This document shows positions 1 to 64,000 of a stretch of 64,000 bases of DNA, piece after piece (within the stretch, counting starts at the first letter, position 1; the number at the start of each line of letters is the position of its first letter). The notes beneath the pieces are model-generated. The model saw only the letters and a list, made by a program, of their open reading frames with translations, did no database searches and was not told the DNA's origin. Origin of the DNA: Methanolobus mangrovi (GTDB lineage Archaea; Halobacteriota; Methanosarcinia; Methanosarcinales; Methanosarcinaceae); NCBI RefSeq assembly GCF_031312535.1, contig NZ_CP133594.1, positions 62,001 through 126,000 on the forward strand, read 5' to 3'. Made by a program: the position numbers and the translations under genes.

Positions 1-1020
1 GTCGCAGCAGACGGAACGATCTCCTACACTGCTTCAGAAATAACAGGAAATGTAGTGTTTGCTCTCAATAAGGGAACAGGTACCCAAGATACGGCAACGA
101 TGTCAGTTGTTGTACCGGCAAATCCAACTGCAGCAGCAAATGCTGATATTGCAACAGCTAAAGCAGCTCTGGAAACTGCAGCAACACTCAATCCAGTAGA
201 AGGTACTGATACAAACGCTACAGTAATGGCACAGACCATTGTTGACGGTGCAGTATCAGGTGTGACTGTAACTATAAGTGATGCAAGCGGTAATGCAAAT
301 GTCGCAGCAGACGGAACGATCTCCTACACTGCTTCAGAAATAACAGGAAATGTAGTGTTTGCTCTCAATAAGGGAACAGGTACCCAAGATACGGCAACGA
401 TGTCAGTTGTTGTACCGGCAAATCCAACTGCAGCAGCAAATGCTGATATTGCAACAGCTAAAGCAGCTCTGGAAACTGCAGCAACACTCAATCCAGTAGA
501 GGGTACTGATACAAACGCTACAGTAATGGCACAGACCATTGTTGACGGTGCAGTATCAGGTGTGACTGTAACTATAAGTGATGCAAGCGGTAATGCAAAT
601 GTCGCAGCAGACGGAACGATCTCCTACACTGCTTCAGAAATAACAGGAAATGTAGTGTTTGCTCTCAATAAGGGAACAGGTACCCAAGATACGGCAACGA
701 TGTCAGTTGTTGTACCGGCAAATCCAACTGCAGCAGCAAATGCTGATATTGCAACAGCTAAAGCAGCTCTGGAAACTGCAGCAACACTCAATCCAGTAGA
801 GGGTACTGATACAAACGCTACAGTAATGGCACAGACCATTGTTGACGGTGCAGTATCAGGTGTGACTGTAACTATAAGTGATGCAAGCGGTAATGCAAAT
901 GTCGCAGCAGACGGAACGATCTCCTACACTGCTTCAGAAATAACAGGAAATGTAGTGTTTGCTCTCAATAAGGGAACAGGTACCCAAGATACGGCAACGA
1001 TGTCAGTTGTTGTACCGGCA
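1..1020 (+). repeat. 300-bp in-frame tandem repeat, 3.4 units
   Basis: Units begin at 1, 301, 601 and 901. Reading them against each other shows a single difference: A at 201 against G at 501 and 801, a silent GAA/GAG change. The last unit stops after 120 bases. Such identity implies recent duplication or ongoing gene conversion. The array continues off the left edge. Confidence 0.98.
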
Positions 1021-1032
1021 ACAACCGGTTAA
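1..1032 (+). CDS. C-terminal end of a tandem-repeat surface protein (partial)
   Basis: The frame is open from base 1, so the 5' end lies outside the window. What remains is 343 residues: three full 100-residue units and a 40-residue fourth unit, ending in a short PATTG tail and a stop. Each unit has a stretch rich in Ala, Thr and Asn with an AKAALETA segment, then a beta-rich part (VSGVTVTISDASG, GTISYTASEITGNVVF). This resembles the degenerate bacterial Ig-like modules of adhesins and S-layer-associated proteins; that family assignment is tentative. No membrane anchor or sorting signal follows the last repeat, so attachment must depend on the unseen N-terminal part. A large secreted or cell-surface protein is the likely identity, but its substrate is unknown. 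Confidence 0.75.
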   Translation, partial: VAADGTISYTASEITGNVVFALNKGTGTQDTATMSVVVPANPTAAANADIATAKAALETAATLNPVEGTDTNATVMAQTIVDGAVSGVTVTISDASGNANVAADGTISYTASEITGNVVFALNKGTGTQDTATMSVVVPANPTAAANADIATAKAALETAATLNPVEGTDTNATVMAQTIVDGAVSGVTVTISDASGNANVAADGTISYTASEITGNVVFALNKGTGTQDTATMSVVVPANPTAAANADIATAKAALETAATLNPVEGTDTNATVMAQTIVDGAVSGVTVTISDASGNANVAADGTISYTASEITGNVVFALNKGTGTQDTATMSVVVPATTG

Positions 1033-1063
1033 TACCTTCTAACTACAAAAAATGAATTCTATA

Positions 1064-1097
1064 CACCCCCCAATTACAGGGGGTTGTATTTCTTTTT
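1064..1097 (+). terminator. Hairpin and T-rich tail after the repeat protein
   Basis: A run of C and a matching run of G (about CCCCC/GGGGG, flanked by partly pairing aca/tgt) is separated by a short AT-rich loop and followed by tttctttttt. It sits 32 bases after the stop codon, as expected for a transcription terminator. Confidence 0.6.
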
Positions 1098-1172
1098 TCC
1101 AATAACCAAAACCCACGAGTGAAAATGCTCTTCTACCGCAGGCACACTTTACTAAAAAAGAATTAAACTTAT

Positions 1173-1652
1173 CTAGTTTTTAATCTCTCTCAAAACCTCA
1201 AGCACCTTCAGAGCGTGTTCCTTTGTTCTGACATTATCCCATATCTTAACGATATTTCCTTCAGTATCGATTAAAAAAGTCGATCTCACAGTGCCCATGT
1301 ATTCCTTGCCATAATTTTTCTTCATTCTCCAGACATCATATTTCTGGTGAACACTGGTATCCTCGTCTGAGAGAAGGGTTATACCAAGTTCTTTTTTCTC
1401 AATGAATTTTATATGAGATTTAACGCTGTCCTTACTAACTCCAAGAATTACTGTATTCTCTGATTCAAAGTCACCTTTCAGGGCTGTAAAATCCTGTGCT
1501 TCCTTTGTGCATCCTGAGGTGTTGTCTTTGGGGTAGAAATAGAGGACTAGCCATTTGCCAGTAAAGTCCTTCAGACATACTTCATTCTCATTCTGGTCAG
1601 GGAGGCAGAACTCTGGAGCTTTTTGACCTTCTGTAAGTGAATTCTTGCTCAT
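1173..1652 (-). CDS. bcp: Peroxiredoxin, Bcp/PrxQ type (thiol peroxidase)
   Basis: AhpC/TSA-fold peroxidase that would reduce hydrogen peroxide and organic peroxides in the cytosol using a thiol donor. The peroxidatic site is visible as YPKDNTSGCTKEA, with Cys 48 counted from the ATG at 1652. The Cys that follows five residues later in E. coli Bcp is replaced by Gln, so this is a one-Cys variant, or it uses a more distant Cys (two lie near the N-terminus). An upstream in-frame GTG at 1676 would add eight residues, but the TATA-like tataaa at about 1684-1690 would place transcription start near 1660, favouring the ATG at 1652. The gene stands alone, between the repeat protein and the divergent fetAB pair. 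Confidence 0.88.
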   Translation of the reverse strand: MSKNSLTEGQKAPEFCLPDQNENEVCLKDFTGKWLVLYFYPKDNTSGCTKEAQDFTALKGDFESENTVILGVSKDSVKSHIKFIEKKELGITLLSDEDTSVHQKYDVWRMKKNYGKEYMGTVRSTFLIDTEGNIVKIWDNVRTKEHALKVLEVLREIKN

Positions 1653-1728
1653 GGAATACTTTATGTACTTTTTCACTTAAAGCCTTTATACCAGAATTGA
1701 TGATTGTGTACAACGGAGAACATTATAA

Positions 1729-2361
1729 ATGGAAATGTTGAGCATTCAAAATCTTTCTATCGAATACGATGGAAAACCAATTCTTTCAGATTTCAATCTA
1801 TCTGTTGCAAAAGGAGATAAGATTCTTATAAAAGGGAGATCGGGAATTGGAAAATCAACAATTTTCAGGCTGATAATGGGATTCGGTGTACAAAGTTCCG
1901 GTACAATTGCCCTTGATGATATTCTGATAGATAGCAATTCAGTATGGGATATCAGGAAAAGAATTGCTTATGTATCCCAGGATACGGATATTGGTGATGG
2001 GAAAGTAGGTGACCTTATAGATGAGATATTTTCTTTCAAGGCAAATAAGGATGTTCTTGACCATGATCTACTTGGGAAAGTTATGTATGATCTATCTTTG
2101 CCTCATGAGATCCTTAACAAGGACTACATGAAACTCTCAGGAGGGGAAAGGCAAAGAATAGCCCTTGTTATGGCCTTGCTGTCGGGCAAGGATATCTTTC
2201 TGCTTGATGAGGTCACAGCAGAACTTGATGCAGCATTAAAACAGAAGGTTGTAGATATTTTCTTCGGCAATCCTGACTGGACCGTACTTTCCATATCCCA
2301 TGACAGGGAGTGGAAAACTGAAAATGCCAGGGTCATTGACTTTTCAAGGGAGGCAAACTGA
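1729..2361 (+). CDS. fetA: ABC transporter ATP-binding protein, FetA-like
   Basis: A 210-residue ATPase subunit with a complete set of motifs: Walker A GRSGIGKST at residues 36-44, Q-loop Gln 84, signature LSGGERQR at 136-143, Walker B with DE at 160-161, and the switch His 191. It is followed with no gap by a membrane protein of the YbbM/FetB family. In E. coli this pair (FetA/FetB) is linked to iron export and peroxide resistance; a similar role here is inference, though the neighbouring peroxiredoxin fits it. Translation may start at 1729 (ATG GAA ATG) or at the second ATG, 1735; a ggaga lies nine bases before the first. Confidence 0.82.
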   Translation: MEMLSIQNLSIEYDGKPILSDFNLSVAKGDKILIKGRSGIGKSTIFRLIMGFGVQSSGTIALDDILIDSNSVWDIRKRIAYVSQDTDIGDGKVGDLIDEIFSFKANKDVLDHDLLGKVMYDLSLPHEILNKDYMKLSGGERQRIALVMALLSGKDIFLLDEVTAELDAALKQKVVDIFFGNPDWTVLSISHDREWKTENARVIDFSREAN

Positions 2362-3153
2362 ATGCAAACATACGAAATTGGTATGGTAGGTCTGTTATTC
2401 ACCTTTCTGCTTCTGTTCATTCCCGTTCTCATAAGTTATTATCTGGATTTGAAATTAATATCATCCACAATTGAAAGTGCTATTAGGATGGTTCTTCAAT
2501 TGGCCTTTGTGGGTATTTTTCTTACATTCCTCTTTGAACTGAACAACTCAATGCTGAATGTACTATGGGTACTTATCATGGTCTTTGTAGCATCCCATAC
2601 GGTACTGAAGAATGCTGAACTCAAAACCCGGTATTTTTTCCCTCTACTGGTTATTTCCCTTGCTGCCACTAACTATGCTATGCTTCTCTATTTCAATATG
2701 TTCATCATAGATCTGGATAATCTCTTAGATGCACGCTATTTCATACCAATTGCCGGTATGGTGCTTGGTAATTCACTAAGGGCAAATGTAGTTGGCATGG
2801 ACAATTTCTGTACTGAAATCCAGAGAAACGAGAACCGGTATATGTTCCGTTTGTCAATGGGTGCTGAAAAGACAGAAGCCCTAATTCCCTATTTACGTAA
2901 AAGCATAAGGGTTGCACTGAAACCTACCATTGCAAATATGGCTACCATAGGTATCGTTTTTCTTCCCGGCATGATGACGGGACAGATACTTGCCGGTGCA
3001 AGCCCACTGGTTGCAATAGAATACCAGATATCCATAATGATTACTATCTATGTGACAACCATGGTGAATGTATTTCTGGGTATAATCGTACTCATGCACA
3101 GGGGTTTTGATGAATACGGAATGTTCAGAAAGGATATGCTTAAAAATGTCTGA
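2362..3153 (+). CDS. fetB: FetB-like membrane permease (UPF0014)
   Basis: A 263-residue integral membrane protein with about seven hydrophobic segments. The central region carries the family's conserved block with PIAGMVLGNS followed by a charged cytoplasmic stretch (RLSMGAEKTEA), and later LPGMMTGQILAG. This is the permease partner of the ATPase encoded immediately upstream; the ATG abuts the fetA stop codon, so the two are translationally coupled. The family is associated with iron export under oxidative stress in E. coli; the substrate here cannot be read from sequence. Confidence 0.82.
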   Translation: MQTYEIGMVGLLFTFLLLFIPVLISYYLDLKLISSTIESAIRMVLQLAFVGIFLTFLFELNNSMLNVLWVLIMVFVASHTVLKNAELKTRYFFPLLVISLAATNYAMLLYFNMFIIDLDNLLDARYFIPIAGMVLGNSLRANVVGMDNFCTEIQRNENRYMFRLSMGAEKTEALIPYLRKSIRVALKPTIANMATIGIVFLPGMMTGQILAGASPLVAIEYQISIMITIYVTTMVNVFLGIIVLMHRGFDEYGMFRKDMLKNV

Positions 3154-3187
3154 CAGAAGCTGCAAATATCATAATCATTCTCCATCA

Positions 3188-3511
3188 TTAGTTTACACTG
3201 GTGCTTAGATGCAGTCCTATAACACCTATGGCTATCAGTGCCAGGGATATTATTCTTGCAGCAGGCATTGGTTCGTTGAATCCAAAGTGTCCTATCAATG
3301 ATATCAATGCCACTCCAAGTCCTGCCCAGATGGCATAGGCAACACTCACATCTATCTTTTTCAGTGCAATGGTGAATGATATGAAACTGATACCATAGAA
3401 CACAAATATCAATATGGATGGCAGTGGTTTTGTAAATCCCTCAGATAGTTTCATGCAAGTGGTTCCGCATATCTCGAACACTATTGCAAATGCCAGGTAA
3501 AGGTAACTCAT
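3188..3511 (-). CDS. Small multidrug resistance (SMR) efflux protein, EmrE-like
   Basis: A 107-residue protein with four transmembrane helices. The membrane-embedded acidic residue that binds cation and proton is Glu 13, in the context FEICGTTCMKLSEGF, which closely resembles EmrE. The aromatic residues that line the EmrE pocket are also kept (Tyr 39, and YAIW at 59-62). It should exchange protons for a lipophilic or quaternary cation; a guanidinium-type substrate, as in other SMR subfamilies, cannot be excluded. It converges on fetB with a 34-bp gap and diverges from the DUF1638 gene. Confidence 0.88.
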   Translation of the reverse strand: MSYLYLAFAIVFEICGTTCMKLSEGFTKPLPSILIFVFYGISFISFTIALKKIDVSVAYAIWAGLGVALISLIGHFGFNEPMPAARIISLALIAIGVIGLHLSTSVN

Positions 3512-3643
3512 TTATCCTCCATATTCTCCTGTTTGAATAAGTATTGTTATTGGTTATGTTATACCTTCCTTGCTATTGCAGCGTCAGATTATAATACTAT
3601 TCGAATTCACATTTTCTTATACTCTTTAAGGAGGTATTATTTC

Positions 3644-4432
3644 ATGCCAGTACTGAGTTTCATTGCCTGTCGGATGTTTGAGGATGAGATTGTCCATATA
3701 ATTGAAAATGATAGTTCGATCAACAGTTTGTTAATAGTGGAGAATGAGGATTGTGGCGGACTGAAAGATAAGCTGGATAATGCAGGTTGTGAGTACACTC
3801 TTGTTTCAGAATGTGATATATCCGGACATCTAAAAGAAGGGGGATATACTATGATCGTCGAAATGCTTGAGCTGGCTTTGCATGCTACACCAGAGCATCT
3901 GAAAGAAGTCGTTTATGGCAAAGCCCGTGAGATGTCAGAGTATTCGGATGGAATTCTTTTGTTCTACGGTTTGTGTGGAAATGTTCTTGGCAAAGTGGAT
4001 ACGGATCTCGCTGATCTTCCATGTCCTGTCCGTATACTTAAAGAGGACAACGGAACTGTAATAGACGATTGTATCGGTGCTGTGCTGGGTAGCAGGGCTG
4101 CATATCTTGAGAAACTGAAGAGTTTTCACGGTGTTGGCACTTTCTTTATGACTCCGATGTGGGCAGCCCACTGGCGTGAGATGGTAGTGTCCGCGGGAAT
4201 GACTCCTGACCCTGATGACATAAAGCTCTCAAAGTTCGTTTTTGATTATGCAGGATACAAGAATGTGGCTAAAATGGATACTGGCCTGCATTATGAGAAG
4301 CAGTTCGAGCCTATGGTGGAAGAGTTTGCAAGGCTCTTTGAGTTCGATATAATTGACATGGAAGCAAGTCCTGATTTGATGGTGAGCTGTTACAAGCAAT
4401 TGAAAAAAGATGTTGTTCCTGACCAAAATTAA
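3644..4432 (+). CDS. DUF1638 family protein
   Basis: This 262-residue protein matches the methanogen DUF1638 family, with conserved stretches such as SDGILLFYGLCGNVLG, a DDCIGAVLGS segment and GVGTFFMTPMWAAHW. Several Cys and His residues (CRMFEDE near the start, CGG, the C in FYGLCGN, CPV, DDCIG) could bind metal or a corrinoid, but no biochemical role is known to me. Family members often occur near methylamine and corrinoid-protein genes; none is seen here. The start is at 3644 because an ideal aaggaggt lies at 3628-3635; an in-frame start 37 codons upstream would encode an unrelated low-complexity leader. Confidence 0.75.
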   Translation: MPVLSFIACRMFEDEIVHIIENDSSINSLLIVENEDCGGLKDKLDNAGCEYTLVSECDISGHLKEGGYTMIVEMLELALHATPEHLKEVVYGKAREMSEYSDGILLFYGLCGNVLGKVDTDLADLPCPVRILKEDNGTVIDDCIGAVLGSRAAYLEKLKSFHGVGTFFMTPMWAAHWREMVVSAGMTPDPDDIKLSKFVFDYAGYKNVAKMDTGLHYEKQFEPMVEEFARLFEFDIIDMEASPDLMVSCYKQLKKDVVPDQN

Positions 4433-4518
4433 TATTTTGACGTGGGATTCTATATAAAAATGTAAATGGATAATTGTATCATTATCCTTTATTCGGGAAT
4501 GAGTATTTCAAAGGATAC

Positions 4519-4761
4519 TTATTCTCCTTTGCTGTACGTTCTTACGGATTCGATTTTAGTCCAGTCAAAGTAGGTATTGATCTTCTGACCGTTCTCGTCC
4601 TCAGTGATGCGTACAAATTGTTCTCCCAGGAAAACAACCGCTTTCGCATAAGTTTTTCCTTCGTTTATCTGAATATTAACTCCTTCCCTGAGTTTTCTCG
4701 ACATGGTCCCGTGAAGCGGGACTGATGCATACTCAAAAACTTTTTCCCATGTATCTTTCAT
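4519..4761 (-). CDS. Small hypothetical protein
   Basis: An 80-residue soluble protein beginning MKDTWEKVFEY. The ATG at 4761 is preceded by ggtgag, which makes it a better start than the in-frame TTG five codons earlier. The composition is ordinary, with alternating hydrophobic and charged residues suggesting a small alpha/beta or beta-barrel fold (AKAVVFLGEQFVRI). I do not recognise the family. It converges on the DUF1638 gene, and a perfect 8-bp inverted repeat lies upstream at 4804-4828. Confidence 0.5.
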   Translation of the reverse strand: MKDTWEKVFEYASVPLHGTMSRKLREGVNIQINEGKTYAKAVVFLGEQFVRITEDENGQKINTYFDWTKIESVRTYSKGE

Positions 4762-4803
4762 TTTCTCACCTTTCAATTCAGAATGGTCTTTTTAAATCAT
4801 TTC

Positions 4804-4828
4804 ATGTATGAGTTTTGTTTTCATACAT
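4804..4828. promoter_or_regulatory. 8-bp inverted repeat upstream of the hypothetical gene
   Basis: ATGTATGA at 4804-4811 is matched by TCATACAT at 4821-4828 around a 9-base T-rich loop. It lies 43-67 bp upstream of the leftward gene starting at 4761, in the region expected for its promoter, so it could be an operator or an RNA hairpin. Confidence 0.35.
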
Positions 4829-4989
4829 CGGATTCCTATGTGCTATTAACTAGTATAATAAATTATCTACTTGAATTTTAGAACATTTTCATCCTGACCA
4901 TGTCCTATCCTTAAAAGCAATATGAATATCTATAGATGGAAAAATACTATATAATAAAAATAAAAAGAATAACTGGAAAACTCTTTAAT

Positions 4990-5328
4990 CTATTCCAGAT
5001 ACTCATCTCTTCGTGGGGAAAATACTTCTACAGCAATGGAATCTTCAAGTATCTCAGCACAATGTGATACATTTGAAGGTATGTTCCACGAATCTCCAGG
5101 CATCACTTCATGCGTATTATCTCCTATGGTGAGTAGCATCTTTCCTGAGACCATATAACCGGTCTGCTCGTGAATATGGTCATGTGCCGGGAGTAAGCTT
5201 CCTTTTTTCAAGATGAACTCTGTCATGAGTGTCTTCTCCCCGTGGACAATTGCTTTCATCATAATTCCGGGGAGTACTTCCTTGTAATCAGATTCCTTAT
5301 GTTTGCTGAACATGTAAAAGGAAAACAT
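4990..5328 (-). CDS. Cupin-domain protein
   Basis: A 112-residue single-domain cupin. Motif 1 is readable as PAHDHIHEQTGYMVSG (metal-ligand candidates His 49, His 51, His 53, Glu 54 or Gln 55) and motif 2 as PGDSWNIPSNVSH (His 89). Small proteins of this kind bind a divalent metal and may act as isomerases, sugar-binding or sensory modules; the substrate cannot be inferred. Two starts five codons apart are possible (5328 and 5313), neither with a strong ribosome site. Confidence 0.75.
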   Translation of the reverse strand: MFSFYMFSKHKESDYKEVLPGIMMKAIVHGEKTLMTEFILKKGSLLPAHDHIHEQTGYMVSGKMLLTIGDNTHEVMPGDSWNIPSNVSHCAEILEDSIAVEVFSPRRDEYLE

Positions 5329-5382
5329 GTTCTGTTAATTTATTCTTTTTCATTCAAGAACAGAAAATAAGTAAAAGGTGAT

Positions 5383-5643
5383 CATTTCACCTTGATAGGA
5401 ACCATATTCAATGAATCGGTAACTGCACAGTTTTCCTCATCTTTTTCCATGCGGTTTTATCATTCCTGTCAAAAGACAATGGTTCTGAAGTCCATGTTGA
5501 AAACAATTCCTTTTCAGATGTCATCGCAGGATATTTATATTTGCAGGATTCCTCTGAACTATCCATTTCTTTCCACACCCTAAAATGTCTAAAGCGTTGA
5601 TGTGTCCTTCTTGATAATTTCCACCCCATGACATATCCTCCAT
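5383..5643 (-). pseudogene. Possible frameshifted small gene
   Basis: Three leftward open stretches can be joined into one protein-like reading. MEDMSWGGNYQEGHINALDI begins at 5643 and runs to a stop at 5521. The next frame gives YKYPAMTSEKELFSTW and continues to 5408. The first frame then resumes with a natural-looking end, AVTDSLNMVPIKVK, and stops at 5383. Two compensating shifts would be needed, so this is either a decayed gene or chance. I do not recognise the product. Confidence 0.3.
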
Positions 5644-5885
5644 TTTCTAAGATGAGACGTTACCTCATCAATATGGTTTTACTATAGGTCGCTATGACCC
5701 GTTTTTACTTTTAATTTTTTTACATATAACATAAACCCATGTTAATTTCATAAGTGATTATATTTTTTAATGGCTTTAAAAGACAAAATCTTTCAATTGG
5801 CATTCTATCTAATATTATCTTGCCCGGTATGCAATTGGACTATAGTTATGTTATGTGATTTTCTGCCATAGCAGATTTCATCCAT

Positions 5886-7892
5886 TTATATATCACAAGA
5901 TGGACCTTTGAACAATTCCCTTATTTTATGCAGGTCTTCAGGCTTCCCGAAAATAATGCAAACATCACCAGAATATATGGGAATATTGCCATCTGGATTT
6001 GTGATGGTGGTATTGTCCCTGCGAATGGCCAGGATAGTTGCCTTGTGCCTTGTTCTCATATTGAGGTCCTTGAGTGTCCTTCCGTTTGCAAGGCACTTTT
6101 CTCCAACCTTAAATGTGGTGACTTCCATTCCCGGAAGCTCGTTCTTTAAATTGAAGCTTCTGTCCTGATCATTAGAATAGGACTTTCTAAGCATGCAGTA
6201 GCCATTCGCACGTATTTCTCTGGTGAACTTGTCTATCTCTTCCTCTGGCACAAGGTATTTTTTAAGCAGGCGGACAAATATCTCAACTGATGTCTCATAT
6301 TCTTCGGGGATGACCTCATCCGCGCCAAGGTCATTGAGCCTTTTCATCTCACTAATGTAACGGGTCCTGGCGATGATATATATGTCCGGGTTCAGACATT
6401 TTGCCATGTCGATTATCTTTCTTGTGGCAACGAAATCAGATATCCCTATAACGAGTATCCTTGCAGAATCAACGTTTGCAGACTTAAGTACTGCTTCATG
6501 GCTTGCATCACCATAATGTATCTGCTCTCCTTTTTTCTTCTCATGGCGAACAGTTTCGGGGTTTGTTTCAATTATGATATAAGGTATACCTGCATTCCTT
6601 GCTGCATGCGATAAGGTCTTGCCGTTGAACCCGTATCCGATTATTATCAGGTGATCCTTTACCTTTTCATCACTATTCTTTGCAGTGATCCCGATTGCAC
6701 AGAATCCGTTAATGAGTCGCTGGTACGGAACTATGCTGATAGCCCGGTCTGAAATACCATATGATGATGCTGTTATGAATGGTGTTAGCGCCATTGTGAT
6801 TATGGAAACTGCCAGGAATTTCTGATACATGTTCTGGTCAAGGAGTGAATATTCCAGGCCGAAGGTTGAGAGCACGAAAGAGAATTCCCCAACCTGTGCA
6901 AGTGCCAGTCCTGTGATTATTATTGTGCGAAGAGGATATCCCAGTATGAGTGTTGCAAGGCCTGCAGTGGCAGATTTTATAATAATGACTGCCAGTGCCA
7001 GAACAAGCAGGTATATCAGGTTACTTGTGAAGAAGCTGATGTCCAGCAGCATCCCAATGGACACGAAGAAAAAACTCATGAAAATATCCCGGAATGGCAT
7101 TATATTACCCATGGCCTGATGGCTGTACTCTGATTCTGATATGATAAGGCCTGCCATGAAAGCTCCGAGTGCAAGTGACAATCCTATACTTGAAGTGAGC
7201 CATGCAGTAGCCAGACAAATGAATACAATGCTCAGGAGGAATAATTCCCGGTTCCTTGTTTTTGCTATCTGGAACAGAAGAGCCGGAATAATCCATCTTG
7301 CACTTGCAAGGACCAATACAATTATCCCGATGGCTTTGAGCAGGAATAAAGGCAATGTTTCAGTGGATTCTGTAGCTGAGCCTGCTATTATTGGAGTTAT
7401 GAGGATCATCGGGACGATTATCACGTCCTGGAATATCAGTATTCCAAGCGATGTTTTTCCATGTGGTGTATCCAGTTCTGCTTTTTCCTGAAGCAGTTTT
7501 AGTACAATAGCAGTACTGCTAAGTGATATCAAAAAACCTATGAACAGCGATGTGGCAGAGCTAAGTCCGAAATAGGTGCAGATATAGTACACAAGCAGGA
7601 TAGTTGTTGCTATCTGCAGTGTTCCGCCTAAGAGGACTGACCTTTTGATATCCCAGAGTTCCCGGATGGACATTTCCACACCGATTGTGAACAGAAGCAG
7701 TATAATGCCTATCTCTGCAAGTTCTTCTACTTCGGATATACTGCTTATTATTCCCAGCCAGTGGGGACCTGCCAGCATTCCTGTTACAAGGAAACCCAGG
7801 ACAGAGGGAAGTTTCACCTTGCTGAATAGCAGCAATATGATTATAGAGAGTCCAAAAATAATTCCTATATCTGTGAATAAGGTCAGTTCCAT
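5886..7892 (-). CDS. CPA2 cation:proton antiporter with RCK (TrkA-N/TrkA-C) domains
   Basis: A 668-residue protein. The first ~390 residues hold 11-13 hydrophobic helices of the Na+/H+ or K+/H+ exchanger fold (KefB/KefC-like). A TrkA-N domain follows with the Rossmann motif GYGFNG and an acidic residue at the end of the second strand (IIIETN), suggesting NAD(H) binding. The last ~90 residues form a TrkA-C domain (PGMEVTTFKVGEKC...LAIRRDN). It most likely exports K+ or Na+ in exchange for protons, gated by nucleotide or ligand binding to the RCK part. The ion specificity is inference. It is transcribed alone. Confidence 0.88.
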   Translation of the reverse strand: MELTLFTDIGIIFGLSIIILLLFSKVKLPSVLGFLVTGMLAGPHWLGIISSISEVEELAEIGIILLLFTIGVEMSIRELWDIKRSVLLGGTLQIATTILLVYYICTYFGLSSATSLFIGFLISLSSTAIVLKLLQEKAELDTPHGKTSLGILIFQDVIIVPMILITPIIAGSATESTETLPLFLLKAIGIIVLVLASARWIIPALLFQIAKTRNRELFLLSIVFICLATAWLTSSIGLSLALGAFMAGLIISESEYSHQAMGNIMPFRDIFMSFFFVSIGMLLDISFFTSNLIYLLVLALAVIIIKSATAGLATLILGYPLRTIIITGLALAQVGEFSFVLSTFGLEYSLLDQNMYQKFLAVSIITMALTPFITASSYGISDRAISIVPYQRLINGFCAIGITAKNSDEKVKDHLIIIGYGFNGKTLSHAARNAGIPYIIIETNPETVRHEKKKGEQIHYGDASHEAVLKSANVDSARILVIGISDFVATRKIIDMAKCLNPDIYIIARTRYISEMKRLNDLGADEVIPEEYETSVEIFVRLLKKYLVPEEEIDKFTREIRANGYCMLRKSYSNDQDRSFNLKNELPGMEVTTFKVGEKCLANGRTLKDLNMRTRHKATILAIRRDNTTITNPDGNIPIYSGDVCIIFGKPEDLHKIRELFKGPSCDI

Positions 7893-8039
7893 GGTATTTT
7901 CACAACTTTCACTATCTATGAGTTATTTACGCATTAACAGTGGTTGTTAGAATTTAAAATAGATTGTGTATGTGGGAAGTATGCGTGCTGGAATTGGATG
8001 TATTATGGGGGAGGGCCATAAAGAAAGTTGGGAAAGGGC

Positions 8040-8279
8040 TTAGAGTCCCGCCCTTTCAACAATAACGTCTGCTATTTCTTTTGCACTCTTGAATGGGAAA
8101 TCAGTTTCCTTGAGTAATCCACCTGCTTCTCCGGCGGTAACCGATACATCACCTGATTTACATGTGGTATCTGCTCCTGCAGGGAAAGCTGCGAGCAGTT
8201 TTTCAGGGGTCTCGATAGGGAAAGTCGCATCTGCAAGTCCGTCAATTATCTGGCTGTGAATGTCTTCTTTTACGCTCAT
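8040..8279 (-). CDS. MTH865-family small protein
   Basis: A 79-residue protein matching the archaeal MTH865 family, named for a Methanothermobacter protein of known structure but unknown function with an EF-hand-like helical fold. Typical features are the PIETPEKLLAAFPAGADTTCKSGDVSVTAGEAG core and the C-terminal helix FKSAKEIADVIVERAGL. The ATG is preceded by aaggagatac. It is divergent from a winged-helix regulator gene, which may control it. Confidence 0.75.
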   Translation of the reverse strand: MSVKEDIHSQIIDGLADATFPIETPEKLLAAFPAGADTTCKSGDVSVTAGEAGGLLKETDFPFKSAKEIADVIVERAGL

Positions 8280-8395
8280 ATTTTGTATCTCCTTACGTAT
8301 TATTTACTTCAGGTTTATTGATGCTGTTTTTCTCCGGAGCGTATCAGCAATACATAGTATGATAGTTTCTAATATATACTTAATCTGCACTGCAA

Positions 8396-8408
8396 TGTAG
8401 TAACTACA
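8396..8408. promoter_or_regulatory. Palindromic candidate operator TGTAGTAACTACA
   Basis: A perfect 6-1-6 palindrome lies between the divergent MTH865-family gene and the winged-helix regulator gene at 8481. It is a plausible binding site for that regulator; the link is inference. Confidence 0.4.
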
Positions 8409-8480
8409 ATCTACTATACCCTATCAACCTTTTAGTACTATGCAAGAACCTTTTTAATTCATGGTGCCTTACAGTGTGCT

Positions 8481-9257
8481 ATGAAACAAGATCATGATTA
8501 TGAGTCGGAACTTTCCGATATAAGACTCAAGCTTTCTGATATTCATAACGACATAAGGTCATTTATCAATTCGTCCAATCACCAGAACTTTGATTCAGTG
8601 GTCCAGAACCTGAAAGATGACTATTCAGGTGTTATTGTTCGTCATCTTATGGAAGATGCTGGCAAAGGCCTTGAAAAGAATATGGTGAAAAAGTGTGAGA
8701 TGCGTGGTGAGTGTAAAACTCTTCTATCAAATGTATTACAAAAAAATGCAGGCCTTATAGGAAAAGGGAATGTAAAAGAATCTTCCATAGAGGAGAACCG
8801 TCTTGAGCTGAAAAAGCTTCGTACCATGGTTCCATACGACAAGTGTGACATATGTTTTGCCGAGGCTTCGGATATAATGTCAAGGCAGGTTACCTTAATG
8901 CGTTCCATGAGGATATACGAGATCAACAAGGAAAAGCGTCAGGATCTCAGCCAGCTTCCTCCTGAAGTAGTGGTTGATGATATACTGGAGCCTCTGTGTC
9001 ACCAGAAGCGTTTCGATATACTAAAAGCCATTTCCGGTGAAACCCGGAGTTTTTCCGCTCTTTCTAATCTGACCGGTCTGCGCGGTGGAAACCTGCTATT
9101 CCACCTTCAGAAACTGGTAGAAAAAGGAATGATAATTCAGCGTCATGAGAGGGGAGATTACATGATAACCGGTAAAGGATTCAAGGTCATGGAGGGTGTG
9201 AGCAGTATTTACTCTGCTTTGAATTCTTCTCTGGGTGAAGATAAAAGATATCAGTAA
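8481..9257 (+). CDS. Winged-helix (ArsR-like) transcriptional regulator with Cys pairs
   Basis: A 258-residue protein. Its C-terminal third (about 160-240) is a winged helix: DILEPLCHQKRFDILKAISG, then LSNLTGLRGGNLLFHLQKLVEKGMI as the recognition helix and wing. The N-terminal part is helical and carries Cys 72, Cys 78 and a CxxC pair at 122 and 125, which could hold a metal or act as a redox switch. This combination suggests a sensor-regulator that responds to metal or oxidation; the ligand is unknown. A palindrome 73 bp upstream is a possible autoregulatory site. Confidence 0.75.
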   Translation: MKQDHDYESELSDIRLKLSDIHNDIRSFINSSNHQNFDSVVQNLKDDYSGVIVRHLMEDAGKGLEKNMVKKCEMRGECKTLLSNVLQKNAGLIGKGNVKESSIEENRLELKKLRTMVPYDKCDICFAEASDIMSRQVTLMRSMRIYEINKEKRQDLSQLPPEVVVDDILEPLCHQKRFDILKAISGETRSFSALSNLTGLRGGNLLFHLQKLVEKGMIIQRHERGDYMITGKGFKVMEGVSSIYSALNSSLGEDKRYQ

Positions 9258-9563
9258 TCCTTATTTATTCATTTATTTTATTTCTTTTTTCAACACGAAT
9301 ACTGCTACTGCGAACGCAACAGTAGTCAAAACAGGGTGTTGCATTTTATTCTTCAATCATTCCATGTTATGTATTCCTAAAGTAACAACTCATACCTGTG
9401 ATCTACAAAAACAAGGTTGAAATGTCTTGTATGTGGTTGGATGATTTACGGATCGCCAATCAATACTCTATATGAAATATGAATTTGAAAAAGGGTATTG
9501 GGCAAAGTATGCGAATACTTTGCCTCGATTTGAATTATTAGTTGAATATCAGATTAAGTGGGT
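9258..9563. other. Intergenic region between regulator and RGG gene
   Basis: No coding signal is convincing here. An inverted repeat CTACTG/CAGTAG around 9306-9326 may end the regulator transcript, and the strong hairpin at 9501-9524 probably ends the leftward RGG-protein transcript. The rest is AT-rich with nothing recognised. Confidence 0.5.
9488..9524 (-). terminator. Terminator hairpin of the RGG-protein gene
   Basis: GGCAAAGTAT (9501-9510) pairs perfectly with ATACTTTGCC (9515-9524) over a 4-base loop. On the minus strand the stem is followed by caataccctttttc, giving a short U run. It lies about 40 bases downstream of the RGG gene's stop. Read on the plus strand the loop is GCGA, a GNRA tetraloop. 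Confidence 0.65.
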
Positions 9564-9827
9564 CTAATATCTCTTAGGTGGTCTGTGGTTCTGGAAGCAT
9601 TCCCTGCAGTAAACAGGTCTGCCTTCAGTTGGCTTGAATGGTACTTCAGTTTCCTGGTTGCAGTCTGCGCAGGTTGCCTTGTGCATCTCTCTAGGGCCGG
9701 ATGATCTGAAGTTTCCGCCTCCGTTTCCGCCTCTATAGCCTCCGTTTCCGCCTCTGGAGCCTCCTCTGAATCCGCCATCATTTCTGTCGTTTCCGCCTCT
9801 GGAGCCACCGCTTCTATTGTCTCTCAT
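9564..9827 (-). CDS. RGG-rich zinc-binding (CxxC-x17-CxxC) protein
   Basis: An 87-residue basic protein. Residues 1-45 are Gly/Arg/Asn-rich with repeated RGG and RGGN units, typical of flexible RNA-binding tails. Residues 48-79 form a compact zinc ribbon with Cys 53, Cys 56, Cys 74 and Cys 77 around the conserved core EVPFKPTEGRPVYCREC. Similar small proteins occur in archaea and some bacteria; a role in RNA binding or RNA chaperoning is likely but unproven. It has its own aaagga site and a long upstream region, and is monocistronic judging by the hairpin downstream. Confidence 0.72.
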   Translation of the reverse strand: MRDNRSGGSRGGNDRNDGGFRGGSRGGNGGYRGGNGGGNFRSSGPREMHKATCADCNQETEVPFKPTEGRPVYCRECFQNHRPPKRY

Positions 9828-10072
9828 TTATTTGATTTCCTTTATTGTTTTATTCGACATGTTAACTTTGAGTTAAGATAATTCGCATGATTCGTTCTAT
9901 TTGATTCTTACCAAGTCTACAATTTTGCAGCCGGAACAAACCCACCAATCATAGGATACAAGCATTTGCATGAATTTCCTTGTTATTTCTTTGATCGTGA
10001 CGATGTAGCAGTTTCTATTGAGACGGGAACCTTTACCCCGTAATCTATACGATGGACTCTTTGCTTTAGCAA

Positions 10073-10142
10073 TTAACCTCAAATAAGTAGCCAAATGGAA
10101 TTAACCCTTCTTAACCCACAGTAAGTTAACTGTCATTAACCC
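10073..10142. repeat. Cluster of TTAACC direct motifs
   Basis: TTAAC(C) occurs at 10073, 10101, 10111, 10126 and 10136. The last four are spaced 10, 15 and 10 bases apart, close to helical phasing. This looks like an array of protein-binding sites upstream of the RGG gene, but no regulator is identified. Confidence 0.4.
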
Positions 10143-10258
10143 CAAGGATTGTTTAATATAAAAAACTATGTTTTTCGGGTTCGGATTAGAACTTGATGCC
10201 TAAAATGAATTTTTTCTGATTGAAGTATGCGCAATCGATATTAATAAAATAGGGTAGC

Positions 10259-10297
10259 CTCCCTCCAGAATCTGTTGCTTTGGCCCGGAGGGATTTT
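10259..10297 (-). terminator. Hairpin after the acidic-repeat surface protein
   Basis: CCCTCC and GGAGGG pair across a ~26-base loop, downstream of the leftward gene ending at 10314. On the minus strand a T-rich stretch (ctattttatt) follows about ten bases later. A terminator or 3'-end stem is the simplest reading. Confidence 0.45.
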
Positions 10298-10313
10298 CAT
10301 TGTAGTCTGTTGA

Positions 10314-11516
10314 TTATGGTTGTGTCAGTCCATAGCCGGACATTACACAAATAGCACTCAACAGTAGCCAGATTATGTACCAGAGACTGCTCTTGAACGT
10401 ATTGTATGGTGATGGTATAGGTTCCTGTTCAGCTGCTGCAGGTGCGGGAGTTGACATCTCCGGTTCGCTTTCTTCCTCAAGATCCGGAGTACTAAATATC
10501 CTGTTGTCTTTATCAGATGGTTCTATTTCTGTACTATGACTGCTGGAAAATGATGAACCTCCTGATTTGGATCTGGGCTTTTCATCTCCTGTATTCTCAT
10601 CAATAGCACCATCTTCTCCAGTTCCATCATCTCCGGTTCCATCGTCTCCGGTTCCATCTTCTCCAGTTCCATCGTCTCCGGTTCCATCATCTCCGGTTCC
10701 ATCATCTCCGGTTCCATCATCTCCAGTTCCATCATCTCCAGTTCCATCATCTCCGGTTCCATTGTCTCCGGTTCCATCATCTCCAGTTCCATCGTCTCCG
10801 GTTCCATCGTCTCCAGTTCCATCGTCTCCGGTTCCATCGTCTCCAGTTCCATCGTCTCCGGTTCCATCGTCTCCAGTTCCATCGTCTCCGGTTCTATCAT
10901 CTCCGGTTCCATCATCTCCAGTTCCATCGTCTCCGGTTCCATCATCTCCAGTTCCATCGTCTCCGGTTCCATCGTCTCCGGTTCCATCGTCTTCTTGTAC
11001 TATTCCGCCTGTATTATCAGAGTCAGATGTTTTGTATGTGAAATAAGTGGCCCAGTTATCCTCATTGAATCTTGTTCCGTTTGCCCATGCTCCTTGTTCT
11101 GTTTCTCCATTTGAAACGACCGCATGGGCAGCAATGTATAGTGTATTATTTTCAATTGGGGCATAAGTTTCCAGTGGGATCTGATATTCATCAATTGTAA
11201 TTCCATCTGGAAGGCTTGCGTTCTTGTATGTGAATTGGCCAGGGATAGCATTTCCACTTTTTGTTGCGGGTATGGCCGCAGATGAATTAGCGACTTCCAA
11301 ATGTGTTTCCAGAATAACCCAGTCATCTCTTGTTTCAAAAGTAATGTAGATATATTCTGAATCATTTGAAACATTCACTGTACCTGCTTCTATATTCTGG
11401 CCTGCATACAATATTTGTACTGCAGCTGAATTTGTTTCATTGGCATAGGCAACTCCTGAAAAGCCGATGGAAATGAATATGGCAATTAGCAAGCATATGT
11501 TTTTTGTGTTTATCAT
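10314..11516 (-). CDS. Secreted, membrane-anchored protein with acidic GTGDD repeats
   Basis: A 400-residue exported protein. The start at 11516 ([10 protein letters not shown]) has ggtgg just upstream and begins directly with a signal peptide (hydrophobic to about residue 25, ending in AYA). A beta-rich domain follows to about residue 150 ([15 protein letters not shown]...WATYFTY), a module seen in many secreted proteins. Next come about 25 copies of the 5-residue unit GTGDD, then a Ser-rich linker and a hydrophobic C-terminal helix that should anchor it. The Asp-rich spacer is likely extended and may bind Ca2+. Function unknown; probably part of the cell envelope. Confidence 0.75.
10609..10992 (-). 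repeat. 15-bp tandem repeat coding for GTGDD
   Basis: About 25 head-to-tail copies of a 15-base unit (plus-strand form gttccatcgtctccg) with mostly silent changes at two positions. A few units give [10 protein letters not shown] or GTGED. Because the unit is a multiple of three and lacks stops, all overlapping frames stay open, which explains spurious ORFs on both strands. Confidence 0.95.
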
Positions 11517-11829
11517 TATACCACCGTAGTATTGTTTTAAAGCCCGGCTCAATTAGTTGAACCATTTATTTTCTCCGTTTTTGGTGTATAATTATAGCTG
11601 CTAGTTTTATTATATTTAAATATATGTATACTTTAATATATCATTATTAGGTGATGATGAGATATGATATTTTTGTCACACTTTAATAAATTATAACTGT
11701 TAATTTTGGTGGCAAGTAGCCTTGAATATTCAATAGTTATTTTCAAATGTAAAAAAAAGATGAAGATAAAGAGACAGTTCACAATACAAATCCAGACATA
11801 TCTGTAGTCAATATTTTTACAAATATGTG

Positions 11830-11901
11830 TGGACCCGGCGGGATTTGAACCCGCGGCCTTTACGTTGCGAACGTAACGATCTTCCCCTGATCCACGGGCC
11901 C
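11830..11901 (-). tRNA. tRNA-Ala (CGC)
   Basis: The minus strand folds as a standard cloverleaf. The 7-bp acceptor stem is GGGCCCG/CGGGTCC with one G-U pair, and the D stem is GATC/GATC. The anticodon stem TTACG/CGTAA encloses the loop TTCGCAA, giving anticodon CGC. The T arm contains GGTTCAAATCC. CCA is not encoded (the sequence continues ACA), as is common in archaea. Confidence 0.95.
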
Positions 11902-11956
11902 AAAAAAATTACAATGTTAAAAAATGAATAAAAAAAAGAAAAAGCAAAAGAGAGGT

Positions 11957-12226
11957 TTAGACAGGTCTTCCGACTTCTGTCACTGTTACGCTCTCAACAC
12001 CTTCAACTGCTGCAAAAGCCTGCTCTACGGATTCAGTGCCACCTTCAAGGTCACCTACTATTACGATCATTTTGATAGCCTTAAGTCCGAATGCGATAGG
12101 CTCTTCCTCGTGGGTGCCGTATTCTGCGCCTTCAGGAAGTGATGCGATAAGTCTGTCTTTAAGTTCTTCGAGGTTTGTATCGACATCTACAGGCATAATT
12201 TTAATAGTTGCTGCGACTTCTCCCAT
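11957..12226 (-). CDS. ef1b: Elongation factor 1-beta (archaeal EF-1B)
   Basis: An 89-residue protein that matches archaeal EF-1beta, the guanine nucleotide exchange factor for EF-1alpha in translation elongation. The family pattern is clear: GEVAATIKIMPVDVDTNLEEL at the start, EEEPIAFGLKAIKMIVIVGD in the middle and VEGVESVTVTEVGR near the end. Its ATG lies ten bases after the stop of a small zinc-ribbon gene, with the ribosome site ggtga beside that stop, so the two are co-transcribed. Confidence 0.95.
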   Translation of the reverse strand: MGEVAATIKIMPVDVDTNLEELKDRLIASLPEGAEYGTHEEEPIAFGLKAIKMIVIVGDLEGGTESVEQAFAAVEGVESVTVTEVGRPV

Positions 12227-12236
12227 TTAATTCACC

Positions 12237-12404
12237 TTATGCTCCTGAAAATCCGCATTTTGGACATTTATACGGGTTGCTCTGCTGCCTGCAGCTTATA
12301 CATCTTCCAAGCTCGTTGCCACAAACAGGGCATGGGAAGCGTACATAGCCGGTTTCCACAAGGCTCTTGTTGCATGTGGTACAAGTATCGACTTTATTTG
12401 CCAT
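12237..12404 (-). CDS. Small zinc-ribbon protein (four CxxC), HVO_2753 type
   Basis: A 55-residue protein read directly from the sequence: it starts [11 protein letters not shown] at 12404 with aaggag upstream and ends [10 protein letters not shown]. Four CxxC pairs lie at Cys 8/11, 25/28, 35/38 and 47/50, enough for two zinc sites. Archaea conserve this small protein next to EF-1beta; the well-studied haloarchaeal homologue binds zinc and affects swarming and biofilm. Its molecular role, perhaps in translation, is not settled. Confidence 0.88.
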
Positions 12405-12495
12405 TTAGAATCTCCTTACTATGAATAATATGTGATAAATATAAATACTGAAAAATCAGCATGTCAGTGATTTCAGTACATACGCAGTATATAAT

Positions 12496-13131
12496 TTAAA
12501 TATTCCCCTTGATATGAGTCCCGATTACATTCTTTCCGATAACAGCATCAATAACTCTTTCCGGGTAGATTCCATTGACAACGACACAATCCATCATGTT
12601 TTCCATCAGAAATGCTGGCAGTGAACTGTCAATGCATGTAATTCCCATCCTTGAAAGCTCCTTGGCTGTCATCCATTTCTGAACGATGTCATCTGCAATG
12701 ACTCCATCAACATCGGTTACCTTTACAAAGCGTGATCCTGTCTCTCTGGCAATCCATGCTCCTATTGTGTCCGATGTAATGTTCCATGAATGTGGGAGCT
12801 TATCGCTTTCCTTGAGTATCCTGTAAGGTAAGAGCACAGAAACACCATTGGGGATATCTGTGATACTTTCGATTGAGTTTACTCCTGTCTTATCAACAAT
12901 ATAATGGGCATATTGTTCCATTGAAAGGATGGCCATCCAGTGAGCTGCATCATCTCCGATCTCAAACTTTTCGCAAATTGTCCGGATAGAGTCTGCAAAG
13001 AGCCCGCCGCCAGGAACGATTAGTATAGAATAATCGTTGCCATTGTTCCTTTCCAAATGTTTCTGAAGGGAATCAATAATAGAAGGTGAATACTTCATAA
13101 GACTCCCTCCAAGTTTAACGACAACCCTCAT
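12496..13131 (-). CDS. mfnE: MfnE, (aminomethyl)furan-methanol phosphate kinase
   Basis: A 211-residue amino-acid-kinase-fold protein. It opens with the nucleotide-binding MRVVVKLGGSLMKYS, followed by VPGGGLFADSIR, and ends with a VNGIYPERVIDAVIG segment typical of the methanofuran kinase. MfnE phosphorylates 5-(aminomethyl)-3-furanmethanol phosphate to the diphosphate, the activated furan for methanofuran synthesis. It is the last gene of the leftward mfnD-mfnF-mfnE set, 55 bp after mfnF. Position and family together make the assignment firm. Confidence 0.88.
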   Translation of the reverse strand: MRVVVKLGGSLMKYSPSIIDSLQKHLERNNGNDYSILIVPGGGLFADSIRTICEKFEIGDDAAHWMAILSMEQYAHYIVDKTGVNSIESITDIPNGVSVLLPYRILKESDKLPHSWNITSDTIGAWIARETGSRFVKVTDVDGVIADDIVQKWMTAKELSRMGITCIDSSLPAFLMENMMDCVVVNGIYPERVIDAVIGKNVIGTHIKGNI

Positions 13132-13186
13132 AACAATTGCACCTTTATTCCTTAAATCCCTATTAACTATATTATTTCAATCAGAC

Positions 13187-14176
13187 TTATTCTTTTCTTG
13201 AAGCATTCACTTCCTCTTCCATGATCTTCGCCGCAGCATATGCAGGGAATACCTTTGAAATATCAGGTCCCCATCTGGTGGCAACAGAAATGCATTCGAA
13301 TCCGAGTCTTTCTGCAGCTTCCTTTATGAGAAACTCTCCAAGACCAGCAGAGACTATCCTGTCAAGACCATTTCGTTCAGCAACCACTGATATGGCCTGG
13401 GTCAGAAGGGTCACTTGTCTTTCCTTGACCTGTTGAGCGATATGGTATATCTCATCTGCAGAGATCTCTGTCAGGTCTGCGCATACGACACGTGCCAATC
13501 TTCTCATGGCATCTGTCTTGCTTTTACCTGCACCATCGGCTGTTTCACAAGTGTATAGATTCTCTGAGATGTCTCCTAACAGTAAGTATGCATCTGCAGT
13601 AGTCGAGAACAGTTCGGATGCTATATGGGACTCTCCGCCTGCAACGTTTACTTTTTCAAGCAAGTATGCAAGATTTGTTCTGAGTGTTCCTGCATAGAAC
13701 AGTTCACTGCGAACAAGCCTTGAGAAATCCGTAAGTCCTGCTACATGTTTTCCATTTTTGATAGGTATTATATCACTGGTCGTACTTCCTACATCTACAA
13801 AGATACAATCTCCTATTTCAGAACCTATTAGTCTGGAGGATGCTGCCCAGTTTGCTGCAGCAAGGTCACGCAGGTTTTCCGTTCCTTCGTTGAAGCATCC
13901 TTCACAATTTATGTACTTCACTTCGCAATCAAAAGCATCATTAACAGAGCGCATGATAAAATCAATGCCCTGCAGTTTGTCTTCAAAACAATCCGCAAGC
14001 TCACCTGTCATTACCACACTAACTTTATCAGGTTGCAACTCCTCTGCAATATCTTCCAGCGAAGTGGGCAATGTTGTATCTTTCCATAGTGGTATGTAAT
14101 GCAATTCTATTATTTCACCGTCGGCTGATGCAATTTTTGTATTAGCACCGCCAATATCGATTCCGATTATTTTCAT
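13187..14176 (-). CDS. mfnF: MfnF, furan-tyramine condensing enzyme of methanofuran synthesis
   Basis: A 329-residue protein of the hydantoinase/oxoprolinase-like ASKHA superfamily, long annotated as an H4MPT-linked C1-transfer pathway protein. ATPase-fold signatures are visible: IGIDIGGANTKIASADG at the start and FVDVGSTTSDIIPI around residue 127. MfnF couples the furan diphosphate made by MfnE to a tyramine moiety to give the core of methanofuran. Its ATG overlaps the mfnD stop by four bases, indicating translational coupling. Confidence 0.87.
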   Translation of the reverse strand: MKIIGIDIGGANTKIASADGEIIELHYIPLWKDTTLPTSLEDIAEELQPDKVSVVMTGELADCFEDKLQGIDFIMRSVNDAFDCEVKYINCEGCFNEGTENLRDLAAANWAASSRLIGSEIGDCIFVDVGSTTSDIIPIKNGKHVAGLTDFSRLVRSELFYAGTLRTNLAYLLEKVNVAGGESHIASELFSTTADAYLLLGDISENLYTCETADGAGKSKTDAMRRLARVVCADLTEISADEIYHIAQQVKERQVTLLTQAISVVAERNGLDRIVSAGLGEFLIKEAAERLGFECISVATRWGPDISKVFPAYAAAKIMEEEVNASRKE

Positions 14177-15102
14177 ATGATGTCCTCAATGTCATCTTTT
14201 GTGAAAGAACACTCCCCCTCAAGGATCACTGAGTCGGGAAGTTTTCCAAACATGTTCATTAGCAAAAGTTCTCCAATTTCGCCTTTAAGGGTCTTTACCA
14301 GGCCAAAGATCGCAGTTGTGGGGCGGGGATTAACATCAATAACATAGGGTCTGTCTCCATAGACAATGTCAATTCCTACGTATCCATTACATCCAAGCGT
14401 TTCAACAGTTCTTTTTGCAATCTGGAATACTTCATCTTCATAGTCTGTTCTGTATGGTACCTGATTTCCTTTATAATCGAAGATTGTATCCTCATTATCT
14501 TCTATTATTTCGATAAGTTGTTTGTTAAGGCTTAGTGGGAGCACACTCTGTCCGCACACCAGGCTTACACTTAGGTGTTCACCTTCTATGTATTCGGTTG
14601 CGATGTATTCCTCTTTCTCAGCTTCCATTTTTTCCGGGAAGGTCATCCTTACTCCTTCGGATGCACATCCAAACCTTGGTTTGATGACATATCTTCCTTC
14701 GTGTCCTTCATTGACTATTTTTGGTGTATTTATGGAATTAGAGTCAAGGACTTGTGTACACATCAGTTTATCTGCACATAGTCGTACAGACTTTGCTGAA
14801 CATCCAAGGTTAACAGTGCCTGATTCTATAATCTCTGTCAGGTTTCCGAGAAGCTCATCAGGTCCGATTACAAGACCTGCATCATTATTCTTTGCAGCAT
14901 TCTCAAGTGCGGATTTGAATGTGTTTTCATCAGATATGATTGCAGTTCCATTTTTTAGCTTGCTTCCTGCAGTGAGGTAGGTTACTTCATGTCCAAGTTG
15001 GGTGAAACTGTCAGTAAGGGTGCTAAGCATAGCTCTCCCTTCCAGTAACAGTGTGCCTCCCAGTCCTATTCCCATTGCATATTCAGCAAGCAGTATTTTC
15101 AT
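14173..15102 (-). CDS. mfnD: MfnD, tyramine--L-glutamate ligase
   Basis: A 309-residue ATP-grasp enzyme that adds glutamate to tyramine in methanofuran biosynthesis. It has the characteristic N-terminus MKILLAEYAMGIGLGGTLLL, the ATP-grasp elements YVIKPRFGCASEGVR and EYIEGEHLSVSLV, and the metal-binding DVNPRPTTA near the C-terminus. It is the first gene of the operon and overlaps mfnF. The tyrosine decarboxylase mfnA and other mfn genes are not in the window. Confidence 0.9.
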   Translation of the reverse strand: MKILLAEYAMGIGLGGTLLLEGRAMLSTLTDSFTQLGHEVTYLTAGSKLKNGTAIISDENTFKSALENAAKNNDAGLVIGPDELLGNLTEIIESGTVNLGCSAKSVRLCADKLMCTQVLDSNSINTPKIVNEGHEGRYVIKPRFGCASEGVRMTFPEKMEAEKEEYIATEYIEGEHLSVSLVCGQSVLPLSLNKQLIEIIEDNEDTIFDYKGNQVPYRTDYEDEVFQIAKRTVETLGCNGYVGIDIVYGDRPYVIDVNPRPTTAIFGLVKTLKGEIGELLLMNMFGKLPDSVILEGECSFTKDDIEDII

Positions 15103-15281
15103 GTTGGATGCAACTGCATTATTTGATATATCCTTTGCTATTATATGTCTGATTTTAGGGATGATTTATTAATGATGGTAATTAATTCCAAATGAATACT
15201 TTTATATACTATTTTTGATTTGTATATGCAATTACAGTTCTTCATATGACTTTTCTAATTGTTTCTTAATAATGGCTTTTG

Positions 15282-15304
15282 AAATTATAACGGTGTTATA
15301 ATTT
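15282..15304. promoter_or_regulatory. 10-bp perfect inverted repeat
   Basis: AAATTATAAC at 15282-15291 is the exact reverse complement of GTTATAATTT at 15295-15304, with a ggt spacer. It lies at the left end of the candidate RNA locus and could be an operator or the first RNA hairpin. Confidence 0.5.
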
Positions 15305-15359
15305 GATGGTGCATAGTAAATTTTACCGGAATTATGTTATATACCAATAGTACTAATTT

Positions 15360-15620
15360 GGAGAATGTCGATTGAACAAGGCCAGTATCAATCGAAAACA
15401 TCTGCGGGTTGGGGACTGGGGGGTTCTCAACAATGAGTGGAGTTAAAGGGGATAGTATCATCTGAATAGGGGGTACTATCTTAACAACTGCAAGGAAAGT
15501 GGAGTGGAATATACAAAAAAGGAAAACAAAGGTGGGAAATCTACAATCTTTTGTAGGTGGTACGAAAGGGGTATATTGTGAAGGGGCAGGATGCTTCTGA
15601 TTCATCCTGCCGTCTTTCAC
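15360..15620 (+). ncRNA. Candidate structured RNA with consecutive hairpins
   Basis: Hairpins follow one another on the plus strand: CGATTG/CAATCG (15369-15394), a short CTCA/TGAG (15426-15437), GATAGTA/TACTATC (15451-15480), an 8-bp stem around CTACAA/TTGTAG with a 4-base loop (15539-15558), and GGCAGGATG/CATCCTGCC (15585-15611). The last is extended by GTGAA/TTCAC (15578-15582 with 15616-15620). G-rich single-stranded segments lie between them. No coding frame explains the region. It may be a free RNA or the leader of the zinc-ribbon genes that start 59 bases later. The strand is inferred from those genes. Confidence 0.45.
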
Positions 15621-15678
15621 CTGTTTTGTGGTGTAAAGCCCAATATGGTCTTAAGTATTAAACAACGGGGTATGAAAA

Positions 15679-15837
15679 ATGGGGTCATTAAATAAATGTC
15701 CGGAATGCTATGGTGAATTCCATACTGATGTAAGTGGTATACAGATTTGTAAAGTATGTGGGTACTGGACAAAGATAAACACTGCAAGGATGGAATCCAT
15801 AATGTTGTATGAAGAAGCAGTAATGCTTTATGAGTGA
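15679..15837 (+). CDS. Tiny zinc-ribbon protein (52 aa)
   Basis: Read directly: MGSLNKCPECYGEF at 15679, ending EEAVMLYE. Cys 7/10 and Cys 24/27 (CPEC, CKVC) form a single zinc ribbon like that of TFIIB, followed by an acidic helix. No known partner. A second, different zinc-ribbon ORF starts 11 bases after its stop, so the pair form a small operon. Function unknown. Confidence 0.6.
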   Translation: MGSLNKCPECYGEFHTDVSGIQICKVCGYWTKINTARMESIMLYEEAVMLYE

Positions 15838-15847
15838 GGGTTAAAAA

Positions 15848-15973
15848 ATGGAAAACGAAACACAAAGATCATGTGCACGTTGTAGCAGCTCATTGAAGAG
15901 ACAAAAAATCGGTCTGAACCATCTGTATTATTGTCCGCAATGTGGTTGTATGACGAGTGTGCAGGTGACTTGA
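15848..15973 (+). CDS. Tiny zinc-ribbon protein (41 aa)
   Basis: Read directly: MENETQRSCARC at 15848, ending MTSVQVT. Cys 9/12 and Cys 29/32, with an extra Cys 34, fit one zinc ribbon. A purine-rich gtgaggg overlapping the previous gene's end can serve as its ribosome site, suggesting coupled translation. Too short for family assignment. Confidence 0.5.
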   Translation: MENETQRSCARCSSSLKRQKIGLNHLYYCPQCGCMTSVQVT

Positions 15974-16251
15974 TTTAATCATGTAGTGTCATATTATCGC
16001 CACTTCTTTTTTAACAATTCTGTGTTTTAGTTTGTTCAATATTTGTCTTTCTTTTATCTGTTTTTTCCTTTTTTATGAGTTCTGTTACAGCGATGATCGA
16101 TATTTCCATTCATTATAGTACCGATGCATCTCATTGAAATTTTCATACTCAGAGCCCTGGTTTGGAAATAATGTCATGTATTCAGTAATATATAGTATAT
16201 ATCTATATATTAACAATAACTATATACTATGATTGCCGATAGGGGGATGGG

Positions 16252-16665
16252 ATGAATATGGATTTAAATACTGAAAACCCATTTGTGCAGGCACTTGCAG
16301 TTTCTACTACAATGGCAGTTTTTATGGTTGGTGTAGCCTTTGGGCTCATGAGTATGGCAAAGAGTGGTTCTACTCCGGTTCCGATGTATGTGATGCTTCT
16401 TATCTTTGCGGTCATCTTCATAGCAGGCTCTGTTTACTTTGAGTCACGTGGTGCAGATTATATGGGTTCTCTTGTAGGGGGCTCTATAGTATCTTTGACT
16501 GCAACATTCTCAGCAACAGCCTTTTTCAGTGGTATAAAGTATGCTATTGAAGGTGGTGTCGCTGAAATGGGGCTGGATGAGATCATTTCCGCACTTGCAT
16601 TGTGTATGATAGCCAGCATGTTACTGATACGTGTTTTACAGCACAAATTCAAAGATTCATTTTGA
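16252..16665 (+). CDS. Small integral membrane protein
   Basis: A 137-residue protein with four predicted membrane helices (about 12-35, 43-61, 69-93 and 106-127), rich in Ala, Met and Ser. No catalytic or binding motif is visible. A GGGGG-rich stretch just upstream can act as the ribosome site; a second ATG two codons in is an alternative start. It lies 157 bp before grpE, on the same strand, with its own AT-rich promoter region. I do not recognise the family. Confidence 0.6.
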   Translation: MNMDLNTENPFVQALAVSTTMAVFMVGVAFGLMSMAKSGSTPVPMYVMLLIFAVIFIAGSVYFESRGADYMGSLVGGSIVSLTATFSATAFFSGIKYAIEGGVAEMGLDEIISALALCMIASMLLIRVLQHKFKDSF

Positions 16666-16821
16666 AATATCCTATTTTTGATGAAATCATGGATTTGTTC
16701 TAACTATTGTGGATTTCATTTCTCCAAAACAGGGCTACAACAGTTAAGTATTTATAGAACTTCAAACAATCACTAGTTCGGATGCACATTACCGCGCATA
16801 GAAAATGCGGAGAAATTAAGA

Positions 16822-17340
16822 ATGGCTGATGGACCAGAAAATTGTGAAGATTTAGATTCGACGCAAGTTGATGAAGGCAATGTTAAAGAAAGTCCTTCTG
16901 AGGATGAAGCTGTAGAACTCAGGGATAAACTTCTGCGCCTTACAGCAGAATTTGATAATTTCCGAAAGAGAAGTATTCGGGAAAAAGAAGAATATCGTAA
17001 GTTTGCAATTGAACAGATGGTCATAGAGCTCCTCGAGGTTTATGATAACTTTGAACGCGCACTGGAATCTGCAAAGCAGACCGATGATATCTCATCCGTC
17101 ATTAAAGGTGTTGAGATGGTCTTCAAGCAGTTTGCTGGAATACTTGAGAAGCAAGGTCTTCAAAAGATAGAATGCAAAGGTGCTGAATTTGACCCTTACC
17201 TGCACGAAGCAATGATGCATGTTGATCATCCGGATCACGATGACAACACCGTGGTCGATGTCTGCAAACCCGGCTATTATCTACATTCAAAAGTGATAAG
17301 GCCTGCAATGGTAACGGTTTCAAAGAAATCAGATAAGTGA
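16822..17340 (+). CDS. grpE: GrpE, nucleotide exchange factor of DnaK
   Basis: A 172-residue protein with an acidic disordered N-terminus, a long coiled coil (about 25-75; LRDKLLRLTAEFDNFRKRSIREKEE) and the C-terminal beta domain ending KPGYYLHSKVIRPAMVTVSK. It releases ADP from DnaK and drives the chaperone cycle. It heads the rightward order grpE-dnaK-dnaJ, which is bacterial in origin and common in mesophilic methanogens. A TATA-like tatttataga lies about 60 bases upstream. Confidence 0.95.
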   Translation: MADGPENCEDLDSTQVDEGNVKESPSEDEAVELRDKLLRLTAEFDNFRKRSIREKEEYRKFAIEQMVIELLEVYDNFERALESAKQTDDISSVIKGVEMVFKQFAGILEKQGLQKIECKGAEFDPYLHEAMMHVDHPDHDDNTVVDVCKPGYYLHSKVIRPAMVTVSKKSDK

Positions 17341-17433
17341 CTGTAAATAAACTTCAATCACTTCAAAGGATATCTTCAATATAAATAAAGTACGATTATT
17401 AGATTATAGTTAATTCATACATGAGGTAATAAA

Positions 17434-19287
17434 ATGGGAAAAATATTGGGAATTGATTTGGGAACTACAAATTCCTGTATGGCTGTTATCGAGGGAGGAG
17501 AACCTACTATTATCCCTAATGCTGAGGGAGGAAGGACTACACCTTCAGTTGTAGGTTTCTCAAAGAAGGGCGAGAAACTGGTTGGACAGGTTGCCAAGAG
17601 GCAGCTCATTACCAATTCAGAGAACAGTGTCAGCTCTATAAAAAGACATATCGGAGAGTCTGATTACCGCGTAAAGTTAATTGATAAAGATTATTCTCCT
17701 CAGGAAATATCTGCAATGATCCTTCGTAAGTTGAAGGAAGATGCCGAGGCTTACCTTGGAGAAACAATCACACAGGCAGTAATCACTGTTCCTGCTTATT
17801 TCAATGACTCTCAGAGGCAGGCTACAAAGGATGCAGGTACTATTGCCGGTCTTGAAGTAATGAGGATTATTAATGAGCCTACTGCAGCAGCTCTTGCATA
17901 TGGTCTTGACAGGGATGACGAAGATCACAAGATTCTTATCTACGACCTTGGAGGCGGTACTTTTGATGTATCCATCCTTGAGCTTGGCGGGGGAGTATTT
18001 GAGGTTCTTTCAACCAGTGGAGATACTCACCTTGGTGGAGATGACTTTGACCAGAGAATTGTAGACTACCTCGTTGAAGAGTTCAAGAGGAACGAAGGTA
18101 TCGATTTGTCCAAGGACAGGGCAGCACTGCAGCGTTTGAAGGATGCAGCTGAGAAGGCAAAGATCGAGCTTTCAGGTGTAGCTACCACCAACGTCAATCT
18201 GCCATTCATCACCGCAGATGCCAATGGACAGCCAAAGCACATTGATATCGATCTTACAAGAGCACAGTTTGAGAAGATGACATCTGATCTCCTTGACAGG
18301 ACCATGGTATCTGTCAACCAGGCAATGAAAGATGCAAAACTCAGTGCAAAGGACATTGACAGGGTACTTCTTGTGGGAGGTTCTACGAGGATGCCTGCTG
18401 TTTCAGAAGCTGTAAAGAAGGCAACGGAAAAGGACCCATACAAGAACATCAATCCTGATGAGGCTGTAGCAGTTGGTGCAGCAGTGCAGGCAGGTGTCCT
18501 TGGAGGAGAAGTTCATGATGTACTTCTTCTTGATGTTACTCCATTGACCCTTGGTATCGAAACCCTCGGAGGAGTATCAACACCTCTTATTGAAAGGAAC
18601 ACAACAATTCCAACCAAGAAGAGCCAGGTATTCTCTACTGCAGCTGACAGTCAGCCATCTGTAGAGATTCACGTACTTCAGGGTGAGAGAGGTATCGCAT
18701 CAGGTAACAAGACTCTCGGAAGATTCACTCTTGACGGTATTCCACCTGCACCAAGGGGTATTCCACAGATCGAGGTTACATTCGATATCGATGCAAACGG
18801 TATCCTTCATGTCAATGCAAAGGACAAGGGAACCGGCAAGGAGCAGTCTATCTCTATCCAGAAGCCAGGCGGACTTTCTGATGAAGAAATTGACCAAATG
18901 GTAAAGGATGCAGAATTGCATGCTGAAGAAGACAAGAAGCGCAAGGAAGAGGTTGAGGTAAAGAACGAAGCTGAATCTCTTGTAAATGCTGCTGAAAAGA
19001 CTCTCAAGGAAGCAGATGATATAGCAACTGCTGAGCAAAAATCAAAGATTGAGGCAACTATTGCTGATCTTAAGGCTGCTCTTGAAAGTGGTGATATTGA
19101 AGATATCAAGTCAAAGACAGAAGCACTTCAAACAGCTGTCTACGATGTCTCTGCTGCAATGTACCAGAAGGCACAGGAAGAAGCTGCAGCTGCAGCCTCT
19201 ACATCGGAAGGTTCCGAACCATCTGCAGGCTCTGGTGAGGAGACGATTGTAGATGCGGATTACGAAGTAGTTGATGACGATAAGTAA
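17434..19287 (+). CDS. dnaK: DnaK (Hsp70) chaperone
   Basis: A 617-residue Hsp70. The ATPase domain begins [21 protein letters not shown] and carries [14 protein letters not shown] and [10 protein letters not shown]. The linker is [16 protein letters not shown]. The substrate-binding domain and helical lid follow, and the C-terminus ends in the typical [16 protein letters not shown]. It lacks the extra ~24 residues near residue 80 seen in proteobacterial DnaK, matching the Gram-positive and archaeal type. A separate promoter is likely (ataaataaag about 50 bases upstream), as the gap to grpE is 93 bp. Confidence 0.98.
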
Positions 19288-19307
19288 ATATATGTGAATA
19301 AAATTCG

Positions 19308-19340
19308 GGTAAGGTACATTAATGTTTAATGTATCTTACC
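19308..19340 (+). terminator. 14-bp hairpin between dnaK and dnaJ
   Basis: GGTAAGGTACATTA (19308-19321) pairs with TAATGTATCTTACC (19327-19340) over a 5-base loop, with one G-U pair. A T-rich stretch follows. It lies 20 bases after the dnaK stop, so it is probably the dnaK terminator, or a processing site that sets the dnaK/dnaJ ratio. Confidence 0.65.
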
Positions 19341-19390
19341 TATCTTTAGTTTTAATTTTATAATCATCATATTCATAACAGGAATCATCT

Positions 19391-20560
19391 ATGTCCACAA
19401 CACGCGATTATTACGAAATATTAGGTTTATCCAAGGACGCTACAGAGTCCGAGATAAAAAAAGCTTACCGAAAGCTTGCAATGCAATATCATCCGGACAA
19501 GAACAAGGACGATGATGCTGAAGAAAAGTTCAAGGAAATATCAGAAGCGTACGCTGTTCTTTCCGATACTGAGAAAAGAGAGCAGTATGACAGGTTCGGC
19601 CATGCTGGTATTGATGGTCGTTATAGCCAGGAAGATATTTTCAGGAATGCGGACTTCGGTGGATTTGAAGATCTTGGGGACATATTTGGAAGCATATTCG
19701 GCGGCGGTTTCGGTGGTTTTGGCGGATTTGGTGGTGGACAGAGAAGACAGGGTCCGTCCAGGGGTTCAGACCTGCGTTATGATCTGAGCATTACTCTCGA
19801 ACAGGCAGCAACGGGTGTTGACACTACTATTAATGTTCCACGGGCTGAGAACTGTGAAACCTGTAGTGGTACCGGCGCAAAAGCAGGTACAACTCCGAAA
19901 GTATGTTCAACATGTCGTGGCTCTGGGCAGGTTACACAGGCACGTAATACTCCATTTGGAAGATTCATGTCTACAAGTACATGTAATGCATGTCATGGGC
20001 AGGGTGAGATAATTGAAGAGCCATGTCCTGCATGTAAGGGTACTGGCAAGATCAAGAAGGTCCGCAAGATATCTGTTAAAGTGCCAAAAGGTGCTGACAA
20101 CGGAATTCGTCTCAAGATAAGGGGCGAAGGTGAAGAAGGAAGTCCGGGAGCACCATCCGGAGACCTATATGTGGTTATCCATGTAGAGCCACATGATAAA
20201 TTCCAGCGTATCGGTAATGATATTCTCTATGAGCAGCCCATATCTTTCTCAATGGCAGCACTTGGCGGAGATGTGATGGTTCCGACACTCCATGGAAAAG
20301 TAAAAATGAATATCAAAGCCGGAACCCAGACACATTCTATACTGCGTCTGAAGGGTAAAGGAATGCCTCATCTTCATGGTCATTCGCATGGGGATCAGCT
20401 TGTCAAGTTAATTGTCAAGACGCCTACCAAGCTTACTGGTGAGCAAAAAGAACTGCTCCAGAAATTCCAGCAGCTTGAAGGCGGGGCTGATATAAAAAAT
20501 CCTAAAGGCGGCAAGGGTATCTTTGGAAAGATGAAAGGTGCTTTTGAAGCTGGAATATAG
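19391..20560 (+). CDS. dnaJ: DnaJ (Hsp40) co-chaperone
   Basis: A 389-residue type I DnaJ. The J domain occupies 1-70 with the HPD triad at 34-36. A Gly/Phe-rich stretch follows (about 85-125), and then four CxxCxGxG repeats ([32 protein letters not shown]) that bind two zinc ions. The C-terminal peptide-binding domains complete the protein. It stimulates DnaK's ATPase and presents unfolded substrates. The start ATG follows an AT-rich 100-bp gap containing a strong hairpin. Confidence 0.97.
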
Positions 20561-20739
20561 TTCTTTTCCTAATTTCCCTCTATTTTCTTTTTTTGGTCTG
20601 ATTTTAACTTCATTTTAGAGCAGTTATTTATATTGCTTCGTCAATTATGTGGTAAGCTTTAAAAACCAATAGATATATTATGCGGTTTTGTTTTCAGTAT
20701 CATGTAATATCCTTATTATGGCCTTTTGAAGGTATAATT

Positions 20740-22074
20740 ATGAAAATCGTAATAATTGGTGCTGGTGAGGTTGGCTATCATATCGCAAAAGCACTCTACC
20801 AGACGAACGATGTTGTTGTTATAGACCAGAGCGAAGAAGCATGCGAGCGTGCAGACGAGCTTGATGTTCACGTTTTGCATGGCAATGGTGCCAATGTCTC
20901 TATTCTCCAGGATGTTCTTGAGGGAGCCGGCCTATTGGTGGCTGTGACCGGTTCTGATGAGGTTAATATAGTTGCCTGTATGGCATCCAAACTCATTGTC
21001 AAGGATAAAGACAGGTTAAAAACGGTGGCCAGGGTCAGTAATCCTGATTACATCGATAAGCCTGTGGCAAAAAGATCTCAGATTGGCATAGATATTATGG
21101 TGTGTCCTGAACTGTCTCTGGCTTCTGAAGTTGCCCGGATACTTGCTATTCCTTCTGCCATTGATGCGGATTATTTTGCAGATGGTAAGGTTGAGATGAT
21201 GGAATTTGTGGTTCCTGATGATCATTATCTTGTGGATAAGCCTATGCAGGAACTCCATCTTGCAAATTGCTGTATTGTGAGTGCTCTTTTCAGGGATTCA
21301 GAAGTCATAATTCCACATGGTAAGGATATCATAAAAGGCAATGATCATATTGTTGTCATTGGAAAACCAGCTTCAATGAAAGAAGTGCGTGACATGTTCG
21401 GTGAGAAGGTCGGCAAAAGAAGCAAAGTAATGATAATTGGTGGCGGAATTGTAGGTTTCTATCTTGCAAAGCTGGTTGCGAAGAGTGAATTCGATCTGAA
21501 GATCATAGAATCTGATAAAGAAAGGTCTGCGGTTATAGCAGAAGAACTTCCTGATGTCCTCGTCCTCAATGGTGATGGAACTGATATCCACCTCTTAAAA
21601 GAGGAAGGCGTTTCTGAAATGGATGTTGTCATATCAGTCACTAATAGTGATGAAAAGAACCTTTTATGTTCATTGCTCGCCAAACAGCTTGGGGTGAAAA
21701 AAGTCATAGCAAGATCAGATCGGTCTGATTATGTTTCCCTTTTTGAAATGGTTGGTGTGGATAGCGCAGTAAGTCCAAGGCAGGCAACAGTAAATGAAGT
21801 TCTAAAACTGACTTTTGGCCAGGGGATTGAATCTATCACGACTATTGAAGGCGAAAAGGCCGAGATCATTGAGTATACCACTTCAAAGAAGTCAAAGATC
21901 GTAGGAAAGCCCTTGAAAAATGTGAAATTCCCTGCTGGTGCTATTGTCAGTATGGTTGTACATAAAGGTAATACAGTGGTCCCGCGTGGCGAATATGTTA
22001 TTGAGGAAGGCGACAGGGTAGTGGTATTTTCCCTGCAGTCTGCAAATGCAGAGGTAGAGAAACTCTTCAAGTGA
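20740..22074 (+). CDS. trkA: TrkA, NAD-binding regulator of K+ uptake
   Basis: A 444-residue cytosolic protein made of two tandem RCK units. Each has a Rossmann motif: GAGEVG near residue 7 (IVIIGAGEVGYHIAKAL) and GGGIVG in the second half (VMIIGGGIVGFYLAKLV). Each is followed by a TrkA-C segment. It forms the gating ring of the Trk potassium channel encoded next. The start at 20740 has gaaggt upstream; an earlier in-frame ATG at 20680 would add an unrelated 20-residue leader. Confidence 0.93.
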   Translation: MKIVIIGAGEVGYHIAKALYQTNDVVVIDQSEEACERADELDVHVLHGNGANVSILQDVLEGAGLLVAVTGSDEVNIVACMASKLIVKDKDRLKTVARVSNPDYIDKPVAKRSQIGIDIMVCPELSLASEVARILAIPSAIDADYFADGKVEMMEFVVPDDHYLVDKPMQELHLANCCIVSALFRDSEVIIPHGKDIIKGNDHIVVIGKPASMKEVRDMFGEKVGKRSKVMIIGGGIVGFYLAKLVAKSEFDLKIIESDKERSAVIAEELPDVLVLNGDGTDIHLLKEEGVSEMDVVISVTNSDEKNLLCSLLAKQLGVKKVIARSDRSDYVSLFEMVGVDSAVSPRQATVNEVLKLTFGQGIESITTIEGEKAEIIEYTTSKKSKIVGKPLKNVKFPAGAIVSMVVHKGNTVVPRGEYVIEEGDRVVVFSLQSANAEVEKLFK

Positions 22075-22095
22075 TCATTTATCGGGGTGCAACAT

Positions 22096-23529
22096 TTGAA
22101 TTACGGTGTCATACTAAATGTCCTGGGGGGACTACTCAGGTTCCTCGGAGCTATAATGCTTGTTCCCTTATTTGTGGCTCTTTATTATGGTGATTCTTTA
22201 TATCCATTTTTAGCGGCAGTTGTTATAACTGGTTTGACTGGCATCCTGCTTTCGCATTATTATAAGGCTACTGATGAGTGGAAGGCAAGAGAAGGCTTTG
22301 CAATTGTTGCATTTGGATGGTTGGCAGCCGCAGTTTTCGGTTCAATTCCTTTCATGGTGGATGGATTCAGTCCAATTAACGCGATATTTGAATCAATGTC
22401 CGGTTTCACGACAACCGGAGCTACTGTTCTTCTGGATATAGAGGCTCATTCCCGGAGTATCCTCTTCTGGCGCAGTATGACCCAGTGGATTGGCGGGATG
22501 GGTATCATTATGCTCTTCATCGCTATTCTTCCAAAGCTCGGTGTTGCAGGAAGACAGTTGTTCAGGGCAGAGGCTCCAGGTCCTACGGAAGATAAGATCA
22601 AACCGCGGATAAGGGAAACTGCAAAGATACTATGGCTGGTATATGTGTTCATTTCCATGATAGAGGTCATAGCCCTTTTACTTGCTAAAATGTCGCTGTA
22701 TGATGCTATTACACATACTTTCACTACAATGGCATGTGGTGGTTTTTCCCCATATTCTCAAAGTGTAGCATCATTTAACAGTCCTCTTATAGAGGGTATA
22801 ATTACTCTTTTCATGTTTATCTCAGGGGCTAACTTTGCGCTTCATTACAGGACATTGTACACTGATCGTAAAAGTCTTCTAAAAGATGATGAATTCAAAT
22901 TCTATTCACTCGTTACTGTTGTTGCAACATTGCTACTAACGTTCAGTCTCTGGAGTGATATGGGGGAAACAGTCCTTACGGCTTTGAGGTATGCTGTTTT
23001 CCAGGTAGTTTCCATAATGACTACCACAGGATTTGCAACTGTGGACTTTAATCTGTGGACTGATTCTGCAAAAATAGTACTGCTGGCAGTTATGTTTATA
23101 GGTGGGTGTGCCGGTTCAACTTCCGGAGGTATAAAAGTAGTACGATTTCTTTTACTACTTAAATATGCACGACGTGCTTTATTCAAATCCATACATCCAC
23201 GGGCTGTAAAACCAATAAAACTCAACGAAAAGACCGTTCCCGATGATGTAATGCAGGCAATAGTCTCTTTTGTGGTCATTTACTTTATGATATTTGCTAT
23301 ATCTACAGGCATTCTCTCACTCATGGGAATTGATATTATAAGCTCGATCACATCTTCAATAGCTACACTTGGAAATATAGGTCCTGGATTTGGTCTTGTA
23401 GGTCCAATGGCTAACTTTGATGCCGTACCGTTTATTGGAAAAATGGTGCTGATAGCAAATATGTGGATTGGCAGACTTGAAGTATTCACGGTTATTGTTA
23501 TGCTTACTCCGGAATTCTGGAAACGCTGA
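22096..23529 (+). CDS. trkH: TrkH, K+ channel subunit
   Basis: A 477-residue membrane protein with the four pore-loop repeats of the Trk/Ktr/HKT family: SGFTTTGATV, MACGGFSPYSQS, MTTTGFAT and TLGNIGPGFG. The Gly in each loop forms the K+ selectivity filter. It acts with TrkA for potassium uptake, important for osmotic balance. A TTG start at 22096 preceded by ggggtg is preferred over the GTG at 22087, which has no ribosome site. It converges with a methyltransferase gene nine bases away. Confidence 0.92.
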   Translation: MNYGVILNVLGGLLRFLGAIMLVPLFVALYYGDSLYPFLAAVVITGLTGILLSHYYKATDEWKAREGFAIVAFGWLAAAVFGSIPFMVDGFSPINAIFESMSGFTTTGATVLLDIEAHSRSILFWRSMTQWIGGMGIIMLFIAILPKLGVAGRQLFRAEAPGPTEDKIKPRIRETAKILWLVYVFISMIEVIALLLAKMSLYDAITHTFTTMACGGFSPYSQSVASFNSPLIEGIITLFMFISGANFALHYRTLYTDRKSLLKDDEFKFYSLVTVVATLLLTFSLWSDMGETVLTALRYAVFQVVSIMTTTGFATVDFNLWTDSAKIVLLAVMFIGGCAGSTSGGIKVVRFLLLLKYARRALFKSIHPRAVKPIKLNEKTVPDDVMQAIVSFVVIYFMIFAISTGILSLMGIDIISSITSSIATLGNIGPGFGLVGPMANFDAVPFIGKMVLIANMWIGRLEVFTVIVMLTPEFWKR

Positions 23530-23538
23530 TATGTTCCT

Positions 23539-24384
23539 TTATTTATTCGGCTTTCTTGCAATTCCTAGTATATAACCAACATGTTTTCGTGTTGTTCTGT
23601 TATTGAACAGTATCCTTTTTCCTTTGTCCAGCTTTGAAAAACGTTTCCGTATTATTTTGCTCAATATCATGCATTTTAGCATGCTATATATTAAGCATGT
23701 GATCTTGACAATACCTCCCATGGCTTTAATAGTACTGGTTATGTCCTTTATCTTCTGAAATGGTCTGCGTTGATGTATTCCTATATCTGTGAATCCTGCC
23801 TCTTCAAAAAATCGTTTCCATTCATCAGGAGTGTTCATTTTAAAAGGTAATTCGGTTACTTCTGTAAAGATGATCTCAGCTTCATCTATTTTTGTTTTCA
23901 TCTGAGGTTCAATGGCATTATCTCTGTACATCTCGTTGATGCCAAGAATCCCTCCGACTTTAAGCACACGTATAAATTCATGGAATGCTCTGTCCTTATC
24001 AAGGAACTGGGAAACAAATTCTGTAATTACAAAGTCAAATGAATCTTTTCTGAAAGGCAGGTTATATGCATCGCCTATAATGAATTCAGTCATATTTTCA
24101 ACATTATCATTAATTGCTCTTTGTCGTGCATTCTCTATTGATAGGCTGGCAATGTCCACTCCTACAACAAAGCACCCAGTTTTCTTCGCAAGATGGCATG
24201 CACTGAATCCGTTCCCACATCCCACCATCAGCACTATGCTATTCTTATTGATGCTGCATAAATCTGCAAGTTCTTCAGTCGAACGAGGTCCGCCAATGTG
24301 AAAATAGGGAACTCCTATGTAGGTCATGAAGTCATAATACTTCATCTTTTCAATTTCAGAAATTGTCAGTTTTCTCTTAACCAT
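23539..24384 (-). CDS. Class I SAM-dependent methyltransferase
   Basis: A 281-residue protein with a UbiE/COQ5-like core. Motif I is VLMVGCGNGFSACHLA (about 52-67), the acidic strand end is VVGVDIASLSIENAR, and motif II/III DSFDFVITEFVSQF and LKVGGILGINEM follow. The C-terminal ~80 residues are basic and partly hydrophobic (LIYSMLKCMILSKIIRKRF), suggesting membrane association and perhaps a lipophilic substrate. The substrate is unknown. It is monocistronic. Confidence 0.82.
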   Translation of the reverse strand: MVKRKLTISEIEKMKYYDFMTYIGVPYFHIGGPRSTEELADLCSINKNSIVLMVGCGNGFSACHLAKKTGCFVVGVDIASLSIENARQRAINDNVENMTEFIIGDAYNLPFRKDSFDFVITEFVSQFLDKDRAFHEFIRVLKVGGILGINEMYRDNAIEPQMKTKIDEAEIIFTEVTELPFKMNTPDEWKRFFEEAGFTDIGIHQRRPFQKIKDITSTIKAMGGIVKITCLIYSMLKCMILSKIIRKRFSKLDKGKRILFNNRTTRKHVGYILGIARKPNK

Positions 24385-24502
24385 TGAACTATTCCTTAGA
24401 ATATTGCTATTCTAATCTCGGTGGTGACATTTAAAAAAGGTTTGTAAGAAAACGATATATTCAGGAAAAACAGGATGAATGGGTTAAATAAAAAAAGTCA
24501 GG

Positions 24503-24529
24503 AAAAAGTGATAAAAATAATCACTTTTT
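24503..24529 (-). terminator. Terminator of the ferredoxin-GGR operon
   Basis: AAAAAGTGAT (24503-24512) and ATCACTTTTT (24520-24529) form a perfect 10-bp stem that reaches the stop codon of the reductase. On the minus strand it is followed by cctgacttttttta, a good U tract. Confidence 0.75.
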
Positions 24530-25743
24530 CAGCGTTCAAAGTCCAGTTCATACTTCACAACGTTCTTGAAAAGTCCTCGCAGGTCCCACAGAAGCTTCTT
24601 ATTTGCCTTGAAGAGTGCATACAAGAGGTCCAGAAGACTCATGCTCGAAAAGTTCACACCTTCCAATGAATGTGCCAGGGAATTTATTTCCTTGTCTGTA
24701 AAGCTGGTGAATGTATTCTTGACTATCAAACTATTATCGATATCGTACCCGATTGTTGTACGCCATTTATCCTCGTATTCTTTAAGTGCCCTGGTTGAAA
24801 CGTCACCTTTGGATATTGCGTTATATGCAACTTCTCCTGCAATCTTTCCTGCTTCCATTGCATTGATGATGCCTCCGCCTGTTATCGGGTCGGATTGCCT
24901 GGCTGCATCTCCTATCAGCATAAGGCCATTGACGATTGTCTTCTCAATTGATCCGCAAACTGGTACTCCTCCGACATCCATTTCCAGGATTCTGGCATTA
25001 GGATAGTTCTTTTTGACAAATTCATCCAGATAGTAAATTGCTTTTTTTTCTCCGGATTTGCTGCCAAGAATACCAATTCCAACATTTGCAAGATCATTGC
25101 CTTTTGGGAATATCCATACATAGCCTGCTGGAGCGACTTCATTTCCGATGTAGAAATAGCAATAGTTCTGATCGATGCCTGTACCGCTCATCAGATACTG
25201 GGCACAGGTTTCAATATCAACAGGTTTGATGGATGTGTCAATACCAGCCCATCTGCCTACTTTAGACTCTACGCCATCTGCGCCTATGACAATTTTAGCT
25301 TTGATGTCATATGTTTCTCCAAGGTGCATGACCTTTACACCTTTTACGAAACCATTTTCCATGATAAGGTCAGTTGCTCTTGTTTTGACCATTACCTCTG
25401 CACCGGCTTTTGCACTTTCATATGCTAATGCCCTGTCAAAGATCTTACGTTCAAGGACATATCCTACTTCTCCGCCGGCAATCTCTTCTGCCATTTCAAT
25501 CATGGTTCCGTCGGGTGCATATATGCGGGATCCCTTCACATCTGCACAGATCCAGCGGTGGTCGGGTTCTATATGTTTCCTTAACCATATCTTGCTGACT
25601 CCCTCTGCACACCTGACCGGGTCGCCGATTTCCTGCCTTTTTTCTATCATGAGGACACTAAGGCCTTTCTGGGCAGCAGTTTTCGCTGCAATAGAACCTG
25701 CAGGACCAGCACCTATAATTATTACATCATACTCGCTCTTCAC
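24529..25743 (-). CDS. Geranylgeranyl reductase (digeranylgeranylglycerophospholipid reductase)
   Basis: A 404-residue FAD flavoprotein that saturates the isoprenoid chains of archaeal membrane lipids. The FAD-binding motif is [20 protein letters not shown] (residues 9-28), and the family signature around [12 protein letters not shown] follows. [20 protein letters not shown] is the second FAD-contact motif. The ferredoxin gene immediately upstream overlaps by four bases. In Methanosarcina acetivorans the equivalent reductase needs the adjacent ferredoxin as electron donor, so the same partnership is expected here. Confidence 0.9.
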
Positions 25744-25916
25744 TTTTTCACCTCAATAGCTCCAACCGGGCAGATCTTAGCGCAGATTCCACAAGATGTG
25801 CATGTCTCATTGACTTCTATCCAGGTTTCGACCAATTCAAGCGCGCCAACCGGACATACTCCTACGCATGCACCACAATACCCACATTTGAATTTGTTTA
25901 CGTTGATGGTCACCAT
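25740..25916 (-). CDS. 2[4Fe-4S] ferredoxin, donor to geranylgeranyl reductase
   Basis: A 58-residue ferredoxin with two complete cluster motifs: Cys 11/14/17 with 21, and Cys 39/42/45 with 49. The ATG at 25916 is preceded by aggtga; an in-frame GTG at 25922 overlaps that site and is less likely. Its stop overlaps the reductase start, indicating obligate co-expression and, by analogy with Methanosarcina, direct electron transfer to that enzyme. Confidence 0.9.
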
Positions 25917-26031
25917 TATCACCTATGATTTGTATGTTTCATCCCTACATTTTGAAGGGAGATATATCTTTCTGATTAAAATTAAAATAATATGATTAAG
26001 GGAGCCTTTATAGTATAAGCACTATAAGTGT

Positions 26032-26667
26032 TTATGCATCGTCAGAGACTGTTATTCTGGCTCTTGCCTTGCCTGTTTCCATGTCAAATCTTTCCATTAC
26101 GTACTCTCGTGAATTTCCATGTCCGTGAAGCATTATCTCTACAAGGTCATGAGGTTCGTCGATATCTGTACTTAGCAGGAAAGAATCATAAATATATACT
26201 GAACATTTCCTTTCTTTTGCTATATTGCAGTGGTTAAGGAAACTTGATCCGTAATATTTAACATGGAAATTGGAAGGGTCCTTTATGAATATGATATTTG
26301 TTCCTCCGCCTTTTCCGGGAACTATCACTACGTCTTCAGGTCTTGCGATTATTTCTTTTATATGAATGGCTCTTACAAGGGGGAGATCTGCCATTATTAT
26401 GAATATGGACTTCTGTTCATGGCTCAGGTATTCATTAATAGCTTCGTTCAGGTCATTTTCATCGAGCACCACATTTGCTTGCAGGTCATTTGGTACTCCA
26501 TTGTCAAGGGTAGTGAGTATGTCGACCTCATCAATTCCTGCTTCATGAAGGCTACCAACCACGTCTCTTAACATAAGTTCTACGAAATCCTCCCGTTCTT
26601 CTTGTGTAAGAGCAGGTGAAAGCCTTGATTTAGCATTTTTCTTTTTGTAGGGGATCAATGCCTTCAT
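26032..26667 (-). CDS. cofC: CofC, 2-phospho-L-lactate guanylyltransferase
   Basis: A 211-residue nucleotidyltransferase that activates 2-phospholactate (or a related phospho-acid) with GTP to start assembly of the F420 tail. The N-terminus MKALIPYKKKNAKSRLSP is the family signature, and IIMADLPLV contains the metal-binding Asp. The start at 26667 overlaps the cofH stop by four bases; a further upstream in-frame start would run into cofH. It is last in the leftward cofG-cofH-cofH-cofC operon. Confidence 0.92.
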   Translation of the reverse strand: MKALIPYKKKNAKSRLSPALTQEEREDFVELMLRDVVGSLHEAGIDEVDILTTLDNGVPNDLQANVVLDENDLNEAINEYLSHEQKSIFIIMADLPLVRAIHIKEIIARPEDVVIVPGKGGGTNIIFIKDPSNFHVKYYGSSFLNHCNIAKERKCSVYIYDSFLLSTDIDEPHDLVEIMLHGHGNSREYVMERFDMETGKARARITVSDDA

Positions 26668-27746
26668 GATACTCTCTCGTAAAGCGCATTTCTCTGTTTT
26701 GGTGTTCTGCCTGTTTGACGTATCAACCACTCTATTTCAGTTGCTGGGGTGTATTCTCCGTTAGTTCCGCCGGAAGCAACTGTGATCTTGTCTTCCATTA
26801 GAGTGCCACCAAGGTCATTAGCTCCGCAGGATAATGCAACCTGTGCAAGTTTTTTCCCAAGCTTCACCCATGCTGCCTGAATATTATCAATGTGTTTATG
26901 CAATATTATTCTTGAAATAGCCTGCAACTGGAGATCAGCAATACCTGTGGTCATGAACCTGCCCTGTTGCATCATCTCTTCTCCTATCCTGTTGTTGTAT
27001 GGCATAAAGGCCATTGGGATAAGCTCGGTAAATCCGCCTGTCCGTTTCTGTATATCGCGGATGGTGAAGATGTGGTCCAGTCTTTCCTCAACAGTTTCAA
27101 CATGGCCGTACATTATAGTTGAGTTTGTACGGAGACCTGCGTTATGTGAAGCTTCAATGGTATCTATCCATTGCTGTCTTGTCAGTTTGCTTGGGCAGAT
27201 TATGTTTCTTACACGGTCTACAAGTATCTCTGCAGAAGTTCCGGTCAATGTGCCTACGCCACAGTCCTTCAAAATGGTGCATGCTTCATCGATTGATATT
27301 TTATCCATTCCTGCGGCATAGAATACTTCCATTGGTGAAAGAGCATGGATATTCATTGAAGGATAATTTGAACTGATGGTATCAAATATCTCTGTATAAT
27401 AATCCATGTTGAGTTGCGGGATATATCCTCCCTGGATACAAACCTCTACAGCTCCTGCGTTGTGTGCCCGGCCAACTTCTTCAAGTACTTCCTCAGTTGA
27501 AAGCACGTATCCTTCTTTTTCTTTAAAGGCACAAAAACCGCAATTACCTGCACACATATTAGTGAGGTATATATTGCGGTTAACAACATATGTGACATCG
27601 TTTCCCACTGCTTTGTAGCGCAGGTCGTCTGCGAGGGAGAAAAGCTCAAAGGGGCTAGCATCCATCAAGGTCATCGCATCTTCTTTGCGAATCTCGCCGG
27701 TGTAAGCCCTATCAATAATATCATCCTTAATAACAGAATACATCAT
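26664..27746 (-). CDS. cofH1: CofH, FO synthase subunit (5-amino-6-(D-ribitylamino)uracil--tyrosine transferase), copy 1
   Basis: A 360-residue radical SAM enzyme. The cluster motif CAGNCGFC gives Cys 65, 69 and 72. CofH cleaves tyrosine and joins the 4-hydroxybenzyl fragment to 5-amino-6-(D-ribitylamino)uracil, and CofG then forms the deazaflavin ring. A gaggaa precedes two adjacent ATGs at 27746 and 27743. It is followed with four-base overlap by cofC and preceded four bases away by a second, clearly paralogous cofH. Having two copies is known in Methanosarcina. Confidence 0.92.
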   Translation of the reverse strand: MMYSVIKDDIIDRAYTGEIRKEDAMTLMDASPFELFSLADDLRYKAVGNDVTYVVNRNIYLTNMCAGNCGFCAFKEKEGYVLSTEEVLEEVGRAHNAGAVEVCIQGGYIPQLNMDYYTEIFDTISSNYPSMNIHALSPMEVFYAAGMDKISIDEACTILKDCGVGTLTGTSAEILVDRVRNIICPSKLTRQQWIDTIEASHNAGLRTNSTIMYGHVETVEERLDHIFTIRDIQKRTGGFTELIPMAFMPYNNRIGEEMMQQGRFMTTGIADLQLQAISRIILHKHIDNIQAAWVKLGKKLAQVALSCGANDLGGTLMEDKITVASGGTNGEYTPATEIEWLIRQTGRTPKQRNALYERVS

Positions 27747-27750
27747 TTCC

Positions 27751-28869
27751 TCAGGCTATTTTGAGTTTCATCTGACTCTGTGTGCTGGTATTGATGATTG
27801 GTTTATATGCGGTGTTTCTTTGTAGTGCTTGTCTTCCTGATGAAACAATAAACCATTCCAATTCCTGTGCGGACATGAACTGGCCATTTGTTGAACCGGC
27901 TGAACTGGATATTTTTTCTTCCATCAGTGTTCCTCCAAGATCATTGACTCCGCAGAACAGAGCTACCTGAGCAAGTTTCTTTCCAAGCTTGACCCAGCTT
28001 GCCTGAATGTTCTTTATATGGGTATTAAGTATTATGCGTGCAAGGGCATATAATTGCAGATCTTCTATACCAGGAGTTGCATACCTTCCGGCCTTTATCA
28101 TTTCATTGCCTACTTTGTTATTATAGGGCATAAAGGTCAATGGCACAAATTCGTGGAAGCCTCCGGTTTCTTTCTGGATCTCCCTTATTATCATTATGTG
28201 GTCAATACGTTCTTCGACCGTTTCAATGTGCCCGTACATAATGGTTGCAGTTGTGCTTATTCCTGCTTTATGAGCTTTAGTGATGACATCTACCCATTCG
28301 TCAGTTTTGAGTTTGCTGGGACAGATTATCTTCCTTACTCTGTCAGACAGTATCTCTGCAGCAGTTCCTGGCATGGTATCCAGTCCTGCATCTTTGAGGC
28401 GCATGAGGGCTTCTTCAACAGTTATGTTACTCTGTTTTGCAGCGTGGTACACTTCCATAGGTGAGAATGCATGTGTATGGATGTGTGGGAATTCTGCTTT
28501 TACAGCTTTTATTATGTCTGTGTAGAAGTTAATGTCTACATTAGGGAGTAATCCTCCCTGAATGCAAACTTCTGTTGCTCCAAGGCTTTCTGCTTCTCTT
28601 ACTTTTTCAAGTATTTGTGGAATCTCCAATATATATCCTGTATTATCCTTGAATGCACAGAAACCGCATGTACCCATACATCTGTTTGTAAAGTTTATGT
28701 TGCGGTTAACTACGTAGGTCACAGTATCTCCTACTGTTTCCTGACGTAACCTGTCAGCAAATTCGAAAAGTTTGAACGGAGGTATCGTCAAAAGAAAAAG
28801 TGCGTCTTCCTTTGTGGTCATACCTTCATATGCACGTTCAATAATGTCATCTGGGATAGTAGGGTTCAT
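27751..28869 (-). CDS. cofH2: CofH, FO synthase subunit, copy 2
   Basis: A 372-residue paralogue of the downstream cofH, alike along its whole length (VTYVVNRNI, CMGTCGFCAFK, EVCIQGG, IMYGHIETVEERIDHI, NDLGGTLMEEKI). The radical SAM cysteines are 64, 68 and 71, so it should be catalytically competent. The extra ~12 residues at the C-terminus (TSTQSQMKLKIA) are not shared. It may be redundant, form a heteromer, or use a different substrate; sequence alone does not decide. Confidence 0.9.
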   Translation of the reverse strand: MNPTIPDDIIERAYEGMTTKEDALFLLTIPPFKLFEFADRLRQETVGDTVTYVVNRNINFTNRCMGTCGFCAFKDNTGYILEIPQILEKVREAESLGATEVCIQGGLLPNVDINFYTDIIKAVKAEFPHIHTHAFSPMEVYHAAKQSNITVEEALMRLKDAGLDTMPGTAAEILSDRVRKIICPSKLKTDEWVDVITKAHKAGISTTATIMYGHIETVEERIDHIMIIREIQKETGGFHEFVPLTFMPYNNKVGNEMIKAGRYATPGIEDLQLYALARIILNTHIKNIQASWVKLGKKLAQVALFCGVNDLGGTLMEEKISSSAGSTNGQFMSAQELEWFIVSSGRQALQRNTAYKPIINTSTQSQMKLKIA

Positions 28870-28922
28870 GTTTTTCTCCGATACTTATCTTTTGTATTTA
28901 AATTGTATGCCCCAATCGGAAC

Positions 28923-29909
28923 TCATGTTTTCCGATAACCCTCTTCGTCTGAAAGATCATTTATAAGGTCTTTCAGAGTATCGCTGTACCAGCCTTTTTT
29001 AATGTACTGTGGATATATCGGCAACCTTTCTTTTAGTGAGACTTCGTGAACCATTTCATTTAGTTCCGATACACTGGGCCATTCTGCCTCCGGATTTATC
29101 CAGTCAATGGTTGTCGGGGAAATTCCTCCAAGGTCATTGGCACCACATTGTATCAACAGATGAGGGTCAATAAGATTCGGTGCAACCTGGATGGCGACGT
29201 CATTCGGAAGAATTTCCCTGGCTATCAATATAACCTGCATCATTTCCTCTTCGGTAGGTGCAGCCACTTTTGCCATCAAGGTATCCGGTTTGGGTGTGAA
29301 GTTCTGTATGATCACTTCCTGTATGTGGCCATACTCTTCGTGTAATTCTGCAATAGACAACAGGGAATTGATCCTGTCGTCAAGGGTTTCGCCAATACCT
29401 ACAAGTATGCCCGTTGTAAAAGGAATGTGCAGCTCTCCTGCATAACGTATTGTCTTGATTCTCCTGGAAGGTTCTTTTCCCGGTGATCCTTCATGAGCAG
29501 CAATATATGCAGTTGTTTCAAGCATCAGACCCATACTGGAATTTAAGGGTTTTAGTTTTTCCAGTTCCATATAGTTCAATACGCCTGCATTGGTGTGTGG
29601 TAAAAGCCCTATGTCGATTGCAATTTTACAGAGTTCGCAAATATAATCTACTGTACTGGAATAGCCAATATCCTTTAACCATTCCTTATACTGTGGAATT
29701 TCTTCCGCATATTCCCCAAAAGTAAAAAGAACCTCTGTGCATCCTGCTTTTTTCCCCTGCTCAAGGATTGGGATTATCTCCTCTATCTGCATCAGTTGTG
29801 CCTGCGGATCGTCGGGCTCACGCCTGAATGTGCAGTATGTGCATTTATTCCTGCAAACATTTGTTACAGGTACGAAGACATTTCGGCAAAATGTGACAAA
29901 TTCATCCAT
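28923..29909 (-). CDS. cofG: CofG, 7,8-didemethyl-8-hydroxy-5-deazariboflavin (FO) synthase
   Basis: A 328-residue radical SAM enzyme with the cluster motif CRNKCTYC (Cys 19, 23, 26) very near the N-terminus, then FTFGEYAEE and the C-terminal NDLGGISPTTIDWINPEAEWP typical of CofG. It performs the second half of FO formation, the chromophore of coenzyme F420. It opens the leftward cof operon. F420 is the electron carrier oxidised by the fpo complex encoded nearby. Confidence 0.93.
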   Translation of the reverse strand: MDEFVTFCRNVFVPVTNVCRNKCTYCTFRREPDDPQAQLMQIEEIIPILEQGKKAGCTEVLFTFGEYAEEIPQYKEWLKDIGYSSTVDYICELCKIAIDIGLLPHTNAGVLNYMELEKLKPLNSSMGLMLETTAYIAAHEGSPGKEPSRRIKTIRYAGELHIPFTTGILVGIGETLDDRINSLLSIAELHEEYGHIQEVIIQNFTPKPDTLMAKVAAPTEEEMMQVILIAREILPNDVAIQVAPNLIDPHLLIQCGANDLGGISPTTIDWINPEAEWPSVSELNEMVHEVSLKERLPIYPQYIKKGWYSDTLKDLINDLSDEEGYRKT

Positions 29910-29969
29910 TGTTAATTCCTTGACGTAACAATTACATAAGTTTAATCAATTTTGAGGCTTTTATAAAGG

Positions 29970-31253
29970 TTATTTTATCATAAGTTCCTGCATACAATTC
30001 TTAACTCCAAGTGCAATACCCTCCACTTCAATACCGCCCTTACCTTTTGCTCCATCTCCTACCACATATAGGTTTGGTATTGGTGTTTTATTTTTAAGGT
30101 CTGCACCGGAGGGTGATCTATTAACAGGCCATTCATTTGAATATGATTGTATAAGAAGTACTTCATATTCTTTTCCTGCGAAAATATCTTTTAGGTCCTC
30201 AAGTCCCAATTCGATCTCATTCTCAAGATCATCCATATCTTTCCAGTGAACACATTGGTGAGCCATTGTAAGATGTTTTCCCTCAGGGGCCAGTTCCGGG
30301 TCAATGTTAGTTACCTCATTTATCCCGTTCACTCTTCTGGCATAAGGTGTGAGAAGTACCCCTCCGTGTCCTATGAGCGGTTTGTCAGAGCTGAGGCATA
30401 TTTTGATTCCTGCAGAAGGTTTCAGGTTATCTGATGTGTGTGCATAATCATCCATTCCGGTAATGCCTGTATTTTCGCCTATCATATGGGATGTGGCGGC
30501 GTGTCCTATGTCACTGATCACAATGTCTGTGAGATGCTCTTCTCCATTAACAAGAACGCCTTTAACGTTTCCATTTTCTATTTTAAGGCCTGTGACTTCT
30601 GAAGATGTGTGTATTTTTCCTCCGTTGGACTGGATCACGCCTGTGAGTGCATCTGTTATTGCCTTACATCCTCCCATTGGTACTCCTGGTCCGCCAAAAT
30701 GGTAGAGATTTTCAATAATTGCAAAAGCTTCCTCTACAGGCACATCTGCAGCCTTCAGGCTGAGGGCCCAACCAAAGAATGAATCGGAGATTCGATATGT
30801 CCAGTCCTGGTCGATATGTTCTTTACACCACTGTTCGAAGGATTTGCCTGATGGGGGGTTTTTACGGGTGCTAATGACATAATATATCAGTTTGATACGG
30901 TTAAATAAAGTGAATGGAGTTCTGAAGTTCTCGAAAAGAAGGTCCTTATGGCCGTACTTATAATCCGTGTCGCCTCTTTTTCTTGGAATCCTGATCACTG
31001 AAACAGGTTTTCCACGTACTATCTTCACATTTGCCCCGATCTCTTCAAGAAGTTGCGCGAGAGGTCCGGAGGGTCCGTGTGGAAGCATATGTAATGCGCC
31101 GGTGCTCAACTGGAAACCTTTGTATGGTATATTGGTGAACCTCCCGCCTATTATCGGAAGACGTTCAAAGACCTCTACTTCATATCCTGCATTTGAGAGT
31201 TTAGCTGCGCTCAAAAGCCCTCCAAGTCCGGAACCGATAATTATTGCTTTCAT
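29970..31253 (-). CDS. FAD-dependent oxidoreductase, phytoene desaturase/CrtI-like
   Basis: A 427-residue flavoprotein. It starts MKAIIIGSGLGGLLSAAKLSNAGYE, a dinucleotide-binding fold, then VFERLPIIGGRFT as in CrtI-type enzymes, and closes with LYVVGDGAKGKGGIEVEG, the C-terminal FAD motif. CrtI relatives act on isoprenoid chains. A ferredoxin gene ends one base before its start, so it is probably fed electrons by ferredoxin and may reduce rather than desaturate, as geranylgeranyl reductase does nearby. The substrate is unknown. Confidence 0.75.
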   Translation of the reverse strand: MKAIIIGSGLGGLLSAAKLSNAGYEVEVFERLPIIGGRFTNIPYKGFQLSTGALHMLPHGPSGPLAQLLEEIGANVKIVRGKPVSVIRIPRKRGDTDYKYGHKDLLFENFRTPFTLFNRIKLIYYVISTRKNPPSGKSFEQWCKEHIDQDWTYRISDSFFGWALSLKAADVPVEEAFAIIENLYHFGGPGVPMGGCKAITDALTGVIQSNGGKIHTSSEVTGLKIENGNVKGVLVNGEEHLTDIVISDIGHAATSHMIGENTGITGMDDYAHTSDNLKPSAGIKICLSSDKPLIGHGGVLLTPYARRVNGINEVTNIDPELAPEGKHLTMAHQCVHWKDMDDLENEIELGLEDLKDIFAGKEYEVLLIQSYSNEWPVNRSPSGADLKNKTPIPNLYVVGDGAKGKGGIEVEGIALGVKNCMQELMIK

Positions 31254-31254
31254 C

Positions 31255-31410
31255 CTATGCCTCTATTGCTTTAACCGGACAGTATGGGATACATGCTCTG
31301 CAGTCTACACAGGCAGTGGTCATAATTGCCTTTCCTCTAACTTCAATAGCATCAAATTTACAAAAGGCAGTGCATTGGCCGCATCCTACACAGTTTTCGT
31401 TTACTTTCAT
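31255..31410 (-). CDS. 2[4Fe-4S] ferredoxin paired with the CrtI-like flavoprotein
   Basis: A 51-residue ferredoxin read directly: MKVNENCVGCGQC at 31410, ending PVKAIEA. Cluster ligands are Cys 7/10/13 with 17, and 34/37/40 with 44. The stop codon is one base from the flavoprotein ATG, so the two are surely co-translated. This repeats the ferredoxin-then-flavoprotein order found for geranylgeranyl reductase at the other side of the cof operon. Confidence 0.88.
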   Translation of the reverse strand: MKVNENCVGCGQCTAFCKFDAIEVRGKAIMTTACVDCRACIPYCPVKAIEA

Positions 31411-31596
31411 AGTATATTCACCGGATTTGATTGTATAACGTTTTCAACAATAAAAAGCCTTATTGTTCTTTATTTGATTTTATCTTTGACAGAATGGCAT
31501 TTTCCGGATGGTATTATTTGAAGTAAATGACACATTTTATTCATATCCTGCTTCAAACAGAAATATTTATTATTATAGACTGATAATTATATTTGC

Positions 31597-32046
31597 ATGG
31601 ATGAAGTTGACCTTGCGATACTAGAACGCCTTTGCAAGAATTCGAGGATGCATAGCACAGAAATTGCAACAGATCTTGATCTGGCGACATCTACGGTACA
31701 TAAAAGAATAGAAAAGATGCGTGAAACAGGTACAATTCACGAGTTTACGGTTAAGGTGGACACTGGGGAGGTTGGCCTGAATGTTACAACCTTCATAGGA
31801 GTCAATATTGAGCAGAACAAAAGGATCAATATAATAAATCGTTTGAAAAGCATTGATGATATATTAGAGATCTATGAATTACTTGAGCCATATGATATGC
31901 TGCTGAAAGTAAGGACATTTGATATCCATTCGCTGAAGGAGAATGTTTTGCAGGTACTTGGGAATATGGATGGCATAAAGGATTCCCAAAGTATTCTGAC
32001 GACCAAGTGCCATAAGGAAAAAAGTTGCACGATCCTTAAGAAGTAG
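31597..32046 (+). CDS. Lrp/AsnC-family transcriptional regulator
   Basis: A 149-residue regulator. The N-terminal helix-turn-helix spans about 3-50 (DLAILERLCKNSRMHSTEIATDL then STVHKRIEKMRETG), and a RAM/Lrp-type ligand domain follows (FIGVNIEQNKR...MLLKVRTFDIHSLKENVL). Such proteins act as octamers and sense amino acids or similar metabolites. It is divergent from the ferredoxin-flavoprotein operon, sharing a 186-bp promoter region, and may regulate it. Confidence 0.85.
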   Translation: MDEVDLAILERLCKNSRMHSTEIATDLDLATSTVHKRIEKMRETGTIHEFTVKVDTGEVGLNVTTFIGVNIEQNKRINIINRLKSIDDILEIYELLEPYDMLLKVRTFDIHSLKENVLQVLGNMDGIKDSQSILTTKCHKEKSCTILKK

Positions 32047-32128
32047 TGAATTTTTATAATGATTATTCATTACAGATATGCGTAATTTATATATAGTTAC
32101 AGGTCAGTTTTTGTCTTAGGTGTTCTCT

Positions 32129-32548
32129 ATGAAGAAAGAAGTAATCCAAGTTGTCTCCAGGGAAAATGGGGAATTGGCATCTAAGCAAGTAAAGGCTGCA
32201 CCATATGAATTTACCATTGCCACCCGTGCAAAATGGGAAATGGTGATTTCTAATGAGGATACTGAGATACGTGCAGGTGAATTCAAAAAAGTCAATGTAA
32301 AAGAAATACACCTGGATCCTGATATGGTTGCTCTTCCATGTACTTTCACTCACCATGCAGTTGTTTCACTGGTCAAGGTAGGCGCAAAGGGAGGTGCCAA
32401 ACCGGTTGACAGTGAGCGTGTAATAAACTCTGCATATGTATTGGGTCAGGAATCTGGTAGAGTCAGGGAAGGTGATTTGCTGGCAGTACTTAATATCTTC
32501 CCAATAATGTTCACTCGTGAGGCTATGACTCCAAAATCCCTTAGATAA
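32129..32548 (+). CDS. DUF22 family protein
   Basis: A 139-residue archaeal protein resembling the DUF22 family. The core is beta-rich: APYEFTIATRAKWEMVISNED, then IRAGEFKKVNVKEIHLDPDMVALPCTFTHHAVVSLVKVG. No catalytic motif is evident. Its ATG at 32129 is preceded by aggtg; the in-frame GTG at 32120 lies within that site. It is followed 22 bases later by a zinc-ribbon gene in the same direction, so they probably form an operon. Function unknown. Confidence 0.65.
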   Translation: MKKEVIQVVSRENGELASKQVKAAPYEFTIATRAKWEMVISNEDTEIRAGEFKKVNVKEIHLDPDMVALPCTFTHHAVVSLVKVGAKGGAKPVDSERVINSAYVLGQESGRVREGDLLAVLNIFPIMFTREAMTPKSLR

Positions 32549-32570
32549 ATAAAAAGAGGATGGTGTTCTT

Positions 32571-33077
32571 ATGGAAACTTGTCTTATATGTGGGGAACTT
32601 CAGGACTTCAAACACTATGAAGGGTACAATATCTGTACTACCTGTGTAGATATTATGGAAGATGTTATGGGGGAGTATCTGCTTCGTACCATCTGGAAAA
32701 GTGAGCCAAAGGCACACAGTGCTTACCTGAATTATCTCAATAATACTACAAGATATATTTCAGATTATAAGAAAATCTCACAGAAATCCAACAAGCATAC
32801 AAAAGAGGTTAGTGCCCGTGTTTCAGATGTGCTTGTGAATGGCAGTGATCATCCTTCAAAAAGGCGTTATTTTGAGCACATGCAAAAAGTCCTTGAATGG
32901 CTGGAAGAAACACCGCACTTTTATCACTACTATTTCAAGGATTATTATGTGTGTCCAACATGTAACGCTTCTATCTTTGAGAAATACACCCGCAGGGATG
33001 TGGGTGATTGGATGGTGGTTTCATGTTCTGAATGTGATACTGTCATTAAGAAGTATTTCTCTCCAAAAAGCGTTTAA
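32571..33077 (+). CDS. Double zinc-ribbon protein
   Basis: A 168-residue protein with two four-Cys sites: Cys 4/7 with 22/25 at the N-terminus, and Cys 128/131 with 152/155 near the C-terminus, joined by a helical segment of about 100 residues. Such architecture suggests nucleic acid or protein binding. I do not recognise a named family. A terminator hairpin overlaps its last codons and stop, ending the DUF22/zinc-ribbon operon. Confidence 0.65.
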   Translation: METCLICGELQDFKHYEGYNICTTCVDIMEDVMGEYLLRTIWKSEPKAHSAYLNYLNNTTRYISDYKKISQKSNKHTKEVSARVSDVLVNGSDHPSKRRYFEHMQKVLEWLEETPHFYHYYFKDYYVCPTCNASIFEKYTRRDVGDWMVVSCSECDTVIKKYFSPKSV

Positions 33078-33089
33078 ACGCTTTTTTTT
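33065..33089 (+). terminator. Palindromic terminator overlapping the stop codon
   Basis: AAAAAGCGTTTAAACGCTTT with a continuing T run forms a stem with its own T tract on both strands. It contains the stop codon of the double zinc-ribbon gene. Confidence 0.8.
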
Positions 33090-33481
33090 ATTATTTAGAT
33101 AAGTGGTATTCTCTTTTTTGCATATGGCTGATATATTTAATTTTATGATTTATCTGACAAAACATGTATTTTAGATATCTTGCTAATAGCCAACCTTTTC
33201 ATATAGATAAATGTTGAAACTTTCTATTATTCTGCAAGCTTTCCCTGTTTCTCTCATATTATCTTTTTGTTCGCTGTGCAGGCTTTCAACATCGTAATTA
33301 AGACAATTTAAATATAATGAATTATTATCAATTACTAGCCAACACTATCTATTGAAAAATATATCAACAGATATTGTTTATCTATGTACATGTATTTAAG
33401 ATGTATTTGTATCAGACCCTTACACGAAGGTGTTTTATACAAATAGTCTATCTACCTTTATAACTTTCAGGAGAATAGTTT
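33090..33481 (+). promoter_or_regulatory. fpo operon upstream region
   Basis: About 390 AT-rich bases with no ORF. Two TATA-like elements lie near the right end: ttttatac at about 33432-33440, which would give a short leader, and ctttataa at about 33450-33458, too close to fpoA for a leader. The ribosome site caggaga is just before the fpoA ATG. The far-upstream part shows no recognised site; a long leader or distal promoter cannot be excluded. Confidence 0.45.
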
Positions 33482-33874
33482 ATGTCAGGAATAATCGATA
33501 TTAGTAACATAGCCAATAGTTACATACCGGTTGCAATAATTCTCATTGTGGCACTAGTGATGCCTCCTATAACAATGCTTATCATTAAAGTGTTGAGTCC
33601 GAGGAGTAAAGCATCAGCAAAGTACACGACATATGAAGCTGGTTCCTTACCTATAGGAAATGCCAGAATACAGTTCAATGTCGAATACTATCTTTATGCC
33701 ATTGCTTTTGTTCTCTTTGATATTGAAGTCCTTTTCCTTTATCCCTGGACTGCAATTTTCAAAGGACATGATATCACTTATATCGCAACCGTTGAAATGT
33801 TAGTCTTTATTTTTGTTGTATTGTTTGGCTACGTTTATTTGATCAAGAAGGAGGCTCTTAAATGGATGAAATAG
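33482..33874 (+). CDS. fpoA: F420H2 dehydrogenase subunit FpoA
   Basis: A 130-residue membrane subunit homologous to NuoA, with three helices. The conserved block TYEAGSLPIGNARIQFNVEYYLYAIAFVLFDIEVLFLYPW is diagnostic. It belongs to the proton-pumping complex that oxidises F420H2 and reduces methanophenazine in the cytoplasmic membrane. It opens the 13-gene operon, and its end overlaps fpoB by 13 bases. Confidence 0.96.
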   Translation: MSGIIDISNIANSYIPVAIILIVALVMPPITMLIIKVLSPRSKASAKYTTYEAGSLPIGNARIQFNVEYYLYAIAFVLFDIEVLFLYPWTAIFKGHDITYIATVEMLVFIFVVLFGYVYLIKKEALKWMK

Positions 33875-34422
33875 AGCAGACGAATGTCGAACAAAATGAT
33901 GTCTTAGACGTTGGATATACTGACGTTCCAGGCACGATGCTTACCGACTCAAATGCAATCTGTGATTTCATTAAGAAAACAAAGATCCAGGATGTTCTCA
34001 ACTGGGGTCGTAAGAACTCTTTATGGTTCATGGTAAATGCAATGGGTTGTTGTGGAGTAGAGCTGCTTGCTACAGGTATGGCTCACTACGATACTGACCG
34101 TTTCGGTATTATCCCACGTAACTCCCCAAGACATGCTGATGTATTGATCATCAGTGGTTATGTAACAAAGAAGTACCTTCCTGCTTTGAAGAGGATCTGG
34201 GACCAGATGCCTGCACCAAAGTGGGTTATATGCTTTGGAGACTGTGCGATAAGCGGCGGTCCTTTCTATGAATCATACAGCACTCATCAGAACGTTGATG
34301 AGGTATTCCCTGTAGATGTTTTCGTTCCGGGATGTCCTCCAAGATGTGAAGCTCTGATCCAGGGATTTGTTGAGCTCCAGAAAAAGATCGAAGCAAAGAA
34401 GGACAAAGGTACTGATTATTGA
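33862..34422 (+). CDS. fpoB: F420H2 dehydrogenase subunit FpoB
   Basis: A 186-residue peripheral subunit homologous to NuoB, carrying the last [4Fe-4S] cluster (N2) before the quinone-like acceptor. The paired cysteines are in NAMGCCGVELLATG (63-64), with further ligands in CFGDCAISGG and in VPGCPPRCE. With FpoC, FpoD and FpoI it forms the arm that passes electrons to methanophenazine. It overlaps fpoA. Confidence 0.96.
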   Translation: MDEIEQTNVEQNDVLDVGYTDVPGTMLTDSNAICDFIKKTKIQDVLNWGRKNSLWFMVNAMGCCGVELLATGMAHYDTDRFGIIPRNSPRHADVLIISGYVTKKYLPALKRIWDQMPAPKWVICFGDCAISGGPFYESYSTHQNVDEVFPVDVFVPGCPPRCEALIQGFVELQKKIEAKKDKGTDY

Positions 34423-34431
34423 GGTGAATTG

Positions 34432-34908
34432 ATGGACGCTAATTCTATTATCTCTTCACTTACAGGCAAGTTCCCTGAAGACATCTATGATGCAGATATC
34501 GAGTCTGACATAAGGATTATTGCCAAAGTGAAGCCAGAAAACGTAGTGGAAGTATGCCGCTACCTCAAAGAAGACCTGTCTTTCGGACACCTCTGCTGTG
34601 AATTCGGAGCAGACTATCCGGACAGGAATGAGATCGAAGTAATATATGTAATAGGTTCCTACGAACACCCGGTCGTCCTTGCTATGAAGGCAATCCTTCC
34701 AAGGGACGCTCCAGAGGTTGAATCCGTGGTACCTGTTTACTGGAATGCGAACTGGTACGAAAGAGAAACGTACGAACTGTTTGGTGTGAAGTATCTTAAC
34801 CACCCTAACCTTAAACCTCTTGTACTTCCACAAGAGATGCTAGGCGAGTGGCCACTGCGTAAGGACTACAAGGGCTTCCCCAACAAGACAGCTAAGAATT
34901 TGGTGTGA
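34432..34908 (+). CDS. fpoC: F420H2 dehydrogenase subunit FpoC
   Basis: A 158-residue subunit homologous to NuoC (30-kDa subunit). The family signature ANWYERETYELFGVKYLNHPNL is present, and the C-terminus has LGEWPLRKDYKGFP. It is separate from FpoD, not fused as in some bacteria. The start is at 34432, after gaggtga; an in-frame TTG one codon earlier is less likely. Confidence 0.95.
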   Translation: MDANSIISSLTGKFPEDIYDADIESDIRIIAKVKPENVVEVCRYLKEDLSFGHLCCEFGADYPDRNEIEVIYVIGSYEHPVVLAMKAILPRDAPEVESVVPVYWNANWYERETYELFGVKYLNHPNLKPLVLPQEMLGEWPLRKDYKGFPNKTAKNLV

Positions 34909-34917
34909 GGGTTAAAT

Positions 34918-36042
34918 ATGGATGAAACAGTTGGACCTTCTGAAATGATAGTACACCTTGGCCCGCAACACCCCATGATGCCAGGACCATTCAGGCTGAA
35001 TGCGAAATTGAGGGGTGAGACCGTTGTGGACTCCGAGGTAGAGATGGGCTGGATCCACAAAGGAATTGAAAAGATCCTTGAAAGCAAGACATATCTTCAG
35101 GGTATTACCATTGTGGACAGGATATGCTACCTTGCAGCAATGACCAATGAAGAAGCATATGTTGGTTGTGTTGAGAAACTTGCAGGTATCGAGGTGCCTG
35201 AAAGAGCACAGTATATCCGTGTAATTATGGAAGAACTTTCAAGATTGCAGAGCCACCTGCTTGGTATGGGTGAATATGCATCCTTTGTTGGTTTTGTAAG
35301 TATGTTCATGTATACCATCAGGGACAGGGAAGATGTCATGTCTCTTATTGACTCTGTCACAGGAGCACGTGTCACACACAGTTTCCTGCGTTATGGCGGT
35401 GTAAAGGACGACCTGCCTGAAGGATTCAAGGACGATGTAAAATATGTCTTTGGAAACCTGAGAAAGGCTATTGATAATTATGAAGAGCTGTACAGGACCG
35501 ATGCGATCTACAAGGCAAGAACTAAGGGTATAGGTGTTCTTACCGCAGATGTTGCAAAGGATCTCGGTGTATCAGGACCACCACTTAGGGCAACAGGTGT
35601 TGCTTTTGATATCCGTAAGGATGAACCTTACCTTGTCTATAAGGACCTTGATTTCAAGGTATGTACACAGACAGATGGTGACGTCTACGCAAGAATCCAG
35701 GTACGTCTGGATGAGATGCGTGAAAGTATGTACATCATAGAACAGTGTCTTGACCAGATCCCTTCAGGACCTATCTTCCCGGAGGATACTCCGTATGGAA
35801 AGAGGTCACCTGTAATGAGAGTTCCAGCCGGAGAGGTTTTCCACCGTGTTGAGGACCCAAGAGGAGAAATGGGATTCTATATGGTATCCGATGGATCGGA
35901 CAAACCATATCGTGTAAAGATAAGAGGACCTGTGTACCCTACCCTTCAGACACTACCACCATTGATAAAAGGCGTGACAGTTGCTGATATAGTAGCAATT
36001 GCCGGTAGTATGGACACATGTACCAGTGAGGTTGACAGGTGA
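34918..36042 (+). CDS. fpoD: F420H2 dehydrogenase subunit FpoD
   Basis: A 374-residue subunit homologous to NuoD and to hydrogenase large subunits, but without the NiFe-site cysteines. Typical stretches are HLGPQHPMMPGPFRL, GWIHKGIEKILESK and the C-terminal GSMDTCTSEVDR. It shapes the quinone-like (methanophenazine) binding pocket beside FpoB. Its stop overlaps the ribosome site of fpoH. Confidence 0.96.
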   Translation: MDETVGPSEMIVHLGPQHPMMPGPFRLNAKLRGETVVDSEVEMGWIHKGIEKILESKTYLQGITIVDRICYLAAMTNEEAYVGCVEKLAGIEVPERAQYIRVIMEELSRLQSHLLGMGEYASFVGFVSMFMYTIRDREDVMSLIDSVTGARVTHSFLRYGGVKDDLPEGFKDDVKYVFGNLRKAIDNYEELYRTDAIYKARTKGIGVLTADVAKDLGVSGPPLRATGVAFDIRKDEPYLVYKDLDFKVCTQTDGDVYARIQVRLDEMRESMYIIEQCLDQIPSGPIFPEDTPYGKRSPVMRVPAGEVFHRVEDPRGEMGFYMVSDGSDKPYRVKIRGPVYPTLQTLPPLIKGVTVADIVAIAGSMDTCTSEVDR

Positions 36043-36047
36043 TCATG

Positions 36048-37076
36048 ATGGATATAGAAGCAATAATCTATAATCCTCTTCTAAGAGGTATCCTGGGATT
36101 ATGTATCATGGGTGCCGTTTTTGGTGGAGCCTGTGTCGCTGTCTGGTTCGAGCGTAAACTCTCTGCTGATGTACAGCAGAGGTATGGTCCTATGAGAGTA
36201 GGTCCTCACGGATTACTTCAGCTCGTTGCTGATGCTATCAAGTTGTTCACGAAAGAAGATATCATACCTAAGAATGCTGACAGGATACTATTCGTTTCAG
36301 CACCAATTCTTCTTATGGGATCTGTTTTCCTGATGCTTGTGGCAATGCCTTTTGGTGCTATCATTATAGATGGCGAGAGCTATGTGATCGCAGCAACTGA
36401 GATGGATATAAGTGTCCTTTACATTGAGGCCATGTCCGCAATTTCCATTATCGGTATTTTCATGGTTGCATACAGTGCAAATAACAAGTATTCTGTTCTT
36501 GGAGCTTTCAGGAACTTTGCACGTATGATCGGATACGAAGTTCCTCTTGGTATCTGTATTGTAAGTGTTGCCATCATGGCAGGTTCACTTAATATAGTGG
36601 ATATCGCTGAGGCTCAGAGCCCTCTGTGGTTCATAATAATGCAGCCTCTGGGAGCTATTGTATTCTTCATTGCTCTTATGGCTGATATGGGTCGTCTTCC
36701 TTTTGACCAGAACGAGTCCGAGGAAGAGCTCATCGCAGGTTGGATGACCGAGTACACAAGTATGAGATTCGGTTACTGTTTCTTTGCAGAATATATTCAC
36801 CTGATCCTTGGTTCAATGCTTGTAGTACTATTGTTCCTTGGTGGATGGAATCTACCTGCATTCCTGACCGATATAACTATCCTTGGTATAATCCTTCCAA
36901 CAGTGTTCTTCCTGTTGAAGGTAGCTCTGGTGATACTCTTTATCATTATGATCAGATGGGCTGTTCCAAGGTTCAGGATCGATCAGGTAGTAGACCTGAG
37001 CTGGAAAAAACTTCTACCATTGTCCCTTCTTAACCTCGGATGGGTTATCGGACTTGGTCTGCTGGGGGTATACTAA
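36048..37076 (+). CDS. fpoH: F420H2 dehydrogenase subunit FpoH
   Basis: A 342-residue membrane subunit homologous to NuoH, with eight helices. Signature elements are ERKLSADVQQRYGPMRVGPHGLLQ, FARMIGYEVPLG and DMGRLPFDQNESEEELIAGW, the last carrying acidic residues near the quinone site. It links the peripheral arm to the proton-pumping membrane arm. Of three clustered start codons (36039 GTG, 36045, 36048), 36048 has the best spacing from aggtga. Confidence 0.95.
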   Translation: MDIEAIIYNPLLRGILGLCIMGAVFGGACVAVWFERKLSADVQQRYGPMRVGPHGLLQLVADAIKLFTKEDIIPKNADRILFVSAPILLMGSVFLMLVAMPFGAIIIDGESYVIAATEMDISVLYIEAMSAISIIGIFMVAYSANNKYSVLGAFRNFARMIGYEVPLGICIVSVAIMAGSLNIVDIAEAQSPLWFIIMQPLGAIVFFIALMADMGRLPFDQNESEEELIAGWMTEYTSMRFGYCFFAEYIHLILGSMLVVLLFLGGWNLPAFLTDITILGIILPTVFFLLKVALVILFIIMIRWAVPRFRIDQVVDLSWKKLLPLSLLNLGWVIGLGLLGVY

Positions 37077-37520
37077 ATGGTTATTAAAAATATTATAACA
37101 GCAGTAAAGAATATTTATTTCGGCCCTCCTGTTACAAGAATGTGTCCGGAAGTACCAACAAAACTTTCAGACAGGTTCAGGGGTTTACAAAAACTGGATA
37201 AGACCAAATGTATAGGTTGTGGAATATGTGCCAACACATGTCCAAATAATGCTATTAAGATAGTCAGGGCACGTATCAACCCGGACAGCGACAAGCAGAG
37301 ATGGTTCCCTGCAATAGATATCGGTCACTGTCTGTTCTGTGGTCTTTGTATTGACCAGTGTCCAAAGGACGCACTTGAAAGCACAAAGGTATACCTAACA
37401 GGTGTGATCCGCTGGAACCATGAGGATCTTCTCTTCACACCAGACATGCTGGCAAGGGAAGTTGACATAAATGCTGAGGCAGAAGCCGGTGAGGAGGTGA
37501 GCAGATGGACCCCACAATAG
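37077..37520 (+). CDS. fpoI: F420H2 dehydrogenase subunit FpoI
   Basis: A 147-residue iron-sulfur subunit homologous to NuoI, with two [4Fe-4S] motifs: CIGCGICANTCP and CLFCGLCIDQCP. It carries electrons from the input module toward FpoB. The F420H2-oxidising FpoF subunit, which would dock here, is not encoded in the window, as in other Methanosarcinales where fpoF lies elsewhere. Confidence 0.96.
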   Translation: MVIKNIITAVKNIYFGPPVTRMCPEVPTKLSDRFRGLQKLDKTKCIGCGICANTCPNNAIKIVRARINPDSDKQRWFPAIDIGHCLFCGLCIDQCPKDALESTKVYLTGVIRWNHEDLLFTPDMLAREVDINAEAEAGEEVSRWTPQ

Positions 37521-37783
37521 GCTCGATAATTGAATTGCTGATATTTGTGATCCTGGCTCTTATATCAATAGTGTTCGCAGTATTCGTAGTAACAGCTAAG
37601 GATGTAGTAAGGGCAGCTATTGCACTTGTAGTGACAATGTTTATCATTGCAGCTTTTTACATAATGCTCAATGCACAGTTCCTTGGTGTTGCCCAGGTAC
37701 TGGTGTACATCGGTGCAGTAGGTGTATTGATACTGTTCGCTGTAATGCTTACTAAGAAGGAGTTTGGTACAGATGCTGAATAA
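37505..37783 (+). CDS. fpoJ: F420H2 dehydrogenase subunit FpoJ, N-terminal part
   Basis: A 92-residue membrane protein matching the first half of NuoJ (FVVTAKDVVRAAIALVV, then FLGVAQVLVYIGAVGVLILFAVML, the conserved third helix). It overlaps fpoI by 16 bases. The remainder of NuoJ is encoded by the next gene, so FpoJ is split into two polypeptides; related methanogens share this. Confidence 0.9.
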   Translation: MDPTIGSIIELLIFVILALISIVFAVFVVTAKDVVRAAIALVVTMFIIAAFYIMLNAQFLGVAQVLVYIGAVGVLILFAVMLTKKEFGTDAE

Positions 37784-38081
37784 AGAAATATCATTCACAG
37801 CAATGGATATTGCTACATCTGTGTATGACTACTTCAAACCACGTATACTTGGAATGATAATTGCTGCACTGTTCATGACAATAATGATAGTGACAATTTT
37901 CTTCACAAGCTGGCCTGCAATAGAACAACTCCCTCAGAACATTGAGGATCAGAGTAACATTGAGGCTATCGGAGTTATGATCTTCACTGATTTCGTGGTT
38001 CCGTTCGAAATAATGTCCATCGTGTTGTTATCCTCATTGATGGGTGCTATCTACATGGCAAAAGGAGATGATGGCAAATGA
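37773..38081 (+). CDS. fpoJ2: F420H2 dehydrogenase subunit FpoJ, C-terminal part
   Basis: A 102-residue protein with two membrane helices, corresponding to the last part of NuoJ: the final segment [22 protein letters not shown] is the typical NuoJ end. The ATG at 37773 lies inside the end of the previous gene, ten bases after aaggag, so translation is coupled. The division occurs between membrane helices and both halves are intact, so this is a genuine split, not decay. Confidence 0.85.
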
Positions 38082-38380
38082 TACCAGTCGCACTTTATCT
38101 TGCTGTTGCAGCAGTCATATTCTCCATAGGTCTCTATGGACTGATGACACAGCGCAGTGGTATTCGTATTCTCATGTGCGTGGAACTCATGCTCAATGCT
38201 GCTAACCTTAATCTTGTGGCATTCTCAAGCTACCATGATGATCTTACAGGACAGGTATTTGCACTGTTCTCTATCGCACTGGCAGCCTGTGAGGCAGCGA
38301 TCGGCTTTGCTATACTGATGGCCCTTTACAGAATGAAGGATACGATCAGTCTTGACCATATTAACATACTGAGGTGGTAA
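38078..38380 (+). CDS. fpoK: F420H2 dehydrogenase subunit FpoK
   Basis: A 100-residue protein homologous to NuoK, with three helices. The conserved Glu residues of the proton path are visible in [16 protein letters not shown] and [17 protein letters not shown]. It overlaps fpoJ2 by four bases. Confidence 0.95.
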
Positions 38381-38382
38381 AA

Positions 38383-40395
38383 ATGGCAGTAGAAGATTTA
38401 GCATTCTTAATACCACTCCTGCCTGCACTTGCCTTTGTGCTTACCTTCTTCTTTGGGAAGAAGTTGCCAACCGGCGGTGCAATAATTCCAATAGTAGCTA
38501 TTGCAACATCATTCGTGATATCACTATTAGTTACATTGAACCTGCTTGCAAATCCTGAAGAAGTTGTGAGCCAGTCATACAGCTGGTTTGCCATGCTCAA
38601 CATAGGTATCCTTGTTGACCCACTGGCAGCAGTCATGCTTACAATGGTAACATTCGTAAGTCTGCTAATCCACATCTATTCAACAGGTTATATGTCACAT
38701 GACAAAGCACCTTCCAGGTACTTTGCTGAGACCGCTTTGTTCACAGCTTCAATGCTTGGTCTGATCCTTTCAGACAACATCCTCCAGCTCTTTATTTGCT
38801 GGGAACTTGTGGGTGTCTGTTCATATCTTCTCATTGGATTCTGGTTTGAGAAGCCATCCGCTGCAACAGCAGCAAAGAAGGCTTTCCTGACAACCAGGAT
38901 CGGTGACGTTATGTTCCTTACAGGTATAATTGTCCTGTTCGCAGACCTCTACAAGATTTTCAATGGTGCCATCCCTGATGGTGTCTTTATACTCAGGTTC
39001 GATGAGATATTTGCTCACATCCCTGAAATTGCAGCGATCAACTCCACTATCTTTGGAATGGAGGTCAGCCACATCACATTGATAACACTCCTGTTCTTCG
39101 GTGGTGCTGTTGGTAAGTCAGGTCAGTTCCCACTCCATGTGTGGCTTCCTGATGCAATGGAAGGTCCAACAACCGTTTCAGCTCTCATACACGCAGCAAC
39201 AATGGTTACAGCTGGTGTCTATCTGGTAGCAAGGACATTCCCAATGTTCATCGCAGCTCCGGACTCACTCATGGTTGTAGCATACGTAGGTGCATTCACT
39301 GCATTGTTCGCAGGAACAATGGGTATCGTGATGAACGACCTTAAGCGTGTACTTGCATACTCCACCGTAAGTCAGCTCGGTTACATGATGCTCGGTCTCG
39401 GTGTAGGTGCAGCAGTAGGTGCTGAAGCAGTCGGTATATCTATCTTCCACCTGATCAACCACGCATTCTTCAAGGCTCTTCTTTTCCTGTGTGCAGGTAG
39501 CGTAATTCACGCAGTAGGTACACATGACATGAGACAGCTTGGAGGCGTTGCAAAGGTAATGCCAATAACTGCAGCAACAATGATCATCGCATCACTGGCG
39601 CTCACAGGTATGGGTATCCCTGGTACATCTATCGGTACAAGTGGTTTCTTCAGTAAGGATGCTATCATCGAGAGCGCATACCTCTTTGGAGAATCTACCG
39701 GTACATGGCTGCCATACTTCTTCTCAATTGCAGCAGCTCTGCTTACTTCACTGTACATATTCAGGCTTGTCTTTATGACCTTTTATGGAAAACCACGTAC
39801 AGATTATGGAGGACACGAGTCCCCTGCATCAATGACGATCCCACTGTCAATACTTGCACTGTTTGCACTGATCTTTGGTGGTCTTACCGCAGAGAGGTTC
39901 AACACATTTGTAAGTGAGACATTCGTGAACAATTTCGTACACATGGACATCCATGAACTCGCAACACTTGGTGGTTATCACCTTGCAGAACATGCAGGAC
40001 ATGAACCATTGCTTGTACTCTGGATGCCACTGATCGTAGCACTTGCCGGTCTGGTAATTGCCTATCTGGTATACGGACTTAAGATCGTCAACATGGACAG
40101 CCTTGTTTCAAGGAACAACCCAATTTACAAACTCCTGTACAACAGGTACTACCAGAACTCTCTGTTCACCAATTTCATCTCTGTCAAGGTCATCTACGAA
40201 GGATTCGCCTTTGCAGGACGTGCAGTTGACAGAGGATTTGACTGGATGACCAAATGGTTCAGCGATGTGACACTGGATGCTGGTGAATCCCTGCGCCAGT
40301 TCCAGACAGGAGCAGTACAGAATTATGCCACAGCAGTAATAACCGGAGTAAGTCTTCTGGTGATTCTTGTTAAAGTGGTAATGGAGGTACTCTAA
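38383..40395 (+). CDS. fpoL: F420H2 dehydrogenase subunit FpoL
   Basis: A 670-residue antiporter-like proton-pumping subunit homologous to NuoL. It has the signature GKSGQFPLHVWLPDAMEGPT, the lysine-bearing NDLKRVLAYSTVSQLGYM, and the long C-terminal extension (amphipathic lateral helix) expected of this subunit. The start at 38383 has gaggtgg upstream; the in-frame GTG at 38374 is inside the ribosome site. Confidence 0.96.
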   Translation: MAVEDLAFLIPLLPALAFVLTFFFGKKLPTGGAIIPIVAIATSFVISLLVTLNLLANPEEVVSQSYSWFAMLNIGILVDPLAAVMLTMVTFVSLLIHIYSTGYMSHDKAPSRYFAETALFTASMLGLILSDNILQLFICWELVGVCSYLLIGFWFEKPSAATAAKKAFLTTRIGDVMFLTGIIVLFADLYKIFNGAIPDGVFILRFDEIFAHIPEIAAINSTIFGMEVSHITLITLLFFGGAVGKSGQFPLHVWLPDAMEGPTTVSALIHAATMVTAGVYLVARTFPMFIAAPDSLMVVAYVGAFTALFAGTMGIVMNDLKRVLAYSTVSQLGYMMLGLGVGAAVGAEAVGISIFHLINHAFFKALLFLCAGSVIHAVGTHDMRQLGGVAKVMPITAATMIIASLALTGMGIPGTSIGTSGFFSKDAIIESAYLFGESTGTWLPYFFSIAAALLTSLYIFRLVFMTFYGKPRTDYGGHESPASMTIPLSILALFALIFGGLTAERFNTFVSETFVNNFVHMDIHELATLGGYHLAEHAGHEPLLVLWMPLIVALAGLVIAYLVYGLKIVNMDSLVSRNNPIYKLLYNRYYQNSLFTNFISVKVIYEGFAFAGRAVDRGFDWMTKWFSDVTLDAGESLRQFQTGAVQNYATAVITGVSLLVILVKVVMEVL

Positions 40396-41882
40396 TGATG
40401 CCGATACTTTCAATGATCGTGCTGATACCTCTGATATTCGCAGCACTCGCATTATTCACAAAAACAAAGGAACAGGCAAGAGCAATAGCCCTTGCAGGTA
40501 CTGTTATCGTACTGTTGCTTACAGTCTACATGTACTTTAACTTCGACAGCACTATAGCAGACAATCAATTCGAGGAACTTTCACAGTGGGTGCCTTCCCT
40601 TGGAATATCCTACCACCTCGGTGTTGACGGGATCTCAATGCCATTGATACTTCTCAATGCAATTGTACTTCCACTTCTCGTTCTCTTTACATGGAACGAT
40701 GAGAGAAAATCACCGAACAAGTTCTACGCATTCATACTTGCAACAGAGGGTGCAGTAATTGGTGTATTCACCGCACTGGACTTCTTCCTGTTCTACATAT
40801 TCTGGGAACTTACACTCGTACCGCTCTTCTTTATGGTGAGCATATGGGGAGGACCCAACAAACACCACGCAGCAATTAAGTTCTTCATATACACACACGT
40901 GGCGTCCCTTGTGATGCTTCTGGGTATATTCGGACTTTACTTCGCAGCATGGGACATGACAGGAACCCCAAGCCTTGATATACCATATCTTCTGGGACAG
41001 TTCCAGTTCATTGAATCCGGAATTGCAAAGGACATGATATTCCTTGCACTGCTCTTCGGTTTCATTGTGAAGATCCCAAGTTTCCCATTCCACTCATGGC
41101 AACCAGATGCATATACTGAGGCACCAACTGCCGGCAGCGTGCTCTTTGTCATGCTTAAGATCGGTGGATATGGTCTCTTTAAGGTCATGCTTCCAATGTT
41201 GCCATTCACAGCATCACCAAACCTGATGATCACCATCATGGCAGTCCTTGGTTCTGTAAGTATAATTTACGGTGCATTCCTTGCACTCTCACAGAAGGAC
41301 CTCAAGAGAATGGTTGCATATTCCAGTGTAAGCCACATGGGCTACGTAACACTCGGTGCAGCCGGTCTGGTATCACTCTCCGTTTCCGGAGCAATGTTCC
41401 AGCAGTTCTCACACGGACTTATCATGAGCATTATGTTCATGGCATGTGGAATTATCAACAACACAACAGGTACAAGGATCATCAACGACCTTGGCGGTCT
41501 TGCACAGAAGATGCCAAAACTGGCAGTCATTATGGTAATGACCTTCATGGCATCCCTTGGACTTCCTGGTCTCAGTGGTTTCATTGCAGAGGTCTCTGTA
41601 CTTGCAGGAAGCTTCGTGAACCTGCCATCATATGTGATGATCGCAGTATCAGCTATCGTGATAACAGCAGCATATCACCTGTGGGCTCTCCAGAGGGCAA
41701 TGTTTGGTGTCTATAACGAGAAACTCGGTACAGTAACAGATATCAATGGTTATCAGACACTTTCAATGGGAATCATTGCAATACTCATACTGTACTTCGG
41801 ACTTAATCCAAGCCCGGTGCTTGAAATGATGTTGACAAACTCAGATCAGATAGTCAGCCTTATGGCTGTAATGGGGGTGTAA
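40395..41882 (+). CDS. fpoM: F420H2 dehydrogenase subunit FpoM
   Basis: A 495-residue antiporter-like subunit homologous to NuoM. It has the conserved Glu of the fifth helix (FYIFWELTLVPLFF), VKIPSFPFHSWQPDAYTEAPT and SQKDLKRMVAYSSVSHMGYV. It is one of the three proton-pumping channels of the complex. The ATG shares one base with the fpoL stop (TAATG). Confidence 0.96.
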   Translation: MMPILSMIVLIPLIFAALALFTKTKEQARAIALAGTVIVLLLTVYMYFNFDSTIADNQFEELSQWVPSLGISYHLGVDGISMPLILLNAIVLPLLVLFTWNDERKSPNKFYAFILATEGAVIGVFTALDFFLFYIFWELTLVPLFFMVSIWGGPNKHHAAIKFFIYTHVASLVMLLGIFGLYFAAWDMTGTPSLDIPYLLGQFQFIESGIAKDMIFLALLFGFIVKIPSFPFHSWQPDAYTEAPTAGSVLFVMLKIGGYGLFKVMLPMLPFTASPNLMITIMAVLGSVSIIYGAFLALSQKDLKRMVAYSSVSHMGYVTLGAAGLVSLSVSGAMFQQFSHGLIMSIMFMACGIINNTTGTRIINDLGGLAQKMPKLAVIMVMTFMASLGLPGLSGFIAEVSVLAGSFVNLPSYVMIAVSAIVITAAYHLWALQRAMFGVYNEKLGTVTDINGYQTLSMGIIAILILYFGLNPSPVLEMMLTNSDQIVSLMAVMGV

Positions 41883-41885
41883 GGT

Positions 41886-43334
41886 ATGGATCTAATGTTA
41901 TTCGCACCTGAACTTTCCCTTGTGGTCACAGGACTGGCAGTATTGCTTATCGGCTTATTCATTCCGACAGACTCTAAGAAGATCCTTGGTTACCTTGCAG
42001 CACTTGGTGTTCTGGTTGCCCTGTTCTTCACAGTCTCAAGTCTCGGGACCGAAGCAACAGTATTCAATGACACGGTATCTATCGATGCCCTGTCACAGTT
42101 CTTCAAGATAGTGTTCCTTGTGGTCGCATTACTCTTTACGATCTCAGGTATCAAGTACACTGAAGGAAACAGTCACACAGAAGAGTTCTTCACACTCGGA
42201 CTCTTCGCAACGATCGGTATGATGTTCGTTGCATCTGCAAACGACCTCATGGTTCTCTTCGTTGGATTCGAACTTGCAAGTCTTGCAACCTATGCACTTG
42301 CAGGCTTTGAGAAGAAGAATGCCAAGTCACTGGAAGCAGCCATGAAATACTTCATCATAGGCTCACTTTCAGCAGCACTTATGCTCCTTGGTATATCATA
42401 TGTATACGGAGCAACAGGAACCACAAGTATCCCTGGAATTGCAGCAAACGCAAGTGTGCTCGTAGAAAGTCCAATGGGACTTGTAGCAGTGGTTCTCCTG
42501 CTGGCAGGATTCGGTTTCAAGATCGCTCTTGTACCATTCCACATGTGGGCACCTGACACATACCAGGGTTCACCATCAGTAGTATCCGCACTGCTTGCAG
42601 CAGGCTCAAAGAAGATGGGTATCGTAGCAGCTCTCAAGGTATTTGTGGTTGCACTCATAGCACTTCAGGCTGAATGGCAGATCGCATTTGCAATACTTGC
42701 AGTCATCACAATGACCTACGGTAATATGGTAGCCCTTAAGCAGACAAGTGTAAAGAGAATGCTTGCATACTCCTCACTTGCACAGGCAGGTTACATCACA
42801 ATGGCATTTGTGGTACTCACACCAATAGCACTTGGCGGTGGTATATTCTATGCATTGTCACACGGTTTCATGAAGGCAGGAGCTTTCATTGCAACAGCAG
42901 CTGTGACATACATGGTACTCTCCGAGAACAAGGATTCAACTGACCCAGACCACATTGACAATTTCAGAGGTCTTGGAAAGAGAATGCCGGTAACTGCTCT
43001 CTCAATGACAGTGTTCGTATTTGCACTGGCAGGTATCCCGCTCACAGCAGGTTACATGAGCAAGTTCATTCTGTTCTCATCAACCATCCAGTCAGGATTT
43101 GTATGGCTTGCAGTAATTGCAATACTTAACAGTGCAATTTCACTTGGCTACTATGCAAAGATCGTCAAGTACATGTACTTCCTTCCAACAGACAGTGAGA
43201 AGGTTTCAGAACCATTACCATACACCGTTGCAATGATCATTGCAGTGATCGGTGTACTTGCAATAGGTTTCTGGTCCGAACCAGTTGTCTACTGGGCAAT
43301 GGAAGCAGCAAAGGTACTCGTTGGAGGTATGTAA
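41886..43334 (+). CDS. fpoN: F420H2 dehydrogenase subunit FpoN
   Basis: A 482-residue antiporter-like subunit homologous to NuoN, with FVGFELASLATYALAGFEK, FKIALVPFHMWAPDTYQGSP and VKRMLAYSSLAQAGYI. It is the third proton-pumping subunit of the membrane arm. It follows fpoM after a 3-bp gap. Confidence 0.96.
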   Translation: MDLMLFAPELSLVVTGLAVLLIGLFIPTDSKKILGYLAALGVLVALFFTVSSLGTEATVFNDTVSIDALSQFFKIVFLVVALLFTISGIKYTEGNSHTEEFFTLGLFATIGMMFVASANDLMVLFVGFELASLATYALAGFEKKNAKSLEAAMKYFIIGSLSAALMLLGISYVYGATGTTSIPGIAANASVLVESPMGLVAVVLLLAGFGFKIALVPFHMWAPDTYQGSPSVVSALLAAGSKKMGIVAALKVFVVALIALQAEWQIAFAILAVITMTYGNMVALKQTSVKRMLAYSSLAQAGYITMAFVVLTPIALGGGIFYALSHGFMKAGAFIATAAVTYMVLSENKDSTDPDHIDNFRGLGKRMPVTALSMTVFVFALAGIPLTAGYMSKFILFSSTIQSGFVWLAVIAILNSAISLGYYAKIVKYMYFLPTDSEKVSEPLPYTVAMIIAVIGVLAIGFWSEPVVYWAMEAAKVLVGGM

Positions 43335-43335
43335 A

Positions 43336-43698
43336 ATGACAGATTGTGATCTTTGTGGAGTCGGAATTCCAACAGTAGTTCCGGTAAGGGTATTCAAGCC
43401 AAAGTACGAGCATTCCTACCCGCATGGTATGTGGCAGGGACTTTGTGAAGGATGCCTTAATGCTGGAAAGAAAACTCATGATGCACAGGCCGAATCACCA
43501 AGCTGCGGTACAGCAGGCAAATGTGACTTCTGCAGTGCAATTGCACAGCTTTACGATGTAACAATCAGCAGACCTTCATTTTCAAAAGGTGCTGAGGAAG
43601 ACACAGTACAGCTCTGCAAGAAGTGTCTCGTTTCAATAAACGAGTCACATGAAGCATGGGAAAAACAGAAGGCTGAAGACGCACACGCACATCACTAA
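43336..43698 (+). CDS. fpoO: F420H2 dehydrogenase subunit FpoO
   Basis: A 120-residue soluble protein rich in Cys pairs (CDLC, CEGC, CDFC and a CKKC near the end), matching FpoO, a methanogen-specific protein encoded at the end of fpo operons. It may bind metal or an iron-sulfur cluster; its role in the complex is unclear. The start at 43336, with ggaggt upstream, is preferred to an in-frame ATG inside fpoN. Confidence 0.9.
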   Translation: MTDCDLCGVGIPTVVPVRVFKPKYEHSYPHGMWQGLCEGCLNAGKKTHDAQAESPSCGTAGKCDFCSAIAQLYDVTISRPSFSKGAEEDTVQLCKKCLVSINESHEAWEKQKAEDAHAHH

Positions 43699-43712
43699 GT
43701 ATTAAAATAGAA

Positions 43713-43746
43713 GACCGGCTTTGCCGGTCAGCTCTTTTCTTTTTTG
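43713..43746 (+). terminator. fpo operon terminator
   Basis: GACCGGC/GCCGGTC (43713-43719 and 43723-43729) with a TTT loop, followed by agctcttttctttttt. It lies 14 bases after the fpoO stop. Confidence 0.85.
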
Positions 43747-43781
43747 GATTAGTTTACTTTTAAGTTATTTTTTTCCCCTTC

Positions 43782-45062
43782 TCAGTAAAACAGCAGATAT
43801 GCTACACCTGTGAGCATCAGACTGGTAATACCCATCACAACCCCACCCAGTGTATAACTTCTCAGAACCTCGGAAGTCTCCAGTTCTGCCAGATCCTTAT
43901 ATATCCAGAAGAACGGATCGTTGAAATGTGAGATAAGGAACGTTCCTGATGCCATAGAAAAAAGCACGATCTCAGGTGGCAGTCCGAGAAACGGGACAAG
44001 CGGTATCACAATTGATGGTGCAACCAGCATAGTAACCACACGGGAACCCTGTACGCTCTGTATGGCAACTGCAATGAGGAATGGAACGAGTATCGCAGGT
44101 AAAGGTAGTCCTGAAAGGAGGGTTCCCATTTCCTGTCCAACGCCTGTCATTGCAAGAGTGGCACCAAGGGCTCCACCTCCGCACATATCCAGAATAACCA
44201 CTCCACTTCTTTTGATCGCTTTTTCAACCCATTCCCTGACAGAGTTAAAAGTGTACTGTCTGTAAGCAAAGAATATCGCCATGACAACTCCGATGAGCAG
44301 TGCCATGTCGGGTTCACCCATAATATCAAACAGGGCTATATTTGTGAACACATCTGCAAGGATTAGTGCAACAGGAATGGTAATTGGTGAATAGGCGGCA
44401 ATTCTGCCTGGTAGCTTTATGTCCTCATTTTCTGTTTCAGTGTCAATTATGAAACTGCTCATATCTCCTGCATTGCAGAATTTTAAAGCATAAAGGTAAC
44501 CTGCAATTGAAACAATAAATGCAATGATCATTCCGGGAATTAGTATATCGCTATTATTGATACCCAATTCTGATACTGCAGAATAGACGACCGGAGAAGG
44601 ATAGACCAGGTTATATGATGCCAGTGTTCCAAAAACCAGTACTGATGCTGTCAGGACCTTTGGAACCCCCTCTTTTAATTTAATTTCCCTTGCCACCGGA
44701 ACGAAAATCACATAAGCAAGAATGCAGCACATAAGCGGTACTGCGAAGATGAATCCAAGTATATTTAATCCGAACAGTGGCTTCCTTGATATTCTTATGA
44801 CATCGCTGGCAATGAGTCTTGCTCCCCCGGTCCTGTGTAGAATAAGTCCGATTATACTACCAGCGGCAATGATTATGGCGAAATTTGAGAAGACCTTTCC
44901 CATTCCACTTGTAATCGCTTCAATTGTTCCGGTTGCTTCACCAGCAAGTACACCGGTGATAACAGATGTTAAAATAAGGCCTAAAAAAGGATGTATCCTC
45001 AATCTTGCAGTAAGGAATAGTATAATTAAAAGGGAAAAAACAAAAATGATTATAGGGTGCAT
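43782..45062 (-). CDS. GntP-family permease
   Basis: A 426-residue membrane protein with about 12 helices, resembling the gluconate:H+ symporter family (GntP), whose members take up gluconate, glycerate and other hydroxy acids. Family-like regions are HPFLGLILTSVITGVLAGEA at the start, MCGGGALGATLAMTGVGQEMG and the conserved SHFNDPFFWIYKDLAELE near the end. The start is the ATG at 45062, one codon inside a TTG. The transported acid is unknown, which is notable for a methanogen. Confidence 0.82.
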   Translation of the reverse strand: MHPIIIFVFSLLIILFLTARLRIHPFLGLILTSVITGVLAGEATGTIEAITSGMGKVFSNFAIIIAAGSIIGLILHRTGGARLIASDVIRISRKPLFGLNILGFIFAVPLMCCILAYVIFVPVAREIKLKEGVPKVLTASVLVFGTLASYNLVYPSPVVYSAVSELGINNSDILIPGMIIAFIVSIAGYLYALKFCNAGDMSSFIIDTETENEDIKLPGRIAAYSPITIPVALILADVFTNIALFDIMGEPDMALLIGVVMAIFFAYRQYTFNSVREWVEKAIKRSGVVILDMCGGGALGATLAMTGVGQEMGTLLSGLPLPAILVPFLIAVAIQSVQGSRVVTMLVAPSIVIPLVPFLGLPPEIVLFSMASGTFLISHFNDPFFWIYKDLAELETSEVLRSYTLGGVVMGITSLMLTGVAYLLFY

Positions 45063-45125
45063 CAATAGAAATCGGTTTTAGAGTGGTATAAACCTTACTC
45101 TACCAGCTCTAAACCAACTCTATTC

Positions 45126-45731
45126 TTATTCTTCAACGTAAAGCAGGTAAAGACAGCTGTTCTCTCTCATTTCCATGAATCCCTGGGTTTCGGATATTCC
45201 TGCCTTTTCCAGTAATACCTTCTTCCATGATTCTGGTGGAAGTGCTATCTTTCCGGTGTATGCCTTTGCTGCTATTTGAGCATACTGAAGGGGTTTTCCA
45301 TCTATCTTGATTCTCTTTGCCACTTCTTTACGGTAGGTCTGGTGCATCATACATGCACTGTGCGCGGCAGAAGGCTGTATGGTGTGGTTATAGTGGTCTG
45401 TTGCCTCCATGTGCACAGGATTGAAATTGCCGATACGCTTGATATATTCTCTTATGGCATTGGAGAATGGGCATACCTTGGTAACAAATCCATACTTGCT
45501 GATCTGTCCGATACTTTCAAATGATGAGAGAACAGATTCCCCGTTCACAACAGCATTTGTAAAATCATCCCATGTCTTGTATTCTTCTTCAGGTACTGAT
45601 TTTGCAAGAGATTCAGCCTGGCCTACCATGTAATTGGTAAAACCTTCTACACCTTGTTTATCCGATATATCTTCAAAGAAAAGATATACTGATACATCAA
45701 CAAAAGGATTTGAGCCTATATTTTCAGCCAT
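45126..45731 (-). CDS. Conserved protein of unknown function, paralogue A
   Basis: A 201-residue soluble protein. It is paralogous to the upstream gene: both share a CP(x)nREYIKRIG-like core, a Y-N-H/R-T/R-I stretch, and a C-x-x-HQ-x-x-R motif (SACMMHQTYRKEV here). The conserved Cys and His could form a metal or active site. Ribosome site ggtgatc precedes the ATG. The two genes are ten bases apart. I do not recognise the family and assign no function. Confidence 0.65.
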   Translation of the reverse strand: MAENIGSNPFVDVSVYLFFEDISDKQGVEGFTNYMVGQAESLAKSVPEEEYKTWDDFTNAVVNGESVLSSFESIGQISKYGFVTKVCPFSNAIREYIKRIGNFNPVHMEATDHYNHTIQPSAAHSACMMHQTYRKEVAKRIKIDGKPLQYAQIAAKAYTGKIALPPESWKKVLLEKAGISETQGFMEMRENSCLYLLYVEE

Positions 45732-45741
45732 ATGATCACCA

Positions 45742-46368
45742 TTAATCGATTATCTCTTCACCTGCACTCTTGCCTTTGACAATAAGGGCAAAAACACAGG
45801 ACGCATTACGCAGTATGCTTTTAATGTGTCTTTCATCCACATTGATCCTGGAAAGGTTCTCAGGTACCATCTTCACTTCACCGGTCATTCCTTTATTTGC
45901 CAGTTGCAGGCATTCAAGTGCCTGTTTTGCAACAGTAATATTGTTTGCTGCAACTTCTCTGAATTTCTGGTGTGTTATACAGTAATTTGAAACGGCTGAG
46001 TCTCTGATACGGTTGTTGTAACTATCTGCAACATCTGTGTCAGAATCAGGTATTGGTCCTATTCTGGAAATGTACCTTCCCATAGTAGGTGCCATAGGGC
46101 ATGTTTTTAAAGCGTATACATATCCAATGACATCTCCGTCTTTGTCAGTGATGGCAAGATCTGTCTGGACATTGACTGCTCCTTCGACTGTTAGTGATGT
46201 CCTTCCATCTTTCATTGCCACGTTAAAAGCTGGCCATCCGACGTATGCTTCCTTTCCCATTCTCTCAGCATAACTTTCACCTACGCGAAGCCAGTATTCT
46301 ACGACACCTTCGGTCCCTGCTTTGCTGACCATATCATCAACAAGTGAATATATTGCAATGTCCATCAT
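45742..46368 (-). CDS. Conserved protein of unknown function, paralogue B
   Basis: A 208-residue soluble protein, sister of the next gene downstream. Its core reads YALKTCPMAPTMGRYISRIG, then DSYNNRIRDSAVSNYCITHQKFREVAANN. An aaggag lies 11 bases before the first of two adjacent ATGs. The pair forms an operon, separated from the GntP permease gene by 60 bp. No known function. Confidence 0.65.
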   Translation of the reverse strand: MMDIAIYSLVDDMVSKAGTEGVVEYWLRVGESYAERMGKEAYVGWPAFNVAMKDGRTSLTVEGAVNVQTDLAITDKDGDVIGYVYALKTCPMAPTMGRYISRIGPIPDSDTDVADSYNNRIRDSAVSNYCITHQKFREVAANNITVAKQALECLQLANKGMTGEVKMVPENLSRINVDERHIKSILRNASCVFALIVKGKSAGEEIID

Positions 46369-46477
46369 GATTATGGGTCTCCTTTATCATTTTGAGTTTA
46401 CGTAGTAAATACACTATATTTATATATTAATTGCTGTTATAGTTTTTAATCTTTACCATTGAATTCACTGTATTATA

Positions 46478-47005
46478 TTAAAGTAAAGTTATTTTAATCC
46501 ATTTCAATTCAGGATTTTCCGGATACAACTGTTCAGTGGTTAGGTTATCTTCTTCTATTATCTGCATAGCTTCATTTTCTGACTTTACAGTCATCTCAAA
46601 AGGGCTCTCCCCTGCAACATCGTATCTGAGAAAAAAATGTCCGTCTTCGGCCATAAGAAGCCTGACATAATCTTTACTTAAAGATTCAAGTCCAAGTTCG
46701 TATCCTTTCTGGCTTTTTGCTGTCCATACAACAATCTCAGTCTCTGCTGGATATGAAGTTTTAATCCCGCCGCTTAGCACAGGTTTCCTGTCTTTTTTAA
46801 CTGAAGCAATGTTCTTACCTTCTTTTAAGGAATAAGATAGATCATTTGAAGTGATATTTCCGGAAAGGAAGAATGTGGTTGATGCAGGATTGTCTGTGTT
46901 TATTCCTGTTCTTACAAGTGAATGCAGCATCTCAGTGAACGCAATTCCTTTATCACTATCCTTTGTACCTGATCGTTCCAGATGCTGTGTCCAGATATTT
47001 TTCAT
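46478..47005 (-). CDS. Hypothetical protein at the end of the chemotaxis operon
   Basis: A 175-residue soluble protein starting MKNIWTQHLERSG. It has a long basic and polar middle (SLKEGKNIASVKKDRKPVLSGGI) and a beta-rich second half (ETEIVVWTAKSQKGYELGLE, VRLLMAEDGHFFLRYDV). No motif is recognised. It follows the last CheC-like gene after 49 bp in the same direction, so it probably belongs to the chemotaxis transcript. Confidence 0.55.
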   Translation of the reverse strand: MKNIWTQHLERSGTKDSDKGIAFTEMLHSLVRTGINTDNPASTTFFLSGNITSNDLSYSLKEGKNIASVKKDRKPVLSGGIKTSYPAETEIVVWTAKSQKGYELGLESLSKDYVRLLMAEDGHFFLRYDVAGESPFEMTVKSENEAMQIIEEDNLTTEQLYPENPELKWIKITLL

Positions 47006-47054
47006 AAAGATCAACCATTGAAATTAATTACTTCATTAATATTAGATATCAAAG

Positions 47055-47681
47055 TTATCCCAACATATTACGGATCGAACTTTGTATTTTATCAAGTGAG
47101 TGCGAGTCAAGCAAAAGGAACATGTCTCCGTAGATAGTTCCGGCACCAGCGTCTTTCTCAGAGGAGTACACCATAAACATTGTTTCAAGATTCAATATAT
47201 TTGCAGGCTCATTCCCCATCATGGATATTCCTTTGTTGAGAACATCCTTAATAGGCCCCAGACTGATATCAGGTACAGAATGCATTATATTAAGGTTCAG
47301 GAAAGATGAGAGTGAATCCAGATATGAACCTGCGATTATATTTCCGGTTTCAAGAAGTGCAGACTCATAGATACTTGGATCTTCATCATGTTCAATACTC
47401 TGTAATAGTAATTTGCTGAGGTAAACAGCATTTCCGAATTCAAATAATAACATTACAAGACCATTGATATCTCCACGGACTGGTATCATTATACCTGTCA
47501 TGGTTATCGAATCCGGTATCATATCAATGATGGCAGATGGTTCAAACAGCCGGGCATCAGACAGATTGAGCTGGACGCGTTTCTCGATCAGTTTAGACAG
47601 GGACGTGGTTGCGTTTCCCATCCCTATGCTTCCAATTTCCTTGAAAGCATCTATTATAAAATTGTCCAGTTCTTTATCCAT
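47055..47681 (-). CDS. CheC-like protein 1 (first site altered)
   Basis: A 208-residue CheC-family protein, a class that dephosphorylates CheY-P. The family has two D/S-x3-E-x2-N sites. Here the second is intact (SALLETGNIIAG), but the first reads DAFKEIGSIGMGN, with Ser in place of the catalytic Asn. It should therefore have one functional site, or have become a binding protein. The start at 47681 fits agga nine bases upstream better than the ATG three codons earlier. It follows a membrane-protein gene by 17 bp. Confidence 0.83.
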   Translation of the reverse strand: MDKELDNFIIDAFKEIGSIGMGNATTSLSKLIEKRVQLNLSDARLFEPSAIIDMIPDSITMTGIMIPVRGDINGLVMLLFEFGNAVYLSKLLLQSIEHDEDPSIYESALLETGNIIAGSYLDSLSSFLNLNIMHSVPDISLGPIKDVLNKGISMMGNEPANILNLETMFMVYSSEKDAGAGTIYGDMFLLLDSHSLDKIQSSIRNMLG

Positions 47682-47698
47682 TTTATTCATTCCTGCTA

Positions 47699-48712
47699 TT
47701 ATACCAGTTTAACTTGCACATTTTGATCCATGAAGAATTTCTCACCAACGTAGAATCGGATATATTCCTCTTTTCCACCTTTAATGAGGCGAATCTTTGT
47801 CCCTTCTTCCTCAGCAAGGTTTAAGAAAAGACCTTCAATCCTGGATACTGTCTGTTCGTCATGTGCACTCTTATTGATCATTCCAACAAGAAGTAATTCA
47901 TTTGTTGCAAACCTTTCAACCATTTCTGACATGAATTCATAGATATCTTTATCACTTGCAGTGAGGAGCAATTGGCTTATAGGTTCAAAGATCACTGCAC
48001 AGCCTTTTGGAAGCTTGCTTGTGAGTTCGAAGAATTTATCAAGCTCATCCGTTGGCAGTTTGATAATTCCGTCTTCATTAGTTACCTGTTTGCTTGTAGA
48101 TGATATCTCTATGAATTTCATTGCGCCTATATCCATGAGGTCCCCTATCTTTTCCTTGTACATGGCTGTACGTGGTTGGGTAGATACAAGAACCGTATTG
48201 ACCATTTCTCCATAAAGACGCAGACAGATCTCGATAACAGAGTCCTCATATCTGGCTTTTGGTGTGTACTCTATCAATGTGGATCTGTTGAACAACGTGG
48301 ATATCTGTTCTACTTCCGCAATGTTATCGATATCTTCTTCAGATTGTAGCGATTTTGTGAATACCATTCCTTCTATGAGATAATCTCCAAGTTTTTCCCT
48401 TGGTATCGTTCTGAAAGCCTGAAACATCAAAAAACCAGCAGCAGCAAAGATTCCAATGTAAACAACACTCCAGAATCCTAAAAACAGGAATATCATTTCA
48501 GTAATATCTGTGTCCTGTGAACTGATGGCAATGGAGGGGAATATTGCTGATGTGATAAGGAATATGGATGTAAGTGCAAGGAGCAACCAGGCAATAGATC
48601 CCTTTTTTGTTTCATAGTATATCTTCACCCAGTAATATATGGCTGCAAATCCACATGCCATTGATATGGAAATGAAAATAATGTGTATTATTGTTATATC
48701 GGGAGTTAACAT
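47699..48712 (-). CDS. Membrane protein with DUF835-like C-terminal domain
   Basis: A 337-residue protein. The first ~105 residues hold three to four membrane helices (TIIHIIFISISMACGFAAIYY, WLLLALTSIFLITSAIF, FWSVVYIGIFAAAGFLMF). The remaining ~230 are cytoplasmic and resemble DUF835, a degenerate RecA/KaiC-like domain found in archaea (TVLVSTQPRTAMYKEKIG, GCAVIFEPISQLLL). No Walker motif is visible. Embedded between cheD and a cheC-like gene, it may act as a membrane scaffold or sensor for the chemotaxis proteins; that is inference. Confidence 0.6.
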   Translation of the reverse strand: MLTPDITIIHIIFISISMACGFAAIYYWVKIYYETKKGSIAWLLLALTSIFLITSAIFPSIAISSQDTDITEMIFLFLGFWSVVYIGIFAAAGFLMFQAFRTIPREKLGDYLIEGMVFTKSLQSEEDIDNIAEVEQISTLFNRSTLIEYTPKARYEDSVIEICLRLYGEMVNTVLVSTQPRTAMYKEKIGDLMDIGAMKFIEISSTSKQVTNEDGIIKLPTDELDKFFELTSKLPKGCAVIFEPISQLLLTASDKDIYEFMSEMVERFATNELLLVGMINKSAHDEQTVSRIEGLFLNLAEEEGTKIRLIKGGKEEYIRFYVGEKFFMDQNVQVKLV

Positions 48713-48768
48713 CCTGCTGCCACCTATGTTTTATGTCACATGCAATTATTAATCTAATTATATATATA

Positions 48769-49242
48769 TCAATATGTTTTTATGCCTTTGATCGCACTCT
48801 TGACAGTAAGCTCTCCATTTTCAGTGTCAAGTATTATAGTACGCCCGTAATTGAGTCCTGTATCCTGAGCAATAATGGGTATTTTCAATTCTTTTAGCAC
48901 CTGTTTCGTAGCTGCTATATTTCTCTCGCCGATATTTAGCTGGGTGCTGGAATTGAATGAGAACATGCTTGCACCACCTGCTATTTTGGCAGTGATGCGG
49001 TGCTTATATGCACCTTCATCAACCATACTATCAAGAAGGGAAGGTATGCCTGTATCTGCAAATTTAGCCATATTCTCTTTTGATCTTGCCTGATCGATAC
49101 TCGGGAGCATAATATGGACCATCCCGCCAATATATGTACTTTTATCGTAGAGGGAAATACCTACACATGACCCTAATCCAAGGGTAGTCAGCTTTGTAGG
49201 CTTCTTCGCCACTGCACTATCAGCCATTCCCACTATTATCAT
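48769..49242 (-). CDS. cheD: CheD, chemoreceptor glutamine deamidase
   Basis: A 157-residue CheD. The catalytic Cys 26 is in TTLGLGSCVGIS and the His 43 in GGMVHIMLP; the conserved Thr 20 completes the known triad. CheD deamidates receptor glutamines and stimulates CheC. Its start lies two bases after the stop of a CheC-like gene, consistent with the CheC-CheD partnership. Confidence 0.95.
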   Translation of the reverse strand: MIIVGMADSAVAKKPTKLTTLGLGSCVGISLYDKSTYIGGMVHIMLPSIDQARSKENMAKFADTGIPSLLDSMVDEGAYKHRITAKIAGGASMFSFNSSTQLNIGERNIAATKQVLKELKIPIIAQDTGLNYGRTIILDTENGELTVKSAIKGIKTY

Positions 49243-49244
49243 GC

Positions 49245-49859
49245 TTATCTCGTACGCATTTCTTCTATCCTTTCAAGTACGGATTTTAATGAAGCTGAAT
49301 CAAGCAACATGTACATGTCACCGCTCAGGCTATGGTATTCATCTTCACCTGCAACTTCAAAAAGGGTAGTCAGGCCGAAAATATGCTCTATTTTCCCATT
49401 CATATGCATTTTTGCTTTAGAGAATATTTCATTTGAGCTTCCTTCGGATATTATGGGAATAGAAGGTATGATTGAAAGATTCAGGAACTTCGAAAGAGCG
49501 TTATAATAACTTCCTGCGAGAATATTGGCAACTTCAATAAATGCTGAAGTTTTCATATAAGTGTCCTCTTCGGAAGTGTTGTCTTTGAGCAGCATGTCAG
49601 ATAAGGCATCAGAATGGCGCTTTCTTATGATGAGCATGAATCCTCCGTTCATTTCACCCATTACTCTTACAATTGCTCCCATCCTGTCTTTGTTCTCGTC
49701 ATTACTGATGTCCCGCACACTGAGCAATGTAAGGGCTGAACTGCTTACGTTTATTGATTTATCTACAAGCTGTGACAGGGCAGTTGTTGCATTTCCCATC
49801 CCTATATTTCCCACTTCGTTCAATGCATCGTAATAGAATTTATCAAGTACTATATTCAT
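49245..49859 (-). CDS. cheC: CheC-like protein 2 (both sites intact)
   Basis: A 204-residue CheC-family phosphatase. Both active-site motifs are complete: DALNEVGNIGMGNA (Glu and Asn three residues apart) and SAFIEVANILAG. It is therefore a candidate active CheY-P phosphatase. It sits between the canonical cheC and cheD, with 14-bp and 2-bp gaps. Confidence 0.87.
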   Translation of the reverse strand: MNIVLDKFYYDALNEVGNIGMGNATTALSQLVDKSINVSSSALTLLSVRDISNDENKDRMGAIVRVMGEMNGGFMLIIRKRHSDALSDMLLKDNTSEEDTYMKTSAFIEVANILAGSYYNALSKFLNLSIIPSIPIISEGSSNEIFSKAKMHMNGKIEHIFGLTTLFEVAGEDEYHSLSGDMYMLLDSASLKSVLERIEEMRTR

Positions 49860-49873
49860 TCATCTCACTCCTG

Positions 49874-50488
49874 TCAAATCATCTTGTCAATACGCTCAAG
49901 TATAATATCCATTGAATCAGGGTCGAACAAGGTAAGGAATATACCATTCATTCTATTGCCCTCGATCATGAACAAAGTATCAAAAAGAAGTGCATGCTCT
50001 GCTTTTTGACTCATTTCAATGAGTATGTGATCTATTATGGCACCGAGCATGTCAAATGTCTGCATAGGTGGTGATAATTTAATGTTCAGTCCCAGGAAAT
50101 TAGAAAGTGAACTGACATAGGATCCTGCAAGGATATTTCCAACCTCTTCTATCAGGGACTGGTTCAGAGGACTCATAATATCGACCTCCTCCTCGTTGGT
50201 GATCGTTTTGCATATTGTTTCAGTGGCTTCCTGGGGAAGCATCATCATTATGTATCCTTCCACATCACCTTCTACATGCATAATCACTCCTGATACAACT
50301 TTATCAGCCCCGCCTGCAAAATCAGGTACTTTCTCTATTAATTCTACTTTAAGTCCCGGAACTTCTATTTTAATCTCTTTTGAGATCATTTTTGAAAGGG
50401 AAGTGACAGCATTACCAACGCCTATATTGACAACTTCTCTTAATGCACTGATCTGTAACTCAGTCAGGTTTGATATTTTGTACTTCAT
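49874..50488 (-). CDS. cheC: CheC, CheY-P phosphatase
   Basis: A 204-residue protein closest to canonical CheC. The two catalytic motifs are SALREVVNIGVGNA and QSLIEEVGNILAG, both with Glu and Asn, and the C-terminus HALLFDTLFMIEGNRMNG fits the family. It removes phosphate from CheY and is activated by CheD in organisms where this has been studied. It follows cheR by 56 bp. Confidence 0.92.
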   Translation of the reverse strand: MKYKISNLTELQISALREVVNIGVGNAVTSLSKMISKEIKIEVPGLKVELIEKVPDFAGGADKVVSGVIMHVEGDVEGYIMMMLPQEATETICKTITNEEEVDIMSPLNQSLIEEVGNILAGSYVSSLSNFLGLNIKLSPPMQTFDMLGAIIDHILIEMSQKAEHALLFDTLFMIEGNRMNGIFLTLFDPDSMDIILERIDKMI

Positions 50489-50544
50489 GTGTTTGCTCCT
50501 GAATCACATTTTAGATACTGTCACTTTTAACAGAGTATCCGATG

Positions 50545-51366
50545 TCATTTCTGGTAGATTCTCTCCTTTGAGTTGTAAGCTTTATACATATCTTTAGATG
50601 GTCCTATCAGGGTCTCGGTCTTACCCATTACGAAAAATCCATCTTTCAGCAGTGCATTATAGAAATCCATGTAGAGCTGTTCCTGCAGTTCCTTCTGGAA
50701 ATATATGGTTACATTCCTGCAGAATACGGCATCAAAACCATTCATTTTAGGTCCTGAAATAAGGTCTTGCTTTTTGAATTGTGCAATATTTTTCAGTTCA
50801 TCAGAGATTACGTAATTGTTACCTTCCTTTGTGAAGTATTTGTTAAGGAAAGCAGGTCTTACATCTTTCATTTCTATAGTTGAGTAAACACCTTTCTGGG
50901 CTTTCAAGAGACTTTCCTTATCAATATCAGTACCTGTAATTTTTATATTGAATTTCTTAAAGTCATCACCAAGTATGTGGTGCAGCAACATTGCAATTGA
51001 ATATGCTTCTACGCCAATAGAACAGCCTGCACTCCATATGCGTATAGACCGAAGTCCCGTATTCTTCGCTTTGATTATGGCAGGCAGCACTTCTTTTTCA
51101 ACGATGTCGTATACTTCTGCATTCCTGAAGAAATTGGTAACATTGACAGTCAGTGTTTCCATCAGTTCAGGATATTCTTTGTCGTTGCTTTGAAGCAGTT
51201 TTACATAATCTTTGTATGTTTTGGAGTTAGTTGCACGCAATCTGACATCGATCCTTCTTTTAAAGTGTGAATCCTTATATTGTTCACAATTAAAACCAAG
51301 TTTCTTCTGTATCAGTATTTTCAACATCTCGTAATCTTCGTCCCTTTTTTGAATGGTTTCAAGCAT
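50545..51366 (-). CDS. cheR: CheR, chemoreceptor methyltransferase
   Basis: A 273-residue CheR. An N-terminal helical domain (about 10-75) precedes the SAM-binding domain, with NVTNFFRNAEVYD and IRIWSAGCSIGVEAYSIAMLL; the last carries Gly-Cys-Ser and Glu of the SAM site. DAVFCRNVTIYF is the conserved motif for the substrate pocket. It methylates receptor glutamates. Its start is one base after the stop of the FtsA-like gene. Confidence 0.94.
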   Translation of the reverse strand: MLETIQKRDEDYEMLKILIQKKLGFNCEQYKDSHFKRRIDVRLRATNSKTYKDYVKLLQSNDKEYPELMETLTVNVTNFFRNAEVYDIVEKEVLPAIIKAKNTGLRSIRIWSAGCSIGVEAYSIAMLLHHILGDDFKKFNIKITGTDIDKESLLKAQKGVYSTIEMKDVRPAFLNKYFTKEGNNYVISDELKNIAQFKKQDLISGPKMNGFDAVFCRNVTIYFQKELQEQLYMDFYNALLKDGFFVMGKTETLIGPSKDMYKAYNSKERIYQK

Positions 51367-51367
51367 T

Positions 51368-53488
51368 TTATCCCTCTACAAATTCTATAGTCACATTGTT
51401 TCCATCTCTCAGTGGGGTTGTGAATCTGGCAGGAACATTGTTCACAAGAAGCCTCATGCTCTTGCCTACAAGTTCCTCCTTCCTAATATCCATAAATTCA
51501 AATAGATCTGAAAGAATAGGGTCGGCTTCTTCCCCGTTTTTAAATATGACAGTGTCTCCGTCATTCACTTTTTCAGAAAGCTTTGCTTTTTTCCCATTGA
51601 GGGTGATCTGTGCCTGGGAACCGTTGAATATTACTTCTTCACCATTGAGAAGTACACTGATCCTTTTGCCTTCTTCCGGTTTGCCCATAATTTTTTCCAG
51701 GGTATAATCAAACTCGGTTCTTTCTACGGTTATGACGTCACCATCTTCAATGACATGGGTGGAAAGTTCAGATATATCTACAATCCTGTCGTTGAGTCTT
51801 ACAATATATCTTATTTTCTCAAAGTATCGTATCTGGTTATTTACAATGATGCTGGTCTTCTCAGCATTCTCTGAATTAAATTCCTGTTCCAGTATATCCT
51901 GTAAACAGGCAGGTCTGATAATTACCCGTGACCTGTCAGGTATACTCTCATCAATCGATGCTGTTTTGTCATTAATCCTTACAAAAGGCAGCTGTTCCAG
52001 ATTTTTACCATTGAGATTGATTTTAACACTGGACGGTATTCTCAATTTATCGATCAGGTCCTTTACCTTCACACGTGCATCCCTTCCGTCCGAAGGAGCT
52101 GTAAATTCAATAACTGCACCTTTGTGAACAGGATCTCCAAGGGCTGCTTTCTTTCCATCAAGCAATATTCTTGCATGTTCTCCCATTTCTCCTTCAATGG
52201 TAAGGAATTCAGAATTAACATTTAGACTAAGGGCCATTCCGGGGCGTGGGTAGAGTCTCTTCACCTTTGCAACGACAAGTGCATCCATTATAGACAGTCC
52301 GTTGACATCCATTAGATGAATGTTCGAACCGTTAACTGAAACATCTATAAATTCAATGCCCTGCTTGAGGATAGCCATTCTGGCAATTCCCAGAGGTGTT
52401 ATCATATCAGCACCATTGACTTTTCCCGTGCTGTCTGAAAATCCTTCAATCTGCTTAGGAAGACGGGAGCCGATCCTTTGTATGGGCAGTTCCAGATGTT
52501 TTGACAGGTGTTCTTTAAGTCCGGCAGTCTGTGATCCTCCGCCTACAAGGACAACAGCTCTTGGTGTCCTGGAATTAAGTGATTTGATCTCTTCTGAAAT
52601 GTGCAGTGCCAGTTTGTCAACTTCATTTTCTATGTCGTTGATTATCTGGCTTACAGGAACTTCTGATGTAATGCCGAAAATATCTTCGAGTTCTATATTT
52701 TCTTTACTGGTAAGGGATTGTTTAATCATCTCGCCTTTTTTGAAATCCACAAGGTAATGGTCACAAATAAAATCAGTAATTTCATCCCCTGCTTCCGGAA
52801 CCATTCCATATCCGATGACAGTTCCATTGTCAGTTATCGCTATATCCGATGTACCAGCCCCCACATCTACAAGCGCAATGTTGAGTTTGCGCATATCGGT
52901 AGGCAAAGCAACGCTCAATGCAGCTATTGGTTCAAGTGTAACACTGGATGCTTCGAGGGAACATTTGTTCAGAACTGCAAACATACTGTTGATAACAGCT
53001 TCCGGAAGAAATGTTGCAAGCACTTCTATAGAAATATGAGTTCCTTTCTGGTCCACTATGTTGGATATCCTCTGGCCGTCGAGTTCATAGCTGACAACCG
53101 AATATCCTACACAGTTAAACCCTTCATCTATTCCAAGTTCGTTGCTTGCTCTTGCAACAGCTTCAAATTCCAGTTCAGAAATGTCTTCAGCTGTGATTTC
53201 TCTGTAGGGTATTTCCACCGAGATTTTTACATTCGATGTCTTCAGAGCTCTTCCTGCAACAGCAACTGATACTTTGGATAATTTATGCCCGATTTGCTTT
53301 TCCAGATCGGTTTTGACTGTATCTACGACTTTAGCGACCTTTTCAACATCATGTATCTGTCCATCCTGCATGCTTCGTTCACTATGTTCATGAATGCACG
53401 CAGCCCTGATATTGAGGTGCTCATCCTCTGTAATGAGGCCAACTACAGTCCTTGTTCCGATATCCAGAGCAAAGTGGGCACTGTTCAT
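51368..53488 (-). CDS. FtsA-like actin-fold protein with repetitive C-terminal half
   Basis: A 706-residue protein. The N-terminal ~375 residues resemble bacterial FtsA/PilM: phosphate-1 motif DIGTRTVVGLI (9-19), an inserted 1C-like subdomain (about 72-165), phosphate-2 DVGAGTSDI (208-216) and adenosine motif VLVGGGS (313-319). So it should bind ATP. The C-terminal half has at least four segments that look like small beta-grasp or SHS2-like repeats, each with a VNG/LNG turn and a DGD/DGN turn. It lies between a cheC-like gene and cheR with 1-bp gaps, so it is co-expressed with the chemotaxis genes. Possibly it polymerises or scaffolds the array; its role is not known to me. Confidence 0.72.
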   Translation of the reverse strand: MNSAHFALDIGTRTVVGLITEDEHLNIRAACIHEHSERSMQDGQIHDVEKVAKVVDTVKTDLEKQIGHKLSKVSVAVAGRALKTSNVKISVEIPYREITAEDISELEFEAVARASNELGIDEGFNCVGYSVVSYELDGQRISNIVDQKGTHISIEVLATFLPEAVINSMFAVLNKCSLEASSVTLEPIAALSVALPTDMRKLNIALVDVGAGTSDIAITDNGTVIGYGMVPEAGDEITDFICDHYLVDFKKGEMIKQSLTSKENIELEDIFGITSEVPVSQIINDIENEVDKLALHISEEIKSLNSRTPRAVVLVGGGSQTAGLKEHLSKHLELPIQRIGSRLPKQIEGFSDSTGKVNGADMITPLGIARMAILKQGIEFIDVSVNGSNIHLMDVNGLSIMDALVVAKVKRLYPRPGMALSLNVNSEFLTIEGEMGEHARILLDGKKAALGDPVHKGAVIEFTAPSDGRDARVKVKDLIDKLRIPSSVKINLNGKNLEQLPFVRINDKTASIDESIPDRSRVIIRPACLQDILEQEFNSENAEKTSIIVNNQIRYFEKIRYIVRLNDRIVDISELSTHVIEDGDVITVERTEFDYTLEKIMGKPEEGKRISVLLNGEEVIFNGSQAQITLNGKKAKLSEKVNDGDTVIFKNGEEADPILSDLFEFMDIRKEELVGKSMRLLVNNVPARFTTPLRDGNNVTIEFVEG

Positions 53489-53489
53489 C

Positions 53490-54107
53490 TTATCCCATCA
53501 TCTTTTTCATGACCGCTGCCATTATTACGTCTGTAGCACCTGGTTCAAAAAGCATGTTGAATTCGTTCTTTGAATTTGTAGAGGGTATGAAACATTCTCC
53601 TTTAACAACAATGAATTGATCAGCAAGAGTTCCAATCTGTGCTTTAATGAAGTCACCTACTCCTTCCATATTGACTTCAATACTCGGATCGCCTATTTTC
53701 AGGTCAATTCCAAGGAATTCATTGACAACCCTCATGTAGGAACTGCAGAGATTTAATCCCATTTCACGCAGTTTCCGAATCTGTGGTTCCTCTATCTTTG
53801 TGGTTGTACCTATGGATTTCTTCATAAGTAGGTCAGAAAATGAGAGTGCGGAAAATTTAGGAAGCAGTATAAGAGTTCCACCAGTCACATCACCGGACAT
53901 GTGGAGGTGTATTCCTATTACACTTTTGTTCTTCCCTTCTTCATTGCTCTTTGCAATTATCTCATCAAGAGTAAGCATTTCAACAACAGGGATATCTATC
54001 TTTACGTCCCTATTCACCATCTTTGAAAGTGAAGTAGCCAGATGGCCCATTCCAATGTTTCCTGCTTCTTGAAATGCTCCTTTTGCCATTTCGTCCAATT
54101 CTGCCAT
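53490..54107 (-). CDS. CheC-like protein 3 (second site altered)
   Basis: A 205-residue CheC-family protein. The first site is intact (AFQEAGNIGMGHL, Glu 14 and Asn 17), but the second reads KLREMGLNLCSS, where Leu replaces the catalytic Asn. This is the mirror image of the defect in CheC-like protein 1. It is followed after one base by the FtsA-like gene and preceded by cheA with 15 bp. Its placement suggests partnership with the actin-like protein. Confidence 0.8.
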   Translation of the reverse strand: MAELDEMAKGAFQEAGNIGMGHLATSLSKMVNRDVKIDIPVVEMLTLDEIIAKSNEEGKNKSVIGIHLHMSGDVTGGTLILLPKFSALSFSDLLMKKSIGTTTKIEEPQIRKLREMGLNLCSSYMRVVNEFLGIDLKIGDPSIEVNMEGVGDFIKAQIGTLADQFIVVKGECFIPSTNSKNEFNMLFEPGATDVIMAAVMKKMMG

Positions 54108-54122
54108 GTTATTCCCTCATAT

Positions 54123-56162
54123 TTAGATTAATGTAGCAATATCCAGGATCAATGCGACACTTCCATCTCCTAGGATAGTTGCACCTGCGAATCCTCTTAT
54201 GTTTTTCAAAATTTTATTATCAAGTGTTTTAATTATTACTTCCTGCTGGCCAAGAAGACTGTCAACTACCAACCCGATGTTGTTTCCCATTTTTTCAACA
54301 ACAACAACGATTAGAGTCTTTTTCTCTTCCTGTTCTTCCGTACAATCCAGAACATCATGCAATCTCAACAACGGAAGTACTTCGCCTCTCAGAAGAACAA
54401 CTTCTTTACCTTCTATGGTCTTTATTTCGCTGGCTTTTATCCCAACATCACGAATAACATTGCCAAGTGGAATGGCGTATGTTTCATCGGCTACAGTGAC
54501 CATAAGTGACTGAATAATGGCTACTGTTAATGGTAGCTGCAGTTTCATTATGCTTCCCTGGCCGGGTACTGAACTGATCTTTACGCTTCCGCCAAGGGAC
54601 TCAATCTTTGTTTTGACAGCATCCATACCGACTCCCCTTCCGGAGATGTCAGTAATAGCTTTAGCCCCGCTAAATCCAGGCATGAAAATAAGGTTCAGGG
54701 CATCTGTATCTGAAAGCTTATCAACTTCTTCCCTGCTCATTATTTCTTTCTTAACAGCTATATCTCTCAGAGTAGCAGGGTCCATTCCTTTTCCGTCATC
54801 TTCCACTTCTATCAGAACACTATTTCTCTGACGTGAAGCTGCCAGCCTGACAAGACCTGCAACAGGCTTCCCTATTTTTCTACGCTCGTCCTCTGATTCG
54901 ATTCCATGGTCAACGGCATTACGCAGAAGATGGACGAGTGGGTCCCCAATTTCATCCAGAACAGTTCTATCAAGTTCGATCTCTTTTCCTTCGATGATGA
55001 GGTTTATTTGTTTACCCTCTGATTTTGCAAGGTCTCTTATCATTCGTGGGAACCTGCTGAAGATCTGGTCGATAGGGACCATTCTTGATTCCATGACTTC
55101 TGTCTGTATCTCGTTTGTCAGGCGGTCAAGGTTTGCAAGTGATTCATCCAGATCCTTTGCATTAAGGTCAGAGGCAAGCTGGTTTAACCTTATCTTGTTT
55201 ATGATAAGTTCTCCAACCAGATTCATCAGGTTATCAAGCCGTTCAATATTAACCCTGACACTTTGTATGCTTTTGACCGCATCTGACCTTTTGACACTGG
55301 AACTGTTTTGATGTACTTCTTCATCGTTCTCTTTTTTGTCATGGTCTATTTTATCATTCTGGGTGCTCTGGGAAATTGTGGTGGGGACTACATTTTTGAT
55401 TTCTGAAATTTTCGTTATGTTTCCAACTATCTCTTCATCAGTAGCTTTTGTAGAAAATATGACTGTGAACTCAAGATCGAATTTTTCATCTTCAAGCTGT
55501 TCCTCCCCGGGTTCACACTTTATAATTTCTCCCATCTTTGTAACATTGATAAGTACAAGCGTTGACCTAGCTGATTTAAGCACACATGATTCATCAAGGG
55601 TAACTTTTAAGGATACAACCCTGTTCCCATCCTGTGCAGCACATTCGATTGCCTGTTTTTCAGCTTCAGAAAGTTCGATGTCAGTCTCACTGGCAATCTT
55701 TACTGCAGACTGTAATTCACTACCGATATCATTTTCAATTGTACTGGTACTTGCAGCTATTGAACATGTTATCTCGCCGGTAGCTATTGTTCCTTCCATG
55801 GCTCTTACAAGTGTGGCCTGTAGGGATGTAATATTTACTGTTTCTCCGCTATCCACAGTTGCAACAAGCGCTTCCAGAGTATCCAGACATTCAAAGAGAA
55901 TATCTATAAGACCATTACTAATCGCCAGCTGTGACTTTCTTACCATGTCCATTAAATTTTCCATTTCATGTGTCAGCTCTGCAATGGTATTGAATCCCAT
56001 TGTTGCTGACATTCCTTTCAGAGTATGTGCTGAACGGAACATGGTATTGATGTACTCAAGATCATTGGGGTTCTGTTCAAGCCCCAGTAATGAATCATTA
56101 AGTTGCTGCAGATGTTCTTCTGATTCTGCTTTAAATATTTCTTTATATTCCGACATATCCAT
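54123..56162 (-). CDS. cheA: CheA, chemotaxis histidine kinase
   Basis: A 679-residue kinase. The P1 domain has the phosphorylated His 46 in RSAHTLKGMSATMGF. A P2-like CheY-binding segment follows (about 200-260), then the dimerisation helices (NLMNLVGELIINKIRLNQL), the ATP-binding domain (HLLRNAVDHGIE, EDDGKGMDP, GRGVGMDAVKTK) and the P5 regulatory domain, which is CheW-like. The start is the ATG at 56162, two codons after a GTG. It autophosphorylates and passes phosphate to CheY and CheB. Confidence 0.95.
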   Translation of the reverse strand: MDMSEYKEIFKAESEEHLQQLNDSLLGLEQNPNDLEYINTMFRSAHTLKGMSATMGFNTIAELTHEMENLMDMVRKSQLAISNGLIDILFECLDTLEALVATVDSGETVNITSLQATLVRAMEGTIATGEITCSIAASTSTIENDIGSELQSAVKIASETDIELSEAEKQAIECAAQDGNRVVSLKVTLDESCVLKSARSTLVLINVTKMGEIIKCEPGEEQLEDEKFDLEFTVIFSTKATDEEIVGNITKISEIKNVVPTTISQSTQNDKIDHDKKENDEEVHQNSSSVKRSDAVKSIQSVRVNIERLDNLMNLVGELIINKIRLNQLASDLNAKDLDESLANLDRLTNEIQTEVMESRMVPIDQIFSRFPRMIRDLAKSEGKQINLIIEGKEIELDRTVLDEIGDPLVHLLRNAVDHGIESEDERRKIGKPVAGLVRLAASRQRNSVLIEVEDDGKGMDPATLRDIAVKKEIMSREEVDKLSDTDALNLIFMPGFSGAKAITDISGRGVGMDAVKTKIESLGGSVKISSVPGQGSIMKLQLPLTVAIIQSLMVTVADETYAIPLGNVIRDVGIKASEIKTIEGKEVVLLRGEVLPLLRLHDVLDCTEEQEEKKTLIVVVVEKMGNNIGLVVDSLLGQQEVIIKTLDNKILKNIRGFAGATILGDGSVALILDIATLI

Positions 56163-56215
56163 GGTCACACCAACCCTAAGATCATAATGATCTTCTATCC
56201 TTTTGCAAAAACATT

Positions 56216-57322
56216 TTAATCACCAGATGAATTCAGCATTCGTACAATTTCATTCGAGACCTTTTCCAAAGGAACAATACTGTCTGCAAGACCTCGCTGT
56301 ACTACTGCTTTTGGCATGCCATAGACAACACAGGATTTTTCATCCTCAGCAATTGCTTTTCCTCCGGCATTCTTTATCTCTTCGACTCCGTCAGCTCCAT
56401 CAGCTCCCATCCCTGTCAAAACGGCAGTTACGATGTTTGCTCCATATATAGGCACCAGCGATTTGAAAAGTATGTTTGCACAGGGTCTTACTCCCTGTTC
56501 CCGGGGATTCTGATTAAGTTTGATCACTTCATGGTAAACGCCGCCGGATTCTTTTGAGACAATCTCCATATGATAGTTTCCAGGTGCAAGATACGCATGT
56601 CCTGCATGAAGCACATCTCCTTCTTTTGCCTCAGTAACTGTCAATTGTGATTGTACATCCAGTCTTTGTGCAAGTGATGCTGTAAAGCCTGCAGGCATAT
56701 GCTGGACTATTACCACAGGAACTTTGAGATTACCTGGTAATTTTGGAATAACCTGTTCAAGTGCACGCGGTCCGCCTGTTGATGATGCAATTGCAATAAT
56801 TTTTCCTCTTGCATGGTGTTTGTTCTTCGGGATAACTTGCTTCTTTTGTTTAGTGGGCAAAGTTTTTCCTTCATTTTCACGTGCATTTTTCACGTGTTCT
56901 TCCATGAACCCGAGTTTTTTCAGGTCCACTTTTGATGCAATTTTTACTTTAGTACGGATCTCTAAAGCAATATCCGCAATGTTCAGACTAATATTTCCAG
57001 ATGGTTTTTGTATAAAGTCAACTGCTCCATACTCAAACGCATTTAGTGTACTCTCTGCTGACCTGGAGTCGACCGCTGTCAACATGACAACTGGTGTGGG
57101 ACATTCGCTCATGATATATCCCAAAGCGTGTAATCCGTCCAACACGGGCATCTCAACATCCAGGGTTACTACATCCGGCCTGAATTTTTCAACTTTCTCA
57201 ATAGCTTCCTGCCCATTTCTGGCAGTAGCTACTACGTTTATTTCAGGATCTTCTTTCAGGATATCTGAGACTACCTTTCGCATGAGTGCGGAGTCATCGA
57301 CTACAAGTGCATTGATAGTCAT
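56216..57322 (-). CDS. cheB: CheB, receptor methylesterase/response regulator
   Basis: A 368-residue two-domain protein. The receiver domain spans 1-120, with Asp 10 and phosphoacceptor Asp 55 (VTLDVEMP). The methylesterase domain follows an acidic and basic linker, with Ser in IAIASSTGGP, His in VVIVQHMPAGFT and Asp in TGMGADGADG forming the catalytic triad. It removes methyl groups from receptors and is activated by CheA. It follows cheY by one base. Confidence 0.95.
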   Translation of the reverse strand: MTINALVVDDSALMRKVVSDILKEDPEINVVATARNGQEAIEKVEKFRPDVVTLDVEMPVLDGLHALGYIMSECPTPVVMLTAVDSRSAESTLNAFEYGAVDFIQKPSGNISLNIADIALEIRTKVKIASKVDLKKLGFMEEHVKNARENEGKTLPTKQKKQVIPKNKHHARGKIIAIASSTGGPRALEQVIPKLPGNLKVPVVIVQHMPAGFTASLAQRLDVQSQLTVTEAKEGDVLHAGHAYLAPGNYHMEIVSKESGGVYHEVIKLNQNPREQGVRPCANILFKSLVPIYGANIVTAVLTGMGADGADGVEEIKNAGGKAIAEDEKSCVVYGMPKAVVQRGLADSIVPLEKVSNEIVRMLNSSGD

Positions 57323-57323
57323 A

Positions 57324-57680
57324 TTAGATTACTTTTCCAATTACTTCCAGGACTTTTGCTGCATCAAAAGGCTTAACTATAAAGTCAAGAGCTCCGGTTT
57401 TGAGTGCATCAGTTACAACAGATTGCTGTCCTATGGATGAACACATCACTACTTTTGCAGCAGAGTCCATTTCCATTATCTTTTTAAGAGCATCAATTCC
57501 TTCCATATTTGGCATGACAATATCCATAAAGACCAGTTCTGGTTTTAGCTGTGGGTATTTTTGTACAGCATCAAGCCCATCGACACATTCGCCAACCACT
57601 TCATGGCCATTTTTTGTTAATATGTCCTTGATGACCATACGCATAAAGGCAGCATCGTCCACAATCATTACTTTTACCAT
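57324..57680 (-). CDS. cheY: CheY, chemotaxis response regulator
   Basis: A 118-residue single receiver domain. The acidic pocket is VMIVDDAAF (Asp 8 and 9 from the start used) and the phosphoacceptor Asp 53 is in VFMDIVMP; the conserved Lys is in FIVKPFD. Three in-frame ATGs are possible (57710, 57689, 57680); 57680 has a suitable ggaga about 10 bases upstream and gives the usual CheY length. It is the first gene of the operon. Confidence 0.94.
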   Translation of the reverse strand: MVKVMIVDDAAFMRMVIKDILTKNGHEVVGECVDGLDAVQKYPQLKPELVFMDIVMPNMEGIDALKKIMEMDSAAKVVMCSSIGQQSVVTDALKTGALDFIVKPFDAAKVLEVIGKVI

Positions 57681-57710
57681 TTTGTTCATATCTCCAGTTT
57701 TTGGTATCAT

Positions 57711-58041
57711 TTAATATGTGCAAAAATTGCACTGCACGTTAGTATAAAGCGGATTGTATCTCCACGTTATTATATAGAGGATAATATAATATATTAAATT
57801 ATTGTTTGTTCCATATTCTGTTTTTGTATGGTTAATAGGCTATTTTCTACTCCTTTTTGAAATAACCACATCTTACAGGCTGTGCAATTTATACTATGCA
57901 ACAACAATAAAAGCAAAAAAAATGCATCCTCATGTAAATATTCAATACAATTGATATATAAATACTTGATAATACTGACTTTAAAAATGTAAGCACTCGC
58001 TACATAATTTTACATTTGAGAAAATAAGTGAAAATTGTTCT
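57711..58041. other. Promoter region of the chemotaxis operon
   Basis: About 330 very AT-rich bases separate the leftward cheY start from the end of the gate-domain gene. It must contain the operon promoter; AT-rich stretches such as gataatataatatatta around 57780-57800 are TATA candidates. No hairpin, ORF or clear operator was found. Confidence 0.45.
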
Positions 58042-58977
58042 TTATGCTATAGATAAAAGAATTAGCAGAATGCAAAACCTGACGAATATACTGATTCCTG
58101 TAGAAAATGCTACAATTCTGATTCCTATGCGTGGACCAAATATGGATATATAACGTGGTAATAGTGTCCTGATGCTGAATACCGGGAGCATGAACATACT
58201 TCCCAGCATGAGCACTATCATCGCCTGGATATATGATATCCCGTTATTGCTTATCATGGGGCCAAGCAGTGAAATTCCAAGAATGGGGCTTGCAACATAG
58301 CTGGTTAGGGGTACAATGCTTTCAGGCGGTATTCCAAACAGCTCGGCAAGAGGTAACACATTAAATATTTCAAAAGCACCTCGTTCCTTGAGAATAAACA
58401 CCAGTGTGGTCATCGAAAGATATATTATCGCTATCTTGGTGAAAAGTTTACGATTACGTTTCAGGGATTTTTTGATTGCGTCTTTCAGGGAGACCTTCTT
58501 TGATGAAATATTATCTTCATACATGCATCTGTTCTTTTTGAGGAAGATCTTACTGAGTATTAGTACAGCACTTACCTTTACAATTGCAGTCAATATGAAT
58601 ACCATTACATAGAACCCTCCAACTACTGGACCAAGTGCCGGAAGAACTATGGGTATCTGGTAGGTTACTATTTCCCTGATATATGCCGGTGTGCTGTTAA
58701 GCAATGCACATAGCATAGTTTCCCTTTCATTGATACATCCTCCTTCTTTAAAATTCACTACCATACTGTTTGCAGCTACTGTAGAGCCCAATGCTACCAT
58801 AAAAGATGAGGCACATGTATCAGGAAGGTTCGTGTACTTGAAAAGAGGCCTGACAAGTCCTGAAAATTTCTGCATGAATCCAAGTTCTATAAGGACGCCG
58901 GTTCCGAAAAGTCCTACGAATATCATTATCAGTATAGGAACTGCAAAGTCCAGTACCTTAAGGAAAATGGAAAACAT
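58042..58977 (-). CDS. Nucleoside-recognition (gate) domain membrane protein
   Basis: A 311-residue membrane protein with about eight helices. Two blocks resemble the gate domain shared with nucleoside transporters and spore-maturation proteins: IFVGLFGTGVLIELGFMQKFSGLVRPLF with MVALGSTVAANSMV, and PLTSYVASPILGISLLGPMI. A basic cytoplasmic loop with Lys-rich helices separates them. Archaeal homologues are common, but their transported substrate is unknown. It is transcribed alone, divergent from the Trm112-like gene. Confidence 0.72.
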   Translation of the reverse strand: MFSIFLKVLDFAVPILIMIFVGLFGTGVLIELGFMQKFSGLVRPLFKYTNLPDTCASSFMVALGSTVAANSMVVNFKEGGCINERETMLCALLNSTPAYIREIVTYQIPIVLPALGPVVGGFYVMVFILTAIVKVSAVLILSKIFLKKNRCMYEDNISSKKVSLKDAIKKSLKRNRKLFTKIAIIYLSMTTLVFILKERGAFEIFNVLPLAELFGIPPESIVPLTSYVASPILGISLLGPMISNNGISYIQAMIVLMLGSMFMLPVFSIRTLLPRYISIFGPRIGIRIVAFSTGISIFVRFCILLILLSIA

Positions 58978-59125
58978 GGATTATTGTACGGGCAAGGAAC
59001 TAAATTAAACTATCTCTTCTTTTCAAAAACTCATACATAGAACTATCAGTGTTGCAATATTGTTTCAGGTTCTGCAATAGAAAAACCTTATATTGATTGT
59101 AACATATTCAAAGGTGGTGATCGAG

Positions 59126-59308
59126 TTGAAAAAGAACCTTATAGATATTCTTGCATGTCCTGTATGTAAAGGAGATCTTATCCTAAACATAGAAAAGGAA
59201 GATGCCAATGAGGTTATATCGGGCACCCTGTACTGTTCTGTCTGCAATGAATATTACCCTATAGAGGAGGGTATCCCAAATATGCTTCCTCCTGATCTTA
59301 GGGAATGA
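59126..59308 (+). CDS. Trm112-like small zinc protein
   Basis: A 60-residue protein with the Trm112 pattern: LIDILACPVCKGDLIL, then LYCSVCNEYYPIEEGIPNMLP. Two CxxC pairs bind one zinc. In archaea and eukaryotes Trm112 activates several methyltransferases that modify tRNA, rRNA and release factor. The likely start is the TTG at 59126, preceded by ggtggtga; a TATA-like ttatatt at about 59088-59094 fits a short leader. It starts a rightward set with a membrane protein and pyrG. Confidence 0.82.
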   Translation: MKKNLIDILACPVCKGDLILNIEKEDANEVISGTLYCSVCNEYYPIEEGIPNMLPPDLRE

Positions 59309-59327
59309 AATTTGTGAGGAAATTCAA

Positions 59328-60023
59328 TTGCAACAGGTTCATATTAACAGACTTGGTGTAAATTCACTGGAATTCGAAACGGATACCGTCGAGTTACCTT
59401 TGTCTCCTGGTGAGGAACGTAGTTTTGAAATTGTGTTGATCAACTATGGTGCACCTACACATGTCAATTTATCCGTAAGTGACTCTATCAGGGAAAATAT
59501 TACTGTTCTGGAAGACAATCCTTATGTCAAACATGAGGAATATATCCCGTTGATAGCAAGAATACCTTATGATGGAAGGCTCTATAGTAAAGGCCAGATA
59601 TATATTACTGTAGGTTACGGTTCAAAGAGGCAGGGATTTAACCTGAATCTGGGTCACCAGAGTCCAAATGACAAAAGTTTCTCTGTAGATGTTGATGAGT
59701 CATTATACAAACCAGCCCCATCAAAACCAGTAAGGTCCTCTAAACCTTCTTCTTCCAGTATGTATGAAGGAGAACATTGGAGTGCTCAGCTTCCTTCTAT
59801 ATCATTTGAAATGATAAGATCTGCTTTAGGTCTTGCTGCTCCTCATTCACTTAATATTTTCAAGGCAGTTATGATATTGCTATTAGTTTCTGTCCTTGCT
59901 GCTATAGTGCTGTCTATTGATTTTGGACAGTTCTTTGGCTTTTACCAATCTATATTATATTCCATTTTACTGACATATTTTATGGCTTATCTATTACTAA
60001 GACTTCCTAAATCTAAAAGATAA
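59328..60023 (+). CDS. Membrane protein of unknown function (DUF7524-like)
   Basis: A 231-residue protein. The N-terminal ~115 residues form a beta-rich Ig-like domain ([28 protein letters not shown]), followed by a Ser/Pro-rich linker (about 125-150) and two C-terminal membrane helices (about 178-225). Similar proteins occur next to other archaeal genes; I match it to DUF7524 only tentatively. The start is a TTG with gagga seven bases upstream. It lies 14 bp before pyrG, so it may be co-transcribed with it. Confidence 0.55.
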
Positions 60024-60037
60024 TCAAGGTGAATAAT

Positions 60038-61621
60038 ATGAAATACATCATAGTGACCGGCGGAGTAATGAGTGGGCTTGGAAAAGGAATTACTACTGCT
60101 TCTATTGGGCGTAACCTGAAGAACAAGGGACACAAAGTTACGGCTATAAAGATCGATCCTTACATCAATATAGATGCAGGTACTATGAGTCCTTTCCAGC
60201 ATGGTGAGGTTTATGTTCTTAAAGATGGAGGCGAGGTAGACCTTGACCTTGGGAATTATGAACGTTTCCTGGATACGGAACTTACAAGAGAGCACAACCT
60301 GACGACCGGAAAGATATACGAATCTGTGATTTCCAAGGAGCGCAGAGGCGAGTACCTGGGAAAGACCGTGCAGATAATCCCTCATATAACAAATGAGATA
60401 AAGGACAGGATTCGCAGAGTTGCTGCAAAGAGTGGCGCTGATATCTGTTTGATCGAGGTGGGCGGTACAGTTGGTGACATTGAGAGTATGCCTTTCCTGG
60501 AAGCTGTAAGGCAAATGCACAGGGAGGAGCCAAAGGAGAATCTCGCTTTTGTTCACGTGACCCTTGTACCCATGGACCCACAGGGTGACCAGAAAACCAA
60601 GCCTACACAGCATTCTGTGAAAGAATTAAGACAGCTTGGTCTTAAACCCAACATCATAGTGACCAGGTGTCAGGAACCATTGCTTGAAAGCACGGTATCC
60701 AAGATCTCCCTTTTCTGTGATGTAGCTGAAGAAGCGGTTATAAGCGCTCATGATGCAGATGATATCTATGAAGTACCTTTGATGATGGAAGAAGAAGGGC
60801 TTACTGATATCCTGATGAAACATCTGGAGCTGAGTTCCTTCGGATCGGATGATGCATGGGCTAAGATGGTAGACCGGATGCACAATCTGAAGGGTGAGGT
60901 CAGGATAGGCATTGTAGGAAAGTACACTCACCTTGAAGATTCATATTTGAGTATAAGCGCTTCCATCAAGCACGCTGCCATTGAGTGTGGTGTCAATTAT
61001 GAAGTATGCTGGATAAATGCAGAATCATTTGAGGAAGAGCCTGATACAATATCATGCCTCTCAGAATATGATGGCATACTTGTCCCCGGTGGCTTTGGGG
61101 AAAGGGGTACTGAAGGTAAGATAAAGGCCATACAGTACGCCAGGGAGAATAACATTCCTTATCTTGGTCTTTGTCTTGGAATGCAGCTTTCTGTCATAGA
61201 GTTTGCCAGAAACGTGGCAGGTCTTGAGAATGCTAACAGCACAGAATTCGATGAGAATACGCCTTATCCTGTTATCGATATACTCCCTGAACAGGAAAAT
61301 GTGGTTGATATGGGTGCAACAATGCGTCTTGGAGATTACGAGGCAGACCTTAAGCCAGGTTCACTTGCAGAGAAGATATACGGTCAATCCAAAATAGTGG
61401 AACGTCACAGGCACAGGTATGAGGTCAACCCGAATTATGTTGACAAGATCGAAGCCAGTGGGATGGTATTTTCCGGCAAGAACAGGAATAGGATGGAGAT
61501 TGCAGAGATTCCGGGACACAAGTTCTTCTTCGGATCACAATTCCATCCGGAATTTAAATCCCGCCCTGGTAATCCGTCACCACCTTTCAAGGCTTTTATC
61601 CAGGCAATGCTTAAAAAATAA
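60038..61621 (+). CDS. pyrG: CTP synthase
   Basis: A 527-residue enzyme that aminates UTP to CTP with glutamine. The synthetase domain opens [24 protein letters not shown], with the P-loop, and has [21 protein letters not shown]. The C-terminal glutaminase domain has the nucleophile Cys in [12 protein letters not shown] and the His/Glu pair in [14 protein letters not shown]. The start at 60038 follows aaggtga; the in-frame GTG at 60029 lies in that site. Confidence 0.97.
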
Positions 61622-61653
61622 TCTCGAATTTGGATTAGAAATAAAAATATAAT

Positions 61654-61670
61654 GCCCACTTTGTGTGGGC
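61654..61670. terminator. Bidirectional hairpin between pyrG and truD
   Basis: GCCCAC (61654-61659) pairs with GTGGGC (61665-61670) over a 5-base loop, in the 49-bp gap between two convergent stop codons. T-rich sequence follows on both strands (cattttta; attatattttta). Confidence 0.6.
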
Positions 61671-62984
61671 TTAGCTCATTTTTAGCGGTTCTACTTTCAT
61701 ATATTCCCTGAGAACTGTTGTTGCATAACTTCCCTTTGGCAGTGAAAATGTGAGTGTTGCCTTACTCTTTCCGGGATTCAGTTCGTCTTCTCCGGTTTCA
61801 AATACAGGTTCACAGTAGAGTAGTATTTCCCTTCGAAGGCCTTTTGATGCAAGCACAGGCATTTGTTTTATTTTGAAAGCTTCCTGTGAAATATCGGATT
61901 CTTTAAACATATCTATTTCAATATCACCGGGTACATCAGATGCAAACTCAGTATTGTATCCTACAAGAGGGGCTGTTACAAATGCCCTCCTTCTTTTAAG
62001 GAGATTATTCATGCCGTCAACATTTTCCTCAGTGGTCTTCTGCATTTTAGTGACATCTGGCAGACCTTCCTTATTCTTGAAACATATGATATCCCCGGGA
62101 CATGCTTTATCAAGGGGAAGCCCGCGTTCTATCCTTTTGCAGATAACACGGTTGAAGATATATGACTGGTATGCGTGTATGAACATTCTGCTGATATTTT
62201 CTGAAAGTACGCTAAAGGAACCTATGAAATCCCCTGGATTTTCCACAAGGTAATGCATCATTGCCCTCTCATATCTGAGACGTAAAGGATAGTTTTTCAG
62301 TCCTTCAGCAAAGTCTCTTGTTTCCCATACATAGTCCCTTACCTCTTTCACATCATCAGTTTCATCCGGGAATGATTGCGCAATATATATTAGTGCAGCC
62401 TTTTCAAAATCACCTCTAAGAAGCTGTTCTCCAACCATGTGTGTGATAGGCCTGATAGCTCCAAACCTCTGAATTCCAAAAAAGTTAGGAACTCCGCCAA
62501 AAGCATTTATTTCTTCTGTGGTTTCTTTGAGGGTTCTTTCCAGCTCTTCAGGTTTAAGATCAATATCTCTTATGGTGATGCGGAATTCATTACCGTACAG
62601 GTCTCCAAGACCGAGTGACCTGTTAGACCTTCCTATGACCTTGAGTTCCACATCTTTGAGGTAGAAGTTCTCAATATCTGTTTCCGAGATATCATATATG
62701 CTGATCTTCTGGGTGGTCTTTGCTCTTTTATCCTTGGTACCGGCAAATCCGATTCTCTTCTGGCTGATGCCTAATTTGCGTGACATATCCCTGATGAGGT
62801 GGTGCATATCCCAGTTTGTTTTTGTCATCTCGAGGATCAGGTACTTCCCGCTGTCACCTTCTTCCCTGTTTGTTATCTCATTGACAATAAAATCATCTGG
62901 TTCCTGTCTCAGCATGCCTCCAATTCCATCGGCATGTGTACAGTAAAGGTCAATTCCCATCTTTTTTTCGACTTCTGGTATCAT
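61671..62984 (-). CDS. truD: TruD, tRNA pseudouridine synthase
   Basis: A 437-residue TruD-family enzyme that makes pseudouridine 13 in tRNA (in bacteria) and equivalents in archaea. The N-terminal block is FIVNEITNREEGDSGKYLILEMTKTNWD. The catalytic Asp is in KRIGFAGTKDKRAKTTQ, and GVPNFFGIQRFGAIRP is the family signature in the middle. The length matches archaeal TruD. It converges on pyrG. Confidence 0.95.
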   Translation of the reverse strand: MIPEVEKKMGIDLYCTHADGIGGMLRQEPDDFIVNEITNREEGDSGKYLILEMTKTNWDMHHLIRDMSRKLGISQKRIGFAGTKDKRAKTTQKISIYDISETDIENFYLKDVELKVIGRSNRSLGLGDLYGNEFRITIRDIDLKPEELERTLKETTEEINAFGGVPNFFGIQRFGAIRPITHMVGEQLLRGDFEKAALIYIAQSFPDETDDVKEVRDYVWETRDFAEGLKNYPLRLRYERAMMHYLVENPGDFIGSFSVLSENISRMFIHAYQSYIFNRVICKRIERGLPLDKACPGDIICFKNKEGLPDVTKMQKTTEENVDGMNNLLKRRRAFVTAPLVGYNTEFASDVPGDIEIDMFKESDISQEAFKIKQMPVLASKGLRREILLYCEPVFETGEDELNPGKSKATLTFSLPKGSYATTVLREYMKVEPLKMS

Positions 62985-62995
62985 TTGTAATCATC

Positions 62996-64000
62996 CTAAT
63001 TCTGGGGCGCAATATCAATCACAGTGACTGTCGTAGTATTGAGGAAGGTCCATCCTTCATCGGTTGGAGCTGTTCCTCCCGGGAGTCCTCCTGCATATAT
63101 GCTGGATGTTGGGTCCATCATAAGCCATGAGCCATACTCGTCTGTAGTATAATATATTGGTACAGGGCCGTAGTACTCTCCTATTGCAGTTCCCATCTCT
63201 TCTGTGTTGTTGCCTATGTATACTGCTGCAAAAGCGTGTGTATCGGTCAGGTAGATTCTGGAAGTCCCTCCGATGGACTCTATCAGTGATGAAAGAAGGA
63301 TAGCATAGTCATCACAATCTCCTGCTCCTACTTTTAATGTGTCACCGGGTGTGGACCACAGGTCTTTTCCTCTGGGGTCGCTTATGTACTGTATATTCTC
63401 TTTTGTATCATCGAATAATGCACATATCTGGTAAATGTTATACTGTCCGGGATATTTCTTTGCAGACGCTGCAGCCATTGTCCGCACTTCCACATCAAAT
63501 GGCTCAATTTTATCATTGATCTGATTGAATATACTTTCGGGGTTAAAGACATATTCCGGTTCCTGCATACTCTTCTTTTGAGAAACTTCAATTGTAATAT
63601 CTTCAAAGTCTTGATTTTCGTAGTCATGCCAGGTGTCAGATTTCGTTTGTGCGAGCAATGACATATGTGGCTGGAGTTCAAGTTCTTCTACATTCTCCGG
63701 AACCTCTATTGATATGACTCCAATATTCTTTTCTTCCCCTGGAAGTATGGTTATGCCTGTATCTTGTGAAGTAAGTTCTTTTTCCGGTAGTAATGAAAAA
63801 CCAAACTGGTATACGTAAACAGGTGTATTTCCCATGTTTTTCACATACACACTGATAACGCTCTCGCTTCCTTCGTAAAATTCCGTATAGAAATAGTAGC
63901 TTGAAATCTCAAAACCTGGTAAATTATTTGACAGGTCATCTGGCTTGCTCTCATACGTGGAGATTGGCTGGACTGGAATAACCGGAGTCGTAAGTTCATC
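62996..64000 (-). CDS. Transglutaminase-like exported protein (5'-truncated by window)
   Basis: The frame stays open to the right edge of the window, so the start lies outside; 335 codons with the stop are visible. The N-terminal part seen is beta-rich (NNLPGFEISSYYFYTEFYEG, then VYVKNMGNTPVYVYQ). The C-terminal part is a transglutaminase-like domain with the catalytic Cys in GAGDCDDYAILLSSL, His in DTHAFAAVYIG and Asp in WLMMDPTSS. Such archaeal proteins are usually cell-envelope peptidases or cross-linking enzymes. A gene fragment, not a pseudogene. Confidence 0.75.
   Translation of the reverse strand, partial: DELTTPVIPVQPISTYESKPDDLSNNLPGFEISSYYFYTEFYEGSESVISVYVKNMGNTPVYVYQFGFSLLPEKELTSQDTGITILPGEEKNIGVISIEVPENVEELELQPHMSLLAQTKSDTWHDYENQDFEDITIEVSQKKSMQEPEYVFNPESIFNQINDKIEPFDVEVRTMAAASAKKYPGQYNIYQICALFDDTKENIQYISDPRGKDLWSTPGDTLKVGAGDCDDYAILLSSLIESIGGTSRIYLTDTHAFAAVYIGNNTEEMGTAIGEYYGPVPIYYTTDEYGSWLMMDPTSSIYAGGLPGGTAPTDEGWTFLNTTTVTVIDIAPQN

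Follow-up and report, generated by a model that had tools for sequence, protein, structure and literature searches.

ParC of Vibrio is a ParA-type ATPase. ParP and ParC couple the formation of chemosensory arrays to their location, and ParP enters the arrays by way of its AIF domain (PMC5706961). Haloarchaea place arrays and archaella independently of each other (PMC6509185), and the haloarchaeal MinD and CetZ proteins influence placement of the chemotaxis machinery (PMC11588486, PMC11621097). An actin fold in array placement is described in neither PMC5706961 nor PMC6509185. An interaction map of Halobacterium proposes a feedback loop linking CheC, CheD, and CheB; neither FtsA nor actin is mentioned in it (PMC3579733). 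CheF (DUF439), a chemotaxis adaptor restricted to archaea, links the Che system with the archaellum (PMC2666748).

We analyzed a stretch of 64,000 nucleotides from Methanolobus mangrovi (contig NZ_CP133594.1, positions 62,001 to 126,000; referred to here as the window) in which an FtsA-like protein is encoded within a chemotaxis (che) operon. We use the working name FtsAL for this product of 706 amino acids (ORF 51368-53488). FtsAL belongs to the FtsA/PilM superfamily as an undescribed member that is associated with chemotaxis, was transferred horizontally, and has a C-terminal architecture that is new. As a candidate accessory array protein it is comparable to ParP and ParC, but it has an actin fold rather than a ParA-type fold and lacks an AIF domain. 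MinD and CetZ are archaeal NTPases that affect where motility and chemotaxis machinery is placed, but their folds are of the ParA/MinD and tubulin types. CheF and FtsAL are alike in being lineage-specific extra genes in che regions, backed by genome context; CheF, however, is archaeal only, whereas FtsAL is probably bacterial in origin and has an ATPase fold. A first-pass annotation, made from the sequence alone, knew of no described role for such a protein in chemotaxis, and our search of the open-access literature likewise found no published account.

The FtsAL gene is a single frame with an ATG start; the first-pass annotation gave no strand for it, and the strand is minus. The operon lies entirely on the minus strand in the order cheY-cheB-cheA-cheC1-FtsAL-cheR-cheC2-cheC3-cheD-(337 aa)-cheC4-(178 aa), and its identified genes are as follows:
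57324..57710, minus strand: cheY, with a receiver domain
56216..57322, minus strand: cheB, assigned by sequence and synteny
54123..56168, minus strand: cheA, with Pfam Hpt, P2, H-kinase_dim, HATPase_c, and CheW domains
53490..54107, minus strand: cheC1 (Pfam CheC, E=2.5e-7), first ExxN phosphatase site intact, second without its Asn
51368..53488, minus strand: FtsAL, FtsA-like/beta-grasp protein of 706 aa (ORF, Pfam, family alignment, and a structure model with mean pLDDT 87)
50545..51366, minus strand: cheR methyltransferase (Pfam CheR, E=1.1e-52)
49874..50488, minus strand: cheC2 (Pfam), both ExxN sites intact
49245..49859, minus strand: cheC3 (Pfam), both ExxN sites intact
48769..49242, minus strand: cheD (Pfam CheD, E=2.5e-36)
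47055..47690, minus strand: cheC4 (Pfam), first ExxN site degenerate, with Ser in it

The placement originally claimed for the gene, 1 bp from a cheC-like gene and 1 bp from cheR, was confirmed by ORF coordinates and Pfam, with cheC1 and cheR as the two neighbors. The operon proteins searched (46478-57710, minus strand) included no identifiable CheF, receptor, or stand-alone cheW, and no pil genes were recognized among the identified che-operon proteins. FtsZ was not found among the FtsAL neighbors read in the window, and neighborhoods in Firmicutes were variable. Around the FtsAL gene, neither RNA families nor promoter signals exceeded expectation.

Other features of the region were also recorded. 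The ExxN phosphatase sites vary among the four CheC paralogues (47055-54107, minus strand), with both sites kept in CheC2 and CheC3. The 337-aa protein (47699-48712, minus strand) has a hydrophobic N-terminal part, matched no Pfam family above cutoff, and has been retained in the operons of G065, G003, and Methanolobus. The 178-aa protein at the operon end (46478-47014, minus strand) matched no credible Pfam family and is the fastest-evolving gene of the operon, with dN/dS of 0.18-0.39. Two adjoining ORFs of 201 and 208 aa (45126-46368, minus strand) had no Pfam match, yet were 81-99% identical over all Methanosarcinaceae che regions read, a conservation exceeding that of the che genes.

The N-terminal part of FtsAL contains the following features:
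52364..53488, minus strand: actin/FtsA-type ATPase core, residues 1-375 (Foldseek matches to FtsA 7q6i/7q6f/7q6d, PilM 5eou, and EutJ 3h1q)
53444..53467, minus strand: phosphate-1 motif LDIGTRTV, residues 8-15, with L8, D9, G11, T12, and R13 invariant in 36 sequences
52841..52873, minus strand: phosphate-2 motif LVDVGAGTSDI, residues 206-216, with D208, G210, A211, G212, T213, D215, and I216 invariant
52529..52555, minus strand: adenosine motif, residues 312-320, with G316, G317, and G318 invariant

The predicted model of FtsAL (mean pLDDT 87, pTM 0.63) matched FtsA crystal structures best in Foldseek (7q6i, E=6e-27 over 393 columns), followed by PilM 5eou (E=9e-20), EutJ 3h1q (E=1e-15), and then MreB. 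By sequence, phmmer aligned FtsAL with crystallized FtsA at E=6e-16, and Pfam PilM_2, FtsA, and MreB_Mbl each exceeded their curated cutoffs, PilM_2 in all 36 family members. Residues from about 83 to 162 form a strand-helix-strand-strand subdomain at the position of FtsA domain 1C, as determined by DSSP on the model; the sequence model SHS2_FTSA matched just 1 of the 36 relatives. The likeness of FtsAL to actin/FtsA proteins is far beyond chance. These data bear out the actin/FtsA fold that the first-pass annotation had proposed for residues 1-375, and its three nucleotide-binding motifs are intact, with motif residues invariant in 36 aligned relatives.

The remainder of the chain is of a different kind:
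51371..52363, minus strand: about five ubiquitin-like units of the beta-grasp (ThiS/TGS) type in tandem, residues 376-706 (Pfam, model, Foldseek)
51371..51532, minus strand: last beta-grasp unit, residues 653-706 (Pfam ThiS at 659-701)

The count of about five units is a manual reading of secondary structure and repeats. When residues 376-706 were modeled separately (mean pLDDT 89), Foldseek returned linear ubiquitin, bacterial multi-ubiquitin proteins, ISG15, ThiS, and a TGS domain, with a target TM of 0.81 against ThiS 1zud. Across the 36 relatives, Pfam ThiS was matched in 26, Ub-Mut7C in 15, and TGS in 10. The repeated VNG/LNG...DGD segments that had been noticed earlier are therefore beta-grasp units. 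In archaea the last unit (mean column identity 0.71) is about as conserved as the core, whereas the middle units evolve fast. FtsAL lacks both a transmembrane stretch and a C-terminal amphipathic helix; its chain ends in a beta-grasp strand. The FtsA proteins of Bacilli, in contrast, end in an amphipathic helix, such as VKNWLSEFI.

FtsAL and FtsA have in common an actin fold with a 1C-type subdomain and the ATP-site motifs, and FtsA structures are the best PDB matches of FtsAL. Unlike FtsA, FtsAL has approximately 330 extra residues of ubiquitin-like units, and its neighbors are che genes where FtsA has ftsZ. With the NCBI FtsA model (TIGR01174) it scored 125.1 bits, below the cutoff of 175.85. 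FtsA and FtsAL formed separate clades with 100% support, the branch that holds the root being very long. True FtsA and FtsAL occur together in several Bacilli genomes. Given the score below cutoff, the absence of a membrane helix, the clade of its own, and the true FtsA in the same genomes, we rejected FtsAL as an FtsA orthologue; it is not a division protein. PilM is close in fold, as the 5eou match indicates, and FtsAL passed the Pfam PilM_2 (PF11104) cutoff with 36.8 bits against 27, but it was far under the NCBI pilM cutoff (TIGR01175; 50.4 bits against 133), PilM lacks the C-terminal array, and no recognized pilus genes are nearby. The same searches found EutJ and diol dehydratase reactivase as further actin-fold relatives, with an NCBIfam EutJ match at E=3e-15 and the Pfam DDR domain (diol dehydratase reactivase) in 23 of 36 family members; these proteins, however, are shorter and belong to another metabolic setting.

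Distribution in archaea was narrow. Among 27 Methanolobus genomes, FtsAL was full length in 24, internally deleted in 1 (G051), and absent from 2; a full-length copy was also present in G003, a genome of another genus. In the sample of 296 Halobacteriota genomes (111 genera), carriers were found in Methanolobus only, with FtsAL absent from 281. All 25 full-length archaeal copies are located between cheC1 and cheR, which upholds the claim of a gene inside an archaeal che operon. An association with cheR and cheC throughout methanogens, which had also been considered, holds in one respect: archaeal FtsAL is always at cheC1/cheR, but the che operons of sister genera do without it. In those genera (G065, G073, and G029) cheA-cheC1-cheR is present with 64-93 bp between cheC1 and cheR, and FtsAL was therefore inserted into a pre-existing operon. 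G048, a Methanolobus genome, has kept the che operon with FtsAL gone. In G051 (L103, about 3269-3913), residues 1-104 and 601-705 are joined in frame; either the actin core has been destroyed and the last ubiquitin-like unit kept, or this is an assembly error. G054 has neither FtsAL nor detectable CheC1 relatives. With FtsAL gone in G048, broken in G051, and missing in G054, the protein is thus useful but dispensable. Its dN/dS of 0.06-0.16 in six Methanolobus pairs indicates purifying selection, somewhat looser than on the che genes.

In a tree of 91 core sequences, archaeal FtsAL formed one clade (100% SH-aLRT) nested within Firmicutes, near Peptococcaceae/Desulfotomaculum and the copy at L014. 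Supports for the deeper nesting were 80-93%, with the FtsA root on a very long branch. Because the archaeal clade is nested among Firmicutes, FtsAL probably arose there, was passed once to the Methanolobus ancestor, and was inserted once between cheC1 and cheR.

We looked within the operon for candidate partners of FtsAL. The first-pass annotation had suggested the altered CheC-like protein encoded just upstream. This did not hold, and we rejected CheC1 as a special partner, as the same degenerate second site occurs in sister genera without FtsAL. CheC3 was absent in both Methanolobus genomes that have the che operon but a lost or broken FtsAL. However, FtsAL is present in G003, where cheC3 is absent, and intact in G052, where cheC3 (L117, about 7117-7400, minus strand) lacks the stretch between its half-sites and has a frame broken near the end. 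A tree-based test of the FtsAL-cheC3 pair was underpowered (p 0.25), and the case for cheC3 as an FtsAL-dependent partner is suggestive only. Pairwise relative-rate tests made CheA appear faster after FtsAL loss; this was also rejected, since the tree excess of 1.65 in G048 was matched by the carriers G049 and G044, and CheA of G051 showed no excess (0.93).

Outside archaea, FtsAL was compared with the occurrence of CheA in two samples of Firmicutes. Among 150 Lachnospiraceae genomes, 61 had FtsAL, 78 had CheA, and 60 had both. Of 200 Bacilli genomes, FtsAL was found in 78, CheA in 142, and both in 77; the FtsAL count leaves out three weak partial matches resembling ordinary FtsA. Fisher p values, which ignore relatedness and are uncorrected for phylogeny, were 2e-24 and 2e-14, respectively. 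CheA was present without FtsAL in 18 Lachnospiraceae and 65 Bacilli genomes; the relation is therefore one-way, and FtsAL is optional for Che systems. The two carriers without CheA, G523 (1.6 Mb, with FlhA and CheD present) and G607 (at least 310 contigs), look like incomplete assemblies. CheD and FlhA track FtsAL as closely as CheA does, and in the Lachnospiraceae sample the three can hardly be told apart, FlhA being present in 59 of 61 carriers. The few genomes in which they disagree lean weakly toward sensing over the motor: four flagellated Lachnospiraceae without CheA (G394, G508, G509, and G520) all lack FtsAL, and G436 and G485 have FtsAL, CheA, and CheD with FlhA not detected.

Gene neighborhoods of FtsAL in Firmicutes vary and usually include no che gene. 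Homologues scattered away from che genes had been considered evidence against a chemotaxis function, and on this point the outcome was mixed; Firmicutes copies are indeed mostly not beside che genes, but nearly all are in genomes with CheA. In the small class of G364 (L014, L198, L199, and L200) the gene order is hemL-cheR-FtsAL, and cheR, the sole che gene seen beside FtsAL, is just upstream in 4 of 4 genomes, either adjoining or one gene off, with a predicted cation antiporter gene in between in two. L014, which belongs to this class, branches near the archaeal FtsAL clade. At L020, cheR follows hepT and is one gene away from FtsAL. Proximity to cheR is therefore present in both domains. Membership in a motility regulon was unsupported, as a sigma-D-type promoter was found upstream of 0 of 64 Firmicutes copies (about 0.5 expected).

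Taken together, these data support the link of FtsAL to chemotaxis well and make a role there likely. The flagella of Firmicutes bear no relation to archaella, and the Che proteins are common to both domains; the factor shared by Firmicutes and archaea is therefore the Che system. The invariant ATP site suggests that the FtsA-type actin fold binds ATP and may work as a nucleotide-driven switch, putatively through ATP hydrolysis, and the arm of about five ubiquitin-like domains could provide docking surfaces. FtsAL would then gather or organize Che proteins as an ATP-switched scaffold, with its best-indicated partners on the CheR/CheC adaptation side, which it may contact directly, and it may self-assemble or form filaments. 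If the role is in chemotaxis, we favor this scaffold mechanism somewhat over its alternatives. As the best explanation overall, we consider FtsAL to be an accessory ATPase of the Che system, an ATP-switched scaffold of Firmicutes origin, with a probability of about 50%.

A polymer that places or moves the chemosensory array, in line with the cytomotive action suggested in the first-pass annotation and as an actin-fold counterpart of ParC/ParP or archaeal MinD, would agree with the best-matching FtsA crystal forms being filaments (7q6f, 7q6i), with the dedicated array-positioning proteins documented in Vibrio (PMC5706961), and with the polar arrays of haloarchaea (PMC6509185). We consider it unlikely, given that no membrane anchor was seen in FtsAL and that a protein missing from most Halobacteriota sampled cannot position arrays for archaea in general. 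About equally unlikely is a Che-specific chaperone or reactivase, similar to EutJ or Hsp70, that assembles or remodels the Che complex at the expense of ATP. The EutJ and DDR matches are in its favor, and the operon persists without FtsAL, which is not essential there; FtsA and PilM, however, are nearer than EutJ in fold and length, and the core has the FtsA-type 1C-like subdomain. A ubiquitin-like array, moreover, is not known from EutJ or Hsp70.

Somewhat less likely still is that FtsAL serves the motility organelle or its switch and not the sensory array, acting for example on CheC/FliY-fold proteins. The frequency of FlhA among Lachnospiraceae carriers, the adjoining cheC1, and the missing cheC3 where FtsAL is lost or broken would fit, but one factor hardly suits both archaella and flagella, and the discordant genomes (four flagellated and CheA-less without FtsAL; G436 and G485 with it) point the other way. 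That FtsAL serves in division or pilus assembly, as FtsA or PilM do, and came to lie among che genes as a hitch-hiking accident is very improbable. Its Pfam names are PilM_2 and FtsA and operon placement could be chance, yet there is a single insertion site throughout Methanolobus, co-occurrence with CheA is tight in two Firmicutes samples, scores are below both NCBI cutoffs, some of the same genomes have a true FtsA, and ftsZ or pil neighbors were not recognized in the window or in Firmicutes contexts.

Chemotaxis is among the best-studied bacterial signaling systems, and one would not expect it to have a further component that is widespread. In annotation, FtsAL would be hidden by its resemblance to FtsA and PilM. 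A bolder version of the scaffold reading, in which an actin-family ATPase with ubiquitin-like arms is a cytoskeletal scaffold organizing chemosensory arrays in Firmicutes and, following its transfer from one domain to the other, in an archaeon, is tentative; it raises the question of whether such arrays are organized by an actin-type ATPase. If true, chemotaxis would have an actin-type cytoskeletal element in FtsAL, a common accessory Che protein that was overlooked through its FtsA-like core. Its move into an archaeon with a different motor helps to tell the sensing parts of the system from the motor parts.
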